This document shows positions 1 through 64,000 of a DNA stretch of 64,000 nucleotides, one piece after another. Every line of letters begins with the position of its first letter. The stretch's first letter is position 1. The position numbers were made by a program, and so were the translations under genes. The notes beneath the pieces are model-generated. The model saw only the letters and a list, made by a program, of their open reading frames with translations, searched no databases and was not told the DNA's origin. The stretch comes from Phytoactinopolyspora halotolerans (GTDB lineage: Bacteria; Actinomycetota; Actinomycetes; Jiangellales; Jiangellaceae). The stretch is taken from assembly GCF_010550675.1 (NCBI RefSeq), contig NZ_JAAGOA010000007.1:1-64000 (forward strand). The letters run 5' to 3'.

Positions 1-78
1 CCGCCGCCGCGCCCAGCCGCTCAGCACGGAACGCTCCTCATCGGACAACACGACTTGATCAAGCTTCGGACTCGGCAC
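1..78 (-). CDS. IS630-like transposase N-terminus (cut by window edge)
   Basis: A frame opens at a GTG (position 78) on the minus strand and runs off the window edge after 26 codons. It reads VPSPKLDQVVLSDEER, then a tryptophan and a run of arginines. This resembles the N-terminus of actinobacterial IS630-family transposases, in which a short leader precedes the helix-turn-helix. An in-frame stop lies just upstream (88-90), so this is the gene start. The identification comes from remembered family pattern. Only the N-terminus is visible, so whether the element is intact cannot be judged. Confidence 0.5.
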   Translation of the reverse strand, partial: MPSPKLDQVVLSDEERSVLSGWARRR

Positions 79-122
79 GACCCGAGTCTACCCATTTGCC
101 AACGAATTATTGACTCACGACA

Positions 123-2525
123 CTAGTCGATCAGGACCACTCCGCGGCGGTAGTTGCGAGCGTGTCCGTTGGGGTCGTAGTTGCCTTCGACGTTGCCCGC
201 CGCGTCCACCGAGAACCAGTGCACGGTGTATCGGCCCGGTTCGAGCTCGATCGGTGCCGCGCCTTCGCGCAAGCCTGCCGACTCCACCCGGGGTGAGGAG
301 TACGTCGGCCGGGATCCGTCCAGCGTGTAGTGGATGGTGACCGGTTCCGTTTCCTCGAAGGTGATGGCGCCGTCCTGTTCGACCAGCGTCGTCCGCGGTG
401 GGCGTCTGTCATTGCCGAATGCCTGCGCCACCTCCAACAGTCCGATCGTGCCGCTGGCGAACTCCATCGCCTCCTCGTATCCCTCCGCGAACGGCGGCTG
501 GAAACCCACGGCCTCCCATTCGCCGGTCTCGGGATTCCAGAGGTCGGCGCCCACCTCGAAATCCCAACCGAAGATTCCGCGCTCATACCAATGCTCGTCG
601 GCGGAGTTGCCGGCAGCGGAGTAGAGCACGTCGATGACCGGCCCGGTCCGTCCCGGCCACACCGCCGTGCCTCGCCACGACTGGACGGCCTCGAGAATGT
701 AGCTGGACGACGCCCAGAAGTAGTTCTCCTCACCCACGGTGGGCCGTTCCAGCGGCACCCGACCGTCCTGGATGTACGCGCCCGGCGGCCACATGAAGTA
801 GCCACCATAGGAGTGCGTGTTCATCGCGAACTTGATGTTGGGGAACTGCTCGGTGAGCCATACCTCGTTGCGGGCCTCCGGCTCGGACAGCTCGGCCGGC
901 CCGGAGTAGACCGCGCTGGTGCACGACGCCGACGCTCCCGCATACCCGTCGAACCGCGAGCCTACGCTGAAGTTGCGGTTCAGGTCGACGCCCCACGCGT
1001 CCCGGGCCAGCGGGTCGCTGAACTCAGGGCCGCAGTGGTTCGTCATGTTCTTGCGCTGGAAGTTGTAGTCGTAGATCGAGTAATGCCCTCCGTCGGGGTT
1101 CACCGTGGGGATGATGAACACGTCGAGATCGTCGACGAGCTTCCTGGTGCGCGCGTCGTTGGAGTAGTTGCGCAGCAACCGCTCGGCCGTCTCCACCTTC
1201 ACCAGCGGCGTCACCCACTCGCGCGCGTGTTCCTGCGAGTACGCGAGCACGCCGGTCTTGGACCCGTCGCGGTCCTTGCCGATGCGGATCGCCTTGACCG
1301 TGAACGGCTCCCGCGAGACCGAGTCCGGCGCGTCCAGAAAGTCGGACAGCTGCTCGCTTCCCACCTCGGCGATGCCGCCTCCGGCGTTACCCCGGTACGT
1401 CGATGCGGTCACCAGGCCGGCGGCGTCGTCAGATGCGTTGATAGCGGCGACCACGTCCGCTGCGGTGCTGGTCAGGTCGCCCGAATCGTCCGTCGCCAAG
1501 GTGACGATGATCTGTCCGTCCTGCACTGTCACGCCCAGAGAGCTGCCGGGGGTGCCCGGATCGACGGTCGCCAGGCGTAGGTCGTTCCCGCCCTCGTGGC
1601 CCCAGGCGTGCGAGGTGACATAGAAGGCGTTGCCGACGGTACTGCCGATCAGCGCCTGGGCGTGCCGGCGGTAGCCATTGGTCTGGTAGGGCAGCTCGAC
1701 GATCTCGGCAAGATCGGGAAACTCCGCGGCGAGCGCCTCGATCCGTTCCGTTACCTCGGTCGGGTCCATGTAGTGGTCGACGAATCCGGTGGCGTAGTGC
1801 GGGCCGGGTGGCTTGCGCGGCTCGCCGAGCCACTCGTCGACGTGCGCCGTGACCTCGCCTCCCGCACTGCTGGTGATGGTCACCTGGTCGGGCACGTCGT
1901 CGATCGGAACCGGCTGGCTGAACCGGTGGTAGAGGTACTGGCCGGCGTCGACGAACCGGCTCATGGTGTAGTCGTTCCCGTCCCAGCTCACCGTGAGGAC
2001 CGTTTCGCTGTCGGCTCCGGCCGACGTCTTCACCTCGACGTTCAGATAGATCTCGCCGCCCACGCTCTCGAACCACTCCGCACGCAGGACGTTCAGGGCG
2101 TCGGTTGCCTGAGCGGACACCGCATCGGAGCGGCGCAACGCCGCCTCGCGCTCATCGACGACGTCCTCCATCTCGTCCGCGGTGACCACCGGCTGATCGA
2201 GGTCGAACCCTAGGCCCGCAAGGCGCTCCTGCTCTTCCTCGGTGGCGACGACGTGCACCTCCACACCGCCGGATACGGGTTTGGTGTACTCCGTGACGTC
2301 GGCGCCGGCAGCGATGAGCTCGTGCACGTCGGACTCGTCCGGAACGATGACCGGCACCAGTTCCGCCGGCCCGGCCGACTGCGGCGGCAAGGGATCGTCG
2401 TCGTTCGACTCAGGCGATGCCTGCAAACCCATCGGCAGGCCGACGACCAGCAGCGGGATCGCGGTGAACACGACCAGCCAACGGCGGCTGACGGAGCGAG
2501 AGGTGGACGTCGGCGGTCTGGACAT
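123..2525 (-). CDS. Secreted zinc carboxypeptidase, M14 family
   Basis: Predicted exported metallopeptidase of 800 residues that removes C-terminal residues from peptides outside the cell. The start is the ATG at 2525, preceded by GGAGGAG; a longer reading to 2564 is possible but lacks such a site. An N-terminal signal (SRRWLVVFTAIPLLVVGLPMG) is followed by a roughly 200-residue region of unknown fold and then the peptidase domain. The zinc ligands appear as HARE (His433, Glu436) and the His of NTHSYGG (about 571). The likely catalytic Glu is in DFEVG (about 657). NPDGGHY and GVDLNRNF are further family motifs. About 130 C-terminal residues look like a beta-sandwich (YTLDGSRPTYSS). It stands alone. 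Confidence 0.9.
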   Translation of the reverse strand: MSRPPTSTSRSVSRRWLVVFTAIPLLVVGLPMGLQASPESNDDDPLPPQSAGPAELVPVIVPDESDVHELIAAGADVTEYTKPVSGGVEVHVVATEEEQERLAGLGFDLDQPVVTADEMEDVVDEREAALRRSDAVSAQATDALNVLRAEWFESVGGEIYLNVEVKTSAGADSETVLTVSWDGNDYTMSRFVDAGQYLYHRFSQPVPIDDVPDQVTITSSAGGEVTAHVDEWLGEPRKPPGPHYATGFVDHYMDPTEVTERIEALAAEFPDLAEIVELPYQTNGYRRHAQALIGSTVGNAFYVTSHAWGHEGGNDLRLATVDPGTPGSSLGVTVQDGQIIVTLATDDSGDLTSTAADVVAAINASDDAAGLVTASTYRGNAGGGIAEVGSEQLSDFLDAPDSVSREPFTVKAIRIGKDRDGSKTGVLAYSQEHAREWVTPLVKVETAERLLRNYSNDARTRKLVDDLDVFIIPTVNPDGGHYSIYDYNFQRKNMTNHCGPEFSDPLARDAWGVDLNRNFSVGSRFDGYAGASASCTSAVYSGPAELSEPEARNEVWLTEQFPNIKFAMNTHSYGGYFMWPPGAYIQDGRVPLERPTVGEENYFWASSSYILEAVQSWRGTAVWPGRTGPVIDVLYSAAGNSADEHWYERGIFGWDFEVGADLWNPETGEWEAVGFQPPFAEGYEEAMEFASGTIGLLEVAQAFGNDRRPPRTTLVEQDGAITFEETEPVTIHYTLDGSRPTYSSPRVESAGLREGAAPIELEPGRYTVHWFSVDAAGNVEGNYDPNGHARNYRRGVVLID

Positions 2526-2629
2526 AACGGACTCCTCCACTCGGACGGAGTGCCGATGCGACACTGACCAACATCGAAAGCGATCACACGCACCGCGTCA
2601 ATCCTCGCGGACCGAACTTTTCGGACGAT

Positions 2630-3007
2630 TTACGTATTCTGGATACGCCCGCGTACCCGCTGACTGAGCACGACGTCATGCGGCACCCGCCGGAGCTCGG
2701 CCACATCGACCGCAACCCCCTGCCGCTGAAGGTTTCGCTGAAGGTAAGCCCAATGGTCTGCCTCCATGTCCTCATGGGTGCGGCCGCCGAACGGTTCGTC
2801 AGGTCCGACCACCACGCGTGCGGTCTCCTCGATGTCCTCAGCCGACGTCTCAGCCCAGCCCTGCGAGGAACTCCACCCTCGATCGTCCAGCAGCAGCACC
2901 CGACGTCCGTCGACGAGTTCCACCTCGTGCCGTGCCGACACCGACACGGTGCCGGCTTGCTGTCCGCTCACGTCGACGAACGTCACCAGGCGCGCCACCT
3001 CGGTCAC
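2630..3007 (-). CDS. Hypothetical protein, divergent from ArsR regulator
   Basis: This frame encodes about 125 residues and I do not recognise the family. GTG at 3007 is favoured because AGGAGGGG lies just before it; an ATG at 3052 would extend the protein by 15 residues. The sequence has a strand-rich first half (ARHEVELVDGRRVLLLDDRGW) and a charged second half (HEDMEADHWAYLQRNLQRQG). It is transcribed away from the ArsR gene at 3122, and the palindrome at 3080-3111 lies between the two starts. Shared regulation is therefore possible but not shown. Confidence 0.6.
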   Translation of the reverse strand: MTEVARLVTFVDVSGQQAGTVSVSARHEVELVDGRRVLLLDDRGWSSSQGWAETSAEDIEETARVVVGPDEPFGGRTHEDMEADHWAYLQRNLQRQGVAVDVAELRRVPHDVVLSQRVRGRIQNT

Positions 3008-3079
3008 GCACCCCTCCTCACACCAGGCTTCGGGACCTGCTCGCTGGCCCATATCTCTCCGAATCGTAATAAAGCCTCC

Positions 3080-3111
3080 GAACCATTGACAAATTATTTT
3101 GTCAATGGTTC
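3080..3111. promoter_or_regulatory. Perfect 14-bp-arm palindrome, putative ArsR operator
   Basis: Arms GAACCATTGACAAA and TTTGTCAATGGTTC flank a 4-nt loop (TTAT). The dyad ends 10 nt before the ATG of the ArsR-type gene at 3122. It is AT-rich in a GC-rich background, as operators often are. A second, outer complementarity (GCCTCC at 3074-3079 with GGAGGC at 3115-3120) includes the ribosome-binding GGAGG, so a transcript spanning it could also hide its own ribosome-binding site. Confidence 0.8.
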
Positions 3112-3121
3112 GCTGGAGGCC

Positions 3122-3745
3122 ATGCGGGACGTCGATGTGATCGCGGATCCGGCTTCGGCCGCGGCCGCAATGGATCCGGTACGCGCCAAGTTGCTGGCCG
3201 AGTTGCGGGAACCGGCTTCCGCGTCTGCCTTAGCCGGCCGGCTCGGCGTGTCCCGGCAGCGGATCAACTACCACCTGCGCCTGCTGGAGCGGCACGGCCT
3301 CGTCGAGGTGGCCGGCACCCGAACATGGGGCGGGCTGACCGAACGGCAGTTGGTGGCCACCGCGGCCGGTTATGTGGTCTCCCCCGAGGCACTCGGAGCC
3401 GCCGCCAGCACCCCGCAGCCGTCGGCCGAACGAATGTCGGCCGCGTACGTCGTCTCACTCGCTGCACGAGTAGTTGCCGAGGTGGGCGGCATGGCCCGCA
3501 ACGCGGTTCGACAGCGGAAACGACTGCCGGTCTTCGGCCTGGACACCGACATCCGGTTCGGCTCGCCTGCGGACCGCGCCGCGTTCGCCGAGGAACTCAC
3601 GGCGGCGGTGAACCGCTTGGTCTCCAAGTACCACGACGAGCGCACACCGGACGGCCGCTGGCAGCGACTGATGATCGTCGCCCATCCCGTGCCCAAGGGC
3701 GTCGAGCCCGGCGCCACGGTGAGCAGGAACACACGTGACGGATGA
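3122..3745 (+). CDS. ArsR-type winged-helix regulator
   Basis: Transcription factor of about 207 residues. Residues 15-80 form a winged helix (DPVRAKLLAELREPASAS, then LAGRLGVSRQRINYHLRLLERHGLVE), as in ArsR-type regulators paired with SRPBCC proteins. The C-terminal half is uncharacterised and carries no obvious metal-binding cysteines. The ATG at 3122 follows GGAGG and the perfect palindrome. The gene overlaps the next one (3735) by 11 bp, so the two are translationally coupled. I infer autoregulation of the ArsR-SRPBCC-SDR operon through the palindrome. Confidence 0.88.
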   Translation: MRDVDVIADPASAAAAMDPVRAKLLAELREPASASALAGRLGVSRQRINYHLRLLERHGLVEVAGTRTWGGLTERQLVATAAGYVVSPEALGAAASTPQPSAERMSAAYVVSLAARVVAEVGGMARNAVRQRKRLPVFGLDTDIRFGSPADRAAFAEELTAAVNRLVSKYHDERTPDGRWQRLMIVAHPVPKGVEPGATVSRNTRDG

Positions 3746-4559
3746 GAAGAACAGCCACATGAGCGACGATCCGACCGCCCGGCTCCGGAGCAACGAGATC
3801 GAGGTGCCGGGTACCCCGGAGGAGGTGTGGCGAGCGATCGCCACCGGACCGGGACATGCGGCCTGGCTGTTCCCGGCCGACATCGAACCGGACGAGGGCG
3901 GCGCGATGGTGATCCATCGCGAGCCGTACGCGGATGCGGCGAGCGCCACGGTGCAGACCTGGCAACCGCCGCACAGGTTCGGCTACAGGGAGCCGATCGG
4001 CCCGGACCGCAAGCCGTTGACCACTGAGTTCCTCGTCGAAGCCACGCGCGGCGGCAGCTGCGTGGTACGTGTCGTGAGCGGCTTCTACCACGACGGTGAC
4101 GGGTGGGAAGACCTGGTCGACGGTGCCGGAGAGGGCTGGCGGATGGCGTTGACCGTCCTACGGGCCTACCTGACCCATTTCGCCGGGCTACCCGCCGGCA
4201 ATGTCGACGTGATCGTCGACCTGGGCCGTCCCGCAGCGCAACGGGCTGCGGTCTCCGCCCGCCTGATGGAGCTGCTGGGGTTGTCAGACGTGGCCGCCGG
4301 CGCCGCGTTCCGAACCCCTCTGGACGCGCCCGACCTGACCGGAACCGTCGAGCACGTCAGCGAGGGGTACGTGCTGCTACGCGCCGTCGCGCCGCACCCC
4401 GCGCTGTACGCGATCTCCTGTTTCCCGATGGCCGACGGTGCGCCGCTCTCCGCGAACTTGCTGGCCCGGCTGTATGGAGCACCAGCGGCCGTCGCGGAAC
4501 GAGAACGGGCGAGATGGCAGAACTGGCTCGTCGACGTACGACGGGCATTCGATGAGTAA
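3735..4559 (+). CDS. SRPBCC (AHSA1-like) protein
   Basis: Cytosolic protein of 274 residues with an N-terminal SRPBCC/START-like fold, which binds hydrophobic ligands. The first 135 residues show the family pattern (VPGTPEEVWRAIATGPGHAAWLFP, later GWEDLVDGAGEGWRMALTVLRAYL). The remaining ~120 residues look like a second, degenerate SRPBCC-like half. It starts 11 bp inside the ArsR gene, a common ArsR-SRPBCC pairing in actinobacteria. The ligand is unknown. An internal ATG (residue 9) is an alternative start. Confidence 0.85.
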   Translation: MTDEKNSHMSDDPTARLRSNEIEVPGTPEEVWRAIATGPGHAAWLFPADIEPDEGGAMVIHREPYADAASATVQTWQPPHRFGYREPIGPDRKPLTTEFLVEATRGGSCVVRVVSGFYHDGDGWEDLVDGAGEGWRMALTVLRAYLTHFAGLPAGNVDVIVDLGRPAAQRAAVSARLMELLGLSDVAAGAAFRTPLDAPDLTGTVEHVSEGYVLLRAVAPHPALYAISCFPMADGAPLSANLLARLYGAPAAVAERERARWQNWLVDVRRAFDE

Positions 4560-4562
4560 GGG

Positions 4563-5324
4563 ATGACGGACATGCTGTTGCGAGACAAGAACGCGATCGT
4601 CTATGGCGCCGGCGGAATCGGACGCGCTGTCGCCCTGGTATTCGCTCGCGAAGGTGCGACGGTGCACCTGGCGAGCCGTACACAGAAACGCCTCGACGCC
4701 GTCGCCGAGGAGATCAGATCGGCTGGCGGGACGGTACACACGGCACAACTCGACGCGCTGGACGAGGCGGCCGTCGACGCGCACGCCGACGCCGTCGCCG
4801 CCGAGTCGGGCAGCATCGACGTCTCGATCAACCTGATCTCCGTCGGTGACGTGCAGGGAACGCCGCTGGCGGAGATGTCTCTGCGCGATTTCGAGCAGCC
4901 CATCCACAGCGCCGTACGGACGACGTTCCTGACGTCGAGGGCGGCCGCTCGGTACATGCTCAGGCAACGGTCTGGCGTTCTGCTCACGTTCGGCGGCGCC
5001 GGCGACCCGATGCACGACTACTTCATCGGCGGATTCCAGGTCGCTCTCGCCTCCGTCGACATGCTGCGCCGGCAACTGGCCGCCGAACTCGGCCCGCACG
5101 GCATCCGCGTCGTCGGCCTGAAGACCGGCGGTGTGCCCGAGACCATCCCAGCGGATTTCCCGGGCCGCGACGCTCTGGTCGAGTCACTCGTGCAGCCGAC
5201 CATGCTCGGCCGGACGGCCACCCTCGAAGATGTCGGGAACGCCGCCGCGTTCGCCGCCTCGGACCGGGCCGGCGCGATCACGGCCTCGGAGTTGAACATC
5301 ACCTGCGGCGCGATCGTGGACTGA
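4563..5324 (+). CDS. SDR-fold protein lacking the canonical catalytic Tyr-Lys
   Basis: This 253-residue protein has a Rossmann fold. The nucleotide-binding loop is YGAGGIGRA instead of TGxxxGIG, and the adenine-pocket region is HLASRTQKRLDAV. At the place where active SDRs carry YxxxK the sequence reads FIGGFQVALAS, so both Tyr and Lys appear to be missing. It may be a non-catalytic or mechanistically altered SDR. It begins 3 bp after the SRPBCC stop and is the third gene of the operon. Confidence 0.85.
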   Translation: MTDMLLRDKNAIVYGAGGIGRAVALVFAREGATVHLASRTQKRLDAVAEEIRSAGGTVHTAQLDALDEAAVDAHADAVAAESGSIDVSINLISVGDVQGTPLAEMSLRDFEQPIHSAVRTTFLTSRAAARYMLRQRSGVLLTFGGAGDPMHDYFIGGFQVALASVDMLRRQLAAELGPHGIRVVGLKTGGVPETIPADFPGRDALVESLVQPTMLGRTATLEDVGNAAAFAASDRAGAITASELNITCGAIVD

Positions 5325-5334
5325 ACCGGCGTCG

Positions 5335-5742
5335 TCAGGCAAGGGCCCGGGTGTCGGAGCGCAGCAGCAGGTGGATCGTGCTGTGGGTAGCGAGCCCGCC
5401 GAGAGCACCCAGCGCACGGAACGTGAGCGTGATGTCGGCGGCGGTCGGGACCCCGAATCGCACCCGGAACATGCCGTCCTGACGATGCTCGCCGGTGAGT
5501 TGATGGACCGGCAAATCGAGCTCGACGCCGGGGACGGGTTCAGCCTCGATGGCCAGCGGGCCCGTCACATATCCGTCGTTGACGATGGTGACGTCGACGG
5601 TGTGCCAATCGCCGACCGACATGGGACCGAGACGGGCACGCGTCCGGGCCACGTTGACTCGCGCCTCGGGGTTGACGGTGACCGAGATGGGCGCCGTGGT
5701 CTCGACCGGCGCGCAGCAGCCGGCCGGTTCGCCGTGGTTCAT
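5335..5742 (-). CDS. Small beta-sandwich protein coupled to CehA-type hydrolase
   Basis: A protein of about 135 residues, starting MNHGEPAGCC. The ATG at 5742 overlaps the stop of the upstream gene in an ATGA arrangement, which decides the start. After a short Cys-Cys leader, the sequence is strand-rich (ISVTVNPEARVNVAR, HTVDVTIVNDGYVTG, ADITLTFRALGALGG), suggesting an immunoglobulin-like or CARDB-like domain. The coupling implies that it works with the hydrolase, for instance as an accessory domain. No family is assigned. Confidence 0.7.
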   Translation of the reverse strand: MNHGEPAGCCAPVETTAPISVTVNPEARVNVARTRARLGPMSVGDWHTVDVTIVNDGYVTGPLAIEAEPVPGVELDLPVHQLTGEHRQDGMFRVRFGVPTAADITLTFRALGALGGLATHSTIHLLLRSDTRALA

Positions 5743-8051
5743 CAGTCCACCTCGCACTCGTCGTGCCGGGCCCGGTAGGCGGCCCTCGCCGCATCGTATG
5801 CCTCGCGCGCCGCGGCGCGTTCACCGTCGCGGATGAATCCGGACTTCGACTCCCACAGCGCCTCCACGGAGTCGTGCAGCCACTGCGCGCTGCGACGGGA
5901 CGCACGGATCGGCTGGCCGGCGATCTCGACGAAGACCGGTTGCGTGTGCACGCTTGGCAGGATCCGCATGGCGATCCAGGACGAACGCTCCAGCGGCACG
6001 TCGAAGGCGACCGCGTGTTCGGCGCCGTCCGCAGCCACTTCCCGTGACGCGACCGGGACACCGTTGACCAGCACCTCCAGCAGGACGTCGCGGGTGTCCC
6101 CGATCCGGGCGCGTTCCAGGTGCCATCCGACCGGTGCGCTGTAGGCGGATCGGCCCGGTTCAGGCGGTGGTGGTGGCTGCTCGGGCAGCCAGGCGGCGAC
6201 CGTCGCGGTCACTCGCACCGTTCCCGTTGCGTCCATGGCGTGCTCGCGGACGACGTCGCCGTCGACGGCCAGATCGAACACGTGGCTGCGCCCGTCGCCG
6301 AAGTACGACGCGTTGTTCTGAAGGCCGGCCATCCACGTCTCCAGCGCATGCGGACCGTGTGGCGCCTCGGGCAGGCGGACGTAGGTGCGGCCCACGCCCG
6401 GGCCTTCGTCATAGATGCAGGGGTAATCGGTCTCGCCGAGCATCAACGTGCGGTAACCGACGTTGAGCAGGTGGTACCAGATGTTGAGCTCGGCGGCCGG
6501 GGCGACCTCTGCGCCACATTGGAAGTCCGCCGCACCGAGCGGGACGTCGACGATGATCTCGTTCGATCCGATCGACGCGAACGAGGGGACGAGGTGGTTG
6601 GGCAGCTCGTCCGTGCCGACGGAGAGTCCGAGCCCACAGTGCGCATACCCGACCAGCGCCCCTTGCGCGCGTGCCCAGCGCATGATCGGTAAGTTCCACG
6701 ACGGCCAGTCCTCCAGCAGGGTGATGTTCGGATAGTCCTGATCGGTGAGGCCGAGCAGGATGGCATGACCCGAATGGCTGGAGGGGAACCCCGACACCTC
6801 GACGTCGTACCGGAGCATGCTCTCGTGGTCGCGATCAGTGGGCCGCGGTGTCCAGGTCATGCCCTGTGCCTGCTGCATCTGAGCGTGCTCCAGCAGTGCG
6901 GGCGGACTGATCGACTCGCCGCTGAAGAACTGTTTCTGGTGGTAGTAGCACGGCCCCCACGTGAGCACGCTACCCAGCCACAGACCCTCGCCGCGCACGT
7001 GGCGGATCATCGTCTCCGGTGTCACACCCTCGGTCGGCACGTTGTAGTGCGAACAACCACCGGCGTGGATGTGCGGATCACCCGAGTAATACCCGCGGCG
7101 TGCAGGGTCGACCCAACGGTCCAGCGCGATCGCGACCGCTTCCGTGCCGGACGTGATCTCCACGTCCCGCCGGGTCTCCCGGTACTCCGGCCCCCGGCGT
7201 GCCGAGATCTGGTAGTGACCTTCGGGCAGCCGGATCACCTCGCCGGTCGCGCGGTAGACGTGATCGTGGAAGAACATGTCCGGCGCCAGCCGCATCGCCT
7301 TCGACGGATAGATCCGGCCCTGGGCGTCGCACACGGTGATGGTGGCGACACAACTGCTGCCGTCCGGCTCACGGACATCGAAGCGGATCTCCTGCGACGG
7401 CCGGCAGTCGAACTCGAACGATGCGGCGTACGACCGGCCCTCGAACATGGTCCGGCGCATGGCCAGACGCTCCGGCGGGCGGGTCAGGCTCTCCGGCTCG
7501 TCCGGCGCGGCGACGGCGAACATCACCGCCCCGGACCGGGTACCGCCGTCTCGGCTGTACAGGCTGATGACCGTGTACTCGGCCTCCAGCCCGGACAGAT
7601 CGCCCGGCGACGCCAGCTTCACCTCCAGCCACGACCCCGCGATCCGCGGCACGCTGGTCAGGGCGTCGGGCAGCGCGGTGCGTGCCGCGTGGCTCCGCTG
7701 ATCGATGATGCCGAACACACCCTGCGCCTGCGGATACAGCGTCGTCTCGATCCGGTGCGGATTCGCCACCCGCATCAGAAAACTCCGCCACCCGTGCTGC
7801 ACCAACCGAGGCGGTGCCGCGCCAGGCGTGCAGACGATCATGCCGGACCGGTCGATCTCCGCCTCCACGAGCACGAACGGTCGCAACAGCGACTCCAGCT
7901 CGCGACGTAGTTCAACATCCGGCGACGAGCCGGGTACCAGTTTGGACACCTGGGCGGCCACGTCGGCCGGCAGTGGATCACCGAGCTCCGCCAGTCTCTG
8001 GACGGCGCGCGATGCGGATGCGAGCAGCGGCTGCGCGGCAGGCTCGGACAA
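5742..8051 (-). CDS. CehA/McbA-type metallohydrolase (PHP fold)
   Basis: This 769-residue protein has a central PHP-type metallohydrolase domain. The metal site begins with DPHIHAGG (His327, His329), and further conserved-looking histidines and acids lie downstream (WGPCYYHQKQF, GYAHCGLGL, GETDYPCIYDEG). About 300 residues of strand-rich sequence precede the domain and about 180 follow it. Family members hydrolyse carbamates or other esters; the substrate here is unknown. The start is a TTG at 8051 with AGGAGG six nt upstream. The gene is coupled to the small sandwich protein at 5742. Confidence 0.82.
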   Translation of the reverse strand: MSEPAAQPLLASASRAVQRLAELGDPLPADVAAQVSKLVPGSSPDVELRRELESLLRPFVLVEAEIDRSGMIVCTPGAAPPRLVQHGWRSFLMRVANPHRIETTLYPQAQGVFGIIDQRSHAARTALPDALTSVPRIAGSWLEVKLASPGDLSGLEAEYTVISLYSRDGGTRSGAVMFAVAAPDEPESLTRPPERLAMRRTMFEGRSYAASFEFDCRPSQEIRFDVREPDGSSCVATITVCDAQGRIYPSKAMRLAPDMFFHDHVYRATGEVIRLPEGHYQISARRGPEYRETRRDVEITSGTEAVAIALDRWVDPARRGYYSGDPHIHAGGCSHYNVPTEGVTPETMIRHVRGEGLWLGSVLTWGPCYYHQKQFFSGESISPPALLEHAQMQQAQGMTWTPRPTDRDHESMLRYDVEVSGFPSSHSGHAILLGLTDQDYPNITLLEDWPSWNLPIMRWARAQGALVGYAHCGLGLSVGTDELPNHLVPSFASIGSNEIIVDVPLGAADFQCGAEVAPAAELNIWYHLLNVGYRTLMLGETDYPCIYDEGPGVGRTYVRLPEAPHGPHALETWMAGLQNNASYFGDGRSHVFDLAVDGDVVREHAMDATGTVRVTATVAAWLPEQPPPPPEPGRSAYSAPVGWHLERARIGDTRDVLLEVLVNGVPVASREVAADGAEHAVAFDVPLERSSWIAMRILPSVHTQPVFVEIAGQPIRASRRSAQWLHDSVEALWESKSGFIRDGERAAAREAYDAARAAYRARHDECEVD

Positions 8052-8156
8052 TGAGACCTCCTCTATGGGCGCCCATGGTTCGTCGACGGTCGTGACGTGC
8101 CGACTCCAGGCACCCTACGCCTGGTCCGGTCCTACGCGTGATGCTTCCATAGAGGC

Positions 8157-8621
8157 ATGATCAGTCATGAGGACACACCGCGTGTCGTTTCCGCCAGCCG
8201 CGAGATCTCGGCCCCTGCCGAGCACATCTTCGAGCTCATCGCGGACCCGGCACAACAACCACGATGGGACGGCAACGACAACCTGGCCGAGGCACCCGGC
8301 GGGCAGCGGATCCGCGCCGTCGGTGACATGTTCACCATGACGCTCACGCGGACCGGCGCGGTCAGGGAGAACCACGTGGTGGAGTTCGATGAGGGCCGCC
8401 TCGTCGCGTGGAGGCCCGCCGAGCCCGGCACGAAGCCGCCGGGTCACCTGTGGAGGTGGACGCTGGAACCGGTCGACTCGTCGCGTACGCGCGTCACTCA
8501 CACGTATGACTGGACCGAGCTGACCGACGAGAAGCGGTTTGCGCGTGCTCGTGCGACAACGGCCGACAAGCTTCAGGCGTCCCTGGACCGCCTTGCCACG
8601 CTGGCGGAACGGGACGGCTGA
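8157..8621 (+). CDS. SRPBCC family protein
   Basis: A 154-residue single-domain SRPBCC protein, probably a cytosolic binder of a small hydrophobic molecule. Typical features are the N-terminal strand-helix (VVSASREISAPAEHIFELIADPAQQPRWDG), the central VVEFDEGRLVAWRP and the long C-terminal helix (ARATTADKLQASLDRLATLAE). It is divergent from the metallohydrolase at 8051 and convergent with the broken methyltransferase. Nothing in the context points to its ligand. Confidence 0.85.
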   Translation: MISHEDTPRVVSASREISAPAEHIFELIADPAQQPRWDGNDNLAEAPGGQRIRAVGDMFTMTLTRTGAVRENHVVEFDEGRLVAWRPAEPGTKPPGHLWRWTLEPVDSSRTRVTHTYDWTELTDEKRFARARATTADKLQASLDRLATLAERDG

Positions 8622-8640
8622 GCGCCGCGGTCGCTGGCCG

Positions 8641-9479
8641 TCACACGGTTCCGATGCCGATATTCATCTCGGTGTGTACCACGACGTCGGGGGCACCGCC
8701 GGAACGTTCCCGGAAGATCCCGTCGAGTACTTGCTTGGCCTCGGTTCGCTGCTCGTCGGTCAGGTCTCGAGTCATCTGCACCGCGATCGGATGACTGGAG
8801 GTGACGACGTCCCAGAACCGGTCGGCGGACGCGTGGATCATCTCCTCGGTGATGGTGTAAACGACGACGTCGGTCAGGCCGGCGTCGGCCAGGTGCTCCC
8901 CGAACCGAGCGGGATCGGCCAGCTGGAACGGCAGCGGCGGTGGATCCATCGGCGACGGCGTGAACCCGGGGACGGACGCCTTGAGTGCGCCGACAAGCAG
9001 GGCGAGGAACTCCGCCTTCTGCAGCGCGCCGAACGTGGCGATCATGACCTGGCCACCGGGCCTGGTGACCCGGACGATCTCCCTGAGCCCGTCCTTGAGG
9101 TGCGGAAACAGCGACACGCCGTTGAGTGAGGCGGAGAGGTCGAACGCGTCATCGGCAGCTCGAGGGCTTCGCCATTCATGACTCTGCCCTCGATGCGGGA
9201 CAGCCCGTCGGCTTCCGCCCGCGCACGTAGCCGCTCGATCATGGTGGGAGCGATGTCCACCGCCACGACCTCCGCCCCGCGGCGAGCCGCCGGGATGGCG
9301 AGCGCGCCGCTGCCGCAGGCGACGTCCAGGAACCTGACGCCGGGATGGATGTCGAGCCGGTGAAGGACCCGCTCGCCGAACGGGAGCGTCCACTCCGTGG
9401 TGGTGAACTCGTCGAACCGCGGCGCAAGGGCGTCCCATGCGCCACGGATCTGCTCGGGCGTGGGTGTATGGATGGTCAT
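8641..9479 (-). pseudogene. Class I SAM methyltransferase, single frameshift
   Basis: The product would be a small-molecule methyltransferase of about 280 residues. The N-terminal part (from ATG 9479, with GAGGACC upstream) carries motif I, VRFLDVACGSGALA, and the acidic motif VVAVDIAP. The frame breaks near 9153, after GEALELP, and resumes one frame over with DDAFDLSASLNG, continuing to a stop at 8641. Restoring one G (CTG CCG GAT GAC) gives a full-length protein, so the lesion is a one-base deletion. It could be a real recent mutation or an assembly error; the rest is undamaged. Confidence 0.8.
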
Positions 9480-9612
9480 GGCGGTGGTCCTCTCTCTCGC
9501 ATGACGGCGATGAGAGAAGACTCCGCGTTCAGCACCGGCGTCCGCATCGGTCGCATCGACCAATTCGGCCGATGCATGCCGAGTGGGTATTTCTATGTAG
9601 CCGAGCCGGTCG

Positions 9613-11265
9613 TCAGACGAGGTCGTGTTCGTAGGCATAGGCCGTCGCCGCGGCCCGCGAAGAGAGTCCGAGCTTGGTGAACATGTTGCTCACATGGCGC
9701 GCGACGGTCTTCTCGCTGATCACCAGGTCCTCTGCGATCTCGCGGTTGGTCGCACCGGTCGCCAGCAGGCGCAGCACTTCGACCTCGCGCCGGGTCAGGC
9801 CGCCGGGGACAGCTGACACGGTGCGCTCCGCGAGTTCCCGGACCTGTTCCAGCCCTGGCGCCGAGCCCAGTTGCTCGAACGCCTGACGGGCCGCGGCCAA
9901 TTCCATCTCGGCGGTGTCGTGGTCGCCCAGCTCGCGGCAGACCCGCACCATCTGCAGCCGCACTCGGGCCGACTCGTAGGAAGCTTTGAGCTCGTACCAG
10001 GCCGCCGACGCACGGCGCAGCGCGGCATGGGCGGCCCCTGCGTCGCCGTCGGCAAGGAGCAGACAGCCACGGGCGTATTCGACCATCGCGCGCAGGTAGA
10101 GCGTGTCGAACGCGGCCGCGATCTGGTCGAGTTCGTCCAGTGCGGAGCGTGCGTCGTCGCGTTCACCCGCGGCGAGCATGATCTCGACATACGCCGACAG
10201 CACCCGGGACCGGTCCACCGGACCGTCGGCCTCGGCGAGCGTCCGTTGGATGGCGGCGGCCGCGTCGTCGAGCCTGCCCTGCGCCAGCCGGAGCAGGGCC
10301 ATGCCGGGCTGCGTCGGATGCCCGCAGCCGCTGGCATCGCGGTAGCACGTCTCGGCCCGGGCGAACTCGCCGCGCAGCCGGAGCAGTTCGCCTTGCTGGT
10401 ACAGAGCCATCCCCAGGACCGGATCACCGGGCGGGTCGCTCAGGTGCTCGCGCGCCTGCCGTACCTCTTCCATGGCTGCCGGCCACTCGCCCCGCAACTG
10501 CATGATCTCCGAGCGATGCACCAGGCACTGGCCTCGATACGGCTTGAGATCCTGTTGGCGAGCACACCAGCGGCTCAGTACTACGGTCCACTCCTGCATC
10601 CGTTGCACGTCGAAGATCGCCCGGCAGACGATGACCATGGTGCAGTAGACGATGCCGGCGGCGACCGGCGATACCTCTCCGGTTGTCACTGCCACCATCG
10701 CCTCATCCAGCCTCGCCAGGCCTTCTGCCACCTGGCCCTGCGTGACCAGCGATCGGCCTTGCCCCAGCCGGCCGAGCGCCCGCAGGTCGGCGTCGCCGAA
10801 CCGGTCTGCCAGCTCCGTGATGGCGACGAAGGAGCGGTACGCCGTCTCTGGATCGCCGCCCTCCAAGGTCCGCAGCGCCATCGGGATGCGCAGGTACCCT
10901 TGCTCGACGCAGTCCAGCGCCGCGTCGTCCAGGATGTGCTGCGCCCGTGCTAGCCAGCCACCGCCTCGCGCCTGCTCGCCGCGCTGCACGAGCGTCATTG
11001 CGAGCCAGAACGCGCACCGCACCGCGGCCGCCGTCGCACCACGGTCGAGGAACGCATGATGTGCGCGCTCCCAGGTTTCGCCGGACGCGTCGACGCGGCC
11101 GATCAGGTAGGCAGCCCGGGCCAGCTTGTCGAGATCCTCGGCGGCGAGGGTGTCCTGCCGGTCCGCGGCGGTCAGATGCTCGCACGCGTCCCGCCATGCC
11201 ATCCGCTGGTACGCCTCGCGGCCGCGGGCGGCGGCGACGTCAGCGGCCGAAGATGCCTGTGCCAT
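9613..11265 (-). CDS. LuxR-family regulator with TPR-like sensor region
   Basis: Transcription regulator of about 550 residues. The N-terminal ~480 residues are helical, alanine-rich TPR-like repeats (AARGREAYQRMAWRDACEHLTAAD onward). The last ~60 residues form a LuxR helix-turn-helix (GGLTRREVEVLRLLATGA, NREIAEDLVISEKTVARH). No Walker A motif is present, so this is not a full LAL/MalT protein. The ATG at 11265 follows GGGGGAG. It is flanked by the broken methyltransferase and a convergently unrelated HxlR gene. The inducing signal is unknown. Confidence 0.9.
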   Translation of the reverse strand: MAQASSAADVAAARGREAYQRMAWRDACEHLTAADRQDTLAAEDLDKLARAAYLIGRVDASGETWERAHHAFLDRGATAAAVRCAFWLAMTLVQRGEQARGGGWLARAQHILDDAALDCVEQGYLRIPMALRTLEGGDPETAYRSFVAITELADRFGDADLRALGRLGQGRSLVTQGQVAEGLARLDEAMVAVTTGEVSPVAAGIVYCTMVIVCRAIFDVQRMQEWTVVLSRWCARQQDLKPYRGQCLVHRSEIMQLRGEWPAAMEEVRQAREHLSDPPGDPVLGMALYQQGELLRLRGEFARAETCYRDASGCGHPTQPGMALLRLAQGRLDDAAAAIQRTLAEADGPVDRSRVLSAYVEIMLAAGERDDARSALDELDQIAAAFDTLYLRAMVEYARGCLLLADGDAGAAHAALRRASAAWYELKASYESARVRLQMVRVCRELGDHDTAEMELAAARQAFEQLGSAPGLEQVRELAERTVSAVPGGLTRREVEVLRLLATGATNREIAEDLVISEKTVARHVSNMFTKLGLSSRAAATAYAYEHDLV

Positions 11266-11454
11266 GGCCACAACTCCCCCGGCATCGGTCGGCTCTTCCG
11301 AGCCGTGCTCACCGTGCTCCGAAACGCCCTCACCTTGGAGGGAAATGTACTACCGAACCTGAGATTTCGCCCTGCTCCGTCTGAACTGACGGAACCGTGA
11401 CACGCCGGGGACCGGAGCACTCGGGACCGCGGAACCAGACCGCGCCGATGAGGT

Positions 11455-11835
11455 TCACAGCGGCGTCTCGTCGTCGAACCGCTCGCGTGCACGCTGGACG
11501 TCGGCCATGTGGGCCGCGGTCCAGTGCAGAAGCGCGTCAATGAGGTCTTGAAGGGTCTTCCCCAGGGCGGAGATGCGGTACTCGACGGCGAGGGGTCGCG
11601 TGCTCGTGATGACTCGGTCGATCATCCCGTTGCGTTCAAGCCGTCGCAGTGTCGCGGTCAGGGATTTCTGCGTCACCACCGAGATCGCTCGACGCAGCTC
11701 GTTGAAGCGCCGGGGCCGCTCGCACAGCTTGTCCAGCACCTGCAGCGACCACTTGTCGAGTACCTGATCGAGCAGCTCGCGGTGTGCCTCGGTGAGCTGA
11801 GGCGGCGCGGCGTCGAGGCGGGAGGTATCGGCCAT
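11455..11835 (-). CDS. HxlR-family transcriptional regulator
   Basis: A 126-residue winged-helix protein of the HxlR type, the family of redox- and aldehyde-responsive local regulators. Diagnostic stretches are LDKWSLQVLDKLCERPRRFNELRR and TQKSLTATLRRLERNGMIDR. The usual N-terminal cysteine is not evident; the only Cys is in KLCERP. It is divergent from the RidA-like gene at 11911, with a short dyad between them, so it probably represses both. Confidence 0.92.
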   Translation of the reverse strand: MADTSRLDAAPPQLTEAHRELLDQVLDKWSLQVLDKLCERPRRFNELRRAISVVTQKSLTATLRRLERNGMIDRVITSTRPLAVEYRISALGKTLQDLIDALLHWTAAHMADVQRARERFDDETPL

Positions 11836-11863
11836 GACACCTAGTCTCGTTGAAGTTCCCTTC

Positions 11864-11878
11864 GTCTACCAAGTAGAC
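11864..11878. promoter_or_regulatory. Dyad GTCTAC-CAA-GTAGAC, putative HxlR operator
   Basis: A perfect 6-bp inverted repeat lies in the 75-bp gap between the divergent HxlR and RidA-like genes. A related half-site (CCTACTAC) follows at about 11886-11893. The position suits repression of both promoters. Confidence 0.6.
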
Positions 11879-11910
11879 ATTGGATACCTACTACGCGACG
11901 GAGGAACCCT

Positions 11911-12321
11911 ATGACCGTGCAATCACTGACCCCCAAGGGCATGTTCCAGCCTGTGCCGTATCACCACGTGTCGATCGGCACCGGCACCCGCCACGTGCAT
12001 GTGGCCGGCCAGATCGCCCGCGACGCCGAAGGTCACCGCATCGCCACTGGCGATCTCGCCGGCCAGCTGATGCAGGCGTTGCGCAATACGGCACGCGGTC
12101 TTGCCGGTGCCGGAGCGACCTTCTCCGATGTGGTGCGGCTCAGGTTCTTCGTCACCGATTGGAGCCCGGAGAAGTACGACGACTTCGTCGCCGGCATCGA
12201 GGGTGTCGCCGACGAGCTCGGCATCCCGCGGCCGCTGCCGCCGCTGTCGGCCATCGGGGTGGACTACCTGTTCGAGCCGGACGTCCTCGTCGAGGTCGAG
12301 GCGTACGCCATCCTGGACTGA
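11911..12321 (+). CDS. RidA/YjgF family protein
   Basis: This 136-residue protein belongs to the RidA superfamily, trimeric enzymes that hydrolyse reactive enamines and imines. Visible features are HVHVAGQIARDAEGHRI near the N-terminus, ATFSDVVRLRFFVTDW in the middle and the C-terminal DVLVEVEAYAI. The Arg that binds carboxylates in true RidA (usually in NPVxRxxV) is not obvious, so it is better called RidA-like. AGGAGG-like sequence precedes the ATG. Control by the divergent HxlR gene is likely. Confidence 0.88.
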   Translation: MTVQSLTPKGMFQPVPYHHVSIGTGTRHVHVAGQIARDAEGHRIATGDLAGQLMQALRNTARGLAGAGATFSDVVRLRFFVTDWSPEKYDDFVAGIEGVADELGIPRPLPPLSAIGVDYLFEPDVLVEVEAYAILD

Positions 12322-12328
12322 CGCGAGG

Positions 12329-12363
12329 TGTGCGCCCGCGCCCCGGCACCCGCGGGCGCGCAC
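12329..12363. terminator. GC-rich hairpin between convergent genes
   Basis: TGCGCCCGCG pairs with CGCGGGCGC(GC)A around a 10-nt loop, in the gap between the convergent RidA-like and SDR genes. There is no T-tract, as is common in actinobacteria. I infer a bidirectional terminator. Confidence 0.6.
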
Positions 12364-12375
12364 CCCTTCACGGGT

Positions 12376-13128
12376 TCAGCGTTGGGCCGCCGGACGGACG
12401 ATGATCTCGTTGACATCCACGTCGGCAGGCTGCGAGACAGCGAAGCTGACAGCTCGTGCGATGGCGTCGGCCGGTATGGCGGCGGCGCGGTAGTCGACCA
12501 TGACCTTGGCCGCGTGCGGGTCGGTGATGTGATCGGCCAGCTCGGACTCGGTCACGCCCGGCGAGATCGTCGTCGCCCGGATGCCCGGATCGGATTCCTG
12601 CCGCAGGCCCTCGGTCAGCGCCCACGCCGCGAACTTGGTCGCCGAGTAGATGGCCGACGTGGGGACGACCTCGTGCGCGCCGATCGACGCGATGCTCACA
12701 ACGTGCCCCGTCCCCTGTTCCTGGAAGTGCGGCAGCACTGCGGCGATCCCGTTGTACAGCCCGCGGACGTTGACGTCGAGCATCCGGTCCCACTCATCGA
12801 CCAGCAGCGCGTCGAGACGGGAGAGCAGCATGACGCCCGCGTTCGCGACCAGGACGTCGAGCCTCCCTCGCCGCTCGATCACGCTGTCGACGAGTGCCCG
12901 GAACGCCGCCCGGTCCGTCACGTCCAAGGCACGCCCCTCTGCACTGTGACCGGCACCCTGAAGATCCCCGACGATCGCGTCGAGGCGGTCGGTACGCCTG
13001 GCGGTGAGCACGACGTGGTGGCCTTCGGCCGCCAGCCGCCGGGCCGTGGCCTCACCGATGCCGCTGGAGGCACCCGTGACCAGGATGACCTGCCGTTCCT
13101 GCCTGTTCATGTCGTTGTCGGTAGTCAT
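12376..13128 (-). CDS. Short-chain dehydrogenase/reductase
   Basis: Classical NAD(P)-dependent SDR of about 250 residues. It has the cofactor loop TGASSGIG, the NAG motif (VLVANAGVM), the catalytic Ser in SIASIGAHE and the YSATK motif. The ATG at 13128 (MTTDND) is preferred; MNRQ at 13110 is an alternative, and a longer reading to 13188 would run through the operator. It is divergent from the XRE regulator at 13231, which probably controls it. The substrate is unknown. Confidence 0.92.
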   Translation of the reverse strand: MTTDNDMNRQERQVILVTGASSGIGEATARRLAAEGHHVVLTARRTDRLDAIVGDLQGAGHSAEGRALDVTDRAAFRALVDSVIERRGRLDVLVANAGVMLLSRLDALLVDEWDRMLDVNVRGLYNGIAAVLPHFQEQGTGHVVSIASIGAHEVVPTSAIYSATKFAAWALTEGLRQESDPGIRATTISPGVTESELADHITDPHAAKVMVDYRAAAIPADAIARAVSFAVSQPADVDVNEIIVRPAAQR

Positions 13129-13170
13129 GGCAACAAATCTGGTCGGCGCGGCGGCGACCAGGAAGGCAAC

Positions 13171-13203
13171 CGTGTTCCTGGGAGTCACACACCCAGGAAC
13201 ACG
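13171..13203. promoter_or_regulatory. 12-bp inverted repeat, putative XRE operator
   Basis: The arms CGTGTTCCTGGG and CCCAGGAACACG are perfectly complementary, with a 9-nt spacer. They lie between the divergent SDR gene and the XRE gene, just upstream of the latter's -10 box (TAGCAT, 13218-13223). This geometry fits joint repression of both genes. Confidence 0.75.
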
Positions 13204-13230
13204 GCCGGTTTCCGGCCTAGCATGGGCTCT

Positions 13231-14070
13231 ATGTCGGAGAACCTCCTCGGTGACTTTCTACGGGCCCGGCGCGGGCAGGTCAGCCCCGCGGACGCCGGCA
13301 TCCCCACCATGGGGACGCGACGTGTCCCGGGCCTTCGCCGCGAGGAGGTCGCGACGATGGCCGGCATGAGCGTCGACTACTACGTGCGGCTGGAACAGGG
13401 TCGCGAGCGCAATCCATCGGCCCAGGTCCTCGACGCCATCGCCCGGGTGCTGCAACTGAGCGACGACGCTCGCCTGCATCTGTTCCAGGTGGCCGGGCTG
13501 ACCCCGACCCCATACCGCGGTTCCGCACCCGAGCGAGTCGATGCCCAGCTGCTGCGGCTGATGGACATGTGGCCGGACAACCCGGCGATCGTGCTGGGCA
13601 GGGCCTATGACGTCCTGGCCGGAAACCGGCTGGCGTATGCACTTTTCGATGGCTTTCGGTACGGCCCGAACCTGCTGATGAAGGTCTTCCTCGACCCGGC
13701 AGCACGGACCTTCTATGCCGACTGGAACCGTGCGGCGCTGAACACCGTCGCAGGCTTCCGGGTGCTGTACGGCGCGTACCCGAACGACGCACGCATCCAG
13801 GAGGTCCTGGAGACCGTCCGCATCCAGAGCCCGGACTTCGCGGCGATGTGGGAGCGCCACGACGCGCAGAGCAAGCAGTTGGAGAACAAGACGCTGCATC
13901 ATCCCGAGGTCGGAGACCTCACGCTGGACATGAACGCCTTCGACGTGAAGTCCACCCCCGGGCAGGAGCTGATCGTCTACCACGCCGAGCCCGGCTCCCC
14001 CAGCGCCGACGCGCTGAGGTTACTCGGCACTCTCGTCGCCACCCGGGACGAGGAACAGCGCTCCCGGTGA
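13231..14070 (+). CDS. XRE regulator with MmyB-type ligand domain (1 of 3)
   Basis: A 279-residue transcription factor. Residues 1-80 are an XRE helix-turn-helix with the family signature RRVPGLRREEVATMAGMS, then VDYYVRLEQGRER. The rest matches the MmyB-like PAS-type ligand-binding domain (NPAIVLGRAYDVLAGNRLAYALF, LHHPEVGDLTLDMN). The ATG at 13231 sits 7 nt after a TAGCAT -10 box and has no Shine-Dalgarno sequence, suggesting a leaderless mRNA. It probably represses the divergent SDR through the dyad at 13171. Confidence 0.92.
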   Translation: MSENLLGDFLRARRGQVSPADAGIPTMGTRRVPGLRREEVATMAGMSVDYYVRLEQGRERNPSAQVLDAIARVLQLSDDARLHLFQVAGLTPTPYRGSAPERVDAQLLRLMDMWPDNPAIVLGRAYDVLAGNRLAYALFDGFRYGPNLLMKVFLDPAARTFYADWNRAALNTVAGFRVLYGAYPNDARIQEVLETVRIQSPDFAAMWERHDAQSKQLENKTLHHPEVGDLTLDMNAFDVKSTPGQELIVYHAEPGSPSADALRLLGTLVATRDEEQRSR

Positions 14071-14108
14071 GCTCGCCGTAGTTGCCCGGCCACGCTACTG
14101 TTCGCCTC

Positions 14109-14819
14109 GTGGAACTGCGGTTCGAGACACGCGGGTCTGACTCGCCATGGGTCGACATCGTGTGGACCTGCACGAGTGAGCGGGTCACGGAGATGACCTC
14201 CGTGGCGGCTGCCCGTTGGGGCCTGGTGTTCTGGGAGCACGAAGGCAGGGCATACGCAGGCGTCTCCGGCCCGGAATCCAGGACCGGCACAGCGCCGGTA
14301 CCCGAGGGTGCCACCTTTACGGGCATCGAGTTCGCCCTGGGCACATCCCTCCGCGCCGTGCGCACGCAGACTCTCGTCGACGGCGGCATCGAGCTCCCCG
14401 ACACCACGCGTCGGACCTTCCGGCTCGACGGCACGCGCTGGGAGATCCCGGGCCCCGACGACGCCGAGGCGCTGGTAGGGCACCTCGTCCGGTCCGGGAT
14501 AGTCGCCCGTGATGCGCTCGTCGCCGAGGTTCTGCGCGGGCAGCGCCCGGCGGTTTCGGGCCGCACCGTCGAACGCCGGTTCCGCACGGCGACCGGGCTG
14601 ACGCAAGGCGCGGTCCGACAGATCGAGCGTGCCCGCACGGCCGCCACAATGCTGGCCGGCGGCGATCCGGTCGCCGACGTCGTCGCCAAGCTCGACTACT
14701 TCGACGAATCACACCTGGCCCGGGCCCTGCGCACGTACGTGGGACGGACCGCCGGGCAGCTCCGCGACGGCGCCGGTGGGGCGATCGCGCTCGACCTGGC
14801 TCAGCGCGCGACGTCGTAG
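14109..14819 (+). CDS. AraC-type regulator (first AraC/reductase pair)
   Basis: A protein of about 236 residues. The N-terminal ~110 residues are an unassigned beta-rich sensor (FETRGSDSPWVDIVWTC, TFTGIEFALGTSLRAVR). The C-terminal third is an AraC helix-turn-helix (VSGRTVERRFRTATGLTQG, DYFDESHLARALRTYVG). GTG at 14109 is 7 nt after a TACTGT -10 box with no ribosome-binding site, so the mRNA is probably leaderless. Its 3' end overlaps the convergent reductase gene by 19 bp. A protein of the same architecture recurs at 48609, again beside a reductase of the same family. Confidence 0.85.
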   Translation: MELRFETRGSDSPWVDIVWTCTSERVTEMTSVAAARWGLVFWEHEGRAYAGVSGPESRTGTAPVPEGATFTGIEFALGTSLRAVRTQTLVDGGIELPDTTRRTFRLDGTRWEIPGPDDAEALVGHLVRSGIVARDALVAEVLRGQRPAVSGRTVERRFRTATGLTQGAVRQIERARTAATMLAGGDPVADVVAKLDYFDESHLARALRTYVGRTAGQLRDGAGGAIALDLAQRATS

Positions 14820-15379
14820 ATCAGCTTGGTGATCCCGTTCGCATAGACCGCGGAGTCTCTGAGCTTGAGCATCTGCTTCTCCTTGTCCTCCCTGCTGAAC
14901 AGGCTCTTGCCGGCCCCGAGCAGCACCGGGAACAGGAGCAGGTGGTACCTGTCGATCAGTCCCGCGTCCGACAGCCGCCGGGTCAACTCCGCGCTTCCAT
15001 GAATGAAGACCGCTCCGCCGTCGCCCTCCTTGAGCGCGGCCACGTCGTCGGTGGAGCGCAGGATCGTCGTTGCGCCCCAGCCGTCGACGAGATCGTCGTC
15101 GGAGAGCGTGGTCGACACCACGTACTTGGGCAGTTCCTTGTATGCGGCGTGGTCCTCCGACTCGCGCCAGACCGGAGCGAACATCTCGTAGCTCCGGCGG
15201 CCGAACATCAGCGCCGTCGTCTCCTCGAGCTCCTCGCCCTTGATCGACCAGGCCTCGGGCACGAACTCGAGGTCCTTGAACACCCAGCCAGCGCTACGGT
15301 GCTCCTCCCCCGGGCCGCCGCCCGGGGAGTCCACGACGCCGTCGAGCGACATGAACCCCGTATAGACCAGATCACGCAT
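14801..15379 (-). CDS. Dihydrofolate reductase-fold protein (RibD C-terminal family)
   Basis: A 192-residue protein of the RibD C-terminal/DHFR-like family, NADPH-dependent in characterised members. Evidence: the start MRDLVYTGFMSLDGVVDSPG, LMFGRRSYEMFAPVW, KYVVSTTLSDDD, GDGGAVFIHGSAELTRRLSDAG and RYHLLLFPVLLGAGKSLF. GGAGG precedes the ATG at 15379. It converges on, and overlaps, the AraC gene at 14109. The physiological substrate of this subfamily is generally unknown. Confidence 0.9.
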   Translation of the reverse strand: MRDLVYTGFMSLDGVVDSPGGGPGEEHRSAGWVFKDLEFVPEAWSIKGEELEETTALMFGRRSYEMFAPVWRESEDHAAYKELPKYVVSTTLSDDDLVDGWGATTILRSTDDVAALKEGDGGAVFIHGSAELTRRLSDAGLIDRYHLLLFPVLLGAGKSLFSREDKEKQMLKLRDSAVYANGITKLIYDVAR

Positions 15380-15520
15380 GGTGCTGCCTCCAATGATCGA
15401 GCGAACTACCGCGCACCGTGGTGTGCGCACGCGCCAACGCTAGACCGCGCCGCCGCGATCGTCTTGGACGGAAACGACAGCAGGTGGCGGTGGCGGTGGC
15501 CGCGGCCGCCGCCGGATCGG

Positions 15521-16426
15521 TCAGGGCTGATCGTAGTGACCCGCGGCGATGTCTTCCAGCAACGTGGGTCCGGCTGGCCGCCACCCGAGCAGATCGCGGG
15601 TGATCTCACTCTTTGCCGGTATGCCGGCTGCCAGAAATCGTCCGATGAACGGGATCTCCTCGGCGATCTGCTCGGCCGGGGCCGACTTCGCCGGTACGCC
15701 GAGCCGGCCGGCGAGCGCTTCGGCGATCTGCCGGACAGCCACGCCCTCTTCGGCGACAGCGTGCAGGATCGTGCCGGCAGGAGCATGCTCGAGTCCGAGC
15801 CGGACCAGGCGTGCGGCGTCGGACCGATGAACAGCGGGCCAGCGGTTGCCGCCGTCGCCTGGATAAACCGAGGCACCGCGTCGCCGGGCGGCCTGCGCGA
15901 CGATGGAGATGAAGCCGTGATCACCCTCGCCGTGCACGGTCGGGGCGAAACGGACAGGAATGACGCGCACGCCCTTCTCGACGTAATCCAGGGCGAGGTT
16001 CTCAGCGCCACCACGAGGCGAATCCGGGCCGACAGCCTCATTGCGGTCCCGTTCCGTCACCGGACGGCCGAGACCCGACTGACCGGCCAGGGCCGTGCCG
16101 GATGCCAGCATGAACGGCCGGCCGGACCCATCGAGGGTGTCGCTGATGACCTGGACCGCCGCCCGTTCAGCCCGGTTGGAGACCTCGGGATTGTCCCAGT
16201 CGTGCTTGTTCGCCAGATGGATCACGGCGTCGGCCGCTGTCGCGCCCTGGCGGATCGAGTCCAGATCGTCCAGGTCCCCACGACGGACCGCCGCCCCGAG
16301 TCTGGTGACGACGGAGGCCGACTCCGCAGAGCGGGCCAAGCCGGTCACCTCGTGACCAGCCGCCACAAGGTCGGCGACGACGGCGCTCCCGATGAACCCG
16401 GATGCTCCGGTGACGAAAACGTGCAT
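15521..16426 (-). CDS. NAD-dependent epimerase/dehydratase-like protein (extended SDR)
   Basis: A 301-residue extended SDR. The N-terminal cofactor motif is VTGASGFIGSAV. The usual YxxxK region is divergent: GGAENLALDYVEKG occupies the place of the active-site helix, and Tyr and Lys are not clearly placed. YPGDGGNRWPAVHRSDAARLVRLGLE is typical of this subgroup of sugar or aldehyde reductases. It is divergent from the TetR gene at 16528, and two palindromes lie between them, so TetR repression is very likely. Confidence 0.88.
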   Translation of the reverse strand: MHVFVTGASGFIGSAVVADLVAAGHEVTGLARSAESASVVTRLGAAVRRGDLDDLDSIRQGATAADAVIHLANKHDWDNPEVSNRAERAAVQVISDTLDGSGRPFMLASGTALAGQSGLGRPVTERDRNEAVGPDSPRGGAENLALDYVEKGVRVIPVRFAPTVHGEGDHGFISIVAQAARRRGASVYPGDGGNRWPAVHRSDAARLVRLGLEHAPAGTILHAVAEEGVAVRQIAEALAGRLGVPAKSAPAEQIAEEIPFIGRFLAAGIPAKSEITRDLLGWRPAGPTLLEDIAAGHYDQP

Positions 16427-16444
16427 GGTGTGCTCACTCCCTAG

Positions 16445-16465
16445 TGATGTCAGTGTCTGACATCA
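16445..16465. promoter_or_regulatory. TetR operator 1: TGATGTCAG-TGT-CTGACATCA
   Basis: A perfect 9-bp inverted repeat with 3-nt spacer, 18 nt upstream of the epimerase-like gene start at 16426 and therefore well placed to block its promoter. A near-identical copy follows 34 bp further on. Confidence 0.82.
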
Positions 16466-16478
16466 ATGAGCTTAGCAA

Positions 16479-16499
16479 TGATGTCAGTTTCTGTCATCA
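16479..16499. promoter_or_regulatory. TetR operator 2: TGATGTCAG-TTT-CTGTCATCA
   Basis: The same 9-3-9 dyad as at 16445, with one mismatch. It ends 15 bp before the TACGAT -10 box (16515-16520) of the TetR gene, so it would cover the -35 region and give autorepression. Confidence 0.82.
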
Positions 16500-16527
16500 C
16501 ATTTCTCGTCCGGCTACGATTGCGGAC

Positions 16528-17106
16528 ATGGCACGTTGGGCACCCGGAGCGTCGGATCGTCTACAGCGAGCGGCGATGGAGCTGTTCGCTGAGCATGGCT
16601 TCGAAGCGACGACGGTGGCCGGAATCGCCGAGCGGGCTGGAGTGACCGAGCGCACATTCTTCCGGTACTTCGCGGACAAGCGCGAGGTGCTGTTCGCCGG
16701 CGAGCAGCACCTTGAGGCGGTCTTCGTCAGCGCAATCGCAGGGGCACCGGCAGACGCTCCCTTGACCGACCTGTTGGTCGCGGCACTCGACGCCGGCGGA
16801 GCGGCCCTGCAGGACATGCGAGGACGCGAGTTCGCCCGTGCACGAAACGAGATCATTGGGGCAAACGAGCAACTCCAAGAGCGCGAGCTGCTCAAACTAG
16901 CGAAGCTCTCTCACTCCGTGGCCTCCGCGCTCGTCGAACGCGGTATCGCTGACGTACCCGCACGCCTGGCCGGTGACCTCGTCGTATCCGTGTTCAGCAC
17001 GGCTTTCGCCCGGTGGGTCGCCGCGGATGAGACTCGTGACCTGGTCGAGCTCCAGCGCCAAGGGCTCACCGCGATCAACACCCTGGTCCGAACTGAGACG
17101 GGGTAA
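16528..17106 (+). CDS. TetR-family repressor of the divergent epimerase gene
   Basis: A 192-residue TetR regulator. The DNA-binding domain covers residues 8-55 (ASDRLQRAAMELFAEHGFEA, VAGIAERAGVTERTFFRYFADKREV), followed by a helical ligand domain. The ATG at 16528 is chosen because TACGAT lies 7 nt upstream (leaderless pattern) and because the longer reading from 16444 would run through both operators. The ligand is unknown. Confidence 0.9.
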   Translation: MARWAPGASDRLQRAAMELFAEHGFEATTVAGIAERAGVTERTFFRYFADKREVLFAGEQHLEAVFVSAIAGAPADAPLTDLLVAALDAGGAALQDMRGREFARARNEIIGANEQLQERELLKLAKLSHSVASALVERGIADVPARLAGDLVVSVFSTAFARWVAADETRDLVELQRQGLTAINTLVRTETG

Positions 17107-17148
17107 CGGCAGTTTCAACCGATGGGCTTGGGCAAACAAGCGCGACTG

Positions 17149-17184
17149 AAACATACGAACTTGTATCGTGCAACACGTATGTTT
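17149..17184. promoter_or_regulatory. Inverted repeat AAACATACG...CGTATGTTT before decayed ATPase gene
   Basis: Perfect 9-bp arms are separated by 18 nt, just upstream of the remnant gene beginning near 17192. It may be the old operator or promoter of that gene, or a terminator of the TetR gene ending at 17106. The sequence does not decide between these. Confidence 0.45.
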
Positions 17185-17191
17185 TCTGCCG

Positions 17192-17986
17192 GTAGAAGAG
17201 GCAAACCGGGTGCGACCGTTCTATGGCAGGTCCAACCTGCTGGCCACGTTCAGGCGGCACCTCCGCGACATCGAGGCATCGGGCGAAGGACGCATGCTCA
17301 CCGTACGAGGACGTCGGTAGACGGAAATCAAGACTCCCTCACGCAACTGGTCGAGACTTCCGTTCGATCCGAACGAGTGTGCGTCAGTGCTCGCCCCGGC
17401 CATGAGTGCCGCGGACATCTTCGATGCCTATCTGGTCACGGGCGGGTATCCACGTCTCATCACCGAACTCGCGCGGTTCGGGGACGTTCATGAATTCATC
17501 CGAGACCAGCTTCGAGACGAGAACAGCCATCAAGCTACTGAGGGAGACAAAGGGCGTACTCGCCGTCGACCGTCCGGTTTGGCAGCAACGAGAACACAAA
17601 GCTCCGTCGCTACCGTATAGACCATCCGTATCTGCGGTTCTGGTTCCGGTTCGTCGAGGACCAGACCAGCCAGATGTCACGTGGCCGCTCCGACCTCGCC
17701 ATTGGCCCGTTCGAACGGGATCGGCTCACATGGCGCGGCAAAGCCACCAAGCCCGTCGTCCACGATGCTGCGTTCCGACGCGCGGGGTACCCTGCCGGGC
17801 CTCAGCAAGGTGGAGCGGGTCGGCAGCTGATGGAACCGTACGAACACCCACGAGTTCGATGTCGTGGCTACCGATCGGCACACGAGCGTGGTCCTGGTCG
17901 GCACAGTCAGATGGCGTGATCACAAGCAGGTCAGCCATCGCGACGTGGCAGCGCTCACGACGGCGACATGCTCAGAGCATGGGTGA
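17192..17986 (+). pseudogene. Decayed AAA ATPase of the DUF234 (archaeal-type) family
   Basis: Fragments in different frames line up, in order, with a DUF234-type ATPase. RPFYGRSNLLATFRRHL and GRMLTVRGRR come first and stop exactly where the Walker A motif should follow. SAADIFDAYLVTGGYPRLI and FGDVHEFIRDQL come next (about 17400-17515), then RYRIDHPYLRFWFRFVEDQ and RGRSDLAIGPFERD (about 17610-17720). VVATDRHTSVVLVGTVRWRD ends the gene near 17986. The whole P-loop NTPase core is deleted and several frameshifts are present. These proteins are of uncertain function; some are proposed toxin-antitoxin or mobile-element accessories. Confidence 0.75.
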
Positions 17987-18123
17987 CGTCGGACGGGTGC
18001 ACAGAGCACCTGGATCCAAGGTGGCCATGATGCAGCCAGGGGTCGATCAGGTCGGCCGAGAGTGCGAAGCCGAGACAGCCGGCCGCCCGCCAGGCCTGCT
18101 CGACCACGCGCACGCAGTGCCGA

Positions 18124-18951
18124 CTATGCCGCCTCGACGCCCTGGCCCGTTTCCCCGAACGCAGCGAGAGCGACAGGCTGCCATTCACGCCAGGTACGCA
18201 GGCGTTCGGTGTAGATCTGCTCGATCTCGGCGAACGTCTTGCCGAGGATGACCCGCAGCGGCGGGTCGTCGGCGTCGGCGATAGTCAGGATCGCTTCGCG
18301 CGTCGCCTGCGGGTCGCCGATGTCGAATTGCGGGGCGGTCGCCACGCGGACGTCGGCGTAGTCGGGCAGCTCGTCGCTGATGCGCAGGTTATCGGCGAAC
18401 TCGGTGGCGTACGGGCCAGGTTCGACGTTGGTGACGTGGATGCCGAACGCCGCCACCTCCTGAGCGAGCGATTCCGAGAGACCTTCCACCGCCCACTTGG
18501 AGGCGTGGTAGGCACCGAAGGTCGGGTAGGCGCGCACGCCGCCCTCGCTCGTCACCTGCATGATCCTGCCTGCCCGCTGTGCGCGCAGCACGGGCAGGAC
18601 CGCCTGGGTCAGCCACACCGCGCCGAAGAAGTTGGTCTCCATCTGGGCGCGGAGCTCAGCTTCGGAGAGCTCCTCGACCATACCGATGTGCCCATAGCCG
18701 GCGTTGTTCACGACGACGTCGAGCCGGCCGAGTGCCTCCGCCGCAGATGCGACGGCCTCGTGCACTGCGGCACGGTCGGTGACATCGAGCTGGATAGGGA
18801 TCACAGCGTCGCCGAATCGCTCGACAAGCCGATCAAGCGAGGACCTGTCGCGGGCTGTGGCGGCGACACGGTCACCGCGCTCGAGCGCTGCTTCAGCCCA
18901 CAGGCGACCGAAGCCGCGCGAGGCGCCAGTGATCAACCAAGTCTTGTACAT
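18124..18951 (-). CDS. Short-chain dehydrogenase/reductase
   Basis: A classical SDR of 275 residues: TGASRGFG cofactor loop, VVNNAGYGH, catalytic Ser in VTSEGGVRA and YHASK. The C-terminal ~60 residues (DIGDPQATREAILTIADADDPPLRVILG) are characteristic of the oxidoreductase subgroup that includes many regulator-linked SDRs. The ATG at 18951 follows GGAGA; a longer reading to 19041 has no such site. It is divergent from the LysR gene at 19053/19071, the likely regulator. Confidence 0.92.
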   Translation of the reverse strand: MYKTWLITGASRGFGRLWAEAALERGDRVAATARDRSSLDRLVERFGDAVIPIQLDVTDRAAVHEAVASAAEALGRLDVVVNNAGYGHIGMVEELSEAELRAQMETNFFGAVWLTQAVLPVLRAQRAGRIMQVTSEGGVRAYPTFGAYHASKWAVEGLSESLAQEVAAFGIHVTNVEPGPYATEFADNLRISDELPDYADVRVATAPQFDIGDPQATREAILTIADADDPPLRVILGKTFAEIEQIYTERLRTWREWQPVALAAFGETGQGVEAA

Positions 18952-19070
18952 GTCGTCTCCATGTGCGTGATGTGCTGCTGTCACTTCGAGCATGCTGCGG
19001 CAGAAGACATTCCACAAGCGAGACTTTCGCACTCTAGACATGAGTAGAACGCATGCCTCAAGCTGAGGGC

Positions 19071-19970
19071 ATGGCCGAACTGACGGTGACTGCGTTGCGC
19101 GTCGCCCAAGCCGTCGTCGGGACCGGGTCGTTCACCGCTGCCGCCGACATGCTCGGGTACACACAGTCGGCGATCTCCCGGCAGGTGGCGGCGGCCGAGG
19201 CGGCGGCGGGCACGCCGCTGTTCGTCCGCGGTCCTCGCGGAGTCGAGCCCACGCCGGCCGGGGCCGCGGTGGCACGACGCGCGGCGAGCGCACTCAGTGA
19301 GATCGACGCCGTGGCCCGTGACCTGGCCGAGCTGACGGACCAGTTGGCCGGGCGCGTCGTGCTCGGCGCATTCCCGACGGCGATGTGGACACTCGCCCCG
19401 CGGACGGTCGCTGACCTCCGCCGGCGGCATCCGGCACTGGCGGTCGAACTGCGGGAGGGGTCCACTCCGGTGCTGCTACGACAGCTACGGTCCGGACGCG
19501 TCGACGTCGCCGTGATCGCGCTCGGACCCGACCTGCCCGCCTATGAGCTGGACGGGCTGCGCACGAGCCGCCTACCCCAAAGCGACCTGCTCGTCGCCCT
19601 CCCCCGCGACCACCGGCTCGCCGACCGGGGTCAGGTCCCGGTCACCGAACTCGCGGGCGAGGACTGGGTGGCCGGCACAGGCCTGCGCGGCGATCCGCAA
19701 TTCGGTCCATGGCCTACATTGCCCAACCCACGCATCGCCCACACCGCACGCGAATGGCCCGCCCGCCTCGGCCTGGTCACCGCCGGCCTCGGGATCACCG
19801 TCGTGCCGAGCATCGCCGCGGATGGCTTACCTGCCGGGATAGTGACCATCCGGATCGACGACCCCAGCTGGCTCGGTCGTACCGCCGTCGCAGCCACCAG
19901 AGAAGAACGCGGGGCAGTCATCGATGTCGTCGTGGCGACCCTCCGCCACGTAGCCCTCAGCCTCCGATGA
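19071..19970 (+). CDS. LysR-family regulator
   Basis: A regulator of about 299 residues with an N-terminal LysR helix-turn-helix (LTVTALRVAQAVVGTGSFTA, YTQSAISRQVAAAEAAAGTP) and a LysR substrate-binding domain (GRVVLGAFPTAMWTLAPR). MAELT at 19071 fits the family; ATG 19053 would add six residues. The TGA stop (19968-19970) lies inside the 51-bp hairpin repeat at 19967. The likely target is the divergent SDR. Confidence 0.9.
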   Translation: MAELTVTALRVAQAVVGTGSFTAAADMLGYTQSAISRQVAAAEAAAGTPLFVRGPRGVEPTPAGAAVARRAASALSEIDAVARDLAELTDQLAGRVVLGAFPTAMWTLAPRTVADLRRRHPALAVELREGSTPVLLRQLRSGRVDVAVIALGPDLPAYELDGLRTSRLPQSDLLVALPRDHRLADRGQVPVTELAGEDWVAGTGLRGDPQFGPWPTLPNPRIAHTAREWPARLGLVTAGLGITVVPSIAADGLPAGIVTIRIDDPSWLGRTAVAATREERGAVIDVVVATLRHVALSLR

Positions 19971-20017
19971 TCATGAACACTAACCGTGCTATGTGAACGG
20001 TAAGTGTTCATGATCAT
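19967..20017. repeat. 51-bp hairpin repeat, copy 1
   Basis: Two 21-nt arms begin and end with ATGATCATGAACA / TGTTCATGATCAT and flank the 9-nt loop GCTATGTGA. There is one mismatch in the stem (arm position 16). The element lies between two convergent genes and supplies both of their stop codons (LysR TGA 19968-19970; XRE TGA on the minus strand at 20014-20016). Further copies are at 25268 and 46374. Confidence 0.95.
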
Positions 20018-20874
20018 GGGAGTTCGAGCTCCGGCACACGCGCCCAGCTTGCGAGCAGGTTCATCGCCTCCCGCGACGAGGTGCCGGCCTCGGTGGTGTA
20101 GACGAAGAGGGCCTGGTCGCGGTCGCCCGGCATGGTGAGGGTCTCGTACTGGACGGTCAGGTCCCCGACGACGGGGTGCCGCAGTCGCTTGGAGCCGAAC
20201 GTGCGCTGATAGACGCCGTGTTCCTCCCACCACGCGCGGAACTGCGGGCTGTGCTGTGCCAGATCGGCGACGAGGTCTCGCGCAGCCGGGTCGTCCGGAT
20301 AGTTGCCGAGATCGAGCCGCAGGTTCTCCACGCATGCCCGCGCCTGCTGGTCCCAGTCCAGGAACAGCGTCCGGGCGGCTTCGTCAAGGAACATCCAACG
20401 GGCGTAGTTGCGCTCCTTCGGCCGCATCGTGTCGAAATCGGTGAACAGCGCCCGGGCCAGCCGGTTGCTCGCCAGCACGTCGGTCCGCCGGCCCAGGATC
20501 AGTGCCGGGTGGCCGTCCAGCGAGTCGAGGAACTGGTACAGGCCAGGTCGCACCCGCTGGACGGTGGGCGTGTTGGTGCGCGGCGTGCCCGCCGTCGCGC
20601 CGACCAGGTGTCCCAGATGGGTCCGGCCCGCCTCGTCCAGACCGAGTGCCCTCGCGATCGCATCGAGCACGCTCTCCGATGGTGTGATCCGCCGACCTTG
20701 CTCCAAGCGCGTGTAGTAGTCGGTCGAGACGCCGGCCAACAGAGCGACCTCCTCGCGACGCAGCCCGGGGACGCGGCGGATCCTGCCGTCGTACGGCAGC
20801 CCGGCCCGCGCCGGATCCACCTTGCTCCGGGCACGGCGGAGGAAATCGGACAGTTCACGGTTGACGCTCGCCAT
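20014..20874 (-). CDS. XRE regulator with MmyB-type ligand domain (2 of 3)
   Basis: A 286-residue protein of the same architecture as those at 13231 and 39623: XRE helix-turn-helix (RIRRVPGLRREEVALLAGVS, TDYYTRLEQGRRITPSE) and MmyB-like domain (HPALILGRRTDVLASNRLARALF, LRHPVVGDLTVQYET). Unlike the other two it has no divergent SDR beside it; a MerR gene lies upstream on the same strand. Its stop codon is inside the hairpin repeat. A dyad at 20900-20914 lies in its promoter region. Confidence 0.92.
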   Translation of the reverse strand: MASVNRELSDFLRRARSKVDPARAGLPYDGRIRRVPGLRREEVALLAGVSTDYYTRLEQGRRITPSESVLDAIARALGLDEAGRTHLGHLVGATAGTPRTNTPTVQRVRPGLYQFLDSLDGHPALILGRRTDVLASNRLARALFTDFDTMRPKERNYARWMFLDEAARTLFLDWDQQARACVENLRLDLGNYPDDPAARDLVADLAQHSPQFRAWWEEHGVYQRTFGSKRLRHPVVGDLTVQYETLTMPGDRDQALFVYTTEAGTSSREAMNLLASWARVPELELP

Positions 20875-20899
20875 TCCCCCATGGTGCCAAGAAACGCGC

Positions 20900-20914
20900 G
20901 GTCCTGCCTGGACC
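20900..20914. promoter_or_regulatory. Dyad GGTCC-TGCCT-GGACC upstream of XRE gene
   Basis: A perfect 5-bp inverted repeat, 26 bp upstream of the XRE start codon at 20874. Its placement suggests an autoregulatory operator, but the arms are short. Confidence 0.45.
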
Positions 20915-20952
20915 GATGAGTCCTAGGCATGCGGGACGCACCGCGCGCCGGG

Positions 20953-21300
20953 TCATGCGGGACGCGCCTCGGCCGCGGCGACGAGCTCGTCGAGTCGCGC
21001 CAGCGCATCGGTCAGCTCCGCGATCCGGCCCTGCAGGCGCGCGCGCTCCGCGTCGAGCATGGCGCGTTGCTCCGCCGTGGTGGTGCCGGTGTCGATGCAC
21101 GGGAGCAGTTCGGCGATGCGCCGGCTCGGCAATCCGGCGGCGTAAAGCTGCTGGTAGAAACGGACGCGGTCGACGGCGTCGGCGGCGTACTCACGATGTC
21201 CGCCTGGGGTGCGATCCGAGGTGAGGAGGCCCTGTTCCTCGTAGTAGCGCAGCGCGCGGACGCTCACCCCGGAGCGTCGAGCGACCTCTCCTATCCGCAT
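20953..21300 (-). CDS. MerR-family regulator
   Basis: A 115-residue MerR protein starting MRIGEVARRSGV (GAGG nine nt upstream). It contains the winged helix (VSVRALRYYEEQGLLTSDRT, HREYAADAVDRVRFYQQLYA) and a C-terminal dimerisation coiled coil (DAERARLQGRIAELTDALARLDEL). There is one Cys (PCIDTG) in the position often used by redox- or metal-sensing members. It is divergent from the SDR at 21376, whose promoter has MerR geometry. Confidence 0.92.
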   Translation of the reverse strand: MRIGEVARRSGVSVRALRYYEEQGLLTSDRTPGGHREYAADAVDRVRFYQQLYAAGLPSRRIAELLPCIDTGTTTAEQRAMLDAERARLQGRIAELTDALARLDELVAAAEARPA

Positions 21301-21336
21301 GTGACGCACCTCATATCCCGCGATCAACACACATAC

Positions 21337-21368
21337 TTGATTCTGACGTCAACGTCAGGTTCTAGCGT
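21337..21368 (+). promoter_or_regulatory. MerR-type promoter with dyad in long spacer
   Basis: The -35 element TTGATT (21337-21342) and -10 element TAGCGT (21363-21368) are 20 bp apart, the over-long spacing that MerR activators correct by distorting DNA. The dyad CTGACGT-CA-ACGTCAG (21343-21358) fills the spacer. The -10 ends 7 nt before the ATG of the SDR at 21376, implying a leaderless transcript. Confidence 0.8.
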
Positions 21369-21375
21369 ACATCGC

Positions 21376-22122
21376 ATGAACGCGCAGAACTCTCACCCGA
21401 CCTCCGGTTTCCCTATCGAAGGCGCGATCGCGCTCGTCACCGGCGCCAATCGCGGCCTCGGTCGCCATTTCGCCGAGCAGCTCCTGGAACGAGGCGTGGC
21501 CCGCGTGTATGCGGCGGCACGCCGCCCGGAGACGATCGATCTGCCCGATGTCGTCCCGTTGCGGCTCGACATCACCGACGACGACGCCGTCCGCGCGGCA
21601 GCCGACACCGCGAGCGACGTGACGCTGCTGGTGAACAACGCCGGAATCAGCCGCTGGACGAGCCTCATGACCAGCGACCTCGAAAACATCCGTGCGGAGA
21701 TGGAGACCAACTTCTGGGGCACCCTGGCCATGGTGCGCACGTTCGGGCCGGTGCTCGCGAGGAACGGCGGCGGAGCCATCCTCAACGTCCTGTCCGCACA
21801 GTCCTGGTTCGGGTTTCCGAACGTCAACGGCTACCACGCCTCCAAAGCTGCACAGTGGGCGCTGACCAACGGTGTCCGGCTCGAGCTGGAGGAGCAGGGA
21901 ACACTCGTGACCGGCCTGCACCTGGGCGCGATCGACACCGACTTCAGCGCCGCCTACGACGGACCCAAGGGCGACCCTGCCGACTCCGCTCGTGCCGGCC
22001 TCGACGGACTCGGAAAGGGCGCCATCGAGGTGATCGCCGACGACTGGAGCGCACACGTCAAACGGTCGCTGGCCCACGACCCTGCGCGCCTCTACGCGGA
22101 GATCCGCGCCGGCATCGTCTGA
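21376..22122 (+). CDS. Short-chain dehydrogenase/reductase under MerR control
   Basis: A 248-residue SDR with TGANRGLGRHF, LLVNNAGISRW, catalytic Ser in LSAQSWFGFP and YHASK. The ATG at 21376 is preceded by the MerR-type promoter and no ribosome-binding site. The divergent MerR gene is the probable activator. The substrate is unknown. Confidence 0.92.
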   Translation: MNAQNSHPTSGFPIEGAIALVTGANRGLGRHFAEQLLERGVARVYAAARRPETIDLPDVVPLRLDITDDDAVRAAADTASDVTLLVNNAGISRWTSLMTSDLENIRAEMETNFWGTLAMVRTFGPVLARNGGGAILNVLSAQSWFGFPNVNGYHASKAAQWALTNGVRLELEEQGTLVTGLHLGAIDTDFSAAYDGPKGDPADSARAGLDGLGKGAIEVIADDWSAHVKRSLAHDPARLYAEIRAGIV

Positions 22123-22130
22123 GGAACGAA

Positions 22131-22166
22131 CGGCTCCGCTTCGCACGTCGGCTCCGCTTCGCACGT
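22131..22166 (+). repeat. Two tandem 18-bp repeats
   Basis: CGGCTCCGCTTCGCACGT occurs twice in direct succession, and a third copy is started (CGGCTCCGTG). An inverted fragment (GGAGCCGACGCTTCGCAC) follows at about 22200. The repeats fill the gap between the convergent SDR and MFS genes and could fold into a terminator. Confidence 0.75.
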
Positions 22167-22226
22167 CGGCTCCGTGTGGCCTTACGCTCCGTGCATGCGG
22201 AGCCGACGCTTCGCACGGGACGCCCG

Positions 22227-23420
22227 CTAGGTGTTCATGCGGGAGCCTGCCGCGAACGCGATGGCGGGGATCAGAAGGATGGCTGCGAGAACGCCGCACG
22301 TCACGGCGAACCCTGCCCCAGAGAGGGCGCCGGCCAGGAGCGGGCCGACGCTCGCGCCGGCACCGATCAGAAAGGCGTAGCCCGCCATGCCCGCCCCGCG
22401 CGCGGGTCCGGCGGCCATGGCGACGACGGTGACGGCCGCGGGCACAGCGACGGCCAGACCGGCGACGAACACGGCGCTACCGGCGAGCGTGAGCCACAAC
22501 GGCCCGCCGAGAGCCTCGACACCGAGGCCGGCCGCTGCCAGCAGGAACGCCGCGGCTCCGGTCCGGTGCGGGCCGAACCGTCCGATGAACGTGCCGGCGA
22601 ACCAGCCCACGACGATGCCCGGGAGCCCCGGCAGGCGGAGAAGCAGGCTGGTCACGGCGCCGGACGCGCCCAGCTCGGCACTGGCGTCCTGCAACGCGAC
22701 ATACATACCGACGAATGTCAGCAGAATCGTCAACGCCGCGGTGTAGGCGATGAGGATCTGCGGGCGCCGTACCATGCCGGCGAGTGTGCCCAAGACCCCG
22801 GCGAAGGACCCGGGAACGTCGGGACGAGCCGTTGCCGGGAGCCGGACGACCAGAAGAGCCACAACGGTCAGTAATGGCACCATTCCCCAGAGCACCCAGC
22901 GCCAGCCCAGGACCGGCTGCACCGACAGCGCCCACGCCTGACCGACGATCCCCGCCAGCAGAAAGCAACTGGACAGGACGGCGATCGCCGTCGGCCGGAT
23001 CCGGTCCGGCACCACACGCGGCAGGTAGGCCAGCGCGACGGGCGGCAGGGCGGGGGCCACGAATCCCTGGACCGCACGGGCGGCGATCAGCGCCGGCAGG
23101 TTCGGCGCCAACCCCGCCAGTACACCGGTGACGGCGAGCGCCACCAGCCCGAACGCCATGACAGCACGCGGATCGACATGGTCGGACAGCGTCGGGAACA
23201 CCAGATTTCCCACCGCGAACGTGAAACCGAACCCACTGCCGATCCACGCGGCGGCGGTCAGCGTCGTGCCGTACTCGTCGGCGACGTGCGGCACCAGCGG
23301 AATGGTCACGTAGATGTGCGAGACGACAAGAAGTACCGCCGCGATGAGGACCGCCGTGACTGCGACGGGCCGCTCGACGCGTGCGCGAGGCAACGCCTCG
23401 TTGTGGACGAGAGCGGTCAC
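22227..23420 (-). CDS. MFS transporter
   Basis: An inner-membrane transporter of about 397 residues with roughly twelve hydrophobic segments, of the drug-exporter type. GTG at 23420 is chosen because AGGAG lies 7 nt upstream (AGGAGAAATC); a longer reading to 23555 would run through both operators and the TetR start. Typical stretches are AAWIGSGFGFTFAVGNLVF and GWRWVLWGMVP. It is divergent from the TetR gene at 23507, which almost certainly represses it. The exported substrate is unknown. Confidence 0.9.
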   Translation of the reverse strand: MTALVHNEALPRARVERPVAVTAVLIAAVLLVVSHIYVTIPLVPHVADEYGTTLTAAAWIGSGFGFTFAVGNLVFPTLSDHVDPRAVMAFGLVALAVTGVLAGLAPNLPALIAARAVQGFVAPALPPVALAYLPRVVPDRIRPTAIAVLSSCFLLAGIVGQAWALSVQPVLGWRWVLWGMVPLLTVVALLVVRLPATARPDVPGSFAGVLGTLAGMVRRPQILIAYTAALTILLTFVGMYVALQDASAELGASGAVTSLLLRLPGLPGIVVGWFAGTFIGRFGPHRTGAAAFLLAAAGLGVEALGGPLWLTLAGSAVFVAGLAVAVPAAVTVVAMAAGPARGAGMAGYAFLIGAGASVGPLLAGALSGAGFAVTCGVLAAILLIPAIAFAAGSRMNT

Positions 23421-23439
23421 GATTTCTCCTAAACCCAAC

Positions 23440-23457
23440 TCCAACGTTTCCGTTGGA
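23440..23457. promoter_or_regulatory. TetR operator 1: TCCAACG-TTTC-CGTTGGA
   Basis: A perfect 7-bp dyad 20 bp upstream of the MFS start. It shares the TCCAAC half-site with the second operator, whose centre is 35 bp away. Confidence 0.8.
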
Positions 23458-23471
23458 AGTGTGACAGATCC

Positions 23472-23495
23472 AATTCCAACGTGCAAGTTGGAATT
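23472..23495. promoter_or_regulatory. TetR operator 2: AATTCCAAC-GTGCAA-GTTGGAATT
   Basis: A perfect 9-bp dyad whose last base is the first base of the TACGAT -10 box (23495-23500) of the TetR gene. Binding here would directly block transcription of the regulator. Confidence 0.85.
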
Positions 23496-23506
23496 ACGAT
23501 GGAGCC

Positions 23507-24088
23507 ATGGCCTGGAACACCGCAGCGACGAAGCAGAAGATCCTCGACGCCGCACTCGCCGAGTTCGCCGAGCACGGCCCCACCGGCACGACGATCGACC
23601 GGATCGCCGCCGCAGCGGGCGTCAACAAGGAGCGGATCTACAACTACTTCGGCAACAAGCGCGTCCTGTTCAGGCAGGTGCTCGCGGTCGAAAGCGAGCG
23701 CATCGCCGGTTCGGTGGTGTTCGATCCCACGCACGACGACCCCGTCGGCGACTACGCCGGACGGATCTTCGACTATCACGCTGCACACCCTGAGCTGATC
23801 CGCCTCATCCTGTGGGAGGGTCTGACCGTTCCGGGCGAGGTTCCTGACGAGGCGAACCGCGCGGCGTACTACGGCGCCAAGGTCGACTCGTTCGCCAAGG
23901 CGCAACGCGACGGGGTCCTACGCGATGATCTCGGCCCCGGGACTCTCCTGTTCTCGATCATCGCCATCGCCGCCTGGTGGCATGCCTCCCCGCACATCGC
24001 GCGCATGATGACCGGGGTCGGCGCTGACGACACCGGCACGCGGCGGGCGGCGGTCGTGACCGCCGCCCGCCGTCTCGCCGCGGCTTAG
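23507..24088 (+). CDS. TetR-family repressor of the MFS gene
   Basis: A 193-residue TetR protein. The helix-turn-helix is in residues 8-55 (TKQKILDAALAEFAEHGPTG, IDRIAAAAGVNKERIYNYFGNKRVL). The ATG at 23507 lies 6 nt after a TACGAT -10 box with no Shine-Dalgarno sequence, indicating a leaderless mRNA. Its last codons are embedded in the hairpin at 24041-24072. The double operator and divergent exporter make this a standard drug-efflux control module. Confidence 0.92.
   Translation: MAWNTAATKQKILDAALAEFAEHGPTGTTIDRIAAAAGVNKERIYNYFGNKRVLFRQVLAVESERIAGSVVFDPTHDDPVGDYAGRIFDYHAAHPELIRLILWEGLTVPGEVPDEANRAAYYGAKVDSFAKAQRDGVLRDDLGPGTLLFSIIAIAAWWHASPHIARMMTGVGADDTGTRRAAVVTAARRLAAA
24041..24072. terminator. 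Perfect 15-bp-stem hairpin within TetR 3' end
   Basis: CGGCGGGCGGCGGTC pairs perfectly with GACCGCCGCCCGCCG across a 2-nt gap. The hairpin overlaps the last codons of the TetR gene (RRAAVVTAARR) and lies before the convergent dehydrogenase gene. It probably terminates transcription in both directions. There is no T-tract. Confidence 0.65.
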
Positions 24089-24101
24089 CGGTACGTACGT
24101 C

Positions 24102-25118
24102 TCAGTTGCCGGTGGTCAGCACGACACGGAAGCGGGCGTCGCCCGACAGCATCCGCTCGTAGCCGGCACTGATCTGGTCGAGCGAGTAGGTCTCGGTCAT
24201 CGGACGGACACCGGCCAGAGTGGCGAACCGCAGAGTGTCCTCGACGTCCTTGGCAGTGCCGGACGGGTGGCCATGCAGGCCCTTGGATGTCGAGAGGATC
24301 TGGAACGGGCTGACCTCGATCGGCTCCGGTGTGGCGCCGACGACGAGCAGCTCGCCGTTATGGCGCAGCCCGTCGATGGCAGCCGTCATGGCGGCGGAAC
24401 TCATCGCCGTGGCAAGCACGACCTGGGCGCCGCCGAGGGCCTGCAACCTGGCGGCCACGTCCCCGCCGTTGGAGTTGATGTAGTGGTGTGCACCCAACCC
24501 GGTGGCCAGCTCCGCCTTCTCTTCGCCGCGGGCGATGGCGACGGTCTCGAATCCCATCTTGTTGGCGAACTGCACGCCCAGGTGCCCCAGTCCGCCGATA
24601 CCGAGCACGGCGACCAGGTCGCCGGGACGAGCACCGCTACGGCGCAACGAGTTGAACGTGGCCACACCCGCACACCCCATCGGGGCGGCCTCCACCGAGG
24701 TCAAGCTCTCCGGGATGCGGGCCAGCGCATTGGTCGGCACGATCGTCACATCCGCATAGCCGCCGGCGTACTGCCATCCAGGGGTCTTGACCTGGGCGCA
24801 GTGGATGAAGTCGCCCTCGCGACAGGCATCGCACCCGCCGCAGTTGCCGCCGAACCAGCCGACCGCGACCCGGTCGCCGATGTTCCAGCCCTCGACACCT
24901 TCCCCGAGAGCGTCGATACGCCCGGCGATCTCGTGGCCGAACACCGCCGGCCACTCGACGGGGAAGCCCCCGTTGATGAAGTAGTAGTCGGTGTGGCAGA
25001 CCCCGACCGCTTCCACGGTGAGGCGGACATGGCCGTGGCCAGGCTTGTCGATCTCGCCGGTGACGATGCGGAACGGACCACCGGTCTCGCCCACCTGAGC
25101 GAAACGGACACTGGACAT
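24102..25118 (-). CDS. Zinc-dependent alcohol dehydrogenase (MDR family)
   Basis: A 338-residue medium-chain dehydrogenase. Catalytic-zinc residues are in VCHTDYY and GHEIAGRIDALGEGVEGW. The structural-zinc cluster is GNCGGCDACREGDFIHC. The cofactor motif is LGIGGLGHLGVQFANKMGF, followed by VAIARGEEK, which with its basic residue suggests NADP(H) or mixed preference. The ATG at 25118 has GGAGTACC upstream. Hairpin-repeat copy 2 lies 150 bp upstream. The MarR gene further upstream on the same strand may or may not affect it. Confidence 0.92.
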   Translation of the reverse strand: MSSVRFAQVGETGGPFRIVTGEIDKPGHGHVRLTVEAVGVCHTDYYFINGGFPVEWPAVFGHEIAGRIDALGEGVEGWNIGDRVAVGWFGGNCGGCDACREGDFIHCAQVKTPGWQYAGGYADVTIVPTNALARIPESLTSVEAAPMGCAGVATFNSLRRSGARPGDLVAVLGIGGLGHLGVQFANKMGFETVAIARGEEKAELATGLGAHHYINSNGGDVAARLQALGGAQVVLATAMSSAAMTAAIDGLRHNGELLVVGATPEPIEVSPFQILSTSKGLHGHPSGTAKDVEDTLRFATLAGVRPMTETYSLDQISAGYERMLSGDARFRVVLTTGN

Positions 25119-25267
25119 CGGTACTCCTTCGTGAGGTTCTCCCGCGCCACCGATCGGTGACGGTACGTGTCCAGTCTTGGCGCCGGAACGGCCTTCTAGG
25201 AGCTCATCAACGGCCCTGTCCGACCTGGGATACGCCCGCCTAGGACGCCCAGACCCACCCACCCCCG

Positions 25268-25318
25268 ATGATCATGAACAGTAGCCGTGCTATGTGAACG
25301 GCTACTGTTCATGATCAT
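25268..25318. repeat. 51-bp hairpin repeat, copy 2 (perfect stem)
   Basis: Perfect 21-bp arms flank the same 9-nt loop (GCTATGTGA) as copy 1. Relative to copy 1, stem positions 14 and 17 have changed together with their partners (C-G to G-C, A-T to G-C), so pairing is kept. The last residues of the MarR protein (HDHEQ) and its TAG stop are encoded by the right arm. Confidence 0.95.
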
Positions 25319-25763
25319 GGGGCTGGGTGGGGTCGAGACGATCCCAGATGTCGGCGAGCCGGCGGAGATCGTCGTCGTCAAGCCGGTCGAAGAACAGTTC
25401 GCGGAGGTCTCGATAGTGCCGCCGCCACGCCCGACGCAGCAGTGCCCGCCCTTCCTTCGTCAAGACCGCATCAAGACTGCGGCCGTCGACGGTCGACGGG
25501 CGCCGCTCGATGAGTCCGCGGCGTTCCAGGCGGTCGGCGAGACGCGTGAATCCGCCGGTGGACATCAGCCGCCGCTCGGCGAGTTCCGACATCCGCATAC
25601 CTTTCGGCCCGGCCTCACCGAGAAGAGCCAGCACGCCGTACTCGGCCATGCTGACATTCAGCGGAGCGATCCCCTCCTCCAGGGAACGCCAGATCCGGTC
25701 GTGAGTGAGCAGGAATCCCCGCCACGCCGCATCTTCGAGGGGTCGCAGTCGTTCGGTCGCCAT
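25302..25763 (-). CDS. MarR-family regulator
   Basis: A 153-residue MarR protein (ISMAEYGVLALLGEAGPKGM after correction for strand; winged helix RMSELAERRLMSTGGFTRLADRLERRGLIERRPS). Its exact N-terminal core reads LNVSMAEYGVLALLGEAG. No cysteine is visible, so a one-Cys thiol switch of the OhrR or YodB type is unlikely. It is divergent from the azoreductase at 25848, with a 28-bp palindrome between. The same site recurs before the flavoprotein operon at 26639. Its C-terminus lies inside the hairpin repeat. Confidence 0.9.
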   Translation of the reverse strand: MATERLRPLEDAAWRGFLLTHDRIWRSLEEGIAPLNVSMAEYGVLALLGEAGPKGMRMSELAERRLMSTGGFTRLADRLERRGLIERRPSTVDGRSLDAVLTKEGRALLRRAWRRHYRDLRELFFDRLDDDDLRRLADIWDRLDPTQPHDHEQ

Positions 25764-25806
25764 GGCAGCACTGTATCCCGGGGGAATAGGTGCCGCCCGA
25801 GACTGG

Positions 25807-25834
25807 TTATAGCTGCCTGCGCAGGCAACTATAA
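25807..25834. promoter_or_regulatory. MarR operator 1 (28-bp palindrome)
   Basis: TTATAG-N-TGCCTGCGCAGGCA-N-CTATAA is symmetric except at one pair of positions. It ends at the AAGGAGAG ribosome-binding site of the azoreductase gene and lies 44 bp from the MarR start, so one protein could repress both genes. Confidence 0.85.
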
Positions 25835-25847
25835 GGAGAGTTGAACC

Positions 25848-26495
25848 ATGCCACAGCTATTGCACATCGACGCGAGCATCCAGGGCGACAACTCGGTCAG
25901 CCGGCAGCTCACCGCCCGCGCCGCCGGCACCTGGCGCGCCGCTCATCCCGACGGCGCCGTCGTCTACCGTGACCTCGGGGCCGAGCCGGTCCCCCACCTC
26001 GACAGCATCGGCGGCCTCGCTCGCCTCCTGCCGCAAGACCAGCACACGCACGCCCAGGCAGAGTCCTGGACCCTGACCGAGGAGTTGGTCGGCGAGGTCG
26101 CCGCCGCCGACACGATCGTGCTCGGCCTCCCGCTGTACAACTACGGCCCGCCGAGCTCCGTGAAGGCTTGGGTCGATCACCTCATCGCGCCCGGCCTGTC
26201 CCACGACCCCGAAAGCGGACAGGGCCTGCTGGGCGGTCGCGAGTTCATCGTCGTTGTCTCCCGCGGCGGCGGCTACAGCGAGGACGCCCCGAAGGCGGGC
26301 TGGGACCACGCCACCGCGTGGCTTCCGCATGGGCTCGCCATGACCGGCCTGGAACCGCGGTTCATCGGCGTCGACCTCACGCTCGCACCAGTGGTCCCGC
26401 AGATGTCGGGCCTCGTACCACTCGCCGAAGAGCGCCGTCGACAGGCCGAGAAGGCCATCGATGACCTCTGGCCGCGCGTGCTGCCAACCGCATAA
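25848..26495 (+). CDS. FMN-dependent NAD(P)H azoreductase/quinone reductase
   Basis: A 215-residue flavodoxin-fold enzyme of the AzoR/AcpD family, which uses NAD(P)H to reduce azo dyes and quinones. Evidence: LLHIDASIQGDNSVSRQLT at the N-terminus (FMN phosphate loop), the LGLPLYNYGPPSSVKAWVDH motif and VVSRGGGYSEDAPKAGWDH. AAGGAGAG precedes the ATG. Its operator suggests induction by quinone-like or electrophilic compounds via the divergent MarR protein; the inducer is inferred. Confidence 0.92.
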   Translation: MPQLLHIDASIQGDNSVSRQLTARAAGTWRAAHPDGAVVYRDLGAEPVPHLDSIGGLARLLPQDQHTHAQAESWTLTEELVGEVAAADTIVLGLPLYNYGPPSSVKAWVDHLIAPGLSHDPESGQGLLGGREFIVVVSRGGGYSEDAPKAGWDHATAWLPHGLAMTGLEPRFIGVDLTLAPVVPQMSGLVPLAEERRRQAEKAIDDLWPRVLPTA

Positions 26496-26563
26496 CCTCA
26501 AGTCCCCCGCACGCCCGCGCCCCGCCGACCGGGACATGATCCGAGCGCCGGAATATCCGGAAA

Positions 26564-26586
26564 TAACTGCCTGCGCAGACAAGTTA
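26564..26586. promoter_or_regulatory. MarR operator 2, upstream of flavoprotein operon
   Basis: TAACTGCCTGCGCAGACAAGTTA repeats the core (CTGCCTGCGCAG) and the symmetric outer bases of the site at 25807. It lies 52 bp before the LLM gene, which suggests that the same MarR protein controls both transcription units. Confidence 0.75.
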
Positions 26587-26638
26587 GTCAAGTAGGACAG
26601 GCGCTTTCATCGGCGCCGACGACCGAAAGGGAACCACA

Positions 26639-27700
26639 ATGGCGTTCGAGATCGGAATCATGACCTTCGGAGAAGTGACCCAGGACCCCGTCACCGGGAG
26701 ACTGCCATCACCGCGGCAACGTGTGCGGGAGACGATCGAGCAGGCCAAGGTCGCCGACGAGGCCGGCCTCGATGTGTTCGGCGTCGGCGAGCACCACCGC
26801 ACGGATTTCATCGGATCCGCACCGACGATCCTGCTGGCGGCAGCTGCCGAGGCGACCGAACATATCCGGCTGACGAGCTCGGTCACCGTGCTCAGCTCGG
26901 AGGATCCCGTGCGCGTGTGGGAGCAGTTCGCGACGATCGATCTGCTCTCACACGGCCGGGCCGAGATCATCGCGGGCCGGGGCTCCTACACCGAGTCCTT
27001 CCCATTGTTCGGGTACGACCTGCGGGACTACTCCGACCTGTTCCGCGAGAAGCTCGACCTACTGCTGAAGATCCGCGAACGCAACCCGCTCACCTGGTCC
27101 GGGCGCTTCCGCGCCCCGCTGGTCGACGCCGACATCGCGCCGCGCGCCGACGGCGAGACGATTCCCATCTGGGTGGGAGTCGGCGGTTCCACGGCGTCCG
27201 CGATCAGCACCGGGCGGCTCGGCCTGCCGATGGCGATGGCCCTCCTGCTCGGGCCGTTGACCTTCCACGAGCAGACCATCGAGCTCTATCGCGCATCCGC
27301 CGAGCAGGCAGGGCACGACGCGCGTGCGCTGCCGGTCAGCATCAACACGCACGGATACGTCGGCCGCACCAGCCGGCAGGCGCGGGACGCGATGTATCCG
27401 TACTTCGCGAAGGGTATGGCGGAGAACAACCACCAGCGGGGCCGGGGGATCGAGCTTCCGAGGGCGGTCTTCGACGCACAGGCGTCACCTGGAGCCGGAC
27501 TCCTGGTGGGCAGCCCGCAGGAGATCATCGACAAGCTGCTCGCCTACCACGAGTTGTACGGCATCAACCGTGCGATCATCCAGATGGGCTTCGGCGGGAT
27601 GCCGCAGAAGGAACACCTGGAAGCGATCGAGCGGCTCGGAACCGAGGTGGCGCCCGTCGTGCGCCAGGAGATCACCGCACGGCAGGAGGTCGCAGCATGA
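26639..27700 (+). CDS. LLM-class flavin-dependent oxidoreductase
   Basis: A 353-residue TIM-barrel monooxygenase of the bacterial-luciferase superfamily. Evidence: the family stretch AKVADEAGLDVFGVGEHHRTD, VWEQFATIDLLSHGRAEIIAGRGS and the C-terminal VGSPQEIIDKLLAYHELYGI. Such enzymes use reduced FMN and O2 to oxidise small molecules. The next gene, coupled by an ATGA overlap, encodes an FMN reductase, a sensible supplier of reduced flavin. The substrate is unknown. Confidence 0.93.
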   Translation: MAFEIGIMTFGEVTQDPVTGRLPSPRQRVRETIEQAKVADEAGLDVFGVGEHHRTDFIGSAPTILLAAAAEATEHIRLTSSVTVLSSEDPVRVWEQFATIDLLSHGRAEIIAGRGSYTESFPLFGYDLRDYSDLFREKLDLLLKIRERNPLTWSGRFRAPLVDADIAPRADGETIPIWVGVGGSTASAISTGRLGLPMAMALLLGPLTFHEQTIELYRASAEQAGHDARALPVSINTHGYVGRTSRQARDAMYPYFAKGMAENNHQRGRGIELPRAVFDAQASPGAGLLVGSPQEIIDKLLAYHELYGINRAIIQMGFGGMPQKEHLEAIERLGTEVAPVVRQEITARQEVAA

Positions 27701-28317
27701 CCGTCACCAACCCGCCCGTCGTCGATGCAGGCCCGGGCATCCCCACGGCCGGCGCGGTTCTGCGAGTGGTCGTCGTCAACGGCAGCCCGAGCCGGCGGTC
27801 CAAGACCCTGGGACTCGCCGACGCCGTCCTCGACACGCTGGGAAAGATGCTTCCCATCGACGTGTCCCGGGTCGACGTGTACCGCTTGGGTCCGGGGTTC
27901 ACCGCGGCCACCGAGCGCGACGATGTCACGCCCGACGTCGAGGCCATGCTCCGGCTGGCCGAGGACGCCGACCTCCTGATCGCGGCGGCACCGGTGTATC
28001 GAGGCTCCTACCCCGGGATGTTCAAGCACTTCTTCGATCTGGTCGACCAATACGCGCTCGCCAACACGCTCGTCCTGCTGGCGGCCACCGGCGGCGGCGA
28101 ACACCATGCGCTCGTCCTCGAACACGCGATGCGACCACTCTTCGCCTTCTTCCAGGCGTTGACGGTGCCCGTCGCGATCTTCGCGTCCTCCGGGGACTTC
28201 GACGGCGTCACACTGCTGAACCCCCGCGTCCACGGCCGCATCGAGATGGCGCTCGCCGACGTCCTGGACCTGCTCAAGTCCCGCGCGACCGGGACGCGAG
28301 CAACCGCCGACAGCTGA
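27697..28317 (+). CDS. NAD(P)H-dependent FMN reductase
   Basis: A 206-residue flavodoxin-fold reductase. The FMN phosphate-binding loop is VVVNGSPSRRSKTLGLAD, and APVYRGSYPGMFKHFFDLVD is the characteristic second motif (MsuE/SsuE-like). Its ATG overlaps the LLM stop by 4 bp (ATGA), so the two proteins are produced together. I infer an LLM-monooxygenase/reductase pair under the MarR-type operator at 26564. Confidence 0.92.
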   Translation: MTVTNPPVVDAGPGIPTAGAVLRVVVVNGSPSRRSKTLGLADAVLDTLGKMLPIDVSRVDVYRLGPGFTAATERDDVTPDVEAMLRLAEDADLLIAAAPVYRGSYPGMFKHFFDLVDQYALANTLVLLAATGGGEHHALVLEHAMRPLFAFFQALTVPVAIFASSGDFDGVTLLNPRVHGRIEMALADVLDLLKSRATGTRATADS

Positions 28318-28322
28318 GATCG

Positions 28323-29435
28323 CTAGGCGGCTTTCAGGGGCGCGAGCACGCCGTACACCGTCTGTTGCAGCTCGTACCAGGAGGCGATGGACCGCTGCAC
28401 GCACTTGCGTTCGAGTACCCGCGCCACGTCGTCGACGTCGACGCCGATCGCCGCGAGTCGCTCGAACACGGCTCGCGCCTCCGCATACCCGCCTGTGACG
28501 ACGTCACCGGTGATCTCAGCACGGTCGAGCGTGGCCCCGAGTGTCTTCTCCGGCAGCGTGCAGACCGTGTCCGGCGCGACGAGGCCCGCGATGTACGTCG
28601 TGTCGGGCCAGGCGGCATCTCCGACGCTGGTGGACGCCCACAGCAGACGTTGCACGTTGGCGCCGGCCGCGAGCAGCGCGGCGGCTCGCTCCTCGGCGAA
28701 GCGCTGCTTGTACAACTCGTAGGCGAGCCGCGCGTTCGCCAGCCCGGCGCGCGAGGCCAGGGCGTCGGCCTCATCGGTGCCGATGGCGGCGAGGCGCCTG
28801 TCCACCTCGGAGTCGACATCCGAGACGAAGAACGACGCGACCGAGTGAATGCCGGAGAGGTCGATACCCGCCTCGCCGGCCTTCTCCAACCCAGCGAGGT
28901 ACGCATCGATCACCTCGCCGTAACGTTCGCGGCCGAAGATCAGCGTGACGTCGACGCTGATGCCGGCCCCGATCACCTCGGTGATGGCGGGCAAGCCCGC
29001 CGTCGTCGCCGGGATCTTGATGAGCACGTTCGGGCTGTCCACACGCGACCACAGTTCCTTGGCCTGGGCGACGATGCCCTCGGTGTCATGCGCGAGCTCG
29101 GGCGAGACGTCGATCGACACGCGGCCGTCGACACCCGCCGTCGCGTCATAGATGGGAAGGAACAGGTCGCAGGCGCTTCGCACATCGACCGTCGCGATCG
29201 AGAAGATCGCCTCGTCGATCGGCACCCGCCGCCTCGCGAGCCGGTCGACCTGGGCCTCGTACTCCTGGCCCGTCGACAGCGCGTTCGCGAAGGTCGTGGG
29301 GTCGGTCGTGGCGCCTGTGACGTGACGGGTGGCGATCAGTCGGGCGAGCTTGCCGGAGAGGATGTCCGGACGCGACACGTGGTCGAGCCAGACGCTCACA
29401 CCCTCGGCGGCAAGCCGTTCGGTGGGGGTGTTCAT
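28323..29435 (-). CDS. tal: Transaldolase
   Basis: A 370-residue transaldolase, transferring dihydroxyacetone from sedoheptulose 7-phosphate in the pentose phosphate pathway. The Schiff-base lysine is in NVLIKIPAT (Lys140). [15 protein letters not shown] and [23 protein letters not shown] match the long actinobacterial type. The expected LWASTGTKN region reads [10 protein letters not shown], a small departure. It is the last gene of an AKR-SDR-transaldolase operon with 4-bp overlaps, not in the usual tkt-tal-zwf cluster, so it may be a specialised paralogue. Confidence 0.93.
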
Positions 29436-30445
29436 GCGTACTCCTTGAATGATCCATAGGCGTCATGCTTGAGCAGCTGCTCGCTCAGGTCCCACAGCCG
29501 GCGAGCGGACTGCGGATCGATCGAGTGCGACACGACGTCGCCCGAGACCTCCTCCGCGGTCACGGGCGGTTGGTCGTCGTTCAGCTGCGAAACGTCGCTG
29601 TTGTTCAGGTAGACACCGCCGATCTCGGCGAGCAGAGGGCTGGTCGCCCCGAACACGATCGTGGCGGCCCCCTGCTCCTGGGTCTTCTTCCCGCGCTCGG
29701 GGTCGATGATCGGCCGACCGGCCTCGTCGATCAGCCCCATGGCGCGCTGCGCGTCCGCGCCGACCGAACTGTTGAAGGACGTGCTGGCGATCACGCCGGG
29801 GTGCGCGGCGTAGGCACGGATACCGTCCGCTGTCCACCGCCGGTCCAGCTCGACGGTGAACAGCACGTTGGCGGTCTTGGACTGGGCATAGGCGAGGACC
29901 GGCTCGTAGCCGCCGGAATCGAAGTGTGGGTCGTCCCACAGGATGTCGGACATCCGCTGGGCGCCGGACGTCGTATTGACCACCCGGGCGCCACGGGCGG
30001 CGCGCAGCGCCGGGTACAGGCCCAGGGTCAGCTGGAAGTGACCGAGATGGTTGGTCGCGAACTGCGCTTCGTAGCCGCGCGCGTCCCGCACGATCTGGGC
30101 GGGAGCAGGGAGGGCGGCGTTGTTGATCAGGATGTGGAGCGGTCGGCCGGAGTCGACATAGCGCGCGACGAAGGCGTCAATCGAGGTCGGGTCGATCAGG
30201 TCGAGTTGGCTGACATCGACGTGCTCGATCCCGGCCACCGCGGCGGCGGCGCGATCGGGGTCTCGGGAACCGACGGTGACCGAGGCGCCGGCCGTGGCCA
30301 GCGCCCGGGTGGCCACCAGACCGAGCCCGGAGTGCCCGCCGGTGACGACGACGTTCTTGCCGGTCAGGTCGATTCCTGCGAGAACGTCGTCGACCGTCGA
30401 CGCGGCGGTGAATCCGGTTCCGATGGGGTGCTGTCGGTGTGTCAT
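29432..30445 (-). CDS. Short-chain dehydrogenase (retinol-dehydrogenase-like)
   Basis: A 337-residue SDR with a 30-residue N-terminal extension. Motifs: [37 protein letters not shown] and [11 protein letters not shown]. The long C-terminal segment and [14 protein letters not shown] are typical of the RDH-like subgroup. The start overlaps the end of the aldo/keto reductase gene and its own end overlaps the transaldolase start (both 4 bp). Confidence 0.93.
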
Positions 30446-31482
30446 GCGGCAGAGCGCTCGCCGACGGGTCGGCGGCGGAGGCCGGGGCGCTCGATGGCCG
30501 GAGGGAGGTAGGCAGCCCCGTCACGCGCGCCGACATCGGTGCCGGGCGGAACGATCTCGTCGATCCGGTCGAGAATGTCGTCGCTGAGTGCGACGTCGAT
30601 GCCGGCGAGCAGGTCGTCGAGGTGCTCCATCGTGCGTGGCCCGATGATCGCGGAGGTGACACCGGGGTGGGCGATGGCGAACGCCATCGCCATGTGGGTC
30701 AGCTTCAGCCCGGCGGCCTCGGCGACGGGAATGAGCTGTTCGACGACGTCGAGCCGGTACTCATCGCTGAACTGACCGGCCAGCACGGGTAGCGCGGTGC
30801 GGCGGAGGTCGGTCTGCTGCCCCTTGCGGACTCGTCCGGTGAGCATCCCCTTGGCAAGCGGGCTCCACACCATGGTGCCCATCCCATAGCGCTGCGCGAC
30901 CGGCAGCACCTCGCTCTCGATGCCGCGGTTGAGGATCGAGTAGCTCGGCTGCTCGGTGCGGAAGCGTTCCAAGCCGCGCCGCTCGGCCACCCACTGGGCC
31001 TCGACGATCTCGGAGGCAGGCATCGCGGACGAACCGATGGCGCGGACCTTGCCGCTGCGCACCAGGTCCGACAGCGCCGAGAGGGTCTCCTCGACGTCGG
31101 TCTCGGGGTCCGGCCGATGGATCTGGTAAAGGTCGATGTGGTCGGTCTGCAGGCGACGCAGCGAGTCTTCGACGGCTCGGACCAGCCAGCGCCTGGACGC
31201 TCCCTGCTGGTTCGCGTCATCGCCCATCGGAAGCCGCGCCTTGGTGGCGAGCACGACGTGGTCGCGGCGACCCTTGAGGGCTTTGCCCACCACCTCCTCG
31301 GACTCCCCACGGGAGTAGGCGTCGGCGGTGTCGACGAGGTTGATTCCCGCGTCGAGGGCCTTGTGAATGATCTTGATCGAGTCGTCATGGTCGGAATTGC
31401 CGATGGCCGCGCCGAACATCATGGCGCCGAGCGCATAGGGGCTGACCTTGATGCCGGTTCTGCCGAGGGCGCGGTACTGCAT
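30442..31482 (-). CDS. Aldo/keto reductase
   Basis: A 346-residue NADPH-dependent reductase of the AKR superfamily. Evidence: YRALGRTGIKVSPYALGAMM, the catalytic Asp/Tyr region NLVDTADAYSRGESEEVVG, the Lys in VVLATKARLPMG and the His in IDLYQIHRPDP. The ATG at 31482 has GGAGAGAAGC upstream; a much longer reading to 31845 overlaps the divergent TetR gene and is rejected. It is the first gene of the operon under the TetR-type operator at 31555. Confidence 0.93.
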   Translation of the reverse strand: MQYRALGRTGIKVSPYALGAMMFGAAIGNSDHDDSIKIIHKALDAGINLVDTADAYSRGESEEVVGKALKGRRDHVVLATKARLPMGDDANQQGASRRWLVRAVEDSLRRLQTDHIDLYQIHRPDPETDVEETLSALSDLVRSGKVRAIGSSAMPASEIVEAQWVAERRGLERFRTEQPSYSILNRGIESEVLPVAQRYGMGTMVWSPLAKGMLTGRVRKGQQTDLRRTALPVLAGQFSDEYRLDVVEQLIPVAEAAGLKLTHMAMAFAIAHPGVTSAIIGPRTMEHLDDLLAGIDVALSDDILDRIDEIVPPGTDVGARDGAAYLPPAIERPGLRRRPVGERSAA

Positions 31483-31554
31483 GCTTCTCTCCTGGAGTCT
31501 GTGGTGCGGGCGTGGTGGGGCGGCATTCATTGCCGTATCCTCGAGGCTGAAAGC

Positions 31555-31590
31555 GGAACGCCCTTCCAGTACTATACGGAATAGCGTTCC
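31555..31590. promoter_or_regulatory. Paired GGAA/TTCC operators between AKR and TetR genes
   Basis: GGAACGCCCTTCC (31555-31567) and GGAATAGCGTTCC (31578-31590) are approximate inverted copies of each other. They lie in the 131-bp gap between the divergent genes, and the second copy ends 23 bp before the TetR GTG. This fits joint repression. Confidence 0.65.
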
Positions 31591-31613
31591 GGTTATGCAA
31601 GTGAAGGAGAGAC

Positions 31614-32330
31614 GTGACCGAGCACGAGAACACGGCGCCGACCGAAACCGGCTCGACCGAACCGGCCGGTCCGAGCAGTGCGGATCGTCCGGATGGTCCG
31701 GATCGTGCGGGTGGTCCGGATCGTGCGGGTGGTCCGGGTGAACGGCAACGCGCGCCGCGCCGGCTGCGCGCGGACGCGCAACGCAACGTCGATTCCTTGC
31801 TTCAGGCGGCGAAGACCGCCTTCGCCACGTCAGGCGTGGACGCACCCGCCAAGGAGATAGCGGACCTGGCCGGGGTGGGCGTCGGCACGCTGTACCGGCA
31901 CTTCCCGCAACGCTCGGATTTGATCAAGGCCGTCTTTCAGCGCGAGGTGGATGCCTGCGCCGACGCGGCTCCGACGCTCGCCGCCGCGCACCCGCCCGGT
32001 GTGGCGGTCGAGCAGTGGCTGCGCCGGTACACCGAATTCCTCGCGACCAAACGTGGGCTCGCTACCGCCCTGCACTCGGGCGATCCGGCGTTCGACGCCT
32101 TGCCCGGCTATTTCATGCAACGCCTCGGACCCGCGCTCGGGTCGCTGCTCGACGCCGCGACAGCGAGCGCCGAGATCCGGGCCGACATCAGCGCCAAGGA
32201 CCTCCTGTACGCCGTCGCGCTGCTCTGCCAGCCCGTGTCTGACGAGGGAGTCACGTACAACGAGCGCATGGTCGCGCTGCTCATCGACGGGTTGCGCTAC
32301 GGCGCCGGCACTAGCCGGCCGGCCTCCTGA
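31614..32330 (+). CDS. TetR-family regulator with Pro/Gly/Asp-rich N-terminal tail
   Basis: A 238-residue TetR protein starting at GTG 31614 (GGAG upstream). Residues 1-45 are a disordered tail built from an in-frame tandem repeat (GGPDRA twice). The helix-turn-helix follows (LRADAQRNVDSLLQAAKTAF, AKEIADLAGVGVGTLYRHFPQRSDL). The ligand domain is of the small AcrR-like type (LRRYTEFLATKRGLATALHS) and resembles the TetR protein at 56496, which also controls an AKR/SDR operon. Confidence 0.9.
   Translation: MTEHENTAPTETGSTEPAGPSSADRPDGPDRAGGPDRAGGPGERQRAPRRLRADAQRNVDSLLQAAKTAFATSGVDAPAKEIADLAGVGVGTLYRHFPQRSDLIKAVFQREVDACADAAPTLAAAHPPGVAVEQWLRRYTEFLATKRGLATALHSGDPAFDALPGYFMQRLGPALGSLLDAATASAEIRADISAKDLLYAVALLCQPVSDEGVTYNERMVALLIDGLRYGAGTSRPAS
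31695..31730 (+). repeat. 18-bp tandem repeat inside TetR coding sequence
   Basis: GGTCCGGATCGTGCGGGT occurs twice in tandem and is followed by a third partial copy. It encodes GPDRAG repeats in the N-terminal tail. The unit is a multiple of three, so copy-number changes would keep the frame. Confidence 0.85.
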
Positions 32331-32343
32331 CCGCGGGTCGCGA

Positions 32344-33030
32344 TCATCCCGCCGCCGGCGGCCGATGCTTGCGTAACCACACCTCGGTCTGCGCGACGTG
32401 TGCCGCGGCCGCGGCAGCGGCGGCGACCGGATCTCGGCTCTCCAGCGCGCGTAGGATGGCGCGGTGCCCGGCGTCGGAGAGCTTCTTGATCTCGTCGGCA
32501 TCCGCGGTGCTGAAGATCCGGTAGGCGCGCGAGCGCGAACGGAGCACCGAGAGCATGGCCACGAACGCATCGTTTCCGCCTAGCTCGACGATGCGCATGT
32601 GGAACGCGTGGTCGAGGCGGGATTGTTCGTCGCCGTCGGTCGTGTCTTCGAGCTCGTCGAGCACAGCCGCCAGCTCCACGATGGTCTCGTCATCGGCGCG
32701 CGCGGCGGCGAGCGACGCGGTGTGCGCCTCGAGGGCGCGACGCAGCTCGTAGAGCTCCAGGATGGCCTCGAGCGGCAGCAGCCCCACCGTCAGCGACAGG
32801 CTCTCGATCACGTCGGCGGCCCTGAGCTCGCCGACGTAGCTACCCGAGCCATGCCGCGTATCGAGGACCCCGAGCGCCGCGAGCATCCGGATGGCCTCTC
32901 GGAGCGACCCCCGGGACACGCCCAGCTGCTCGCACAACTCGCCTTCGCTCGGCAGCTTGTCCCCCGGGCCCAGCGTTCCGTCGGCGATGATCGATCGCAG
33001 GCCGTGCAGAGCCGTCTCGACCGCGCTCAT
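32344..33030 (-). CDS. GntR/FadR-family regulator
   Basis: A 228-residue protein. The N-terminal winged helix is GntR type (GDKLPSEGELCEQLGVSRGS, LREAIRMLAALGVLDTRHGSGS). The C-terminal FCD domain has the helical metal/ligand-binding pattern (ELYELRRALEAHTASLAAAR, RLDHAFHMRIVELGG). The ATG at 33030 is preferred (AGGAGGGGTGC upstream). It is divergent from the aminotransferase/ABC operon, and two GTTGT-ACAAC palindromes lie between, so it is the likely repressor. Confidence 0.92.
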   Translation of the reverse strand: MSAVETALHGLRSIIADGTLGPGDKLPSEGELCEQLGVSRGSLREAIRMLAALGVLDTRHGSGSYVGELRAADVIESLSLTVGLLPLEAILELYELRRALEAHTASLAAARADDETIVELAAVLDELEDTTDGDEQSRLDHAFHMRIVELGGNDAFVAMLSVLRSRSRAYRIFSTADADEIKKLSDAGHRAILRALESRDPVAAAAAAAAHVAQTEVWLRKHRPPAAG

Positions 33031-33096
33031 GTGCACCCCTCCTCGTGGCCGGGTAGTCCAGCGCCGCGGCGCGTGATATGTTTCGCTGTCATTAAA

Positions 33097-33109
33097 GTTG
33101 TTGGACAAC
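33097..33109. promoter_or_regulatory. GntR operator 1: GTTGT-TGG-ACAAC
   Basis: An inverted repeat of the FadR-subfamily type (GT-N-AC pattern) in the gap between the GntR gene and the ABC operon. The same half-sites recur at 33161. Confidence 0.75.
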
Positions 33110-33160
33110 CTCTCCGAATCACCGCACGAGAGAGGCGCTTGTCCCGATCATTATGGCATG

Positions 33161-33173
33161 GTTGTCCGACAAC
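33161..33173. promoter_or_regulatory. GntR operator 2: GTTGTC-C-GACAAC
   Basis: A perfect 6-bp dyad 40 bp before the ATG of the aminotransferase gene. It argues against an earlier translation start at 33153, since that would place the site inside the coding sequence. Confidence 0.8.
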
Positions 33174-33212
33174 TACGCGGCGACGCTCCGCGTCCGGTCC
33201 ACAAGGAGAGCA

Positions 33213-34436
33213 ATGGAACACCTCGGCACCGCCCCGTCGGCCGTACGGCTGGCCACGTGGGGGCGTGCCCGTGAGGCATGGCCGCTCGATCCCGATATCG
33301 TCCACCTGAACCACGGGTCCTTCGGCGCGGTGCCCACCGAGATCGTGGACTACCAACAGCGGTTGCGCCGGCAGGCCGACAGGAGCCCGATCGGGTGGTT
33401 TCCCCGCATCGGCGAGCACGTCGCGCGGGCCCGCGAAGAGATCGCTCCGTTCATCGGCGCAGCGGCCGAGGATCTCGCCTTCGTCCCCAATGCGTCGGCG
33501 GCGGCCACCGTCGTCTACAACAGCCTCCGTCTCGCGCCCGACGACGAGGTCCTGGTGACCGATCACGGATACGGCGCGGTCACCATGGGTGCGCGACGAC
33601 TCACACGCCGGTTCGGTGCTCGGCTGCGCCCGGTCAGCATCCCGCTCCTCGCCGACGAGGACGAGACGGTCGAGATCGTCAGCGACGCAATCGGGGCGCG
33701 CACCCGGCTCGTCGTCGTCGACCAGATCACCTCACCCACGGCGCGCAGATTCCCGACCAGGCGCATCACCGAGGTCGCCCACGCCAAGGGCGCACGCGTC
33801 CTCGTCGACGGTGCGCACGCGCCGGGTCTCATCGAGGATCCGGCGACGGAAGCCGGCGGCGACTGGTGGATCGGGAACCTGCACAAGTGGGCGTGCGCGC
33901 CACGCGGCACCGCGATCCTCGCCACGACCGCCCCCGACCGGCAGGATCTATGGCCGCTCATCGACTCGTGGGCCGCCGACGATCCGTTCCCCGCTCGATT
34001 CGACGTCCAAGGCACCATCGACGCGACGAGTTACATCGCGGCGCCACGCGCTGTCGAGTTCATCGAGCGCGAGCACGGGTGGAGCCGCACTCGCGAGACG
34101 ATGGCCGAACTCGCCGATCACGGCGCCGACCTGATCGCCGCGGCCATGCAGCCGCACGTCACATCGGACGCGCGCATCGTTCTGCCCATGCCGGTGCCGT
34201 CGATGCGCCTGATCCGCCTGCCCGACAGCCTCGGGCGAACCCGGGAGGACGCGGACGAACTGCGGAACCGAATGCTCGACCGTGCCGGCGTCGAGACGGC
34301 GTTCACCAGCTTCGACGGCATCGGGTACCTCCGGCTCTCCGTCCACCTGTACACCGAGCCGTCGGACTTCGACGCCTTCGTCGAGCGAGGCATCCCGCTC
34401 ATCGCCGACCTCGCCGCCCGGCGGGAGCTGTCTTGA
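33213..34436 (+). CDS. Class V PLP aminotransferase (isopenicillin-N-epimerase-like)
   Basis: A 407-residue PLP enzyme of the class V/cysteine-desulfurase-like fold. The Schiff-base lysine is in NLHKWACAP (Lys225). DIVHLNHGSFGAVPTEIV and LVDGAHAPG are typical of the epimerase-like subgroup, which epimerises or lyses amino-acid derivatives. The ATG at 33213 follows AAGGAG. It heads an operon with an ABC importer, so its substrate is probably the imported compound or a derivative; this is inference. Confidence 0.9.
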   Translation: MEHLGTAPSAVRLATWGRAREAWPLDPDIVHLNHGSFGAVPTEIVDYQQRLRRQADRSPIGWFPRIGEHVARAREEIAPFIGAAAEDLAFVPNASAAATVVYNSLRLAPDDEVLVTDHGYGAVTMGARRLTRRFGARLRPVSIPLLADEDETVEIVSDAIGARTRLVVVDQITSPTARRFPTRRITEVAHAKGARVLVDGAHAPGLIEDPATEAGGDWWIGNLHKWACAPRGTAILATTAPDRQDLWPLIDSWAADDPFPARFDVQGTIDATSYIAAPRAVEFIEREHGWSRTRETMAELADHGADLIAAAMQPHVTSDARIVLPMPVPSMRLIRLPDSLGRTREDADELRNRMLDRAGVETAFTSFDGIGYLRLSVHLYTEPSDFDAFVERGIPLIADLAARRELS

Positions 34437-34504
34437 CCACCCCCATCCGCACCCTGACATCGATCCGGAAAGCAGTGACATCCATCCAGAAAGCGAGGCG
34501 CACT

Positions 34505-35833
34505 GTGAAGAGCACCAGACTGACGATCGCCGCCGGGGCGGGCGCAGCCGCCCTCCTCGTGCTGGCCGCCTGCTCCGGCGACTCCGGCACGGGCGGATCA
34601 AGCTCGACCGGAGCGGAAGGTGGCGATGTGACCTTGCAGATGGTCGAGAGCCTCACCAACCCCGCGCGCACCGAGCTCATCCGGCGCCTGCTCGACGACT
34701 TCGAGTCCGAGAACCCCGGCGTCACGGTCGAGCTCGTGTCACCGCCCACCGAGCAGGCTGACCGGACCATCCAACAGATGCTGCAATCCGGCTCCGGGGT
34801 CGACGTGCTCGAGGTGCGCGACATCACGGTCGGGCCGTTCTCGAACAACGGCTGGTTGTACGACCTCAGCGACGACCTCGCCGACTGGGACGGGCTGGAC
34901 GCGCTCACCGAGAATGCGCGCGCCGTCGCCGAGGGCGACGGAGGCAGCTATTTCCTCCCGTACGGTTTCTACGGCCTGTCGCTGTTCTACCGCACCGACC
35001 TGGTCGAGCAGGCGGGGTTCGACGGACCGCCGGAGAGCTGGCAGGACCTGCTCGAACAGGCGACGGCGATCCAAGATCCGGCGAACAACACATACGGCTA
35101 CGCGTTCCGTGGCGGCCAGAACGCCAACAGCAACGTCGTCGTGGCGATCGAGGCGTACGTCATCGACGAGCTCGACACCGAGAACGCATTCCTGATGGAG
35201 GACGGCAGCACCATCTTCGCCGCCGACGAGGCGCAGGAGGCCGTCGACGACTACTTCGCGCTGTTCGAGCAGGCGTCTCCCCCGTCGGCGGTGTCGTGGG
35301 GATACCCGGAGATGGTCGAGGGGTTCACCAACGGTTCGACGGCGTTCCTGCTGCAAGACCCGGAGGTGATCGCGACGGTGCAAGAGTCGACCACGCTCAC
35401 CGACGAACAGTGGGATACCGCGCCTCTGCTGGTCGGACCGACAGGTAAGGCCGCTCAGCCGCTCGCCGTGGCCGGGTGGGGAGTGACCGAGGCGAGCGAG
35501 CACAAGGCCGAGGCGGTCGCGCTCGTCGAGTTCCTCGCCTCCGAGGGGCCGGCGACCGAGTTCGCGCAGGCCAACAGCTTGGTTCCGATCATCGCGTCGG
35601 CGGCCGACGACGAGTTCTATGCCGAGGGGCCGTGGACCAGCTACGTCACGATGACGGAGAACCCCGACACGTACGTCAACGTCTCCCAGCCGCGCGGCGT
35701 GAGCTGGTGGACCGAATGGATCCAGAAGTCGGATCAGGAGATCCAGAACGTGCTGCTCGGCAACATGACCACGGCCGAGTTGCTCGAGTCGTGGGACACG
35801 TTCTGGACCGAGAAGTACGCGGCCGAGGGGTAG
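34505..35833 (+). CDS. ABC importer substrate-binding lipoprotein (family 1)
   Basis: A 442-residue extracellular binding protein. The GTG start leads into a lipoprotein signal (LTIAAGAGAAALLVLAAC), with the lipobox LAAC, and a Gly/Ser-rich linker. The mature part matches sugar-binding family-1 proteins (LIRRLLDDFESENPGVTVEL, AFLLQDPEVIATV, WTEWIQKSDQEIQNVLLG). A TTG near 34434 is an alternative start. It is followed immediately by the two permease genes. No ATPase gene is present; such importers often share MsiK. Confidence 0.9.
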   Translation: MKSTRLTIAAGAGAAALLVLAACSGDSGTGGSSSTGAEGGDVTLQMVESLTNPARTELIRRLLDDFESENPGVTVELVSPPTEQADRTIQQMLQSGSGVDVLEVRDITVGPFSNNGWLYDLSDDLADWDGLDALTENARAVAEGDGGSYFLPYGFYGLSLFYRTDLVEQAGFDGPPESWQDLLEQATAIQDPANNTYGYAFRGGQNANSNVVVAIEAYVIDELDTENAFLMEDGSTIFAADEAQEAVDDYFALFEQASPPSAVSWGYPEMVEGFTNGSTAFLLQDPEVIATVQESTTLTDEQWDTAPLLVGPTGKAAQPLAVAGWGVTEASEHKAEAVALVEFLASEGPATEFAQANSLVPIIASAADDEFYAEGPWTSYVTMTENPDTYVNVSQPRGVSWWTEWIQKSDQEIQNVLLGNMTTAELLESWDTFWTEKYAAEG

Positions 35834-35837
35834 CCAC

Positions 35838-36788
35838 GTGACCACTGTGACCGCTGACCGGAGGCGCCCCGCCGCACGTGCCGGCGGGGCCTTCCCCGGC
35901 GGACGCCAGAGCGCCTTCGGCCGCCGGCACGCGCTGACGATCCTGGCGTTCCTCGCCCCGGCGATCGTGTTCGTGTGCTGGTTCACCTACTACCCGATGC
36001 TGCAGGGCGCCCGGATGGCGTTCCTCGACTGGAACCTCTGGGATCTGACCAGCACGCCGTTCGTCGGTTTCGGTAACTTCACGACGGTCATCAACGATCC
36101 CGTCTTCCCGACGGTGGTCGCCAACTCCGTGCTGTGGGTGGTCGGGTCGCTGGTGCCGCAGTTCTTGATCGGCTTCGCGATCGCCCTCGGGCTGCGCAAG
36201 AGGTTCCGCTTCCGTGGCGTCTACCAGGCGCTTGTCTTCTTCCCGTGGGCGGTGTCCGGCTTCCTGATCGGTTTGCTCTTCCGTTGGATGTTCAACGCCG
36301 AGTTCGGCGTGATCAACGACCTGCTCATGAAGGTCGGCGTCATCGACGCGCCCGTGCCGTGGCTGGCCGACCCGAGCCTGGCGATGCTCTCCGTGATCGT
36401 CGCGAACATCTGGTACGGCGTCACCTTCTTCGCGATCATGATCCTGGCGGCGCTGCAATCCGTCCCGGACGAGATCCTGGAGGCCGCGAGCCTCGACGGC
36501 GCCGGCAAGGCGAGACAGCTGTTCTCGATCATCATTCCCTACATCTCCATCACGCTGTACCTCACGGTGCTGCTGCGGGTGATCTGGATCTTCAACTTCC
36601 CGGACATCATCTACGCCATGACCGGCGGCGGGCCGGCCAATCAGACGCACATCATCACGACCTGGATGATCAACTACACACAGCAGGGGAACTACGGGCT
36701 GGCGAGCGCCATCGGCCTGTTCGTCGTCGCATTCCTGTTCGTCTTCTGCGCCTTCTATCTCGTCGCGATGCGGAGGTCGAGCCGATGA
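35838..36788 (+). CDS. ABC sugar permease (MalF-like)
   Basis: A 316-residue membrane protein with about six transmembrane helices, starting at GTG 35838. The cytoplasmic EAA loop that docks the ATPase is ILEAASLDGAGKARQLFSII. It begins 4 bp after the binding-protein stop and overlaps the next permease by 4 bp (ATGA), giving a heterodimeric channel. Confidence 0.93.
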   Translation: MTTVTADRRRPAARAGGAFPGGRQSAFGRRHALTILAFLAPAIVFVCWFTYYPMLQGARMAFLDWNLWDLTSTPFVGFGNFTTVINDPVFPTVVANSVLWVVGSLVPQFLIGFAIALGLRKRFRFRGVYQALVFFPWAVSGFLIGLLFRWMFNAEFGVINDLLMKVGVIDAPVPWLADPSLAMLSVIVANIWYGVTFFAIMILAALQSVPDEILEAASLDGAGKARQLFSIIIPYISITLYLTVLLRVIWIFNFPDIIYAMTGGGPANQTHIITTWMINYTQQGNYGLASAIGLFVVAFLFVFCAFYLVAMRRSSR

Positions 36789-37684
36789 CCGCGATGCTCT
36801 CCGAGAAGCCGCCGGCGGGGACCACTGCCGCGTCGGCCGAGCGCGGGCCCTCGACGCGGAGGATCACGATCGGCGGCGTGGCCCGGGTGGTCGGCCTCGG
36901 CCTGTGGCTCGTGTTCACCCTCTTCCCGCTGTATTGGATCGCCGTCACGTCGTTCAAGGCGCCGGGATCGATCAACCGCTTCCCGCTCGAGTACTGGCCG
37001 GGCGAGCCGTCGCTGGAGAACTACCGCGGGCTGTTCTCGCACAGCAACTTCGGGGTGTTCCTCGGCAACTCCGCACTCGTCGCGCTCGTGGCCGGTGCGA
37101 CCGCGACGCTCATCGCCTTGTTCAGCGCCTACGTGCTCGCGCGGTTCGAGTTCCGCAGCAAGGGCGCGGTGATGATCGCGTTCCTTCTCACCCAGATGAT
37201 TCCGGCGTTCATCGCGCTAGGACCGCTGTACACGATGATGTCCGACCTCGGGATGGTCGACAACAAGTTCGGTCTCATCCTCGTCTACATCGCCATCTCC
37301 ATCCCGTTCTCGACGGTCATGCTGCGCGGCTTCTTCGAGAACGTCCCGGACGCGCTCGAAGAAGCCGCGATGATCGACGGCTGCTCCCGGTTGGGAGCGC
37401 TGTTCCGTGTGCTGGCGCCGGTGATGGCCCCGGGCATCGTCGCGGCGTTCATCTTCAACTTCGTCAACTCGTGGAACGAGTTGTTCCTCTCGGTCGTCCT
37501 CATGCACTCGGAGGAGAACCGCACCATCCCCGCGGCGCTGAACGCGTTCATCTCGACGTTCAACATCGACTGGGGATCGATGTCCGCGGCCGCGGTGCTC
37601 ACGATCCTGCCGACGATGGTGCTGTTCGCCATGGCGAGCAGATGGATCGTGCAAGGACTGACCGCAGGGGCCGTGAAGGAGTAG
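36785..37684 (+). CDS. ABC sugar permease (MalG-like)
   Basis: A 299-residue membrane protein with about six helices. The EAA loop is ALEEAAMIDGCSRLGALFRV, and the C-terminus (SRWIVQGLTAGAVKE) is the MalG-type signature. It is translationally coupled to the MalF-like gene. The operon ends here. The GntR sites upstream imply substrate-induced expression. Confidence 0.93.
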   Translation: MTAMLSEKPPAGTTAASAERGPSTRRITIGGVARVVGLGLWLVFTLFPLYWIAVTSFKAPGSINRFPLEYWPGEPSLENYRGLFSHSNFGVFLGNSALVALVAGATATLIALFSAYVLARFEFRSKGAVMIAFLLTQMIPAFIALGPLYTMMSDLGMVDNKFGLILVYIAISIPFSTVMLRGFFENVPDALEEAAMIDGCSRLGALFRVLAPVMAPGIVAAFIFNFVNSWNELFLSVVLMHSEENRTIPAALNAFISTFNIDWGSMSAAAVLTILPTMVLFAMASRWIVQGLTAGAVKE

Positions 37685-37738
37685 CACGCAGATTCTGACG
37701 TCGGAATATGCACACCACAACGCCGAGTTGACGCGGAC

Positions 37739-38188
37739 ATGAGTGATGCGCGTGATCGTGCGGAGTTGGTCCGCGAATATTTCCGCAAAGTTGATGCAGG
37801 TGATCCATCCCTGATCGATATGTACACCGACGACGTGGAGTTGTACTTCCCGAAGTTCGGTCTCGGACGTGGCAAAGACGACATGGTCGAGTTCGCCCGC
37901 CGGCTTACGCGGGATCTCGGCAGTCTGGAGCACGATATCGACGGCTTGGACATCATGGTCGCCGGTGACCGGATCGTCGTGGAAGGGCGCGAATGGGGCA
38001 CCACCGCAGATGGACGGCCGTGGCCTGACGGCGAGGTGTCCACGGGGCGGTTCTGCAACGTCTTTACCTTCCGTGGCGACCTCATCAGTGCCGTGCACAT
38101 CTACACGGACCCTGACTTCACCAGTAGCCACGAGGCGAAGGTGCGACAGCTGTACCGCGGCCGGCAACGAGCCGGGAGCGGCTCCTGA
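37739..38188 (+). CDS. SnoaL/NTF2-like protein
   Basis: A 149-residue NTF2-fold protein (ELVREYFRKVDAGDPSLIDMYTDD, GRFCNVFTFRGDLISAVHIYTDP). The family includes small hydrolases, isomerases and non-catalytic ligand binders. It follows the ABC operon by 54 bp with no clear ribosome-binding site, and its functional relation to that operon is unknown. Confidence 0.88.
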   Translation: MSDARDRAELVREYFRKVDAGDPSLIDMYTDDVELYFPKFGLGRGKDDMVEFARRLTRDLGSLEHDIDGLDIMVAGDRIVVEGREWGTTADGRPWPDGEVSTGRFCNVFTFRGDLISAVHIYTDPDFTSSHEAKVRQLYRGRQRAGSGS

Positions 38189-38526
38189 TCAGGCAGAAGT
38201 GCCGGGCAACGACTCCGGGGGGAGGGTTCCTGCGGCCCGATGTTCGGCGCACTGTTCGCGAGTCCCTGGCCGCGCTCGGCCGCAAAGCCTACGCGCCTAC
38301 ACGCTCGGTCTCGACGAGTCGCACCTGCGCATGCCTCGCGGAGCCATGAATCGATCTGATTCTGTCCTCCGGAGACGCCACGAGTCGACCGCATGGTCAT
38401 CACGACAGGCGACCGCGCCTACCGCCGCCTGGACGGCGTCGCCGTGCTCCCACTGGCCCTATGGGGCCCCTGAGTGTGCCGCTCTAGCGACGGATCGAAC
38501 AGCAACGGCTCTACAGACGATGGGCG
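38189..38526. other. 338-bp stretch without a recognised gene
   Basis: This stretch lies between the convergent NTF2-like and tautomerase genes. I see no convincing frame, RNA gene, repeat or strong hairpin in it. Confidence 0.6.
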
Positions 38527-38733
38527 TCAGCTGCGACCGAGGTTCTGTTCGTTGAGGATGGTCCCGCCCAGGCTCCAGCCGCCGTCGGCGACCTCCTCCA
38601 GGATCACGAGCGTGGTCGGCCGCGCACGCTCTCCGTACACGTCGGCGAATGCATCGGTGACGGCGTCCTGGAGCTTCTTCTTCGACTCCGGGGTGAGGGT
38701 TCCTGCGGGCACTTTGAGGTTGGCGAACGGCAT
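38527..38733 (-). CDS. 4-oxalocrotonate tautomerase family protein
   Basis: A 68-residue tautomerase-fold protein. The sequence begins Met-Pro (MPFANLKVPAGTLTPESKKK), so Pro1, the catalytic base of the family, is present. It ends with GGTILNEQNLGRS. It lies 29 bp downstream of the SDR gene on the same strand and is probably co-transcribed with it. The substrate is unknown. Confidence 0.88.
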   Translation of the reverse strand: MPFANLKVPAGTLTPESKKKLQDAVTDAFADVYGERARPTTLVILEEVADGGWSLGGTILNEQNLGRS

Positions 38734-38762
38734 GATGCTTCCTTGTCGTCGGTCGAAGGTAC

Positions 38763-39521
38763 TCAGCTTCCGTGCGGGTCGGCGGCGTTGAGCACCGCGA
38801 CGACTTGGTCGTAGTCGCCACGCGCCTCGCCGTGGCGGAGGAACTTCACCCGCTCGACGAGCACCTCGTGGGCCTCGGGGTCGGAGTCGAGCAGAGCCAT
38901 GACCTCGTCGGCGTACTCATCAAGCGGCATGGCGAAGTCCGAGGTCTCCTGGCCGGGCAGAAGTGCCGTACGCACCGCCGGCGGCACCAGCTCCACCACC
39001 TGCACGCCGGTCTCCGCGAGCTGCAGGCGCAGCGTCTCGCTGAGCATGTGGATCGCGGCCTTGGTCGCGTTGTACGTTGGGGTGACGCGTAACGGAGCGT
39101 GCGCCAAGCCGGACGATACCGTGACGATCGCCGCCCCGGGCCGCGTCTGCAGGTGCTCGGTGAGCGCTGCGATCAGGCGGATCGGGCCGAGCAGGTTGGT
39201 GGTGACGATCTCTTCGGCGTCGGCCAGGAAGCCGGGCGTGCGCCAGTCCTCGACGCGCATGATCCCGGCCATGGCGACGAGTACGTTCAGGTCGGGATAC
39301 CGCGCGACCACGTCGGTGGTGGCCCGGGTGATCGAGGCCGCGTCGGCGGTGTCGATGTGCACCGTGCCGAAGCCGTGTTCGGCGGCCAGCTTCTCCAGGA
39401 GCTCGGTGCGTCGCCCACCGACGATGACGGTGTTGCCTTTCTCCTGCAGGCGCTGAGCGAGGGCCAGTCCGATGCCGGATGTGGCGCCGGGGATGAAGAT
39501 GGTGTTTCCGGTGATGTTCAT
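38763..39521 (-). CDS. Short-chain dehydrogenase (DltE-like)
   Basis: A 252-residue SDR: PGATSGIGLALAQRL cofactor loop, VLVAMAGIMR (NAG replaced by MAG), SSGLAHAPL and YNATK. The segment LETLRLQLAETGVQVVELVPPAV matches the DltE-like group. The ATG is at 39521; a longer reading to 39977 overlaps the regulator and is rejected. It is divergent from the XRE gene at 39623, which likely controls it and the tautomerase. Confidence 0.92.
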   Translation of the reverse strand: MNITGNTIFIPGATSGIGLALAQRLQEKGNTVIVGGRRTELLEKLAAEHGFGTVHIDTADAASITRATTDVVARYPDLNVLVAMAGIMRVEDWRTPGFLADAEEIVTTNLLGPIRLIAALTEHLQTRPGAAIVTVSSGLAHAPLRVTPTYNATKAAIHMLSETLRLQLAETGVQVVELVPPAVRTALLPGQETSDFAMPLDEYADEVMALLDSDPEAHEVLVERVKFLRHGEARGDYDQVVAVLNAADPHGS

Positions 39522-39538
39522 GGTTCTACTCTGCGCGG

Positions 39539-39610
39539 CCCGCACCGGATGCGGGAGAGACCTGGCGATCGGGGGATCGGCAGTACCTGGCTGGCCGGTA
39601 ATCCCTACCG
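39539..39610. promoter_or_regulatory. Two short dyads between SDR and XRE genes
   Basis: CCCGCA-CCGGA-TGCGGG (39539-39555) lies near the SDR start and CGGTA-ATCCC-TACCG (39596-39610) near the XRE start. They are candidate operators for the divergent XRE protein. Neither resembles the dyad of the homologous locus at 13171. Confidence 0.45.
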
Positions 39611-39622
39611 CAGTATGGAGAC

Positions 39623-40468
39623 ATGAACCGTGCCGCGCTCGCCGATTTCCTCCGTCGTCGCCGTGAAGGACTGCGCCCGGCCGACGTCGGCCTGACGCCC
39701 GGTCCGCGCCGCCGCACACCGGGGCTGCGACGCGAGGAGGTGGCGGGGCTGACCGGGATGTCCGTCGATTACTACGTGCGGCTGGAGCAGCAGCGCGGTC
39801 CGCAACCCTCGGAGCAGATGCTCGGCGCGCTCGCCCGTACGCTGCGGTTGACGGCCGATGAGCGCGACTACCTTTACCGGCTCGCGGGGCACAACGTACC
39901 GCGGCGCACGGCGGATGACGCGCACGTGGCGCCCGCGCTGCTGCGCGTGCTGGACCGGCTGGAGGACAGCCCGGCATTGATCCTGTCGCCGCTCAGCGAG
40001 GTGCTCGTCGCGAACCGGCTGGCGACCGCGATCTTCGGTGATCGGACGCAGCTGACCGGCTGGGCGCGCAGCGACATCTACCGCTGGTTCACCGATCCCG
40101 CCTCCCGAGCGGTGTATCCGCCTGAAGACCACGACCGGCAGGGCCGCAGCATGGTCGCCGCCCTGCGCGCGGCGTACGGCGCGTACGGGGAACGCTCTCG
40201 CGCAGCCGAACTGGTCCGGATGTTACTGGCGGAGTCCGGCCAGTTCCGCGAGGTATGGGATCGCCACGAGGTCGCACACCGATTCGAGGACCACAAGACC
40301 TTGGTGCACCCCGAGGTCGGCCGGATCGAGGTGGACTGCCAGGCGCTGTTCACCGAGGATCAGTCACAAGCCCTCCTGGTCCTCACACCCGCCCCTGGCA
40401 GCGAGGCGGAGGAGAAGATCCGCCTGCTCGCGGTCCTGGGCCACCAGGACTTCTCCGCCAGGATCTGA
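39623..40468 (+). CDS. XRE regulator with MmyB-type ligand domain (3 of 3)
   Basis: A 281-residue homologue of the proteins at 13231 and 20014. The helix-turn-helix has RRRTPGLRREEVAGLTGMS and VDYYVRLEQQRGPQPSE; the ligand domain has SPALILSPLSEVLVANRLATAIF and LVHPEVGRIEVDCQ. It is divergent from the SDR-tautomerase pair, the same arrangement as at 13231. A weak -10 (CAGTAT) lies 6 nt before the ATG. Confidence 0.92.
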   Translation: MNRAALADFLRRRREGLRPADVGLTPGPRRRTPGLRREEVAGLTGMSVDYYVRLEQQRGPQPSEQMLGALARTLRLTADERDYLYRLAGHNVPRRTADDAHVAPALLRVLDRLEDSPALILSPLSEVLVANRLATAIFGDRTQLTGWARSDIYRWFTDPASRAVYPPEDHDRQGRSMVAALRAAYGAYGERSRAAELVRMLLAESGQFREVWDRHEVAHRFEDHKTLVHPEVGRIEVDCQALFTEDQSQALLVLTPAPGSEAEEKIRLLAVLGHQDFSARI

Positions 40469-40477
40469 GCTGCCGCC

Positions 40478-40505
40478 GTCGTCCACGACCGCGGTCGTGG
40501 ACGAC
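40478..40505. terminator. 28-bp perfect palindrome after XRE gene
   Basis: GTCGTCCACGACCG is followed directly by its reverse complement, 9 bp after the XRE stop. It has no loop bases or T-tract. It is probably a terminator, though a perfect palindrome could also be a protein-binding site. Confidence 0.6.
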
Positions 40506-40786
40506 CGCCCGGGGTTGGGCCGGCCATAAGGCGCTCGCGGTCACGCCCGGGAGCCACCGTGAACGATCCGTTCTCATCGTGGTCGTCAGCGCCTCTGTCA
40601 ACCCGAACCGATCACGAGTCGAGAAGCGCGACCCCGCGGCCGTCACTCAGGCCGTGCTCGACCTGTGCGAACACACGAACGGCCGCGCCAGCTGAGGATA
40701 GGCTCGTGTTCTGGACGTCGCAGGCGTGATCCGCCGCATCCGGATGCCTACACGGTGCTGTCTGTGGCGGTGCTTAGGGTGGATGC
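40506..40786. other. 281-bp stretch without a supported gene
   Basis: One short open frame (about 40545-40695) could encode a fragment ending QAVLDLCEHTNGRAS, but it has no start signal and no family. The TAGGGT -10 of the next gene lies at 40775-40780. Confidence 0.5.
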
Positions 40787-41506
40787 GTGTACCTGGAGAA
40801 CCTCGTCTTCGACGCACTCGACCCATCCCGACTCGGCCGGTTCTGGGAGGCGGCACTCGACGCCGAGACGCTGACCGACGAGCCGGACGGCTTCGAGACC
40901 CGACTCCGCCACCAGGGCGGACCGGATCTCGACCTCTGCTTTCAGCGCGTGCCCGAGCCGCCGTCCGAACCCCTCCGGCTCCACCTCGACGTGCGCGGCG
41001 GCGACCACCAGCAGGACACCGTCGACCGGCTGCTCGGCCTCGGTGCCCGCCACCTCGACATCGGCCAGCGCAACGTCCCGTGGGTGGTGCTCGGCGACGT
41101 GGAGACCAACCCCTTCTGTGTGATGGAGGAGCGGGAGGTATACGTCGACACCGGCCCGATCGCCGCGCTGCCGCTCGACTCCCGCGACCCCGCTCGCGAC
41201 GGCGAACTCTGGGAATGGCTTACCGGCTGGACGCCCGCACCAGGGGTCGCTCCCGTCAGCCTGCGCCACCCCTCGCGACGTGGGCCGCTGCTTGAGCTCT
41301 GTCCCGAACCGGAGCCCAAGGGTCCCGGAAAGAACCGGCTGCACCTCGACGTCCGGCTCGAGAGCGGCGAGGACCCCGATCAGGTTGCCCGCGGGATCGC
41401 CGAGCGCGGCGGACGCGAACTCGGCCACGGGTGGGGCACGCTGCCGTGGCGGGTGTACGCCGACGGCTCGGGCAACGAGTTCTGCGTACTGCCGGCCCGC
41501 GGCTGA
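40787..41506 (+). CDS. Two-domain VOC (glyoxalase-like) protein
   Basis: A 239-residue protein with two vicinal-oxygen-chelate modules. Module 1 contains VFDALDPSRLGRFWEAALD and LHLDVRGGDH; module 2 repeats the pattern (LDSRDPARDGELWEWLTGW, LHLDVRLESGED, YADGSGNEFCVL). The paired His/Glu positions suggest a metal site, but none is certain. GTG at 40787 lies 6 nt after TAGGGT, indicating a leaderless transcript. The role (dioxygenase, resistance or lyase) cannot be told. Confidence 0.87.
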   Translation: MYLENLVFDALDPSRLGRFWEAALDAETLTDEPDGFETRLRHQGGPDLDLCFQRVPEPPSEPLRLHLDVRGGDHQQDTVDRLLGLGARHLDIGQRNVPWVVLGDVETNPFCVMEEREVYVDTGPIAALPLDSRDPARDGELWEWLTGWTPAPGVAPVSLRHPSRRGPLLELCPEPEPKGPGKNRLHLDVRLESGEDPDQVARGIAERGGRELGHGWGTLPWRVYADGSGNEFCVLPARG

Positions 41507-41555
41507 CCGATCTGACCGGGCCCCCGGATTCACAGTCCTGATCTGACGCGCAGGG

Positions 41556-42560
41556 CTACGACTCCTCGAGTGCCTCCGCGAAGGCCGAGGCTATCTGCGC
41601 GACCGCCCGGTCATCGTCGTCGGCCAGCCTCCGCAGGATGCCCTGCGCCATCGTCCCCGGCATCTCCACGAACGCCTGGGCGAGACGGATCCGCACCGCG
41701 GAGTCCGCGGCCGCCGCAGAAAGCGCGTCGACCAGCGCGGTCATGATCCGGTCCGCACATCCGGGGTCGTGTGCCAGCTGCCCCAGGATCTCGGCCGCTT
41801 CGACGTCGTTCTTACCCTCGACCACCATGCCGACGAGCGCCGGCACGGCCGCGATCTCACCACGCGCGCCGAGGGCCAGTGCGGCGTGCCTGCGCACCGT
41901 CAGGTCCGGGTCGTCGAGCACCTCCGCAAGCACCGTGGTCGCGTCGTCGCCGGGTATCTCCGCAATGGCCTGGACCGCCCGCCGCCGGACGTCCACGTCC
42001 GCCGAGTGCGCGCCGGAAGCCAAATACGCCATGCCGTCACCGTCTGCCCGTGCGAGAGCCCACCGCAAAGCACCTGCGACGTTCGGGTCGGATTCGGCGA
42101 GGACCGCCCGGGCCAGCAGCTCGGCGGGAAGCGGCACATCCTCGGCCGGCGCCAGGACGGCCTGCTGTCGCCGCGCGGCGCTGAGTGAGTCGAGCCCGTG
42201 GATGAGCTCGACGATGCGCAGAACGTCTTCCCAGCCGGAAGGGGCCGAAGCATCCACCATCCGCAGTCGCTGCAGCAGTTCCTGTTCCTGCCGCAGCCGG
42301 TCCTCGGTCCTCTGGATGAGGTCACCGACCATGGCGGACGGTGTGAAGTCCGGCTCCTGTAGTGCTTGTCCGATCTCCCGCAACGACAAGCCAAGAGACC
42401 GTAGACCTTCGACGTGGAAGAGTCGGCGTATGTCGTCGGCGGAGTACTCGCGGTAGCCGCCCCTGGTGCGGCCGGTCGGCCGCACCAGCCCGAGGGAGTC
42501 GTAGTGTCGGAGCATCCGGGCGCTTACTCCCGAGCGGCGTGCCACCTCACCGATCAGCAC
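41556..42560 (-). CDS. MerR regulator fused to HEAT repeats
   Basis: A 334-residue fusion. Residues 1-75 are a MerR winged helix (LIGEVARRSGVSARMLRHYDS, TRGGYREYSADDIRRLFHVE), then a coiled coil (RTEDRLRQEQELLQRLRM). From about residue 140 the sequence is tandem HEAT repeats (DVDVRRRAVQAIAEIPGDDA, DPDLTVRRHAALALGARGE). A HEAT solenoid in place of a small-molecule pocket suggests control by a protein or large ligand. GTG at 42560 lies inside the upstream HEAT gene (14-bp overlap). Confidence 0.9.
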   Translation of the reverse strand: MLIGEVARRSGVSARMLRHYDSLGLVRPTGRTRGGYREYSADDIRRLFHVEGLRSLGLSLREIGQALQEPDFTPSAMVGDLIQRTEDRLRQEQELLQRLRMVDASAPSGWEDVLRIVELIHGLDSLSAARRQQAVLAPAEDVPLPAELLARAVLAESDPNVAGALRWALARADGDGMAYLASGAHSADVDVRRRAVQAIAEIPGDDATTVLAEVLDDPDLTVRRHAALALGARGEIAAVPALVGMVVEGKNDVEAAEILGQLAHDPGCADRIMTALVDALSAAAADSAVRIRLAQAFVEMPGTMAQGILRRLADDDDRAVAQIASAFAEALEES

Positions 42561-43230
42561 GTTGGCTCCCAGGCTTCGTCACGGTCGGCGTGACGAGCTG
42601 TTGCGCTTCGTCGACGGCGGAGTCGAATCCGGCGTCTGGGTCACGGAGCATCAGCTCTGTGGCACGAGCGTGTACGCGCACCGCCGGGTCGTCACTCGTC
42701 ATTGCCGTGTTCAGGGCCGGCACGATCACCTCGCCAAGCGCCACGAGCGCACGGGTGAGACTCAACTGCACATCCCGGTCACCGCGACCAAGCTGCGACG
42801 CCAATTCCGCGGCCAGCCCCGTCTCCTCCCCCGCGGGAACCAGAGCGACGGCCGCGCGCCATGCGGCTCGCGCGACCTCGTGGTCGGCGTCGTGCAGCAA
42901 CGATCGCGTGATCGCCGGCCACGCACGTCCGTCGCCGATCTTGGACAAGGTATGCAACGCCTGGCTGCGAGCCTGAGCGACGTGGGACCGAAGCTCCACG
43001 AGGAGTCTCGGTACCGTGATCTCCGCCGGGTAGCGGGTCAACGCCCAGGTAAGCATGTCGCGCACGAAGAAGTCCGGCTCGACGGAGCACCGTGCCAGCA
43101 GTGCGTCGACGAAGCCAGGTCTGACGTGCGTTCCGATCGCCAGCGCGACCGCTAGCCGCGTCGACGCGTCGTCGGCGCCCAACCCGAGGAGCAGCCTGGT
43201 GTCCGGTGAGTTCGTGTGTGTCGCGTTCAT
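42547..43230 (-). CDS. HEAT-repeat protein, partner of the MerR-HEAT regulator
   Basis: A 227-residue all-helical protein of HEAT repeats (DDASTRLAVALAIGTHVRPG, VEPDFFVRDMLTWALTRYP, DADHEVARAAWRAAVALVP). It starts at ATG 43230 after GGGGGAGG. The overlap with the MerR-HEAT gene shows co-translation. I infer that the two HEAT solenoids interact, with this protein acting as co-sensor or anti-activator. Confidence 0.85.
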   Translation of the reverse strand: MNATHTNSPDTRLLLGLGADDASTRLAVALAIGTHVRPGFVDALLARCSVEPDFFVRDMLTWALTRYPAEITVPRLLVELRSHVAQARSQALHTLSKIGDGRAWPAITRSLLHDADHEVARAAWRAAVALVPAGEETGLAAELASQLGRGDRDVQLSLTRALVALGEVIVPALNTAMTSDDPAVRVHARATELMLRDPDAGFDSAVDEAQQLVTPTVTKPGSQRADR

Positions 43231-43306
43231 CTGGACCACCTCCCCCACCAAGTGAAGAGGTTATCAGCGTGTCAAGGTCAAGCAGTTCCTGGCGCTCGGG
43301 CACTTA

Positions 43307-43358
43307 ATGGTTAGCGCAATAACCATGAGCTGCCAGAATGGTCTCTGTAACAACCATT
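43307..43358. promoter_or_regulatory. Two AATGGT/ACCATT dyads upstream of HEAT operon
   Basis: ATGGTTA-GCGCAA-TAACCAT (43307-43326) and AATGGT...ACCATT (43337-43358) share half-sites. They lie 77-128 bp upstream of the HEAT gene start, in the gap before the convergent end of the next SDR gene. The regulator that reads them is not evident. Confidence 0.55.
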
Positions 43359-43423
43359 GACTGCTCGACACAAGATGCGCCCTCAGCCACTGGGAGTGGC
43401 CGAGCCTGCCGCAGAACACCGGG

Positions 43424-44149
43424 TCACCAGGGGACGACGCCCTCGTCGTCGAAGAAGCCTCCGCGCGGTCCGTCATCCGGGAGGGTGGCGAGGTGGATCG
43501 CGATCGCCGCGCCCTGCTCGGGTGTCCGCGGTGCATTGAAGCCGGTGAAGTCGGTCGCGACGTAGCCGGGGCAGGCGGCGTTCACGATGATGTTCGTGTC
43601 GGCGAGTCGGCGGGCGTACTGTGCCGTGACGCTGTTGAGCATTGACTTCGACGGTGCGTACGCGGCCATGATCGGGCCGGTCTGCAACGTAAGCGAACCC
43701 ATATTGCTCGACATGTTGACGATGCGCGGCGATTCTGCGCGGCCGAGCAGCGGAAGCATCGCGTTCGTCACCCGGACGACCCCGAACACGTTCGTCTCGA
43801 GGACGGTACGGACGACGTCGAGGTCCAGCGTCGTCGGGTCCTGCGCGCCACCGTCGCTCCGGCCGGAGATGCCCGCGTTATTGACGAGCACGTCGAGCTG
43901 TCCTGCCGTCTCTTCGATGGCCGCCGCTGCCGCGGCGACGCTGTCGTCGGAGGTGACGTCGAGCGCGACCCCGAATGCGTCGATGTCCGCGGCACGCAGA
44001 CGTTCGACGGCCTCCTTGCGCCTGACCTCGTCACGCGCGCCCACGGCGACCGTGAAGCCGATCGCCCCGAGGCCCTGTGCGATGGCGAAGCCGATTCCCT
44101 TGTTCGCGCCGGTGACCAGCGCGGTCTTCGTGTTGTTCACACGACCCAT
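43424..44149 (-). CDS. Short-chain dehydrogenase/reductase
   Basis: A 241-residue SDR of the carbonyl-reductase-like group: ALVTGANKGIGFAIAQGLG, LVNNAGISGRS, MSSNMGSLT and a YAPSKSMLN active-site motif. It ends with GGFFDDEGVVPW, a typical tail. It is divergent from the LysR gene at 44232, whose binding site lies between. Confidence 0.93.
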   Translation of the reverse strand: MGRVNNTKTALVTGANKGIGFAIAQGLGAIGFTVAVGARDEVRRKEAVERLRAADIDAFGVALDVTSDDSVAAAAAAIEETAGQLDVLVNNAGISGRSDGGAQDPTTLDLDVVRTVLETNVFGVVRVTNAMLPLLGRAESPRIVNMSSNMGSLTLQTGPIMAAYAPSKSMLNSVTAQYARRLADTNIIVNAACPGYVATDFTGFNAPRTPEQGAAIAIHLATLPDDGPRGGFFDDEGVVPW

Positions 44150-44195
44150 GCTCGGCGAGCGCGCGCTCGGTGTCCAAGACCGATCCAGTACGCCG

Positions 44196-44214
44196 TGATA
44201 CTCGCCAGGTATCA
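44196..44214. promoter_or_regulatory. LysR box TGATAC-TCGCCAG-GTATCA
   Basis: A perfect 6-bp dyad with the T-N11-A arrangement typical of LysR sites. It is 47 bp from the SDR start and 5 bp upstream of the TACGCT -10 box (44220-44225) of the LysR gene. Confidence 0.8.
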
Positions 44215-44231
44215 GTCGCTACGCTTGTTCC

Positions 44232-45110
44232 GTGGACGATCTCGAGACGCGGGAGCTCCGGTACTTCGTCGCCGTCGCCGAGGACCTGCATTTCGGGCGC
44301 GCCGCCGATCGGCTCGGTATCGCACAGCCGCCGCTTTCCCGCGCCATCAGCCGGCTGGAGCGGCGGCTCGGCGTCCAGCTCCTCGACCGGGATCGTCGCG
44401 GAGTGGAGCTCACCGACGCCGGCAGGGTCATGCTCCGCGAGGCACGGGCCGCCCTCGATGCGGTCGCCGCCGCTGCGCGTCGGACGCGGCGCGCCGGGAA
44501 TCCGCAACCGTCGCTCGTGCTCGCGACGAAAGCCGGCGCGTCCCACGAACTTCTGCAACGGCTCCTCGACGCGCACGCGAACGAAGCCGGTGCGGCGCCG
44601 ATCGACGTCCTCCTGTGCGAGGTCGGCGAGCAGGCGGGACTTCTGCGCAACGGGCGCGCCGACGTGGCGATCATGCATCGGCCGTTCGACGACCTCGCCG
44701 GGTTCGACACCGAGGACCTCTACGTCGAGGGCCAGATCGCGCTGCTTCCCGCGGGGCATCCGCTCGCGGCACGTGATCAGCTCACCATGGCGGACGTCCG
44801 CGACGTGCCGGACCTACCGATCGCGAGGTGGCCCCGGCTCGACGGGTCCTACCCGGACGGGCCCGGGCCGGAGGTGCACACCCAGTCACAGCTCGCTCAG
44901 CTCGTAGCGCTGGGTAAGACGCTGCTTGTCATCCCCGCGTCCAGCCGTGCCTGGCAGTGGCCCGACCACGTCGCCGTACCCGTCGTCGACGCGCCGGACG
45001 TCACCACGGTGATCGCGTGGTCGCCGAGCAGCCACTCACCGGCGATCGCCTCGCTCGTCCGCACCGCGGCCGGCCTCCGCAGCACCGCATTGCCTGCGCC
45101 CGCAGGCTGA
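44232..45110 (+). CDS. LysR-family regulator
   Basis: A 292-residue LysR protein. The helix-turn-helix reads ELRYFVAVAEDLHFGRAADR and IAQPPLSRAISRLERRLGVQ; the C-terminal substrate-binding domain follows. GTG at 44232 lies 6 nt after TACGCT with no ribosome-binding site (leaderless pattern). The probable target is the divergent SDR, together with itself. Confidence 0.92.
   Translation: MDDLETRELRYFVAVAEDLHFGRAADRLGIAQPPLSRAISRLERRLGVQLLDRDRRGVELTDAGRVMLREARAALDAVAAAARRTRRAGNPQPSLVLATKAGASHELLQRLLDAHANEAGAAPIDVLLCEVGEQAGLLRNGRADVAIMHRPFDDLAGFDTEDLYVEGQIALLPAGHPLAARDQLTMADVRDVPDLPIARWPRLDGSYPDGPGPEVHTQSQLAQLVALGKTLLVIPASSRAWQWPDHVAVPVVDAPDVTTVIAWSPSSHSPAIASLVRTAAGLRSTALPAPAG
45092..45107. terminator. 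Hairpin GCCTGCG-CC-CGCAGGC at LysR stop
   Basis: A perfect 7-bp stem overlapping the last codons of the LysR gene. It is a short GC-rich stem without a T-tract, probably a terminator. Confidence 0.5.
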
Positions 45111-45227
45111 CGAACGCATGCCGCGGCGTCGATCCGCTGAGCGCATGCAACGTGACAGCCTCCGTCGGCGTCAACAACGTCAGGAAGCTCCGTCGCGTGG
45201 CGTGGCTGTGAATCAACAGGAGTGTGG

Positions 45228-46358
45228 ATGTCGAACCAAGGGGCAAGGCGAGTTGAAAGCCGAGATCCGTCCGCTGGACGCCTACGGTGGGCGATCGGTG
45301 CCTCGGCTCTGGCGCTCGTCGCGACCGCGATGTCGGCGATACCAGCGTCGAGCGTGGTGGCACCGAGCGCCGATCCGTACAGCTGGACAGAGACGCCGAT
45401 CGGTCAGCCAGGTCTCATGATCGAAGATATCGACGCCGTCGACGGTGTGGCCTGGGCCGTGGGAACCGAGCACCACGAGCGGCTGGTGGCACTGCGCCAC
45501 GATGGTGACAGCTGGACCGACGCGACGCCGGACATCTCGGGAGCCAACCTCGTCGAGGTGGCCGTCGCCGCTGACGACGACGTCTGGGCAGTCGGCTGGG
45601 ACGGTTCGGCCGACACCGGCATGACCACTCCTCTAGTGGCGCATTGGGACGGCACGACGTGGGCGGAGATCCCGAGCCCGGCCGAAATCGGCGCGTTCGA
45701 TGACGTCGTCGTCGACGCGGAAGGCACTGTCTGGGTGACCGGTTGGGCCAGGGTCGGCTCCGCCGAATCCGCCGTCGTATACCGGTACGCCGACGGCGAG
45801 TGGGCCGAGTACTCCGACGGCCTCGAGGGCGCGATCAACGGCAACAGCCTGACGGTACTGGCCGCCGACGACGCGTGGCTGGCCCTCAACCCCGGCCTGG
45901 CGCATTTCGACGGCACATCCTGGACCATGGTCGAGGAGTTCCCGGCTGACGGACTGCAGATCTTGACCGGCATCGCGGCCGCCGACGCCACCGACGTCTG
46001 GGCCACGGGCGTCCAGTACACCGGGAGCGGCGCCATCCAGCCGGTCGCCTGGCATTACGACGGCTTGACGTGGAGCCAGGTGCGCACGCCGCGGATCTCG
46101 GCGCAGGCCTACGACGTGACTATCGTCGATGGGCAACCCGTCATCGTCGGCGAGAAGCTCGACCGTGATTGGGCCTCGACCCCACTGGTGCTCACGGCCA
46201 AGAGCAGCGGCAGGCATACCCGCCTGGTCGAGGTGCCGGGCCCGACGACGAACGCGGTCGTGTTGACAAGCGCCGACACCGACGACGGACGGCTCTGGGT
46301 GGCCGGCGGCGACATCGACGTGTTCACCGGCTTCGCCGCCTACGCCGACCTTCCATGA
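45228..46358 (+). CDS. Secreted beta-propeller-like protein
   Basis: A 376-residue exported protein. A long N-region precedes a hydrophobic signal (WAIGASALALVATAMSAIPASS). The mature part has six or seven similar blades with the motif D-x-W-A-x-G/V and WDGTTW-type strands (AAADDDVWAVGWDGSADTG, AHWDGTTWAEIPSP, ADATDVWATGVQYTG). This suggests a Kelch- or Asp-box-type propeller, probably a ligand-binding surface protein. ATG at 45228 has AGGAG upstream. Hairpin-repeat copy 3 follows 16 bp after its stop. Confidence 0.8.
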   Translation: MSNQGARRVESRDPSAGRLRWAIGASALALVATAMSAIPASSVVAPSADPYSWTETPIGQPGLMIEDIDAVDGVAWAVGTEHHERLVALRHDGDSWTDATPDISGANLVEVAVAADDDVWAVGWDGSADTGMTTPLVAHWDGTTWAEIPSPAEIGAFDDVVVDAEGTVWVTGWARVGSAESAVVYRYADGEWAEYSDGLEGAINGNSLTVLAADDAWLALNPGLAHFDGTSWTMVEEFPADGLQILTGIAAADATDVWATGVQYTGSGAIQPVAWHYDGLTWSQVRTPRISAQAYDVTIVDGQPVIVGEKLDRDWASTPLVLTAKSSGRHTRLVEVPGPTTNAVVLTSADTDDGRLWVAGGDIDVFTGFAAYADLP

Positions 46359-46373
46359 CGTGAGTCGACGACC

Positions 46374-46424
46374 ATGATCATGAACACTTACCGTGCCATG
46401 TGAACGGTTTGTGTTCATGATCAT
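46374..46424. repeat. 51-bp hairpin repeat, copy 3
   Basis: The same outer arms ATGATCATGAACA / TGTTCATGATCAT flank the loop GCCATGTGA (one change from the other copies). There are two adjacent stem mismatches (arm positions 15 and 16). It lies between the convergent propeller-like and GH128-like genes, 16 bp after one stop and 59 bp from the other, so it contains no stop codon of theirs. Confidence 0.95.
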
Positions 46425-46482
46425 GGGACACCGAGCCATAGCCGTCAGTGTGATCAATGGCCGCACGTCGGGTTGTGGAGTA

Positions 46483-47568
46483 TCAGACCGCTCCCGGATT
46501 GATCATCATCATTCGGTACACCCGACCGAGGTGGGTGAGCTCGCCGTCGCGGTCGAACAGGGACGTCTGTGCAAAGCGGAGGAAGAACGCGCCGAAACCG
46601 GTTGACCTCAGCTTGTCCCACGGCGAGAGCGGTTGTGCAATGAACCATGCCCACCGTTGCACGAGGCGATCGTCGTCGGGATGACCGAACCGGCTGTCCG
46701 TGGCCGTGGCGACGAAGCGGAGCGCTTCGTTCATGAACGCCTCGATCTCCTCGGACGCCGAGCCGCGAGTCGGTACGCCTATTTCGGTCAGGATGACGTC
46801 TTTGTCGCGCAGATCATGCGCGTCGAGGAGGCGGCGCATCTCGACGATGCGCTCAGCGAACACATCGAACTCCTCGGCGTGCATCACATGGTTGGTCGCC
46901 GCGAAGTAGTCGGCGGGGATCGGCGTTCCGTGCTGTTCTTCGTAGGCGCCGATGACCTGACGGAGGTAATCCAGCCCATCCTCCGCGTCGACGATCGCGT
47001 CCGTGATGCCCTCGTCCGGCGTCAGGATCGCGGGACCTACCGATACCCGGAACGTGGGGTTCAGAGACATCAGCAACGTGCGGCAGCGGTGAAAATCCTC
47101 GGCGTACTGGCTCGGAGATCGTTCGTCGTTCTGATGCTCGTATCCGATCTCGTTGCCGATCAGGAAGATCGTGCCGTCGGGGTAGGCGGCCGGATCGCCG
47201 CGGATCGCCTCCTCGACCTCCGCCAGGTGCTCGTCCGATACCTGCCCATCGCCGGGATAGCCGCAGACAAGAGGCACGAACTCCAAGTCAACGTCCTCGT
47301 GCGGGCGGAAGTCCCAGTTGAAATACCAGCGCGCACCGATATCACGTAACCCCGGGTCATCACTCTGCACGGCAAGCGCCACCCCACCGCCGCTGGCATC
47401 CGCAGCTGTCAAGGGCGATGGTTCAGCCCCCTGCAACTGCGACGGTGGCGATGGCTCGTGGAGAAACACGTACGCCACGGCCAGGAGCGCAACGACGATA
47501 GTGACTCCGACGACGATCTTCCGCACGCGAGCACGACTCCGTTTCGAGCGCGCGGCAGTGTCATTCAT
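46483..47568 (-). CDS. Membrane-anchored glycoside hydrolase-like protein (GH128/Asl1-like)
   Basis: A 361-residue protein with one N-terminal transmembrane anchor (VRKIVVGVTIVVALLAVAYVF) and an extracellular TIM-barrel-like domain. WYFNWDFRP and FVPLVCGYPGDGQ resemble the start of Asl1-type GH128 domains, which cleave beta-1,3-glucans. Candidate acid/base and nucleophile glutamates are Glu140 (GNEIGYE) and Glu262 (ILTEIGVP). The ATG at 47568 is preferred over a longer reading that overlaps the TetR gene. It is divergent from the TetR gene at 47624. Confidence 0.75.
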   Translation of the reverse strand: MNDTAARSKRSRARVRKIVVGVTIVVALLAVAYVFLHEPSPPSQLQGAEPSPLTAADASGGGVALAVQSDDPGLRDIGARWYFNWDFRPHEDVDLEFVPLVCGYPGDGQVSDEHLAEVEEAIRGDPAAYPDGTIFLIGNEIGYEHQNDERSPSQYAEDFHRCRTLLMSLNPTFRVSVGPAILTPDEGITDAIVDAEDGLDYLRQVIGAYEEQHGTPIPADYFAATNHVMHAEEFDVFAERIVEMRRLLDAHDLRDKDVILTEIGVPTRGSASEEIEAFMNEALRFVATATDSRFGHPDDDRLVQRWAWFIAQPLSPWDKLRSTGFGAFFLRFAQTSLFDRDGELTHLGRVYRMMMINPGAV

Positions 47569-47623
47569 GCGTGGGATGTTGTCAGCCTCGCAGCCCGTCG
47601 GCAAGCTGGTTAGTATTCTGGCT

Positions 47624-48289
47624 ATGCGGCCAGGAACCGAGACAGGCGGCCAAAAGACGCGGACGTTCGTCGAGCAGGCCCGGCGAGCCCAGGTCGTGGA
47701 GAGCGCGATCGAGGTCATTGCCAAGGAGGGCTATGCCAATGCCTCGTTGGCACGGATCGCCCGGCACACGGGCATCAGTCGAGGGCTGATCTCGTACCAC
47801 TTCGCCGGCAAGGACGAGTTGATCTCCCGGGTGCTGGTCACCGTGTTCGGCGAGGTGGCGGCGTATATGGGGCCACGGGTCGAGGCGGAGCGCACGGCGG
47901 TCGGCCAGTTGCGTGCCTATATCGAGTCGAACCTCGCCTACATGGACGCACACCGCAGCAGAATCGCCGCCGTAGTGGAGATCATCTCTGGGGGCGGTCT
48001 CGCCACGCTTGGAGTCGACCCGATCCAAGCGGAGGAAGAGTCGCTCATGCCGCTGGCGGAGCTCTTTCGCCGTGGCCAGGTCGACGGCGAGTTCCGTGCG
48101 TTCGATCCGCTTATCATGGCGCGTTCGGTTCGTGGCGTCATCGACAGCATGGCGCCGCGTGTGACCGACGTCGACCTCGACCTGAAGGCATGCGCCCGCG
48201 AGCTGACGACCTTGTTTGAGCTGGCCACCCGGAATCCGAGCCGGCGTGACAACGAATCGCCGGACGTCTCCGGGGCAAAGCCCTCGTGA
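47624..48289 (+). CDS. TetR-family regulator
   Basis: A 221-residue TetR protein. The helix-turn-helix covers residues 20-65 (RRAQVVESAIEVIAKEGYAN, IARHTGISRGLISYHFAGKDEL). It has the C-terminal domain of BetI-like members (AYIESNLAYMDAHRSRIAAVVE). The ATG lies 7 nt after TAGTAT with no ribosome-binding site (leaderless). Only 55 bp separate it from the divergent GH128-like gene and no clear dyad is seen there. Confidence 0.9.
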   Translation: MRPGTETGGQKTRTFVEQARRAQVVESAIEVIAKEGYANASLARIARHTGISRGLISYHFAGKDELISRVLVTVFGEVAAYMGPRVEAERTAVGQLRAYIESNLAYMDAHRSRIAAVVEIISGGGLATLGVDPIQAEEESLMPLAELFRRGQVDGEFRAFDPLIMARSVRGVIDSMAPRVTDVDLDLKACARELTTLFELATRNPSRRDNESPDVSGAKPS

Positions 48290-48596
48290 AGTAGTCGGAC
48301 ACCACCGCGCGAGCTTGCGTCGGCTCGCCGGGCCCGGCTCGGTATCGTCGCGTGTGGAATCGTGGTCTTACTAGCCTTGGGAAACTGCCGCATGGCATGG
48401 CTGCTGATCGTCGCCATAGCTATCGGGGCGAGGTGAGGATCTTCGGCCCGCGGCCACGTCACACGCGCCAGCGAGCTCGGGAAGACCGGAACCGTCCTGC
48501 TCTGGCTTGTATGACATGAGCGGGCAACACCGAGATGAGACGGTTCCCGTGACGCTTGGAACCGCATCGACGCAGCAAGCAGATCATCGCGAGGTC
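48290..48596. other. About 310 bp without a supported gene
   Basis: Between the TetR gene and the AraC promoter I find no convincing frame, repeat or RNA. The -10 box of the next gene (TAGAAT) is at 48597-48602. Confidence 0.6.
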
Positions 48597-48608
48597 TAGA
48601 ATCACGCC

Positions 48609-49298
48609 GTGGGGCTGATCTTCAACACTGTCGCCGGCGAACTCCCGCTGGTGCAACGGGTGTGGTCGGCGACCTGTGAGGCCACGACCGGCTTCAGCTC
48701 GGCAGCCAAAGCCTCCTCCATGATCTGTTTTGCGCGCAGCGATGACAGCGTGACGGTGCACGTCAAAGGACCGGAGACGACGGGCACCCTGATGACGTGC
48801 CCGGAGGGCTGGGAGTTCTTCGGGGTGGAGCTACGGCTCGGTGCTTATCTGCCGCCGTATCCGCCCTCCGACCTGACCAACTTCAAAGACGCATTGCTGC
48901 CGACCCTGCCGGGCAACCGGATCTCGTTGGACAACCGGGTCTGGGAGATGCCGTCCGCGCAGAACGTCGACGTCTTCGTCGACCGACTGGTACGCGCAGG
49001 ATTGTTGATCTTTGATCCGCTTGTCGCCGAGATCCGGCACGGCGAGCGACCACGCGGCATGTCGGAACGGATCGCGCAGATCCGGTTCCGTAGAGCCGTC
49101 GGGGTCTCGCACCGCAAGCTCGTCAGCATCGAGCGGGCTCGGAACGCTGCGCAACTCCTCACGGCGGGCAGATCGATCGCCGACGTGGTCACCACCAGCG
49201 GCTACTACGATCAGTCGCAGCTCGCGCGGGCGATGCGGTGGGCGACCGGCCACACCCCTGGCGAGTTGAGGGCCGGCATCCCGTTTCTCGCGTTGTGA
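48609..49298 (+). CDS. AraC-type regulator (second AraC/reductase pair)
   Basis: A 229-residue protein with the same layout as that at 14109: an unassigned N-terminal sensor (PEGWEFFGVELRLGAYLPPY) and a C-terminal AraC helix-turn-helix (MSERIAQIRFRRAVGVSHRK, GYYDQSQLARAMRWATGHTPGELR split by a short linker). GTG at 48609 is 6 nt after TAGAAT with no ribosome-binding site. A DHFR-like reductase gene follows 56 bp downstream on the same strand and is the likely target. Confidence 0.87.
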   Translation: MGLIFNTVAGELPLVQRVWSATCEATTGFSSAAKASSMICFARSDDSVTVHVKGPETTGTLMTCPEGWEFFGVELRLGAYLPPYPPSDLTNFKDALLPTLPGNRISLDNRVWEMPSAQNVDVFVDRLVRAGLLIFDPLVAEIRHGERPRGMSERIAQIRFRRAVGVSHRKLVSIERARNAAQLLTAGRSIADVVTTSGYYDQSQLARAMRWATGHTPGELRAGIPFLAL

Positions 49299-49354
49299 TG
49301 CGGCTTCGGTTCGATACAAGACGGACCGGTCAGCCGCCTGATTGACTCCCGGAC

Positions 49355-49897
49355 ATGCGCAAACTGATCGAATACGACCACCTCTCGATCGACGGGAGGA
49401 TGTCCGGCGACGCCTGGTGGGCCGGACAACAGAATGTCGTACCCAACGACAATCATTTCGCTTATCAGCTCCGTCTGCTGTCCTCAGCGGTCGGCATCGT
49501 GCTCGGCCGGGTGACCTACGAGGGCTTTGTCGAAACCTGGCCGAACATGACCGGCGACGTCGCAGACAAGATCAACTCGTTACCCAAGTATGTCGCCTCC
49601 ACCACGCTGACCGCGACCACGTGGAACGCTGAAGTACTGGCCGGCGATGCGGTAGATGCGGTCGCCCAGCTCAAAGAGACCGGCGACGGCACATTGGTGA
49701 AGTACGGCAACGGCCCGTTCAGCCGGGCGCTGGTCGAGGCGGGTCTGCTCGACGAGCTGCATCTGAGCATCTCCCCCTTCGTCGCTGGGTCCGGTGAGTC
49801 GCTGCTGTCCGGTATCCGCACGACCGCCATGGACCTGAAGGAAGTGACCGAGCTTGGCAACGGCACCGTGGTGCTGACCTATGCACCGAGTCGGTAG
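49355..49897 (+). CDS. Dihydrofolate reductase-fold protein (RibD C-terminal family)
   Basis: A 180-residue NADPH-type reductase fold: KLIEYDHLSIDGRMSGD, AVGIVLGRVTYEGFVETWP, KYVASTTLTATTW, GDGTLVKYGNGPFSRALVEAG and LHLSISPFVAGSGESLL. It belongs to the same family as the protein at 14801, and both genes neighbour AraC regulators of one type. The substrate is unknown. Confidence 0.92.
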   Translation: MRKLIEYDHLSIDGRMSGDAWWAGQQNVVPNDNHFAYQLRLLSSAVGIVLGRVTYEGFVETWPNMTGDVADKINSLPKYVASTTLTATTWNAEVLAGDAVDAVAQLKETGDGTLVKYGNGPFSRALVEAGLLDELHLSISPFVAGSGESLLSGIRTTAMDLKEVTELGNGTVVLTYAPSR

Positions 49898-50008
49898 CCG
49901 GTGGGGCCAAGTAGTCGGCGATCTGTCGCCCGCCGATATCCACGTACGTGACGGATGCCGACACCGGGGCGCTGCGTAGCGTCCGTGACGGCGATGAAAG
50001 GAATCGAC

Positions 50009-50776
50009 ATGGCTCAGGGCACGTACGCCTCCGTGAACGGCATCGACCTCTACTACGAAATCCTCGGCGCCGACCTGCCCGGTCCGCCGCTGATCATGCT
50101 GCACGGCGGCGCGTACACGTTCCATCTGAGCTTCGACTCGCTGCTGCCGGCGCTGGCCGCCGAGCGGAAAGTGATCGGCGTCGAGCTGCAGGGACACGGG
50201 CATACGGCTGACGTCGACCGCCCCTTCTCCATTCGGCAGTGCGCCGTGGATGTGATCGCGCTGCTCGACCAGCTCGGCATCGAGCAGGCCGGCTTCTTCG
50301 GCTACAGCCTGGGCGGGCTGGTCTCAACCGAGGTCGCCGTGCTGGCTCCGGATCGGGTGGGCCGGCTCGTGCTGGCAGCCGCACATTTCGGACCGACCCG
50401 TTCCAAGGGCTACTACCCTGAGATCACCGCACTGGAGCTGACTTCGCCTCGGATGCCGACAGAGGAGGAGTCCATGGCCATGCAGCGCGCCTACGAGGAC
50501 GTGGCGCCGAATCCTGAGGACTTCTTCCCATCCATACAGAAGATCCAGCCGGCGGTGCACGACTTCGAAGGGTGGCCCGATGATCAGCTGGCTCGGCTGA
50601 CCATGCCGGTCTTGATCATCCTCGGTGACACCGACTTCGTCCGGCTCGAGCACGCCGTCGAGATGAAGCAGCTGCTGCCCAACGCACAACTCGCGATCCT
50701 GCCGGGTACCAAGCACCTGCAGGTCATCCGGCCCGACCTAGTGCTGCCGATGGTCAGTGCCTTCCTGCGGCCGTGA
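50009..50776 (+). CDS. Alpha/beta hydrolase
   Basis: A 255-residue alpha/beta-hydrolase. The nucleophile elbow is GYSLGG (Ser100), the oxyanion region is LHGGAYTF and the catalytic His is in PGTKHLQVI. The acid is probably the Asp of ILGDTDFVR. The ATG at 50009 has AAAGGAA nine nt upstream. Substrate specificity (ester, epoxide or lactone) is not evident. Confidence 0.92.
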   Translation: MAQGTYASVNGIDLYYEILGADLPGPPLIMLHGGAYTFHLSFDSLLPALAAERKVIGVELQGHGHTADVDRPFSIRQCAVDVIALLDQLGIEQAGFFGYSLGGLVSTEVAVLAPDRVGRLVLAAAHFGPTRSKGYYPEITALELTSPRMPTEEESMAMQRAYEDVAPNPEDFFPSIQKIQPAVHDFEGWPDDQLARLTMPVLIILGDTDFVRLEHAVEMKQLLPNAQLAILPGTKHLQVIRPDLVLPMVSAFLRP

Positions 50777-50913
50777 TTCCCAGCAGGAGTCTGCCGATCA
50801 TCTCTGGCAGGTCACCTCGTTTGACTGGAGCGGTTCTTTCATGTCTCGTCGGTCCGCCGCAGACCTGCAAAACCAGTCGTGGCGGTCTCGTTCGGACGGC
50901 TACGCTCGGCCGC

Positions 50914-51654
50914 ATGGCCCCCTTGATCACCACCCGCGCTGAGAGGCCCGAGTTCGGGTCTGACATCTGGGAGATGCCCGACTCCTGGCCCGCATTCATG
51001 GACCATGACCCTGTCGCCTGGTCGCTCTACGGTGTCGCCACCGCCGCCTACCCCGAATTGACGGTAGTCGCCACCGACGAGGGGACGGTCGTTGCGCACG
51101 GCCAGGCCACTGCTTTCCGGCAGAATCTGGAGGGCCGACGCGAGCTTCCCGACACCGGCTGGGACCAGGTGCTCATGTGGGTCAACTCCGACCTGCGCAA
51201 GGGCATCGAGCCGGACGTGGCCAGCGCGCTCGAGGTGTCAGTGCACCCTGGCTGGCAGGGGCGCGGCATGTCAAGGCTGATCCTCATGGCGATGCGCGAG
51301 GCCGCACGGGCCAGGGGATTCGACACCTTGCTCGCGCCAGTCCGCCCTAGCGGCAAGCACCTCGAGCCGGCCACACCGATGAGCGAGTACGCGTATCGAA
51401 CCCGCGCGGATGGGCTACCCGAAGATCCGTGGCTGCGCATACACGTCCGCGCTGGCGGCGTCATCGAAAAGATCGCGCCCGCCTCCATGGTCGTCGGGTC
51501 CTCGCTCACGAACTGGCGCACGTGGACCGGACTCCCATTCGATGTGGACGGCCTCGTCGAGGTCCCGCACGCGCTCACTCTCGTTCACAGTGCGCCCGCG
51601 CACGACCACGCTGTGTACGTGGAGCCGAATGTGTGGGTGCGGCACCGGTTGTGA
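50914..51654 (+). CDS. GNAT-like N-acetyltransferase
   Basis: A 246-residue protein with a GNAT core: the acetyl-CoA pyrophosphate loop is VSVHPGWQGRGMSRLIL, preceded by the strand DVASALE. The C-terminal ~100 residues are family-specific (YAYRTRADGLPEDPWLRIHV). The ATG at 50914 lies 7 nt after TACGCT and lacks a ribosome-binding site, so a leaderless mRNA is likely; an upstream start near 50773 would overlap the hydrolase gene. Confidence 0.85.
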   Translation: MAPLITTRAERPEFGSDIWEMPDSWPAFMDHDPVAWSLYGVATAAYPELTVVATDEGTVVAHGQATAFRQNLEGRRELPDTGWDQVLMWVNSDLRKGIEPDVASALEVSVHPGWQGRGMSRLILMAMREAARARGFDTLLAPVRPSGKHLEPATPMSEYAYRTRADGLPEDPWLRIHVRAGGVIEKIAPASMVVGSSLTNWRTWTGLPFDVDGLVEVPHALTLVHSAPAHDHAVYVEPNVWVRHRL

Positions 51655-51801
51655 GCCTGTTCCGGCCCTCGGCAATGGCGTCGTACCGGACCAAGCTGGA
51701 GAAGTGATCAGCCGCCCCTGCACCTCTGACAATGAGGAGATCCGCCGCGCGGCGGCATCCAGGTTCCATCTCTAGTAACAGAGTTGGACAGCTTCCGCAC
51801 C

Positions 51802-51996
51802 TCATTCGTCGTCGGCGAAGATGTCCTCGATCCTCAGGTTGAACACCCGGGCGAGACGGAACGCGACAGGCAGGCTGGGGTCGAACTTGCCCGTCTCGAT
51901 CGCGTTGATCGACTGTCGTGACACGCCGATGCGCTGAGCCAGGTCGGCTTGCGTCCAGGAGCGTTCGGCCCGCAGGTCCGCGATGCGGTTCTTCAT
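51802..51996 (-). CDS. Small XRE-type regulator
   Basis: A 64-residue stand-alone helix-turn-helix (KNRIADLRAERSWTQADLAQ, VSRQSINAIETGKFDPSLP, LARVFNLRIEDIF) of the YozG-like type. Its ATG overlaps the stop of the upstream membrane-protein gene by 4 bp. Small XRE/membrane-protein pairs are common, and the regulator usually represses its own operon, here probably through the dyad at 52433. Confidence 0.93.
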   Translation of the reverse strand: MKNRIADLRAERSWTQADLAQRIGVSRQSINAIETGKFDPSLPVAFRLARVFNLRIEDIFADDE

Positions 51997-52409
51997 CGGT
52001 ACCTGATCCAGCCGACGATGACAGCGATCACGTAGACGACGCCCAGCAGGGCGGGGAAGATCGCGATGTGGAGGTCGTCGGCGACGAGGCCTGCGTCGTC
52101 CGCGACGACGTATCCGAACCCGGCGACCCAACCTGTCCCGAATGCCACCGCCAGTGCATTCTGGATGATCTTGCGCCAAAGATCATCCAGTGCAAGGAGG
52201 AAACGGGCGAAGGCGATGATCCAGGCGACACCAGCGAGAACGTTGACGGCGACGGCGGCCCAGCTTGCCACCCGCTGCGAGTCCCACACGAACTCGGGGC
52301 CGAATCTGGCCACGGCAAGCGTCGCGACCCAGATCAGTGTCCAGAGCGCAAGCCGAGCGGTCGCCCTGTTCGAGTCCCGATAGCTTGCGGCCTCATCGCG
52401 TGCTTGCAC
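51993..52409 (-). CDS. Small four-helix membrane protein paired with XRE regulator
   Basis: A 138-residue integral membrane protein with about four transmembrane segments (LALWTLIWVATLAVARFG, VASWAAVAVNVLAGVAWIIA, ALAVAFGTGWVAGFGYVVA, IFPALLGVVYVIAVIVGW). I do not recognise the exact family. It is translationally coupled to the XRE gene, suggesting a sensor or anti-regulator role. Confidence 0.87.
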   Translation of the reverse strand: MQARDEAASYRDSNRATARLALWTLIWVATLAVARFGPEFVWDSQRVASWAAVAVNVLAGVAWIIAFARFLLALDDLWRKIIQNALAVAFGTGWVAGFGYVVADDAGLVADDLHIAIFPALLGVVYVIAVIVGWIRYR

Positions 52410-52432
52410 GGGCTGCCTCCCTCGGTCTCCCG

Positions 52433-52450
52433 AGTCAAGTAGACTTGACT
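52433..52450. promoter_or_regulatory. Operator AGTCAAGT-AG-ACTTGACT
   Basis: A perfect 8-bp dyad 23 bp upstream of the membrane-protein gene and 45 bp upstream of the small gene at 52495. It is the probable binding site of the small XRE protein, and it could act on both divergent genes. Confidence 0.8.
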
Positions 52451-52494
52451 TTCATCCGGAATATAGACGATACGCGTGAGGTTCAGGAGACGCC

Positions 52495-52686
52495 ATGCCC
52501 AGCTACCGGGTGCAGAACCAGTACGTCAAGCACGGGTTCATCGACCATGCCGAAGACAAGATCGAGGAGGCGATCCAACCCGTCCTGGAAGCGGGAACGG
52601 CGAACGGCTGGACACTTCACTCGTTCCAGGCCACGGCTGCGGCGAAGGGCACCAATCTCGTCTTCATCTGGCAACTGCCCGACTGA
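52495..52686 (+). CDS. Small conserved-looking hypothetical protein
   Basis: A 63-residue protein (YRVQNQYVKHGFIDHAEDKI, ANGWTLHSFQATAAAKGTNL, VFIWQLPD). AGGAGA precedes the ATG. The pattern of a helix between two strands with GW recalls small DUF4177-type proteins, but I would not assign it. The XRE operator lies upstream. Confidence 0.7.
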   Translation: MPSYRVQNQYVKHGFIDHAEDKIEEAIQPVLEAGTANGWTLHSFQATAAAKGTNLVFIWQLPD

Positions 52687-52775
52687 CACCGGCGCCTCAC
52701 CACAGCTCGCGCGAGTTGGCAGCGGATGGCCTCCACGCGGTTGACGAGGCGTCCGCAGCGCAAAATGCTGGTGGT

Positions 52776-53171
52776 ATGACAGGTGAGCGAAACGTTCTCG
52801 GCGGCGATCTTGAACACTGCGGCACCGATCCGTTGACGGGTTTCTACCGGGACGGCTGCTGCCGTACCGGTCCGGAGGATATCGGCGGCCACACGGTGTG
52901 CGCGGTGGTCTCACGCGAGTTCCTCGAGCAGCAGCAGCGCATAGGCAACGACCTGACTACCGCGCGACCGGAGTACAGCTTCGCCGGGTTGAGCCCCGGA
53001 GACCGGTGGTGCGTGTGTGCGGAGCGCTGGCTACAGGCGTACCAGATGGGTGCGGCGGCACCCGTCGTGCTGGCTGCCACGGACATCCGGGCCCTGGATA
53101 TCATCCCGTTGGACGCGTTGCGCGAGCACGCCGTGGACGTCCCCGCCGATCTGAGCGGCCTCGACGACTAG
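52776..53171 (+). CDS. DUF2237 family protein
   Basis: A 131-residue protein matching DUF2237: NVLGGDLEHCGTDPLTGFYRDGCC (a Cys-rich N-terminal segment), GGHTVCAVVSREFLEQQQRIGNDL, PGDRWCVCAERWLQAY and a C-terminal LDIIPLDALREHA. The conserved cysteines suggest metal binding, but the function of the family is unknown. The ATG at 52776 is chosen by conserved start position; no strong ribosome-binding site is seen. Confidence 0.88.
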   Translation: MTGERNVLGGDLEHCGTDPLTGFYRDGCCRTGPEDIGGHTVCAVVSREFLEQQQRIGNDLTTARPEYSFAGLSPGDRWCVCAERWLQAYQMGAAAPVVLAATDIRALDIIPLDALREHAVDVPADLSGLDD

Positions 53172-53326
53172 GAGCCGACGGCGAGGACGGCCGGCCCTGG
53201 TCTTGGCCTCACTCACGCGCAGCACCGAGCAGCTCTCGGTGGGAGTGTGGCGCCGAAAACGCGTCAGTAGCCGTCCAGGCCTTGCTCCGGCTCGAGAAGC
53301 AGGCAACTGCGATCCGCGAAACCACG

Positions 53327-53542
53327 TCACCGGGACACTGAGCGCATCACCGATTCGAGATCGGCCTCGCCCTCGGAACTCTGGGCGCCCTGTTGGAGCG
53401 CCGTGCGCATGAGTTGCTGGGCGGCCGGCTGCCCGACGAGCAGGGACCAGGCTGCTTCTTCTTGCAGGTAGCCAGCCGTCAGGTCAGCCGAGACCAGCGC
53501 GGCCTTCGCCTTCTCGATGACGCCGTCAGGGAGGGCAGCCAT
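53327..53542 (-). CDS. Short hypothetical frame, probably a gene fragment
   Basis: This frame encodes at least 71 residues (AKAALVSADLTAGYLQEEAA, LLVGQPAAQQLMRTALQQGA). It stays open upstream of the Met, through a basic stretch (GRKARREGKVSPERGRGRNR), to about 53690, where it runs into the 3' end of the SDR gene. The composition looks like real coding sequence that has lost its beginning. The family is not recognised. Confidence 0.4.
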   Translation of the reverse strand: MAALPDGVIEKAKAALVSADLTAGYLQEEAAWSLLVGQPAAQQLMRTALQQGAQSSEGEADLESVMRSVSR

Positions 53543-53675
53543 GTTCGCGGCGATTGTGTCGACAAGGGTGTCGAGGTCCGTAGCGGGGACGGACCGGTTG
53601 CGCCCCCTACCCCGCTCGGGCGAGACTTTACCTTCCCGGCGGGCCTTACGCCCGCGGCAGGATGGCAGCGCGTGC

Positions 53676-54422
53676 TCAGAGTTGGGTTTCGCCGCCGTCC
53701 ACGGTCAGCTCGATGCCGGTGGTGTAGGTGGCGTCGAACGCGAGGAACGCTGCCGCCTTGGCGAACTCATCGACGGTGCCGTAGCGCTTCATGGGGTTGC
53801 TCTGGGTCCGTTCCGCCCGGAATTCCTCTTCGGCTTCCTTGGACAAGCCCATCGTTTCCAGAATCCCTGAGTCGATGGGCCCCGGGCTGATCGCATTGAC
53901 CCGGATTCCGCTGGGGAGCAGCTCGCTGGAGAAGGTGCGCGCCATCGAACGCAGCGCCGCCTTACCGGCCGAGTAGACACTCGTCTGCGCCATTCCCATG
54001 ACGTTCGCGATCGACGTGGTGAGGACGATCCCAGCGTTCGAGCTCAGCATCGGTGCGAGCTTCTGCACCGTGAAGAAGGCTCCCTTGACGTTGATCGCGA
54101 ACAGCTCGTCGTACATCTCCTCGGTCGTCGACTCCAGCGGCGTAAGGAGTGAGATGCCGGCGTTGACGAACAGAGCCTCGACCGACCCAAGCTCGATCTT
54201 CACGCGGTCGGCGAGCATGTCCAGGTCGGACAGCGAGGCCACATCGGCCTGGACGGCCACGGCATTCTCACCGAGCCGCTCGCGCGCAGCGTCGAGCTTG
54301 GCCTGGGAACGGCCGGTGATCACCACGCGGGCTCCGCCTTGCACCAGCAGCTCCGCGAGGGCGAGCCCCATGCCGCTGCTGCCTCCGGTAATCACGACAT
54401 TCTTGTCGCTGTACTTACCCAT
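53676..54422 (-). CDS. Short-chain dehydrogenase/reductase
   Basis: A 248-residue classical SDR: VVITGGSSGMGLALAELL, LFVNAGISLL, catalytic Ser in LTTSIANVMG, YSAGKAALRS and the C-terminal TGIELTVDGGETQL. It lies 73 bp downstream of the AKR gene on the same strand and may be the last gene of the SDR-AKR-SDR group under the TetR gene at 56496. Confidence 0.93.
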   Translation of the reverse strand: MGKYSDKNVVITGGSSGMGLALAELLVQGGARVVITGRSQAKLDAARERLGENAVAVQADVASLSDLDMLADRVKIELGSVEALFVNAGISLLTPLESTTEEMYDELFAINVKGAFFTVQKLAPMLSSNAGIVLTTSIANVMGMAQTSVYSAGKAALRSMARTFSSELLPSGIRVNAISPGPIDSGILETMGLSKEAEEEFRAERTQSNPMKRYGTVDEFAKAAAFLAFDATYTTGIELTVDGGETQL

Positions 54423-54495
54423 GTCTGGTTGCTCCGTTCCATTATTAACGTCGTGATATGTATCCGGATGTCGCTGTCCGTCGGACGAGGACGCA

Positions 54496-55566
54496 TCAGC
54501 GGCGGGTCTCGATCGTCATGTCACCCGAGGTGACCGCGCGGATGTGGTCACTGGCGAGCAGTCCGTGCGGATTGCCGAGGTCGATGGCGCTGACCTCGTC
54601 GAGGCGAGCCAGGTGGGACGCAGAGAGATCAACCTCCAGGGCACCCAGGTTGACCTCTAGTTGAGCGAGGGTGCGGGCGCCGATGATGGGTGCTGTCACG
54701 CCCTGGGAGTGCAGGGCCCAGGCGAGTGAGACCTGGGCGGGGGTGCGGTCCAGTTCCGCGGCGATCTCCTTCACCGCATCGGCGATCGCGAGGGTGCGGT
54801 CAGTAACCATTCCCAGGGCGGCGTTGAGGCTCTTGCGGCTGCCCGCGCTTTCGCCAGCGACGGTGCCTATCGGGTTCAGGTCGTCCCGGCTGTACTTGCC
54901 GGTGAGCAGTCCTCCGCCCAGCGGGGAGAAGGCGACCACGCCGAGTCCCATCTCGCGGGCCATCGGGATGAGGTCACGCTCCCCGGTGCGTTCGATCAAG
55001 CTGTACTCGATCTCCAGCGCGACCAGTGGCGACCAACCGCGCAGGTCGGCGATCGCCTGCATGCGCGAGACCTGCCAGGCCGGGGCGCTGGAGATGCCCA
55101 CGTACAGAACCTTGCCCCGCCTGACCAGGTCGTCCAGGCCGCGCAGGATCTCCTCCACCGGCGTCCTGAAGTCCCATACGTTGACATAGAGCAGATCGAT
55201 GTAGTCGGTGTTCAGCTGCCGCAGGCTGGCTTCCACCGACCCCACCATGCTCTTGCGGTGCGTACCCCCGGAATTGGGGTCACCGGATTGGCGCAGCGTC
55301 GAGTACTTCGTCGACAGCACCATCTTGTCGCGGTTGCTGCGGGCGAACTCGCCCAGCATCTGCTCGGAGCTGCCGTTGGTGTAGGTGCTGGCGGTGTCGA
55401 AGAAGTTGCCGCCGAGTTCGGTGTAACGATCGAAGAGCCTGCGCGCCTCGTCACGCTCGGCGCCCCAGCCCCACTCGGTACCGAACGTCGCCGTGCCCAG
55501 TGCGAGCGGTGAGACTCGGAGTCCGGACCGGCCCAGCAGCCGATAGGTGTCGAGTGTGAGTGCCAT
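54496..55566 (-). CDS. Aldo/keto reductase
   Basis: A 356-residue AKR: YRLLGRSGLRVSPLALGTAT, the Asp/Tyr region NFFDTASTYTNGSSEQMLGEF, Lys in MVLSTKYSTLR and IDLLYVNVWDF, where the usual catalytic His (YQIH or YLVH) is replaced by Asn-Val. This could alter catalysis. The ATG at 55566 has AGGAGAACAC upstream. Its neighbours are an SDR on each side. Confidence 0.92.
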   Translation of the reverse strand: MALTLDTYRLLGRSGLRVSPLALGTATFGTEWGWGAERDEARRLFDRYTELGGNFFDTASTYTNGSSEQMLGEFARSNRDKMVLSTKYSTLRQSGDPNSGGTHRKSMVGSVEASLRQLNTDYIDLLYVNVWDFRTPVEEILRGLDDLVRRGKVLYVGISSAPAWQVSRMQAIADLRGWSPLVALEIEYSLIERTGERDLIPMAREMGLGVVAFSPLGGGLLTGKYSRDDLNPIGTVAGESAGSRKSLNAALGMVTDRTLAIADAVKEIAAELDRTPAQVSLAWALHSQGVTAPIIGARTLAQLEVNLGALEVDLSASHLARLDEVSAIDLGNPHGLLASDHIRAVTSGDMTIETRR

Positions 55567-55633
55567 CGTGTTCTCCTGTAGTTGCTGTTTCGTGGCGTTC
55601 GGGAGGTGCGGCTTGGTGAGAGCTCGCCCGAGT

Positions 55634-56359
55634 TCAGGCGCCGAGTCCGTAGCCGCCTGCCACGGTGATGTCCTGGCCGGTGACGTAGCCAGCGGCCTCC
55701 GAGCCGAGGAAGGCCACCGCCTCCGCGACCTCCTGGGGCGACCCGAAGCGCCCAAACGGGATGTTCGCTGCCATGGCGTCCCGGCCCTCCTGGGGCACCC
55801 CGAGCTTGTCGAACAGCGGCGTGTCGGTGGCCCCCGGGCTCACGGCGTTGACGCGAATTCGGCGCGGAGCCAGCTCGAGCGCGAGCGAGGGCAGCATTGC
55901 CAACAGCGCGCCGCGCGTCGCCGCACCAACCGTGGCACCAGGACTGCCCACGCGAGCCGCAACGCCGACGGTCAGCACGATCGAGCCGCCGTCGTTCATG
56001 AGAGGAAGTGCCTTTTGCAGGGTGAAGTACTGACCCTTGAAGTTGACGTCGACCTGCTGGTCGAACGAGTCCTCCGCCACCTCGACTACCGGTGCCGGAC
56101 GGAAGATCCCCGCGTTGAGGAAGAGCAGGTCCAGTGACCCGAACCTCTCCGACACCACAGCCATCAACGCGTCAGTCTCGGCCAGAACGCTCGCATCGGA
56201 CCGGACGACGAGTACGTCGTCGGGGAGCTCGGACTGTACCCGCGCCAGGGAATCAGGATTCTGCCCGGTAACCGCGACCTGGTAACCGCGGGCGTGCAGC
56301 AGCTCGGCCGTTGCTCGGCCGATCCCCGTCGTCCCTCCGATGATGAGAGCTGTAGGCAT
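55634..56359 (-). CDS. SDR-fold protein with substituted active-site Tyr and Lys
   Basis: A 241-residue SDR: LIIGGTTGIGRATAELL, LLFLNAGIFRP and the C-terminal YVTGQDITVAGGYG. Where YxxxK is expected the sequence is TVGAATRGALLAML, so the catalytic Tyr looks like Val and Lys like Arg. The SVA-type catalytic Ser region reads LTVGVAARVG, without a clear Ser. It may be inactive or use another mechanism. It is the first gene divergent from the TetR gene. Confidence 0.9.
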   Translation of the reverse strand: MPTALIIGGTTGIGRATAELLHARGYQVAVTGQNPDSLARVQSELPDDVLVVRSDASVLAETDALMAVVSERFGSLDLLFLNAGIFRPAPVVEVAEDSFDQQVDVNFKGQYFTLQKALPLMNDGGSIVLTVGVAARVGSPGATVGAATRGALLAMLPSLALELAPRRIRVNAVSPGATDTPLFDKLGVPQEGRDAMAANIPFGRFGSPQEVAEAVAFLGSEAAGYVTGQDITVAGGYGLGA

Positions 56360-56399
56360 GGTGGACCCTTTCGTTGCTGAGGAAGTGCGAACCCAGTCG

Positions 56400-56419
56400 A
56401 AACGGGGATGTCCCCGTTT
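56400..56419. promoter_or_regulatory. TetR operator 1: AAACGGGGA-TG-TCCCCGTTT
   Basis: A perfect 9-bp dyad 41 bp upstream of the SDR start. It shares the GGGGA/TCCCC half-sites with a second site whose centre is 36 bp away. Confidence 0.85.
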
Positions 56420-56439
56420 GACTTACGGTACACTGAACC

Positions 56440-56451
56440 GGGGAGCTCCCC
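56440..56451. promoter_or_regulatory. TetR operator 2: GGGGAGCTCCCC
   Basis: A perfect 12-bp palindrome 45 bp before the TetR start. Together with the site at 56400 it would allow one repressor to control both divergent units. Confidence 0.75.
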
Positions 56452-56495
56452 ACTTAATTCCCACGTCTCATCAGAAACTTCCGATCACCTAGGCC

Positions 56496-57095
56496 ATGAC
56501 ACCTCCACCCAGCACCCAGCACGGCGCTCAGCTCGGCGCCCACCGCAGCACCCTGCGTGCCGACGCACAGCGCAACCGCGAGCAGCTCATCGCCACTGCC
56601 ACCGAAGCCTTCGCATCCGGACGCGCGATCTCACTTGACGCGATCGCCAAACGCGCAGGGGTCGGAAACGCCACCCTCTATCGACATTTCCCCACCCGGG
56701 AAGACCTGGTCGAAGAGGTCTACCGGGACCAGATCCGGCCCCTACGCGAAGACGCGCACGCCCTGCTAGCCACCAAGCCACCCGCGCAAGCCCTCCACGC
56801 ATGGATGCTTCGATTCGCCGACTGGGTCAGCGAACGACGCGGCATCTGCGAAGCCCTGGTCGCCATGAGCGCCTCGGGCCGTTTCGGCACCGGACCAGTC
56901 TGCGACGAGGTCCAGCAGATCCTGACGATGATGCTCGAGACTGGCGCTGCGGCAGGAGAACTACGCGACGACATCGACCCGGTCGACGTCGGCAGCATCC
57001 TCGCCGGGCTCTTCTCGGTAGCCGGCGCCCCCGAGCAACGCCCCCAGCTAAACCGCATGCTGGGCATCCTCATCGACGGACTCAAACACCGCTGA
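56496..57095 (+). CDS. TetR-family repressor of the SDR/AKR genes
   Basis: A 199-residue TetR protein: TLRADAQRNREQLIATATEA, LDAIAKRAGVGNATLYRHFPTREDL, then the small ligand domain (LHAWMLRFADWVSERRGICE). It is similar in design to the TetR protein at 31614, and both sit opposite AKR/SDR genes. The start at 56496 leaves 44 bp after the second operator. Confidence 0.92.
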   Translation: MTPPPSTQHGAQLGAHRSTLRADAQRNREQLIATATEAFASGRAISLDAIAKRAGVGNATLYRHFPTREDLVEEVYRDQIRPLREDAHALLATKPPAQALHAWMLRFADWVSERRGICEALVAMSASGRFGTGPVCDEVQQILTMMLETGAAAGELRDDIDPVDVGSILAGLFSVAGAPEQRPQLNRMLGILIDGLKHR

Positions 57096-57289
57096 GGAGA
57101 TCGGCGGGTCGCCCTCAGAGTCAGCACCGTGCTGAGATCCGGCCTTGCCTCGCTCGGGTCGGCAGCTGGCCACGCGGTCAGGTCGGAAGGTACGGACCTC
57201 CTCGCTCAAGCGGTCGTGCCCCATGACGTACCAGCGCCACCGTGCGCGACGATCCCCTACGGCTCGATGGTTGCGGTGCGTGCGGCGCC

Positions 57290-57660
57290 CCTAGGTCGAT
57301 ATGCCCGAGCCGCCGTCGATCAAGCGGCGATCGGCCCCGGCGGGCCCGGCAACTCGGTGCCGATCAAGTCGAGGAGTTGAACGCGGGCTGCCAGGCCGGC
57401 ACGACGGTGTACGAACTCAGTGACCGATTCGGCATCGAACGGCGAACGGTCAGCAACATCCTCCACCGACACGGCGTACCGATGCGCCGCCGCGGCCTCC
57501 CCCGACCAGGTTGACCACGCCATCCACCTCTACAACCTCGGCAGGTGCTGAACACGCTGCGTGAACGCGGCATCCCCACGCGAGACACCCACGGACGTCC
57601 ATCTCCTACACAGCCATGGCAAGAAGCTCTACCTACAACCGAACTCCGTTCCACGTTCGT
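57290..57660 (+). pseudogene. Remnant of an HTH DNA-binding (recombinase-associated) gene
   Basis: [40 protein letters not shown] and [13 protein letters not shown] form a resolvase-type helix-turn-helix up to about 57505. After a one-base shift, [15 protein letters not shown] follows. A further deletion then joins this to VLNTLRERGIPTRDTHGRP, which stops near 57660. The order matches small HTH proteins linked to site-specific recombinases that I have seen in actinobacteria. It is non-functional. Confidence 0.6.
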
Positions 57661-57890
57661 GGCACACGTAGGTTCTCATGCTTGATTGCGCTTTCTCATT
57701 GATTCTGCGCCTATCTTGCACTTGCACAGTTTCGATGAGAATCGAACCGCAGGACGGGGACAGTCGTGGCGGCTCGGCATCCGATGCCGTAGCTTGTTGC
57801 CGCGATGCATCAATGCCGCCGGCCCGCTTTGCAACGACCGGCGGCGTGATAACACCGCCTTTGTGGCCTCTCCGAGGTCGCTGCGGGCCA

Positions 57891-58328
57891 TCAGCCGGTC
57901 GAGCAGGCCTTCGCAATCGCTGCGGTGTCCCAGTAGAACGGATGCACCTCGGTGATGCGCCCGTCCTCGACCGTGATCGTCTGCAGGATCGGGAAGCGCA
58001 GCTCACGCCCGGTGGCCCGGGCACGTGCGCGCACGCGAGTCAGGACGACGAGTGGACTCGTGTCACTGAGGAACTCCTGATCCACCATCTCGAAGGCGTC
58101 CCACGCTTGGCTCATCGCGAGAAAGAACTGCTTCAGACCTTCATGGCCGCGCCAGATTCCCCCGTAGGGCAGGGAGTCTGCCTGGTGCAGCACAACATCC
58201 GGGGCAAAGTATGGTACGAGCAGCGCGAACGACGCACTCCCCGGACCACCCGCGGCGAGATACTCAGCCTCCGCTGCATACATACCTTTGAGCACGGACA
58301 TGGCGGCCGTTGTCGATGACATAGTCAT
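57891..58328 (-). CDS. SnoaL/NTF2-like protein
   Basis: A protein of about 145 residues with the SnoaL-like NTF2 fold (LLVPYFAPDVVLHQADSLPYG, GHEGLKQFFLAMSQAWDAFE, ILQTITVEDGRITEVHPFYWD). ATG 58328 is used; GTG 58337 would add three residues. It sits within a region of gene debris and may be a passenger or an orphan. The function is unknown. Confidence 0.8.
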   Translation of the reverse strand: MTMSSTTAAMSVLKGMYAAEAEYLAAGGPGSASFALLVPYFAPDVVLHQADSLPYGGIWRGHEGLKQFFLAMSQAWDAFEMVDQEFLSDTSPLVVLTRVRARARATGRELRFPILQTITVEDGRITEVHPFYWDTAAIAKACSTG

Positions 58329-58492
58329 GACGATCACCCTGGATCATCACACCACGCTTCGCTGGCGGGAATCCGCCGTCGCGATCTCCTGGCGCCCAGC
58401 CAGTGGTCGCCCACCTGGCAACCAGCACACAAGGCGCCCCGGCGCCATGACTTCTGCGACGAACGCACAGCACGGAGAAAGCGAAGTAGCGA

Positions 58493-58641
58493 TGAGAAAA
58501 CTGTCACGCATGGCGCGCAACCGGCTCGACGATGCAATGGTCATGGATGACCTCCGCAAGCGCGGCGTGACCCTAGCATCTGCGACAGAGTCCATCGACG
58601 ACTCACCCGCTGGAGAACCTCGTCGTGGCCAAGTCACCTGA
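58493..58641 (+). pseudogene. Serine recombinase fragment
   Basis: The frame reads RKLSRMARNRLDDAMVMDDL, RKRGVTLASATESIDDSPAG. This matches the middle of the catalytic domain of large serine recombinases (DRLARNR...GVTLVSATE...ID.SP.G). The catalytic Ser region upstream and all C-terminal domains are absent. It shows that an integrated element once occupied this spot. Confidence 0.7.
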
Positions 58642-58809
58642 GTGGCGCGCCCCAAAGTCCACTCGGGTAGATCGTCGCTATGGATGGCACCCACTGGTTC
58701 ACCGTGGCGGCTATAACGCCGAGAAGCAATCGATCAGCAAGCAGACGAGGATATCCATAGAGTTGCTTGCGCCGGGCGGAACGGTTGTGTCCCGCCCGGG
58801 AATGGGGTC

Positions 58810-59239
58810 AATGCGTCGCCCAGGGGAAGCGTGTCGCATCGGAAGGGGCCGTTCCCACACCGCCCTGTAACCGAGCTCGTGCCTACTGCAGACGCAGTAG
58901 CCGCGATTGCCTGCGCAGAGACGACGACTGGCGCAGTTGTGATGCGGATGATGGGACATACACAACCACCTTCAAGGAGCACCAACGAGATGATCGACGT
59001 CACCAACCTCACGAAACACTACGGCAGACACATCGCCGTCGATGACCTGAGCTTCACCGTCAGACCCGGTGTGGTCACGGCCTTCCTCGGCCCCAACGGC
59101 GCGGGGAAGACGACGACGATGCGCATGATCCTCGGGCTCGACAGGCCCACCGCGGGGCGGGCGCTGGTGAACGGCCGACCGTTCGAGCAGCACCGGGCGC
59201 CGCTGCGCGAGATCGGGGCGCTGATCGACGCGAAGGGCA
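58810..59239 (+). repeat. 430-bp direct duplication, copy 1
   Basis: This segment is repeated at 61019-61447 with one single-base indel (CCCAGGGG against CCCGGGG) and no other difference that I see. It covers the promoter region and first 83 codons of the ABC ATPase gene. The boundary at its 3' end (after AAGGGCA) is abrupt. Confidence 0.93.
58883..58900. promoter_or_regulatory. Dyad CTACTGC-AGAC-GCAGTAG upstream of truncated ABC gene
   Basis: A perfect 7-bp inverted repeat, about 90 bp before the truncated ATPase start. The identical site precedes the intact gene (61091-61108), so it is a candidate operator or mRNA hairpin duplicated with the gene. Confidence 0.55.
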
Positions 59240-59256
59240 TCAACCCCCGGGCTTGA
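58990..59256 (+). pseudogene. Truncated ABC transporter ATPase (duplicate)
   Basis: Identical to the first 83 codons of the gene at 61198 (MIDVTNLTKHYGRHIAVDDL, Walker A GPNGAGKTT). It then continues for five unrelated codons (INPRA) to a stop. The signature motif, Walker B and everything beyond are missing. It has the same AAGGAG leader as the intact copy, so a short P-loop peptide could still be made. Confidence 0.9.
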
Positions 59257-59645
59257 CAGCCTGATCGCCATGACGACTGAACTACGGGCGCCTAGCCCAC
59301 ACGATCCGATCCCAGACCGAAGAGATCACCGGCCAAGACGACGGATGCACGAGGCACCTCCCAGATACTCCCGGAGGAGTACCGATTGCCCTCCTGCCAG
59401 CGGATAGTGACCCGTGCGTTCTCGTTCACAGTGACAGGGCATCCCCCAACCCAAAGGAACATGTCCTGAACGCGATCGCCACCACCTGACCTCTGGCCCG
59501 CCCCGGGCCGGTCACGTCGCGCCACGCCCGCGCACTCGCCGAGATCCGCACGGAGCTGTCATGCCCCTCGAGGATGGACGCCTCGGCCTGTTCCACGAAC
59601 TCGCCGACGCTCACTACACAACACAACAAAGGAGCACATACAGAC
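59257..59645. other. 389-bp stretch without a recognised gene
   Basis: Several short frames exist on both strands (for example about 59300-59525 on the minus strand), but none matches a family I know. AAAGGAG at about 59628 is the probable ribosome-binding site of the next gene. Confidence 0.5.
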
Positions 59646-60808
59646 ATGAAACCGATCGAACAAGGCCCAGCGCAACCGTTGATTGGGCGCCGCAGTTTTG
59701 TCACTCACGCGGCTGCACTCGGCGCTGGCGTTGGATTGTCCGCGACGGCATTCGCGTTATTCGACGACGACAAAAAAGACCCGGAAATCTCGCGTGATGA
59801 CCAGGATATCTCGCTTCGTGACCAAGATCTGAAATTTATCGGCACGGAGGAGACCTTTTCGACTCCCGAGTTGTTGATGTTGAACTCCATCAACGAGGAT
59901 CACATAGCGTTCCTTGAGGAAATAGGTCTTTCGGATCTAGGGGAACGCCGCATCGGCGATATGGACGAGGGGGGACTCAACGTTCAAATCCTCTCTGCGC
60001 ATACGCCGTCCGTACAAAATGTCCCTGGGCAAGAGGGCATCGACTTTGCCTATCGCCTCAACCGGCAGCTCATCGACGGACCAATGGCCAGTTATCCGGG
60101 CCGCTTCCAGGCTTTCGCCACCTTGCCCTTGCAGAGCCCGGAGGCGGCGGCGGACGAACTGGAACGTTCGGTTCGGGACGACGGTTTCTTGGGCGCACTG
60201 ACCAACGGACACATCGGGAAGAAGTATCTCGATCATCCCGATTTTGAGCCCGTGCTGGCGCGTGCCGAAGCTCTCGATGTGCCGATCTACCTGCATCCCG
60301 GCTATCCAGCTGACGAGATTTTCCAGATCTACTACAGCACGACACGGTCGGAATACACGAAAGAGTACCAAGATTACATTTTCAGTGGGTCTGGATATGG
60401 CTGGCACCAGGAGGTGCTGACCCAATGCATCCGGATGATCGCGTACGGGGTTTTCGACAGATTCCCCGATCTGAAGATTATCGTCGGCCACATGGGCGAA
60501 GGTCTTCCGTTCTACTACGAGCGGATCGCCGGAGACATGGGCGAGCCGACCGAAGACTCGCTCGAGAAGCCTTTCGAGCAATACTTCCAGGACAACTTCT
60601 GGTTCACAACCAGCGCGTTCTTCCAGAATGAGCTGCTCCATCTCTTGCTGAAATACATCAGTATAGATCGAGTGATGTTCGCAACCGACTATCCTTCGCA
60701 GGCATCAAAGAAGGGACCGACTGGTTCCGAGCAGTCGATCTTCCGCGTGAGGACAAGGAAAAGATTGCGTTCCGCAATGCCGAGAATCTGTTCGGCATAA
60801 AGGTCTGA
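59646..60808 (+). pseudogene. Tat-exported amidohydrolase-2 family protein, frameshifted near C-terminus
   Basis: The product would be an exported TIM-barrel metal-dependent hydrolase or decarboxylase (ACMSD/gamma-resorcylate-decarboxylase-like) of about 387 residues. A Tat signal is present (GRRSFVTHAAALGAGVGLSA). Metal and active-site motifs include YLHPGYPADE, IIVGHMGEGLPFYYERIAGD and VMFATDYP. Near 60716 the frame shifts; the alternative frame reads DWFRAVDLPREDKEKIAFRN and ends NLFGIKV with a TGA at 60808, the expected family end. One missing A explains it. Codon use is visibly less GC-rich than its neighbours, suggesting acquisition. The direct reading would stop at 60800. Confidence 0.82.
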
Positions 60809-61018
60809 CGCATCGGGCCCGACCGAGGCATCCCGCTTGTTCCCGAGTCAACGGCGGCTCAGCAGCGGTGACTTTGGCGGTGCCGTGAAGGTACAGCCAA
60901 AATACACGCATTCAGCGCACGAAGGTGCCGTCAGACAAATTCGAAGCGGTATCCATTGAGGACGTGGTGACCCTGAACCGCGCGTCGCCACGGGGTCAGT
61001 TTCCAACCGTTGTTGACA
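60809..61018. other. 210-bp spacer before second duplication copy
   Basis: A short open stretch (about 60925-61040, reading VPSDKFEAVSIEDVVTLNRA) may be the tail of a lost gene. It runs into the duplicated segment. No other feature was seen. Confidence 0.4.
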
Positions 61019-61447
61019 AATGCGTCGCCCGGGGAAGCGTGTCGCATCGGAAGGGGCCGTTCCCACACCGCCCTGTAACCGAGCTCGTGCCTACTGCAGA
61101 CGCAGTAGCCGCGATTGCCTGCGCAGAGACGACGACTGGCGCAGTTGTGATGCGGATGATGGGACATACACAACCACCTTCAAGGAGCACCAACGAGATG
61201 ATCGACGTCACCAACCTCACGAAACACTACGGCAGACACATCGCCGTCGATGACCTGAGCTTCACCGTCAGACCCGGTGTGGTCACGGCCTTCCTCGGCC
61301 CCAACGGCGCGGGGAAGACGACGACGATGCGCATGATCCTCGGGCTCGACAGGCCCACCGCGGGGCGGGCGCTGGTGAACGGCCGACCGTTCGAGCAGCA
61401 CCGGGCGCCGCTGCGCGAGATCGGGGCGCTGATCGACGCGAAGGGCA
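61019..61447 (+). repeat. 430-bp direct duplication, copy 2
   Basis: This copy matches 58810-59239 and contains the same dyad (61091-61108), AAGGAG leader and ATPase 5' end. Here the gene continues intact, so this is the parental arrangement. Confidence 0.93.
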
Positions 61448-62142
61448 CCCATCCGGGCCGCCCTGCCCGCGATCACCTCTCGGCGCTCGCCGCCACCACG
61501 GGCATCTCGAAGCGCCGTGTCGGCAAGGTGCTCGACCTCGTGGGTTTGAGCGAGGTGGCCGATCGCCGCAGCGGCGGCTTCTCACTCGGGATGGGACAAC
61601 GCCTCGGCATCGCGTCCGCCCTACTCGGCGATCCGCACACGGTGATGCTGGATGAGCCGGTGAACGGCCTCGATCCGGAGGGAGTCCTGTGGATCCGCAA
61701 TCTGCTCAAGTCGCTGGCAGCCGAGGGACGCACGGTTCTCGTGTCCTCGCACCTGATGAGCGAGATGGCGCTCACGGCCGAGCACTTCATCATCGTCGGG
61801 CGGGGACGTTTGATCGCCGACATGTCGGGCTCCGAGCTCACCGCGATGACCGAGCCAACCAGCGTCCGCGTCCGGTCGCCGCACGCCCGCCAGCTTCGTG
61901 ATCTGCTCGCCGGCGACGCGACCGACATCGCGATCCGCGGCCACGACCTATTCGACGTCGTCGGTGTGGACGCCGACGAGATCGGCGCTCGAGCGCGGTC
62001 GGCGAACTTGCAGCTCCAGGAGCTGACACCCGCACGAGCCTCGTTGGAGGACATCTTCATCGATCTCACCAAGGACGCCGTGGACTACCACGGCGCCACC
62101 GATTCCACCAACAGCACGCACAAACTGGAGAACCCGCGATGA
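61198..62142 (+). CDS. ABC exporter ATP-binding subunit
   Basis: A 314-residue ATPase of the ABC-2/drug-exporter type. Walker A is GPNGAGKTT (about residues 34-42), the signature is FSLGMGQRLGIASALLG and Walker B is VMLDEPVNGLDPEG, followed by VLVSSHLMSEM. The ~90-residue C-terminal extension is typical of CcmA/BcrA-like exporters. AAGGAG lies 14 nt before the ATG. It overlaps the permease gene by 4 bp (ATGA). Confidence 0.95.
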   Translation: MIDVTNLTKHYGRHIAVDDLSFTVRPGVVTAFLGPNGAGKTTTMRMILGLDRPTAGRALVNGRPFEQHRAPLREIGALIDAKGTHPGRPARDHLSALAATTGISKRRVGKVLDLVGLSEVADRRSGGFSLGMGQRLGIASALLGDPHTVMLDEPVNGLDPEGVLWIRNLLKSLAAEGRTVLVSSHLMSEMALTAEHFIIVGRGRLIADMSGSELTAMTEPTSVRVRSPHARQLRDLLAGDATDIAIRGHDLFDVVGVDADEIGARARSANLQLQELTPARASLEDIFIDLTKDAVDYHGATDSTNSTHKLENPR

Positions 62143-62975
62143 GCACCACCAACACGACACTGGTCCCACCAGCCGGATCGCCACGAGCCGACGACGTGTC
62201 GGCCCAGAACGTCACCCTTCCTCGGGTCATCCGATCGGAGTGGATCAAGTTGCGATCGCTCCGCTCGATGATCGTCACGCTGGCCCTGACCGCCGCCGCC
62301 GTCATCGCCACCGGCGTGTTGGTGTCGATGCTCAGCAACGGCGCCCCCATAGCTGCCGATGGCGAGGGGATCTACGACCCCGCAGGCAACAGCCTGTTCG
62401 GGGCGACGCTCGCCCAAGTCGTGCTCGGCGTCATGGGCGCGCTGGTCGTCACGTCGGAGTACTCGACGGGTCTGATCCGCACGACGCTCACCGCAGTGCC
62501 CCGGCGGCTGCCAGTGTTGTGGGCCAAGGTGGTCGTCGTCGCTGCTGCTGCGTTCGCCACGATGGTGGCATCGCTATCGGTGGCCTTCTTCGTCGGACAG
62601 GCTGTCTATAGCGGTGGCGGGCCGTCGGCGTCACTGTCCGACCCAGGTGTGCTCCGAGCCGTGCTCGCGGCGGCGCTGTTCCCGACCGCGATCGCAGTGA
62701 TGGGTGTTGCCTTCGGCGCGTTGATGCGGCACACCGCGACAGCGATCGGCATCCTGGTCGCGATCTTGTTCGTCCTGCCCACGCTGTTCGAGACGCTGGG
62801 CGGAGTGTGGGGCGATGCTGTCGAATACCTCCCGAGCGAAGCGGGACAGGCGATGATTGCTGTCGTCAGGGAATCGGGCGATATGTCACCGAGCGTTGCT
62901 CTGCTCGTGCTGATCGGCTGGATCGGGGTCCTGCTCGCCGCAGGCACGATCGCCCTCAAGCGCCGAGACGCGTGA
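62139..62975 (+). CDS. ABC-2 type exporter permease
   Basis: A 278-residue membrane protein with about six helices (MIVTLALTAAAVIATGVLVS, GATLAQVVLGVMGALVVTSE, VALLVLIGWIGVLLAAGTIA). EYSTGLIRTTLTAVPRRLPV is the hallmark of bacitracin/lantibiotic-type permeases. It is coupled to the ATPase and, by a GTGA overlap, to the kinase gene, an arrangement often seen for antibiotic-sensing and efflux systems. Confidence 0.93.
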   Translation: MSTTNTTLVPPAGSPRADDVSAQNVTLPRVIRSEWIKLRSLRSMIVTLALTAAAVIATGVLVSMLSNGAPIAADGEGIYDPAGNSLFGATLAQVVLGVMGALVVTSEYSTGLIRTTLTAVPRRLPVLWAKVVVVAAAAFATMVASLSVAFFVGQAVYSGGGPSASLSDPGVLRAVLAAALFPTAIAVMGVAFGALMRHTATAIGILVAILFVLPTLFETLGGVWGDAVEYLPSEAGQAMIAVVRESGDMSPSVALLVLIGWIGVLLAAGTIALKRRDA

Positions 62976-64000
62976 GGATCGCCGACCTGCGATGGGGCTC
63001 AAACGCACAGCACGTACAGGTGTCTGCCTTGTCTAACGTCTCGGGCATCGATCGCTCGTGGCCAGCACTGCGCACCGCCGTCGCCGATCTGGCGATCGCC
63101 GCCGCCGTCTACGCTGGGGGCCTGATCTACGAGGCGGTCGACGCTGGCGACGTCGGCGCCAGCCTCGATGCCGTCGACTTCGTCACGTGCGCTGGCGCAG
63201 CGGCCCTGATCCTGCTGCGCCGGCGTGCCCCGCTGCCGGTGTTAGTGGTCGCGATGGTCGCCGCCGTGTGGTCGCTGATCCCGGACGATGACCCAGGTGA
63301 GCTCCGGGTCGCTGCGATCATCGCTCTGTACACCGTGGCGTCGACGTCGGGCCGCAGGACCGCCTGGACGGCCGGCGCGGCGACGGCAGCTGCGCTGTAT
63401 GTGACGGCGGCGGTCACATCACCGGGCCCGTGGTACGACGGTGAGAACCTGGAGCTGATCGCCTGGGCCAGTCTCGCCACAGCGGCAGGCGACGCAGTGA
63501 GGAGCAGACGCGCATACAACCTGGCACGGCAGGAGAGAGCGACAGCCCTTCAAGATCGCGCCGAACGCGCAGAACATGCGCTCGAGGAGGAAGCCAGGCG
63601 GCAAGTGATCGAGGAGCGCATGCGCATCGCTCGCGAGCTGCACGACGTGGTCGCTCACCACATCGCCGTGATCAACGTCCAAGCTGGGGTCGCCGCACAC
63701 CTGCTACGGGACGACCCGACCGGTGCGCAGGAAGCTCTCACGCACGTCCGTCGCGGAGCCGCAAGCGTGCTCGACGAGTTGAGCAGCATCCTCAGCGTGA
63801 TCCGCCAGTCCGACGAAGCCACCTCGACGACAGACCCTCTCCCCACCCTCGACGACCTGCAACGCCTCATCGCCGACTTCGCCAACGTCGGCCTCGAGAT
63901 CGAATGGCACACCGCTGGCACGCGCAGACCGGTGGCGCCGACGATCGGCCTCGCCGCCTACCGGATCATCCAGGAATCCCTGACCAACGCCCATCGCTAC
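62972..64000 (+). CDS. Sensor histidine kinase (NarL/LiaS type), cut by window end
   Basis: An open frame of 343 codons runs off the window. Four or five N-terminal membrane segments (LAIAAAVYAGGLIYEAV, FVTCAGAAALILLRRRAPL, VLVVAMVAAVWSLIP) precede a coiled coil and the HisKA_3 phospho-acceptor box RIARELHDVVAHHIAVINVQ (His224). The start of the HATPase domain follows (LAAYRIIQESLTNAHRY). GTG 62972 overlaps the permease stop (GTGA); GTG 63020 is an alternative. The response-regulator gene is presumably just beyond the window. Confidence 0.92.
   Translation, partial: MRIADLRWGSNAQHVQVSALSNVSGIDRSWPALRTAVADLAIAAAVYAGGLIYEAVDAGDVGASLDAVDFVTCAGAAALILLRRRAPLPVLVVAMVAAVWSLIPDDDPGELRVAAIIALYTVASTSGRRTAWTAGAATAAALYVTAAVTSPGPWYDGENLELIAWASLATAAGDAVRSRRAYNLARQERATALQDRAERAEHALEEEARRQVIEERMRIARELHDVVAHHIAVINVQAGVAAHLLRDDPTGAQEALTHVRRGAASVLDELSSILSVIRQSDEATSTTDPLPTLDDLQRLIADFANVGLEIEWHTAGTRRPVAPTIGLAAYRIIQESLTNAHRY

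Follow-up and report, generated by a model that had tools for sequence, protein, structure and literature searches.

Two convergent genes of Phytoactinopolyspora halotolerans are terminated by TGA codons of a single 51-bp hairpin lying between them, one codon per side. Taken as a whole, the results are probably best explained by a REP-like family of hairpins of about 50 bp at the 3' ends of Jiangellaceae genes, with the supply of stop codons a by-product of the end sequence. The features concerned are listed below for the window (the whole analysed stretch of 64,000 nucleotides). The two regulator family names are those of the initial annotation rather than of a domain scan.

19967..20017, no strand assigned: hairpin copy 1, 51 bp, ATGATCATGAACA-N25-TGTTCATGATCAT
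19053..19970, + strand: LysR-type regulator ORF, 305 aa, stop in copy 1
19968..19970, + strand: TGA stop of the LysR gene, bases 2-4 of copy 1
20874-20014, - strand: XRE-type regulator ORF, 286 aa, stop in copy 1
20016-20014, - strand: TGA stop of the XRE gene, bases 2-4 of copy 1 from the other side
25268..25318, no strand assigned: hairpin copy 2
25302..25763, - strand: ORF, 153 aa, stop TAG at bases 15-17 of copy 2
46374..46424, no strand assigned: hairpin copy 3, both adjacent stops outside it, 15 and 58 bp off

The initial annotation placed the stops of both convergent genes inside the repeat. This is exact: at 19967-20017 each stop is the TGA of ATGATCAT, read from its own side. The symmetric ends, which were said to offer a stop in both directions, do so at bases 2-4 from each side. 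The arms of copy 1 (26 nt including flank) were 92% complementary in the inverted-repeat report, and its folding energies, one per strand, were -42.1 kcal/mol (z -9.2) and -42.8 kcal/mol (z -10.3). The window had six hairpin half-sites; 100 shuffled versions had none. Rfam gave no match in the window at the gathering score; with the limit relaxed to E 10, six weak matches lay near the site, the best of them (the miR-430 model) far below the gathering score.

Copies and anatomy of the hairpin

Copies with perfect 13-base ends numbered 89 in the whole 7.3-Mb genome holding the window (G000), against 0 for a reversed control pattern. From fetched stretches of G000, 109 copies were catalogued, 87 of them perfect, with a cut-off of at most 2 mismatches per end and 3 in total that limits the variation visible. 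Over the 218 ends, mismatches fell at base 1 (10), base 11 (6), base 13 (7), base 2 (1) and base 12 (1), and none at bases 3-10. Copies end in ATGATCAT on both sides, with a C-rich left flank and a G-rich right flank. Between genomes the ends are kept and the interiors differ, being CTTTGCCGTG..CACGGCAAAG in G019, TGACC..GGTCA in G020 and diverse in G021.

Pairing within the stem was analysed in 103 copies. The inner-stem pair 14/38 covaried clearly (81 Watson-Crick pairs vs 47 expected), and weak covariation was seen at 16/36 (64 vs 51) and 17/35 (63 vs 52). Taken alone, the 33 copies of G020 and the 16 copies of 51 nt from G021, which pair at 16-24 of 25 positions, gave little covariation, so selection on base pairing in the hairpin is suggested and not proved; repair between the arms could leave the same signal. 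The loop is conserved and lies in its two orientations about equally (50 to 53). A directional role of the loop was rejected on this ratio and on the lack of any visible tie to gene direction. Extended pairing of the flanks was likewise rejected: the CCC/GGG columns are conserved, and copy-by-copy pairing was within chance.

Stop codons within the hairpin

Gene ends were taken from a codon-model caller trained on the fetched stretches, not from annotation. The 109 copies comprised 45 between convergent genes, 47 between co-directional genes, 13 between divergent genes and 4 inside an ORF, the last being excluded from the stop counts. The convergent share (45/105) compares with 17.7% of background gene pairs (p 3e-9); 18.3% of background pairs were divergent. 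Copies were faced by 137 gene 3' ends, of which 68 had the stop inside the copy and 56 had it 0-30 bp before. When the count was restricted to genes of 149 aa or more, internal stops made up 61 of 125 facing ends. In all, 85 of 105 copies had a facing stop that lay internally or no more than 30 bp away. Fifty of the 68 internal stops were on the terminal TGA, 14 at bases 15-17 and 4 elsewhere. Convergent copies (n = 45) held both stops in 11 cases, one in 26 and none in 8, and both were on the terminal TGA, as at the window site, in 6. Internal stops in G000 used the three frames in the ratio 50:15:3 (p 1.5e-11 against equal thirds); the preference for the terminal-TGA frame was not significant in G018 (7/13, p 0.10) or G020 (8/15, p 0.09) alone. 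When both sides of every copy were read (218 directions from 109 copies), at least two frames were closed in all and all three in 85. Of arm-shuffled hairpins, 79% likewise closed at least two frames.

For a control, the fetched stretches of G000, G018 (taken as Phytoactinopolyspora endophytica) and G020 were searched de novo for strong inverted repeats (n = 275). Six lacked genes on both sides, and the 269 placed hairpins comprised 180 with a TGATC base and 89 without; those inside an ORF (7/180 and 7/89) were excluded from the counts. Stops lay inside TGATC-based hairpins at 102 of 234 facing ends and inside other hairpins at 7 of 104 (Fisher p 8.5e-13), with groups slightly leaky both ways: the others include a classic copy with its stop inside (L099) and trimmed or diverged TGATC-like hairpins (L094, L111, L129, L140, L161). 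Ends 0-30 bp before the hairpin were 109/234 and 47/104. Both groups therefore cluster at gene ends, and the internal stops belong to hairpins with TGA at the base, not to gene-end hairpins generally. The excess of stops inside the repeat that the initial annotation proposed to tabulate genome-wide is thus present, both as 68/137 and against the control.

Two other repeated hairpins were observed. One, of 48-52 bp, has ends (G)ATGGGATGCG, often a TATA-like centre and no basal TGA (L118:13467, L091:2512, L182:10403, L187:14763 and L120:999 in G000). The other set, of 62-74 bp, has related arms of the kind CTCACGTAACGCTTGG (L193:1435, L193:12468 and L189:17821 in G018; L112:2260, L139:13833, L148:9923 and L187:2219 in G000).

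Orthologues were defined as reciprocal best hits among G000, G018 and G020 with at least 60% identity and the target stop outside hairpins. N/X runs, the nine named-genome loci L047-L055 and facing genes at distances above 60 bp were left out. Where the stop lay inside the hairpin, the protein end differed in 14 of 19 comparisons (from 17 genes), and where it lay outside, in 0 of 16 (Fisher p 9.7e-6), an internal stop and a changed end being partly linked by definition. The shifts ranged from -17 to +8 residues. The hairpin encodes the added tails DHEH or DHEQ, and the C-rich flank often contributes a final proline. Copy 2 of the window encodes the final residues DHEQ of the ORF at 25302..25763, whose P. 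endophytica orthologue has no hairpin and ends 5 residues earlier (a net gain of 5 with copy 2). The end position was unchanged in 5 of the 19 internal-stop comparisons, and LysR is a further such case. One empty orthologue, at L189:3709 in G018, has TGATCACGAACGCC at and past the stop, perhaps a decayed hairpin end; if it is a decayed copy, absence of the hairpin is not always ancestral.

Five sites carry the hairpin in both G000 and G018 (L108:14480, L164:7619, L162:8035, L127:7271, L123:7101). The gene's own stop lies 14-52 bp before the hairpin in G018 only; in G000 it is missing and the hairpin stop is used. At L127:7271 the stop is 14 bp before the hairpin in both G018 and G020, so that loss of the stop in G000 is the simpler account of this site; the direction of change is based on the agreement of two species at this one site.

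At the window site the comparison was mixed. For LysR, 10 of 14 loci were used and 4 distant fragments left out. Among nine relatives lacking the repeat, the protein ended at the identical residue in three (three Promicromonospora genomes), had a tail of equal length in two and differed by 1-10 residues in four. Since LysR aligns to its last residue in 3/9, the hairpin stop is in register with relatives keeping that end. An unchanged end without the repeat was what the initial annotation had named as counting against its idea, and for LysR this was found. In P. endophytica the same hairpin lies 3' of the LysR gene and the sequence past it is different; the best XRE match of that genome is on another contig. 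XRE (8 of 29 other loci used) is 2-17 residues shorter than all 8 compared homologues, just two being close (72% and 68% identical), and its tail is unconserved. The hairpin has probably cut off or replaced the XRE tail; it may first have accompanied LysR and then given XRE its present end. The prediction of changed ends in orthologues without the repeat mostly stands genome-wide (14/19 vs 0/16) and probably for XRE, and not for the LysR relatives with the same residue or an equal tail.

Distribution and turnover

Perfect-ended copies were found in 5 of 22 family genomes (G000 89, G019 82, G020 34, G021 29, G018 28) and no others turned up in a class-wide sample of 393 genomes; G017, a member of the genus, had none. 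Conserved neighbour pairs were compared 444 times (mirrored pairs being counted twice, with a loose pattern that takes in sibling hairpins): 24 comparisons had the hairpin in both species and 36 had it in just one. In one filled/empty example a 3-bp gap separates convergent stops in G000 (L100), and G020 has a hairpin there (L227) with both protein end positions unchanged. Ten distinct neighbour pairs share a site between G000 and G018. The interiors at these sites were 77% alike in the better orientation, whereas non-matching pairs reached 75% (permutation p 0.11). At 5 of the 10 the better orientation was the inverted one. Hairpin sites persist and their interiors hardly do. As interiors at shared sites are scarcely more alike and half are inverted, copies may have been overwritten or flipped in place.

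The loose pattern TGATCRTSA-N-TSAYGATCA gave 0-150 copies per genome over the 22 family genomes, with at least 5 matches in 19 (G017 among them, with 7) and fewer in G003 (3), G002 (0) and G004 (0). Reversed control columns gave 0. Nine genomes from five other families also reached at least 5 matches (G086 70, G188 20, G101 17, G216 14, G026 10, G113 10, G134 7, G053 5, G123 5). Seven of these nine (G188 and G216 excepted) were inspected by eye, with hairpins of 49-57 bp and largely complementary interiors. Overall the pattern was matched in 87 of 393 genomes, many with 1-2 matches resembling coding chance. Further end types occur in other genera and families (TGATCATCA, TGATCGTGA, TGATCGTCA). 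Eighteen sibling hairpins in the fetched stretches, two of them close variants of the main family, had 5 of 23 facing ends stopping on their TGA. Gene-end siblings with ends TGATCATCAAC, TGATCGTGAGCA and TGATCGTCAGTG were seen at L194:13554 and L198:15632 (G018), L169 (G000), and L214:12119 and L221:867 (G020); L169 and L198 are orthologous stretches whose sequences differ and which both look like hairpins. Elsewhere in the window, 58820-59119 and 61028-61327 are identical 300-bp direct repeats, 2.2 kb apart.

Interpretation and relation to known repeats

In the proposed mechanism, the hairpin has nearly fixed ends (ATGATCATGAACA, base TGATC) around an inner stem and loop that vary quickly. 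The ends present TGA to genes on both sides, and a second frame meets TAA or TAG at bases 15-17 about half the time, so that a gene whose own stop is lost or deleted beside a copy would as a rule still terminate after 4-17 bases in two of its frames. About half of the facing gene ends are stopped by the hairpin itself, and loss of the own stop next to it therefore probably does little harm. Such tolerance would allow copies a position closer to the final codons, or within them, than is open to other hairpins. The ends are presumably kept for another reason, perhaps recognition by some enzyme or other protein, since conservation covers the whole of TGATCATGA rather than TGA alone; stop supply would then be a useful by-product of the end sequence and not its purpose. 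A wider reading, which we put forward tentatively, joins these hairpins in a superfamily of about 50 bp with the base TGATC[A/G]T[G/C]A in several actinobacterial families. It would do without a REP transposase in Jiangellaceae, have genome-specific inner stems and be overwritten or flipped in place, its mirrored TGA acting as a two-sided fail-safe stop that allows creep into gene ends.

That the copies are bidirectional transcription terminators of lineage-specific design, overlapping stops just by their location at gene ends, is less likely than not. The strong stems on both strands, the 3' location with its convergent excess and some inner-stem covariation (14/38, 16/36, 17/35) agree with it, and a hairpin-less G018 gap at C56:265006 holds, by eye, a different GC-rich, palindrome-looking stretch. 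However, a T-run follows the stem in 3 of 218 directions and in none of the other 215, 13 of 105 copies lie between divergent genes, other strong hairpins at like places seldom overlap stops (7/104), and nearly fixed 9-base ends are, to our knowledge, no feature of terminators. A simple terminator scan of 19000-21000 gave no terminator-like site at the hairpin. The anatomy is unfavourable to the putative 'terminator' of the initial annotation; in E. coli the ribosome represses a terminator several bases past a stop codon almost completely (PMC4824070). Chance or composition, with a TGA-bearing hairpin at gene ends often met by reading frames and no biological role, is improbable. The first stop in each hairpin frame does account for the internal stop positions, the 79% of arm-shuffled hairpins closing two or more frames points the same way, and passive stop supply would also give the contrast with the control hairpins; the G000 frames (50:15:3) are nevertheless not equal thirds, and the nearly fixed ends, convergent excess and persistence of sites are left unexplained.

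A short non-autonomous element (MITE), with a transposase recognising TGATCATGAACA and gene ends as tolerated sites, is a serious possibility that we hold at somewhat less than even. The nearly fixed inverted ends around a variable interior, the 28-89 perfect-ended copies in each of five genomes and the filled and empty sites between species speak for it. No target duplication was recognisable by eye, the spacers being too diverged between species to show one, and no longer element with these ends was noticed in the stretches read. The ten neighbour pairs sharing a hairpin between G000 and G018 mean that present activity is not evident, and a search of the 22 genomes for the Y1 family, the one transposase family searched, found no such domain. 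The strict pattern was absent from IMG/VR viral contigs (0), which also counts against it. Of ATGATCATGAAC genome sites, 201/217 lie within catalogued copies. An autonomous element at C11:106004-107680, bounded by two apparently lone 12-mers, was rejected, both being complete one-mismatch hairpin copies. A phage origin was rejected on the strict result together with the loose pattern, which in IMG/VR had at least 80 loci (82 matches listed), of which 5 had a partly complementary inner stem, matches taken as chance. Filled and empty sites are compatible with the term 'mobile' in the initial annotation; target duplication, parent element and enzyme were not found.

REPs of the GTAG/CGTC kind are expected to be accompanied in the genome by RAYT, a Y1-type transposase. 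The domain of the latter (PF01797) was found in 5 of 14 known genomes used as positive control and in 0 of 22 family genomes, on which ground membership of the REP/RAYT system was rejected. No account of the hairpin family was found in literature on Phytoactinopolyspora or actinobacterial palindromes; literature matches to its end sequences were unrelated by titles and abstract starts and were taken as primers or assays. What is new here is the hairpin family and its lack of a REP transposase, together with the comparison to control hairpins and the evidence from orthologues. They document by orthologues, and not by position alone, the take-over of a neighbour's translation termination by a dispersed hairpin, which hairpins lacking a basal stop seldom achieve. 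An actinobacterial superfamily with nearly fixed ends and in-place interior turnover would make REP-like persistence without RAYTs testable.

Like bidirectional intrinsic terminators between convergent genes, the hairpins lie at 3' ends and can be read both ways; unlike them, they overlap the stop codon, have a nearly fixed end sequence and mostly lack a U-tract. MITEs are resembled in the short length, conserved terminal inverted repeats, many copies and presence or absence between species, but here the whole element is the hairpin, and no target duplication or parent was found. The consensus of 109 copies lacks the unpaired GTAG/CGTC tag that REPs have at one end. PMC3733652 describes GTAG/CGTC REPs as dispersed palindromes mostly between convergent or co-directional genes, the convergent ones mostly less than 20 bp from both 3' ends in two diagrammed species, and already describes GTAG REPs as giving stops. 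The present family is like these REPs in being dispersed, extragenic and adjoining gene 3' ends, and differs in its length (51 bp vs 20-40 bp) and in its stop, which is TGA and is offered from both sides.
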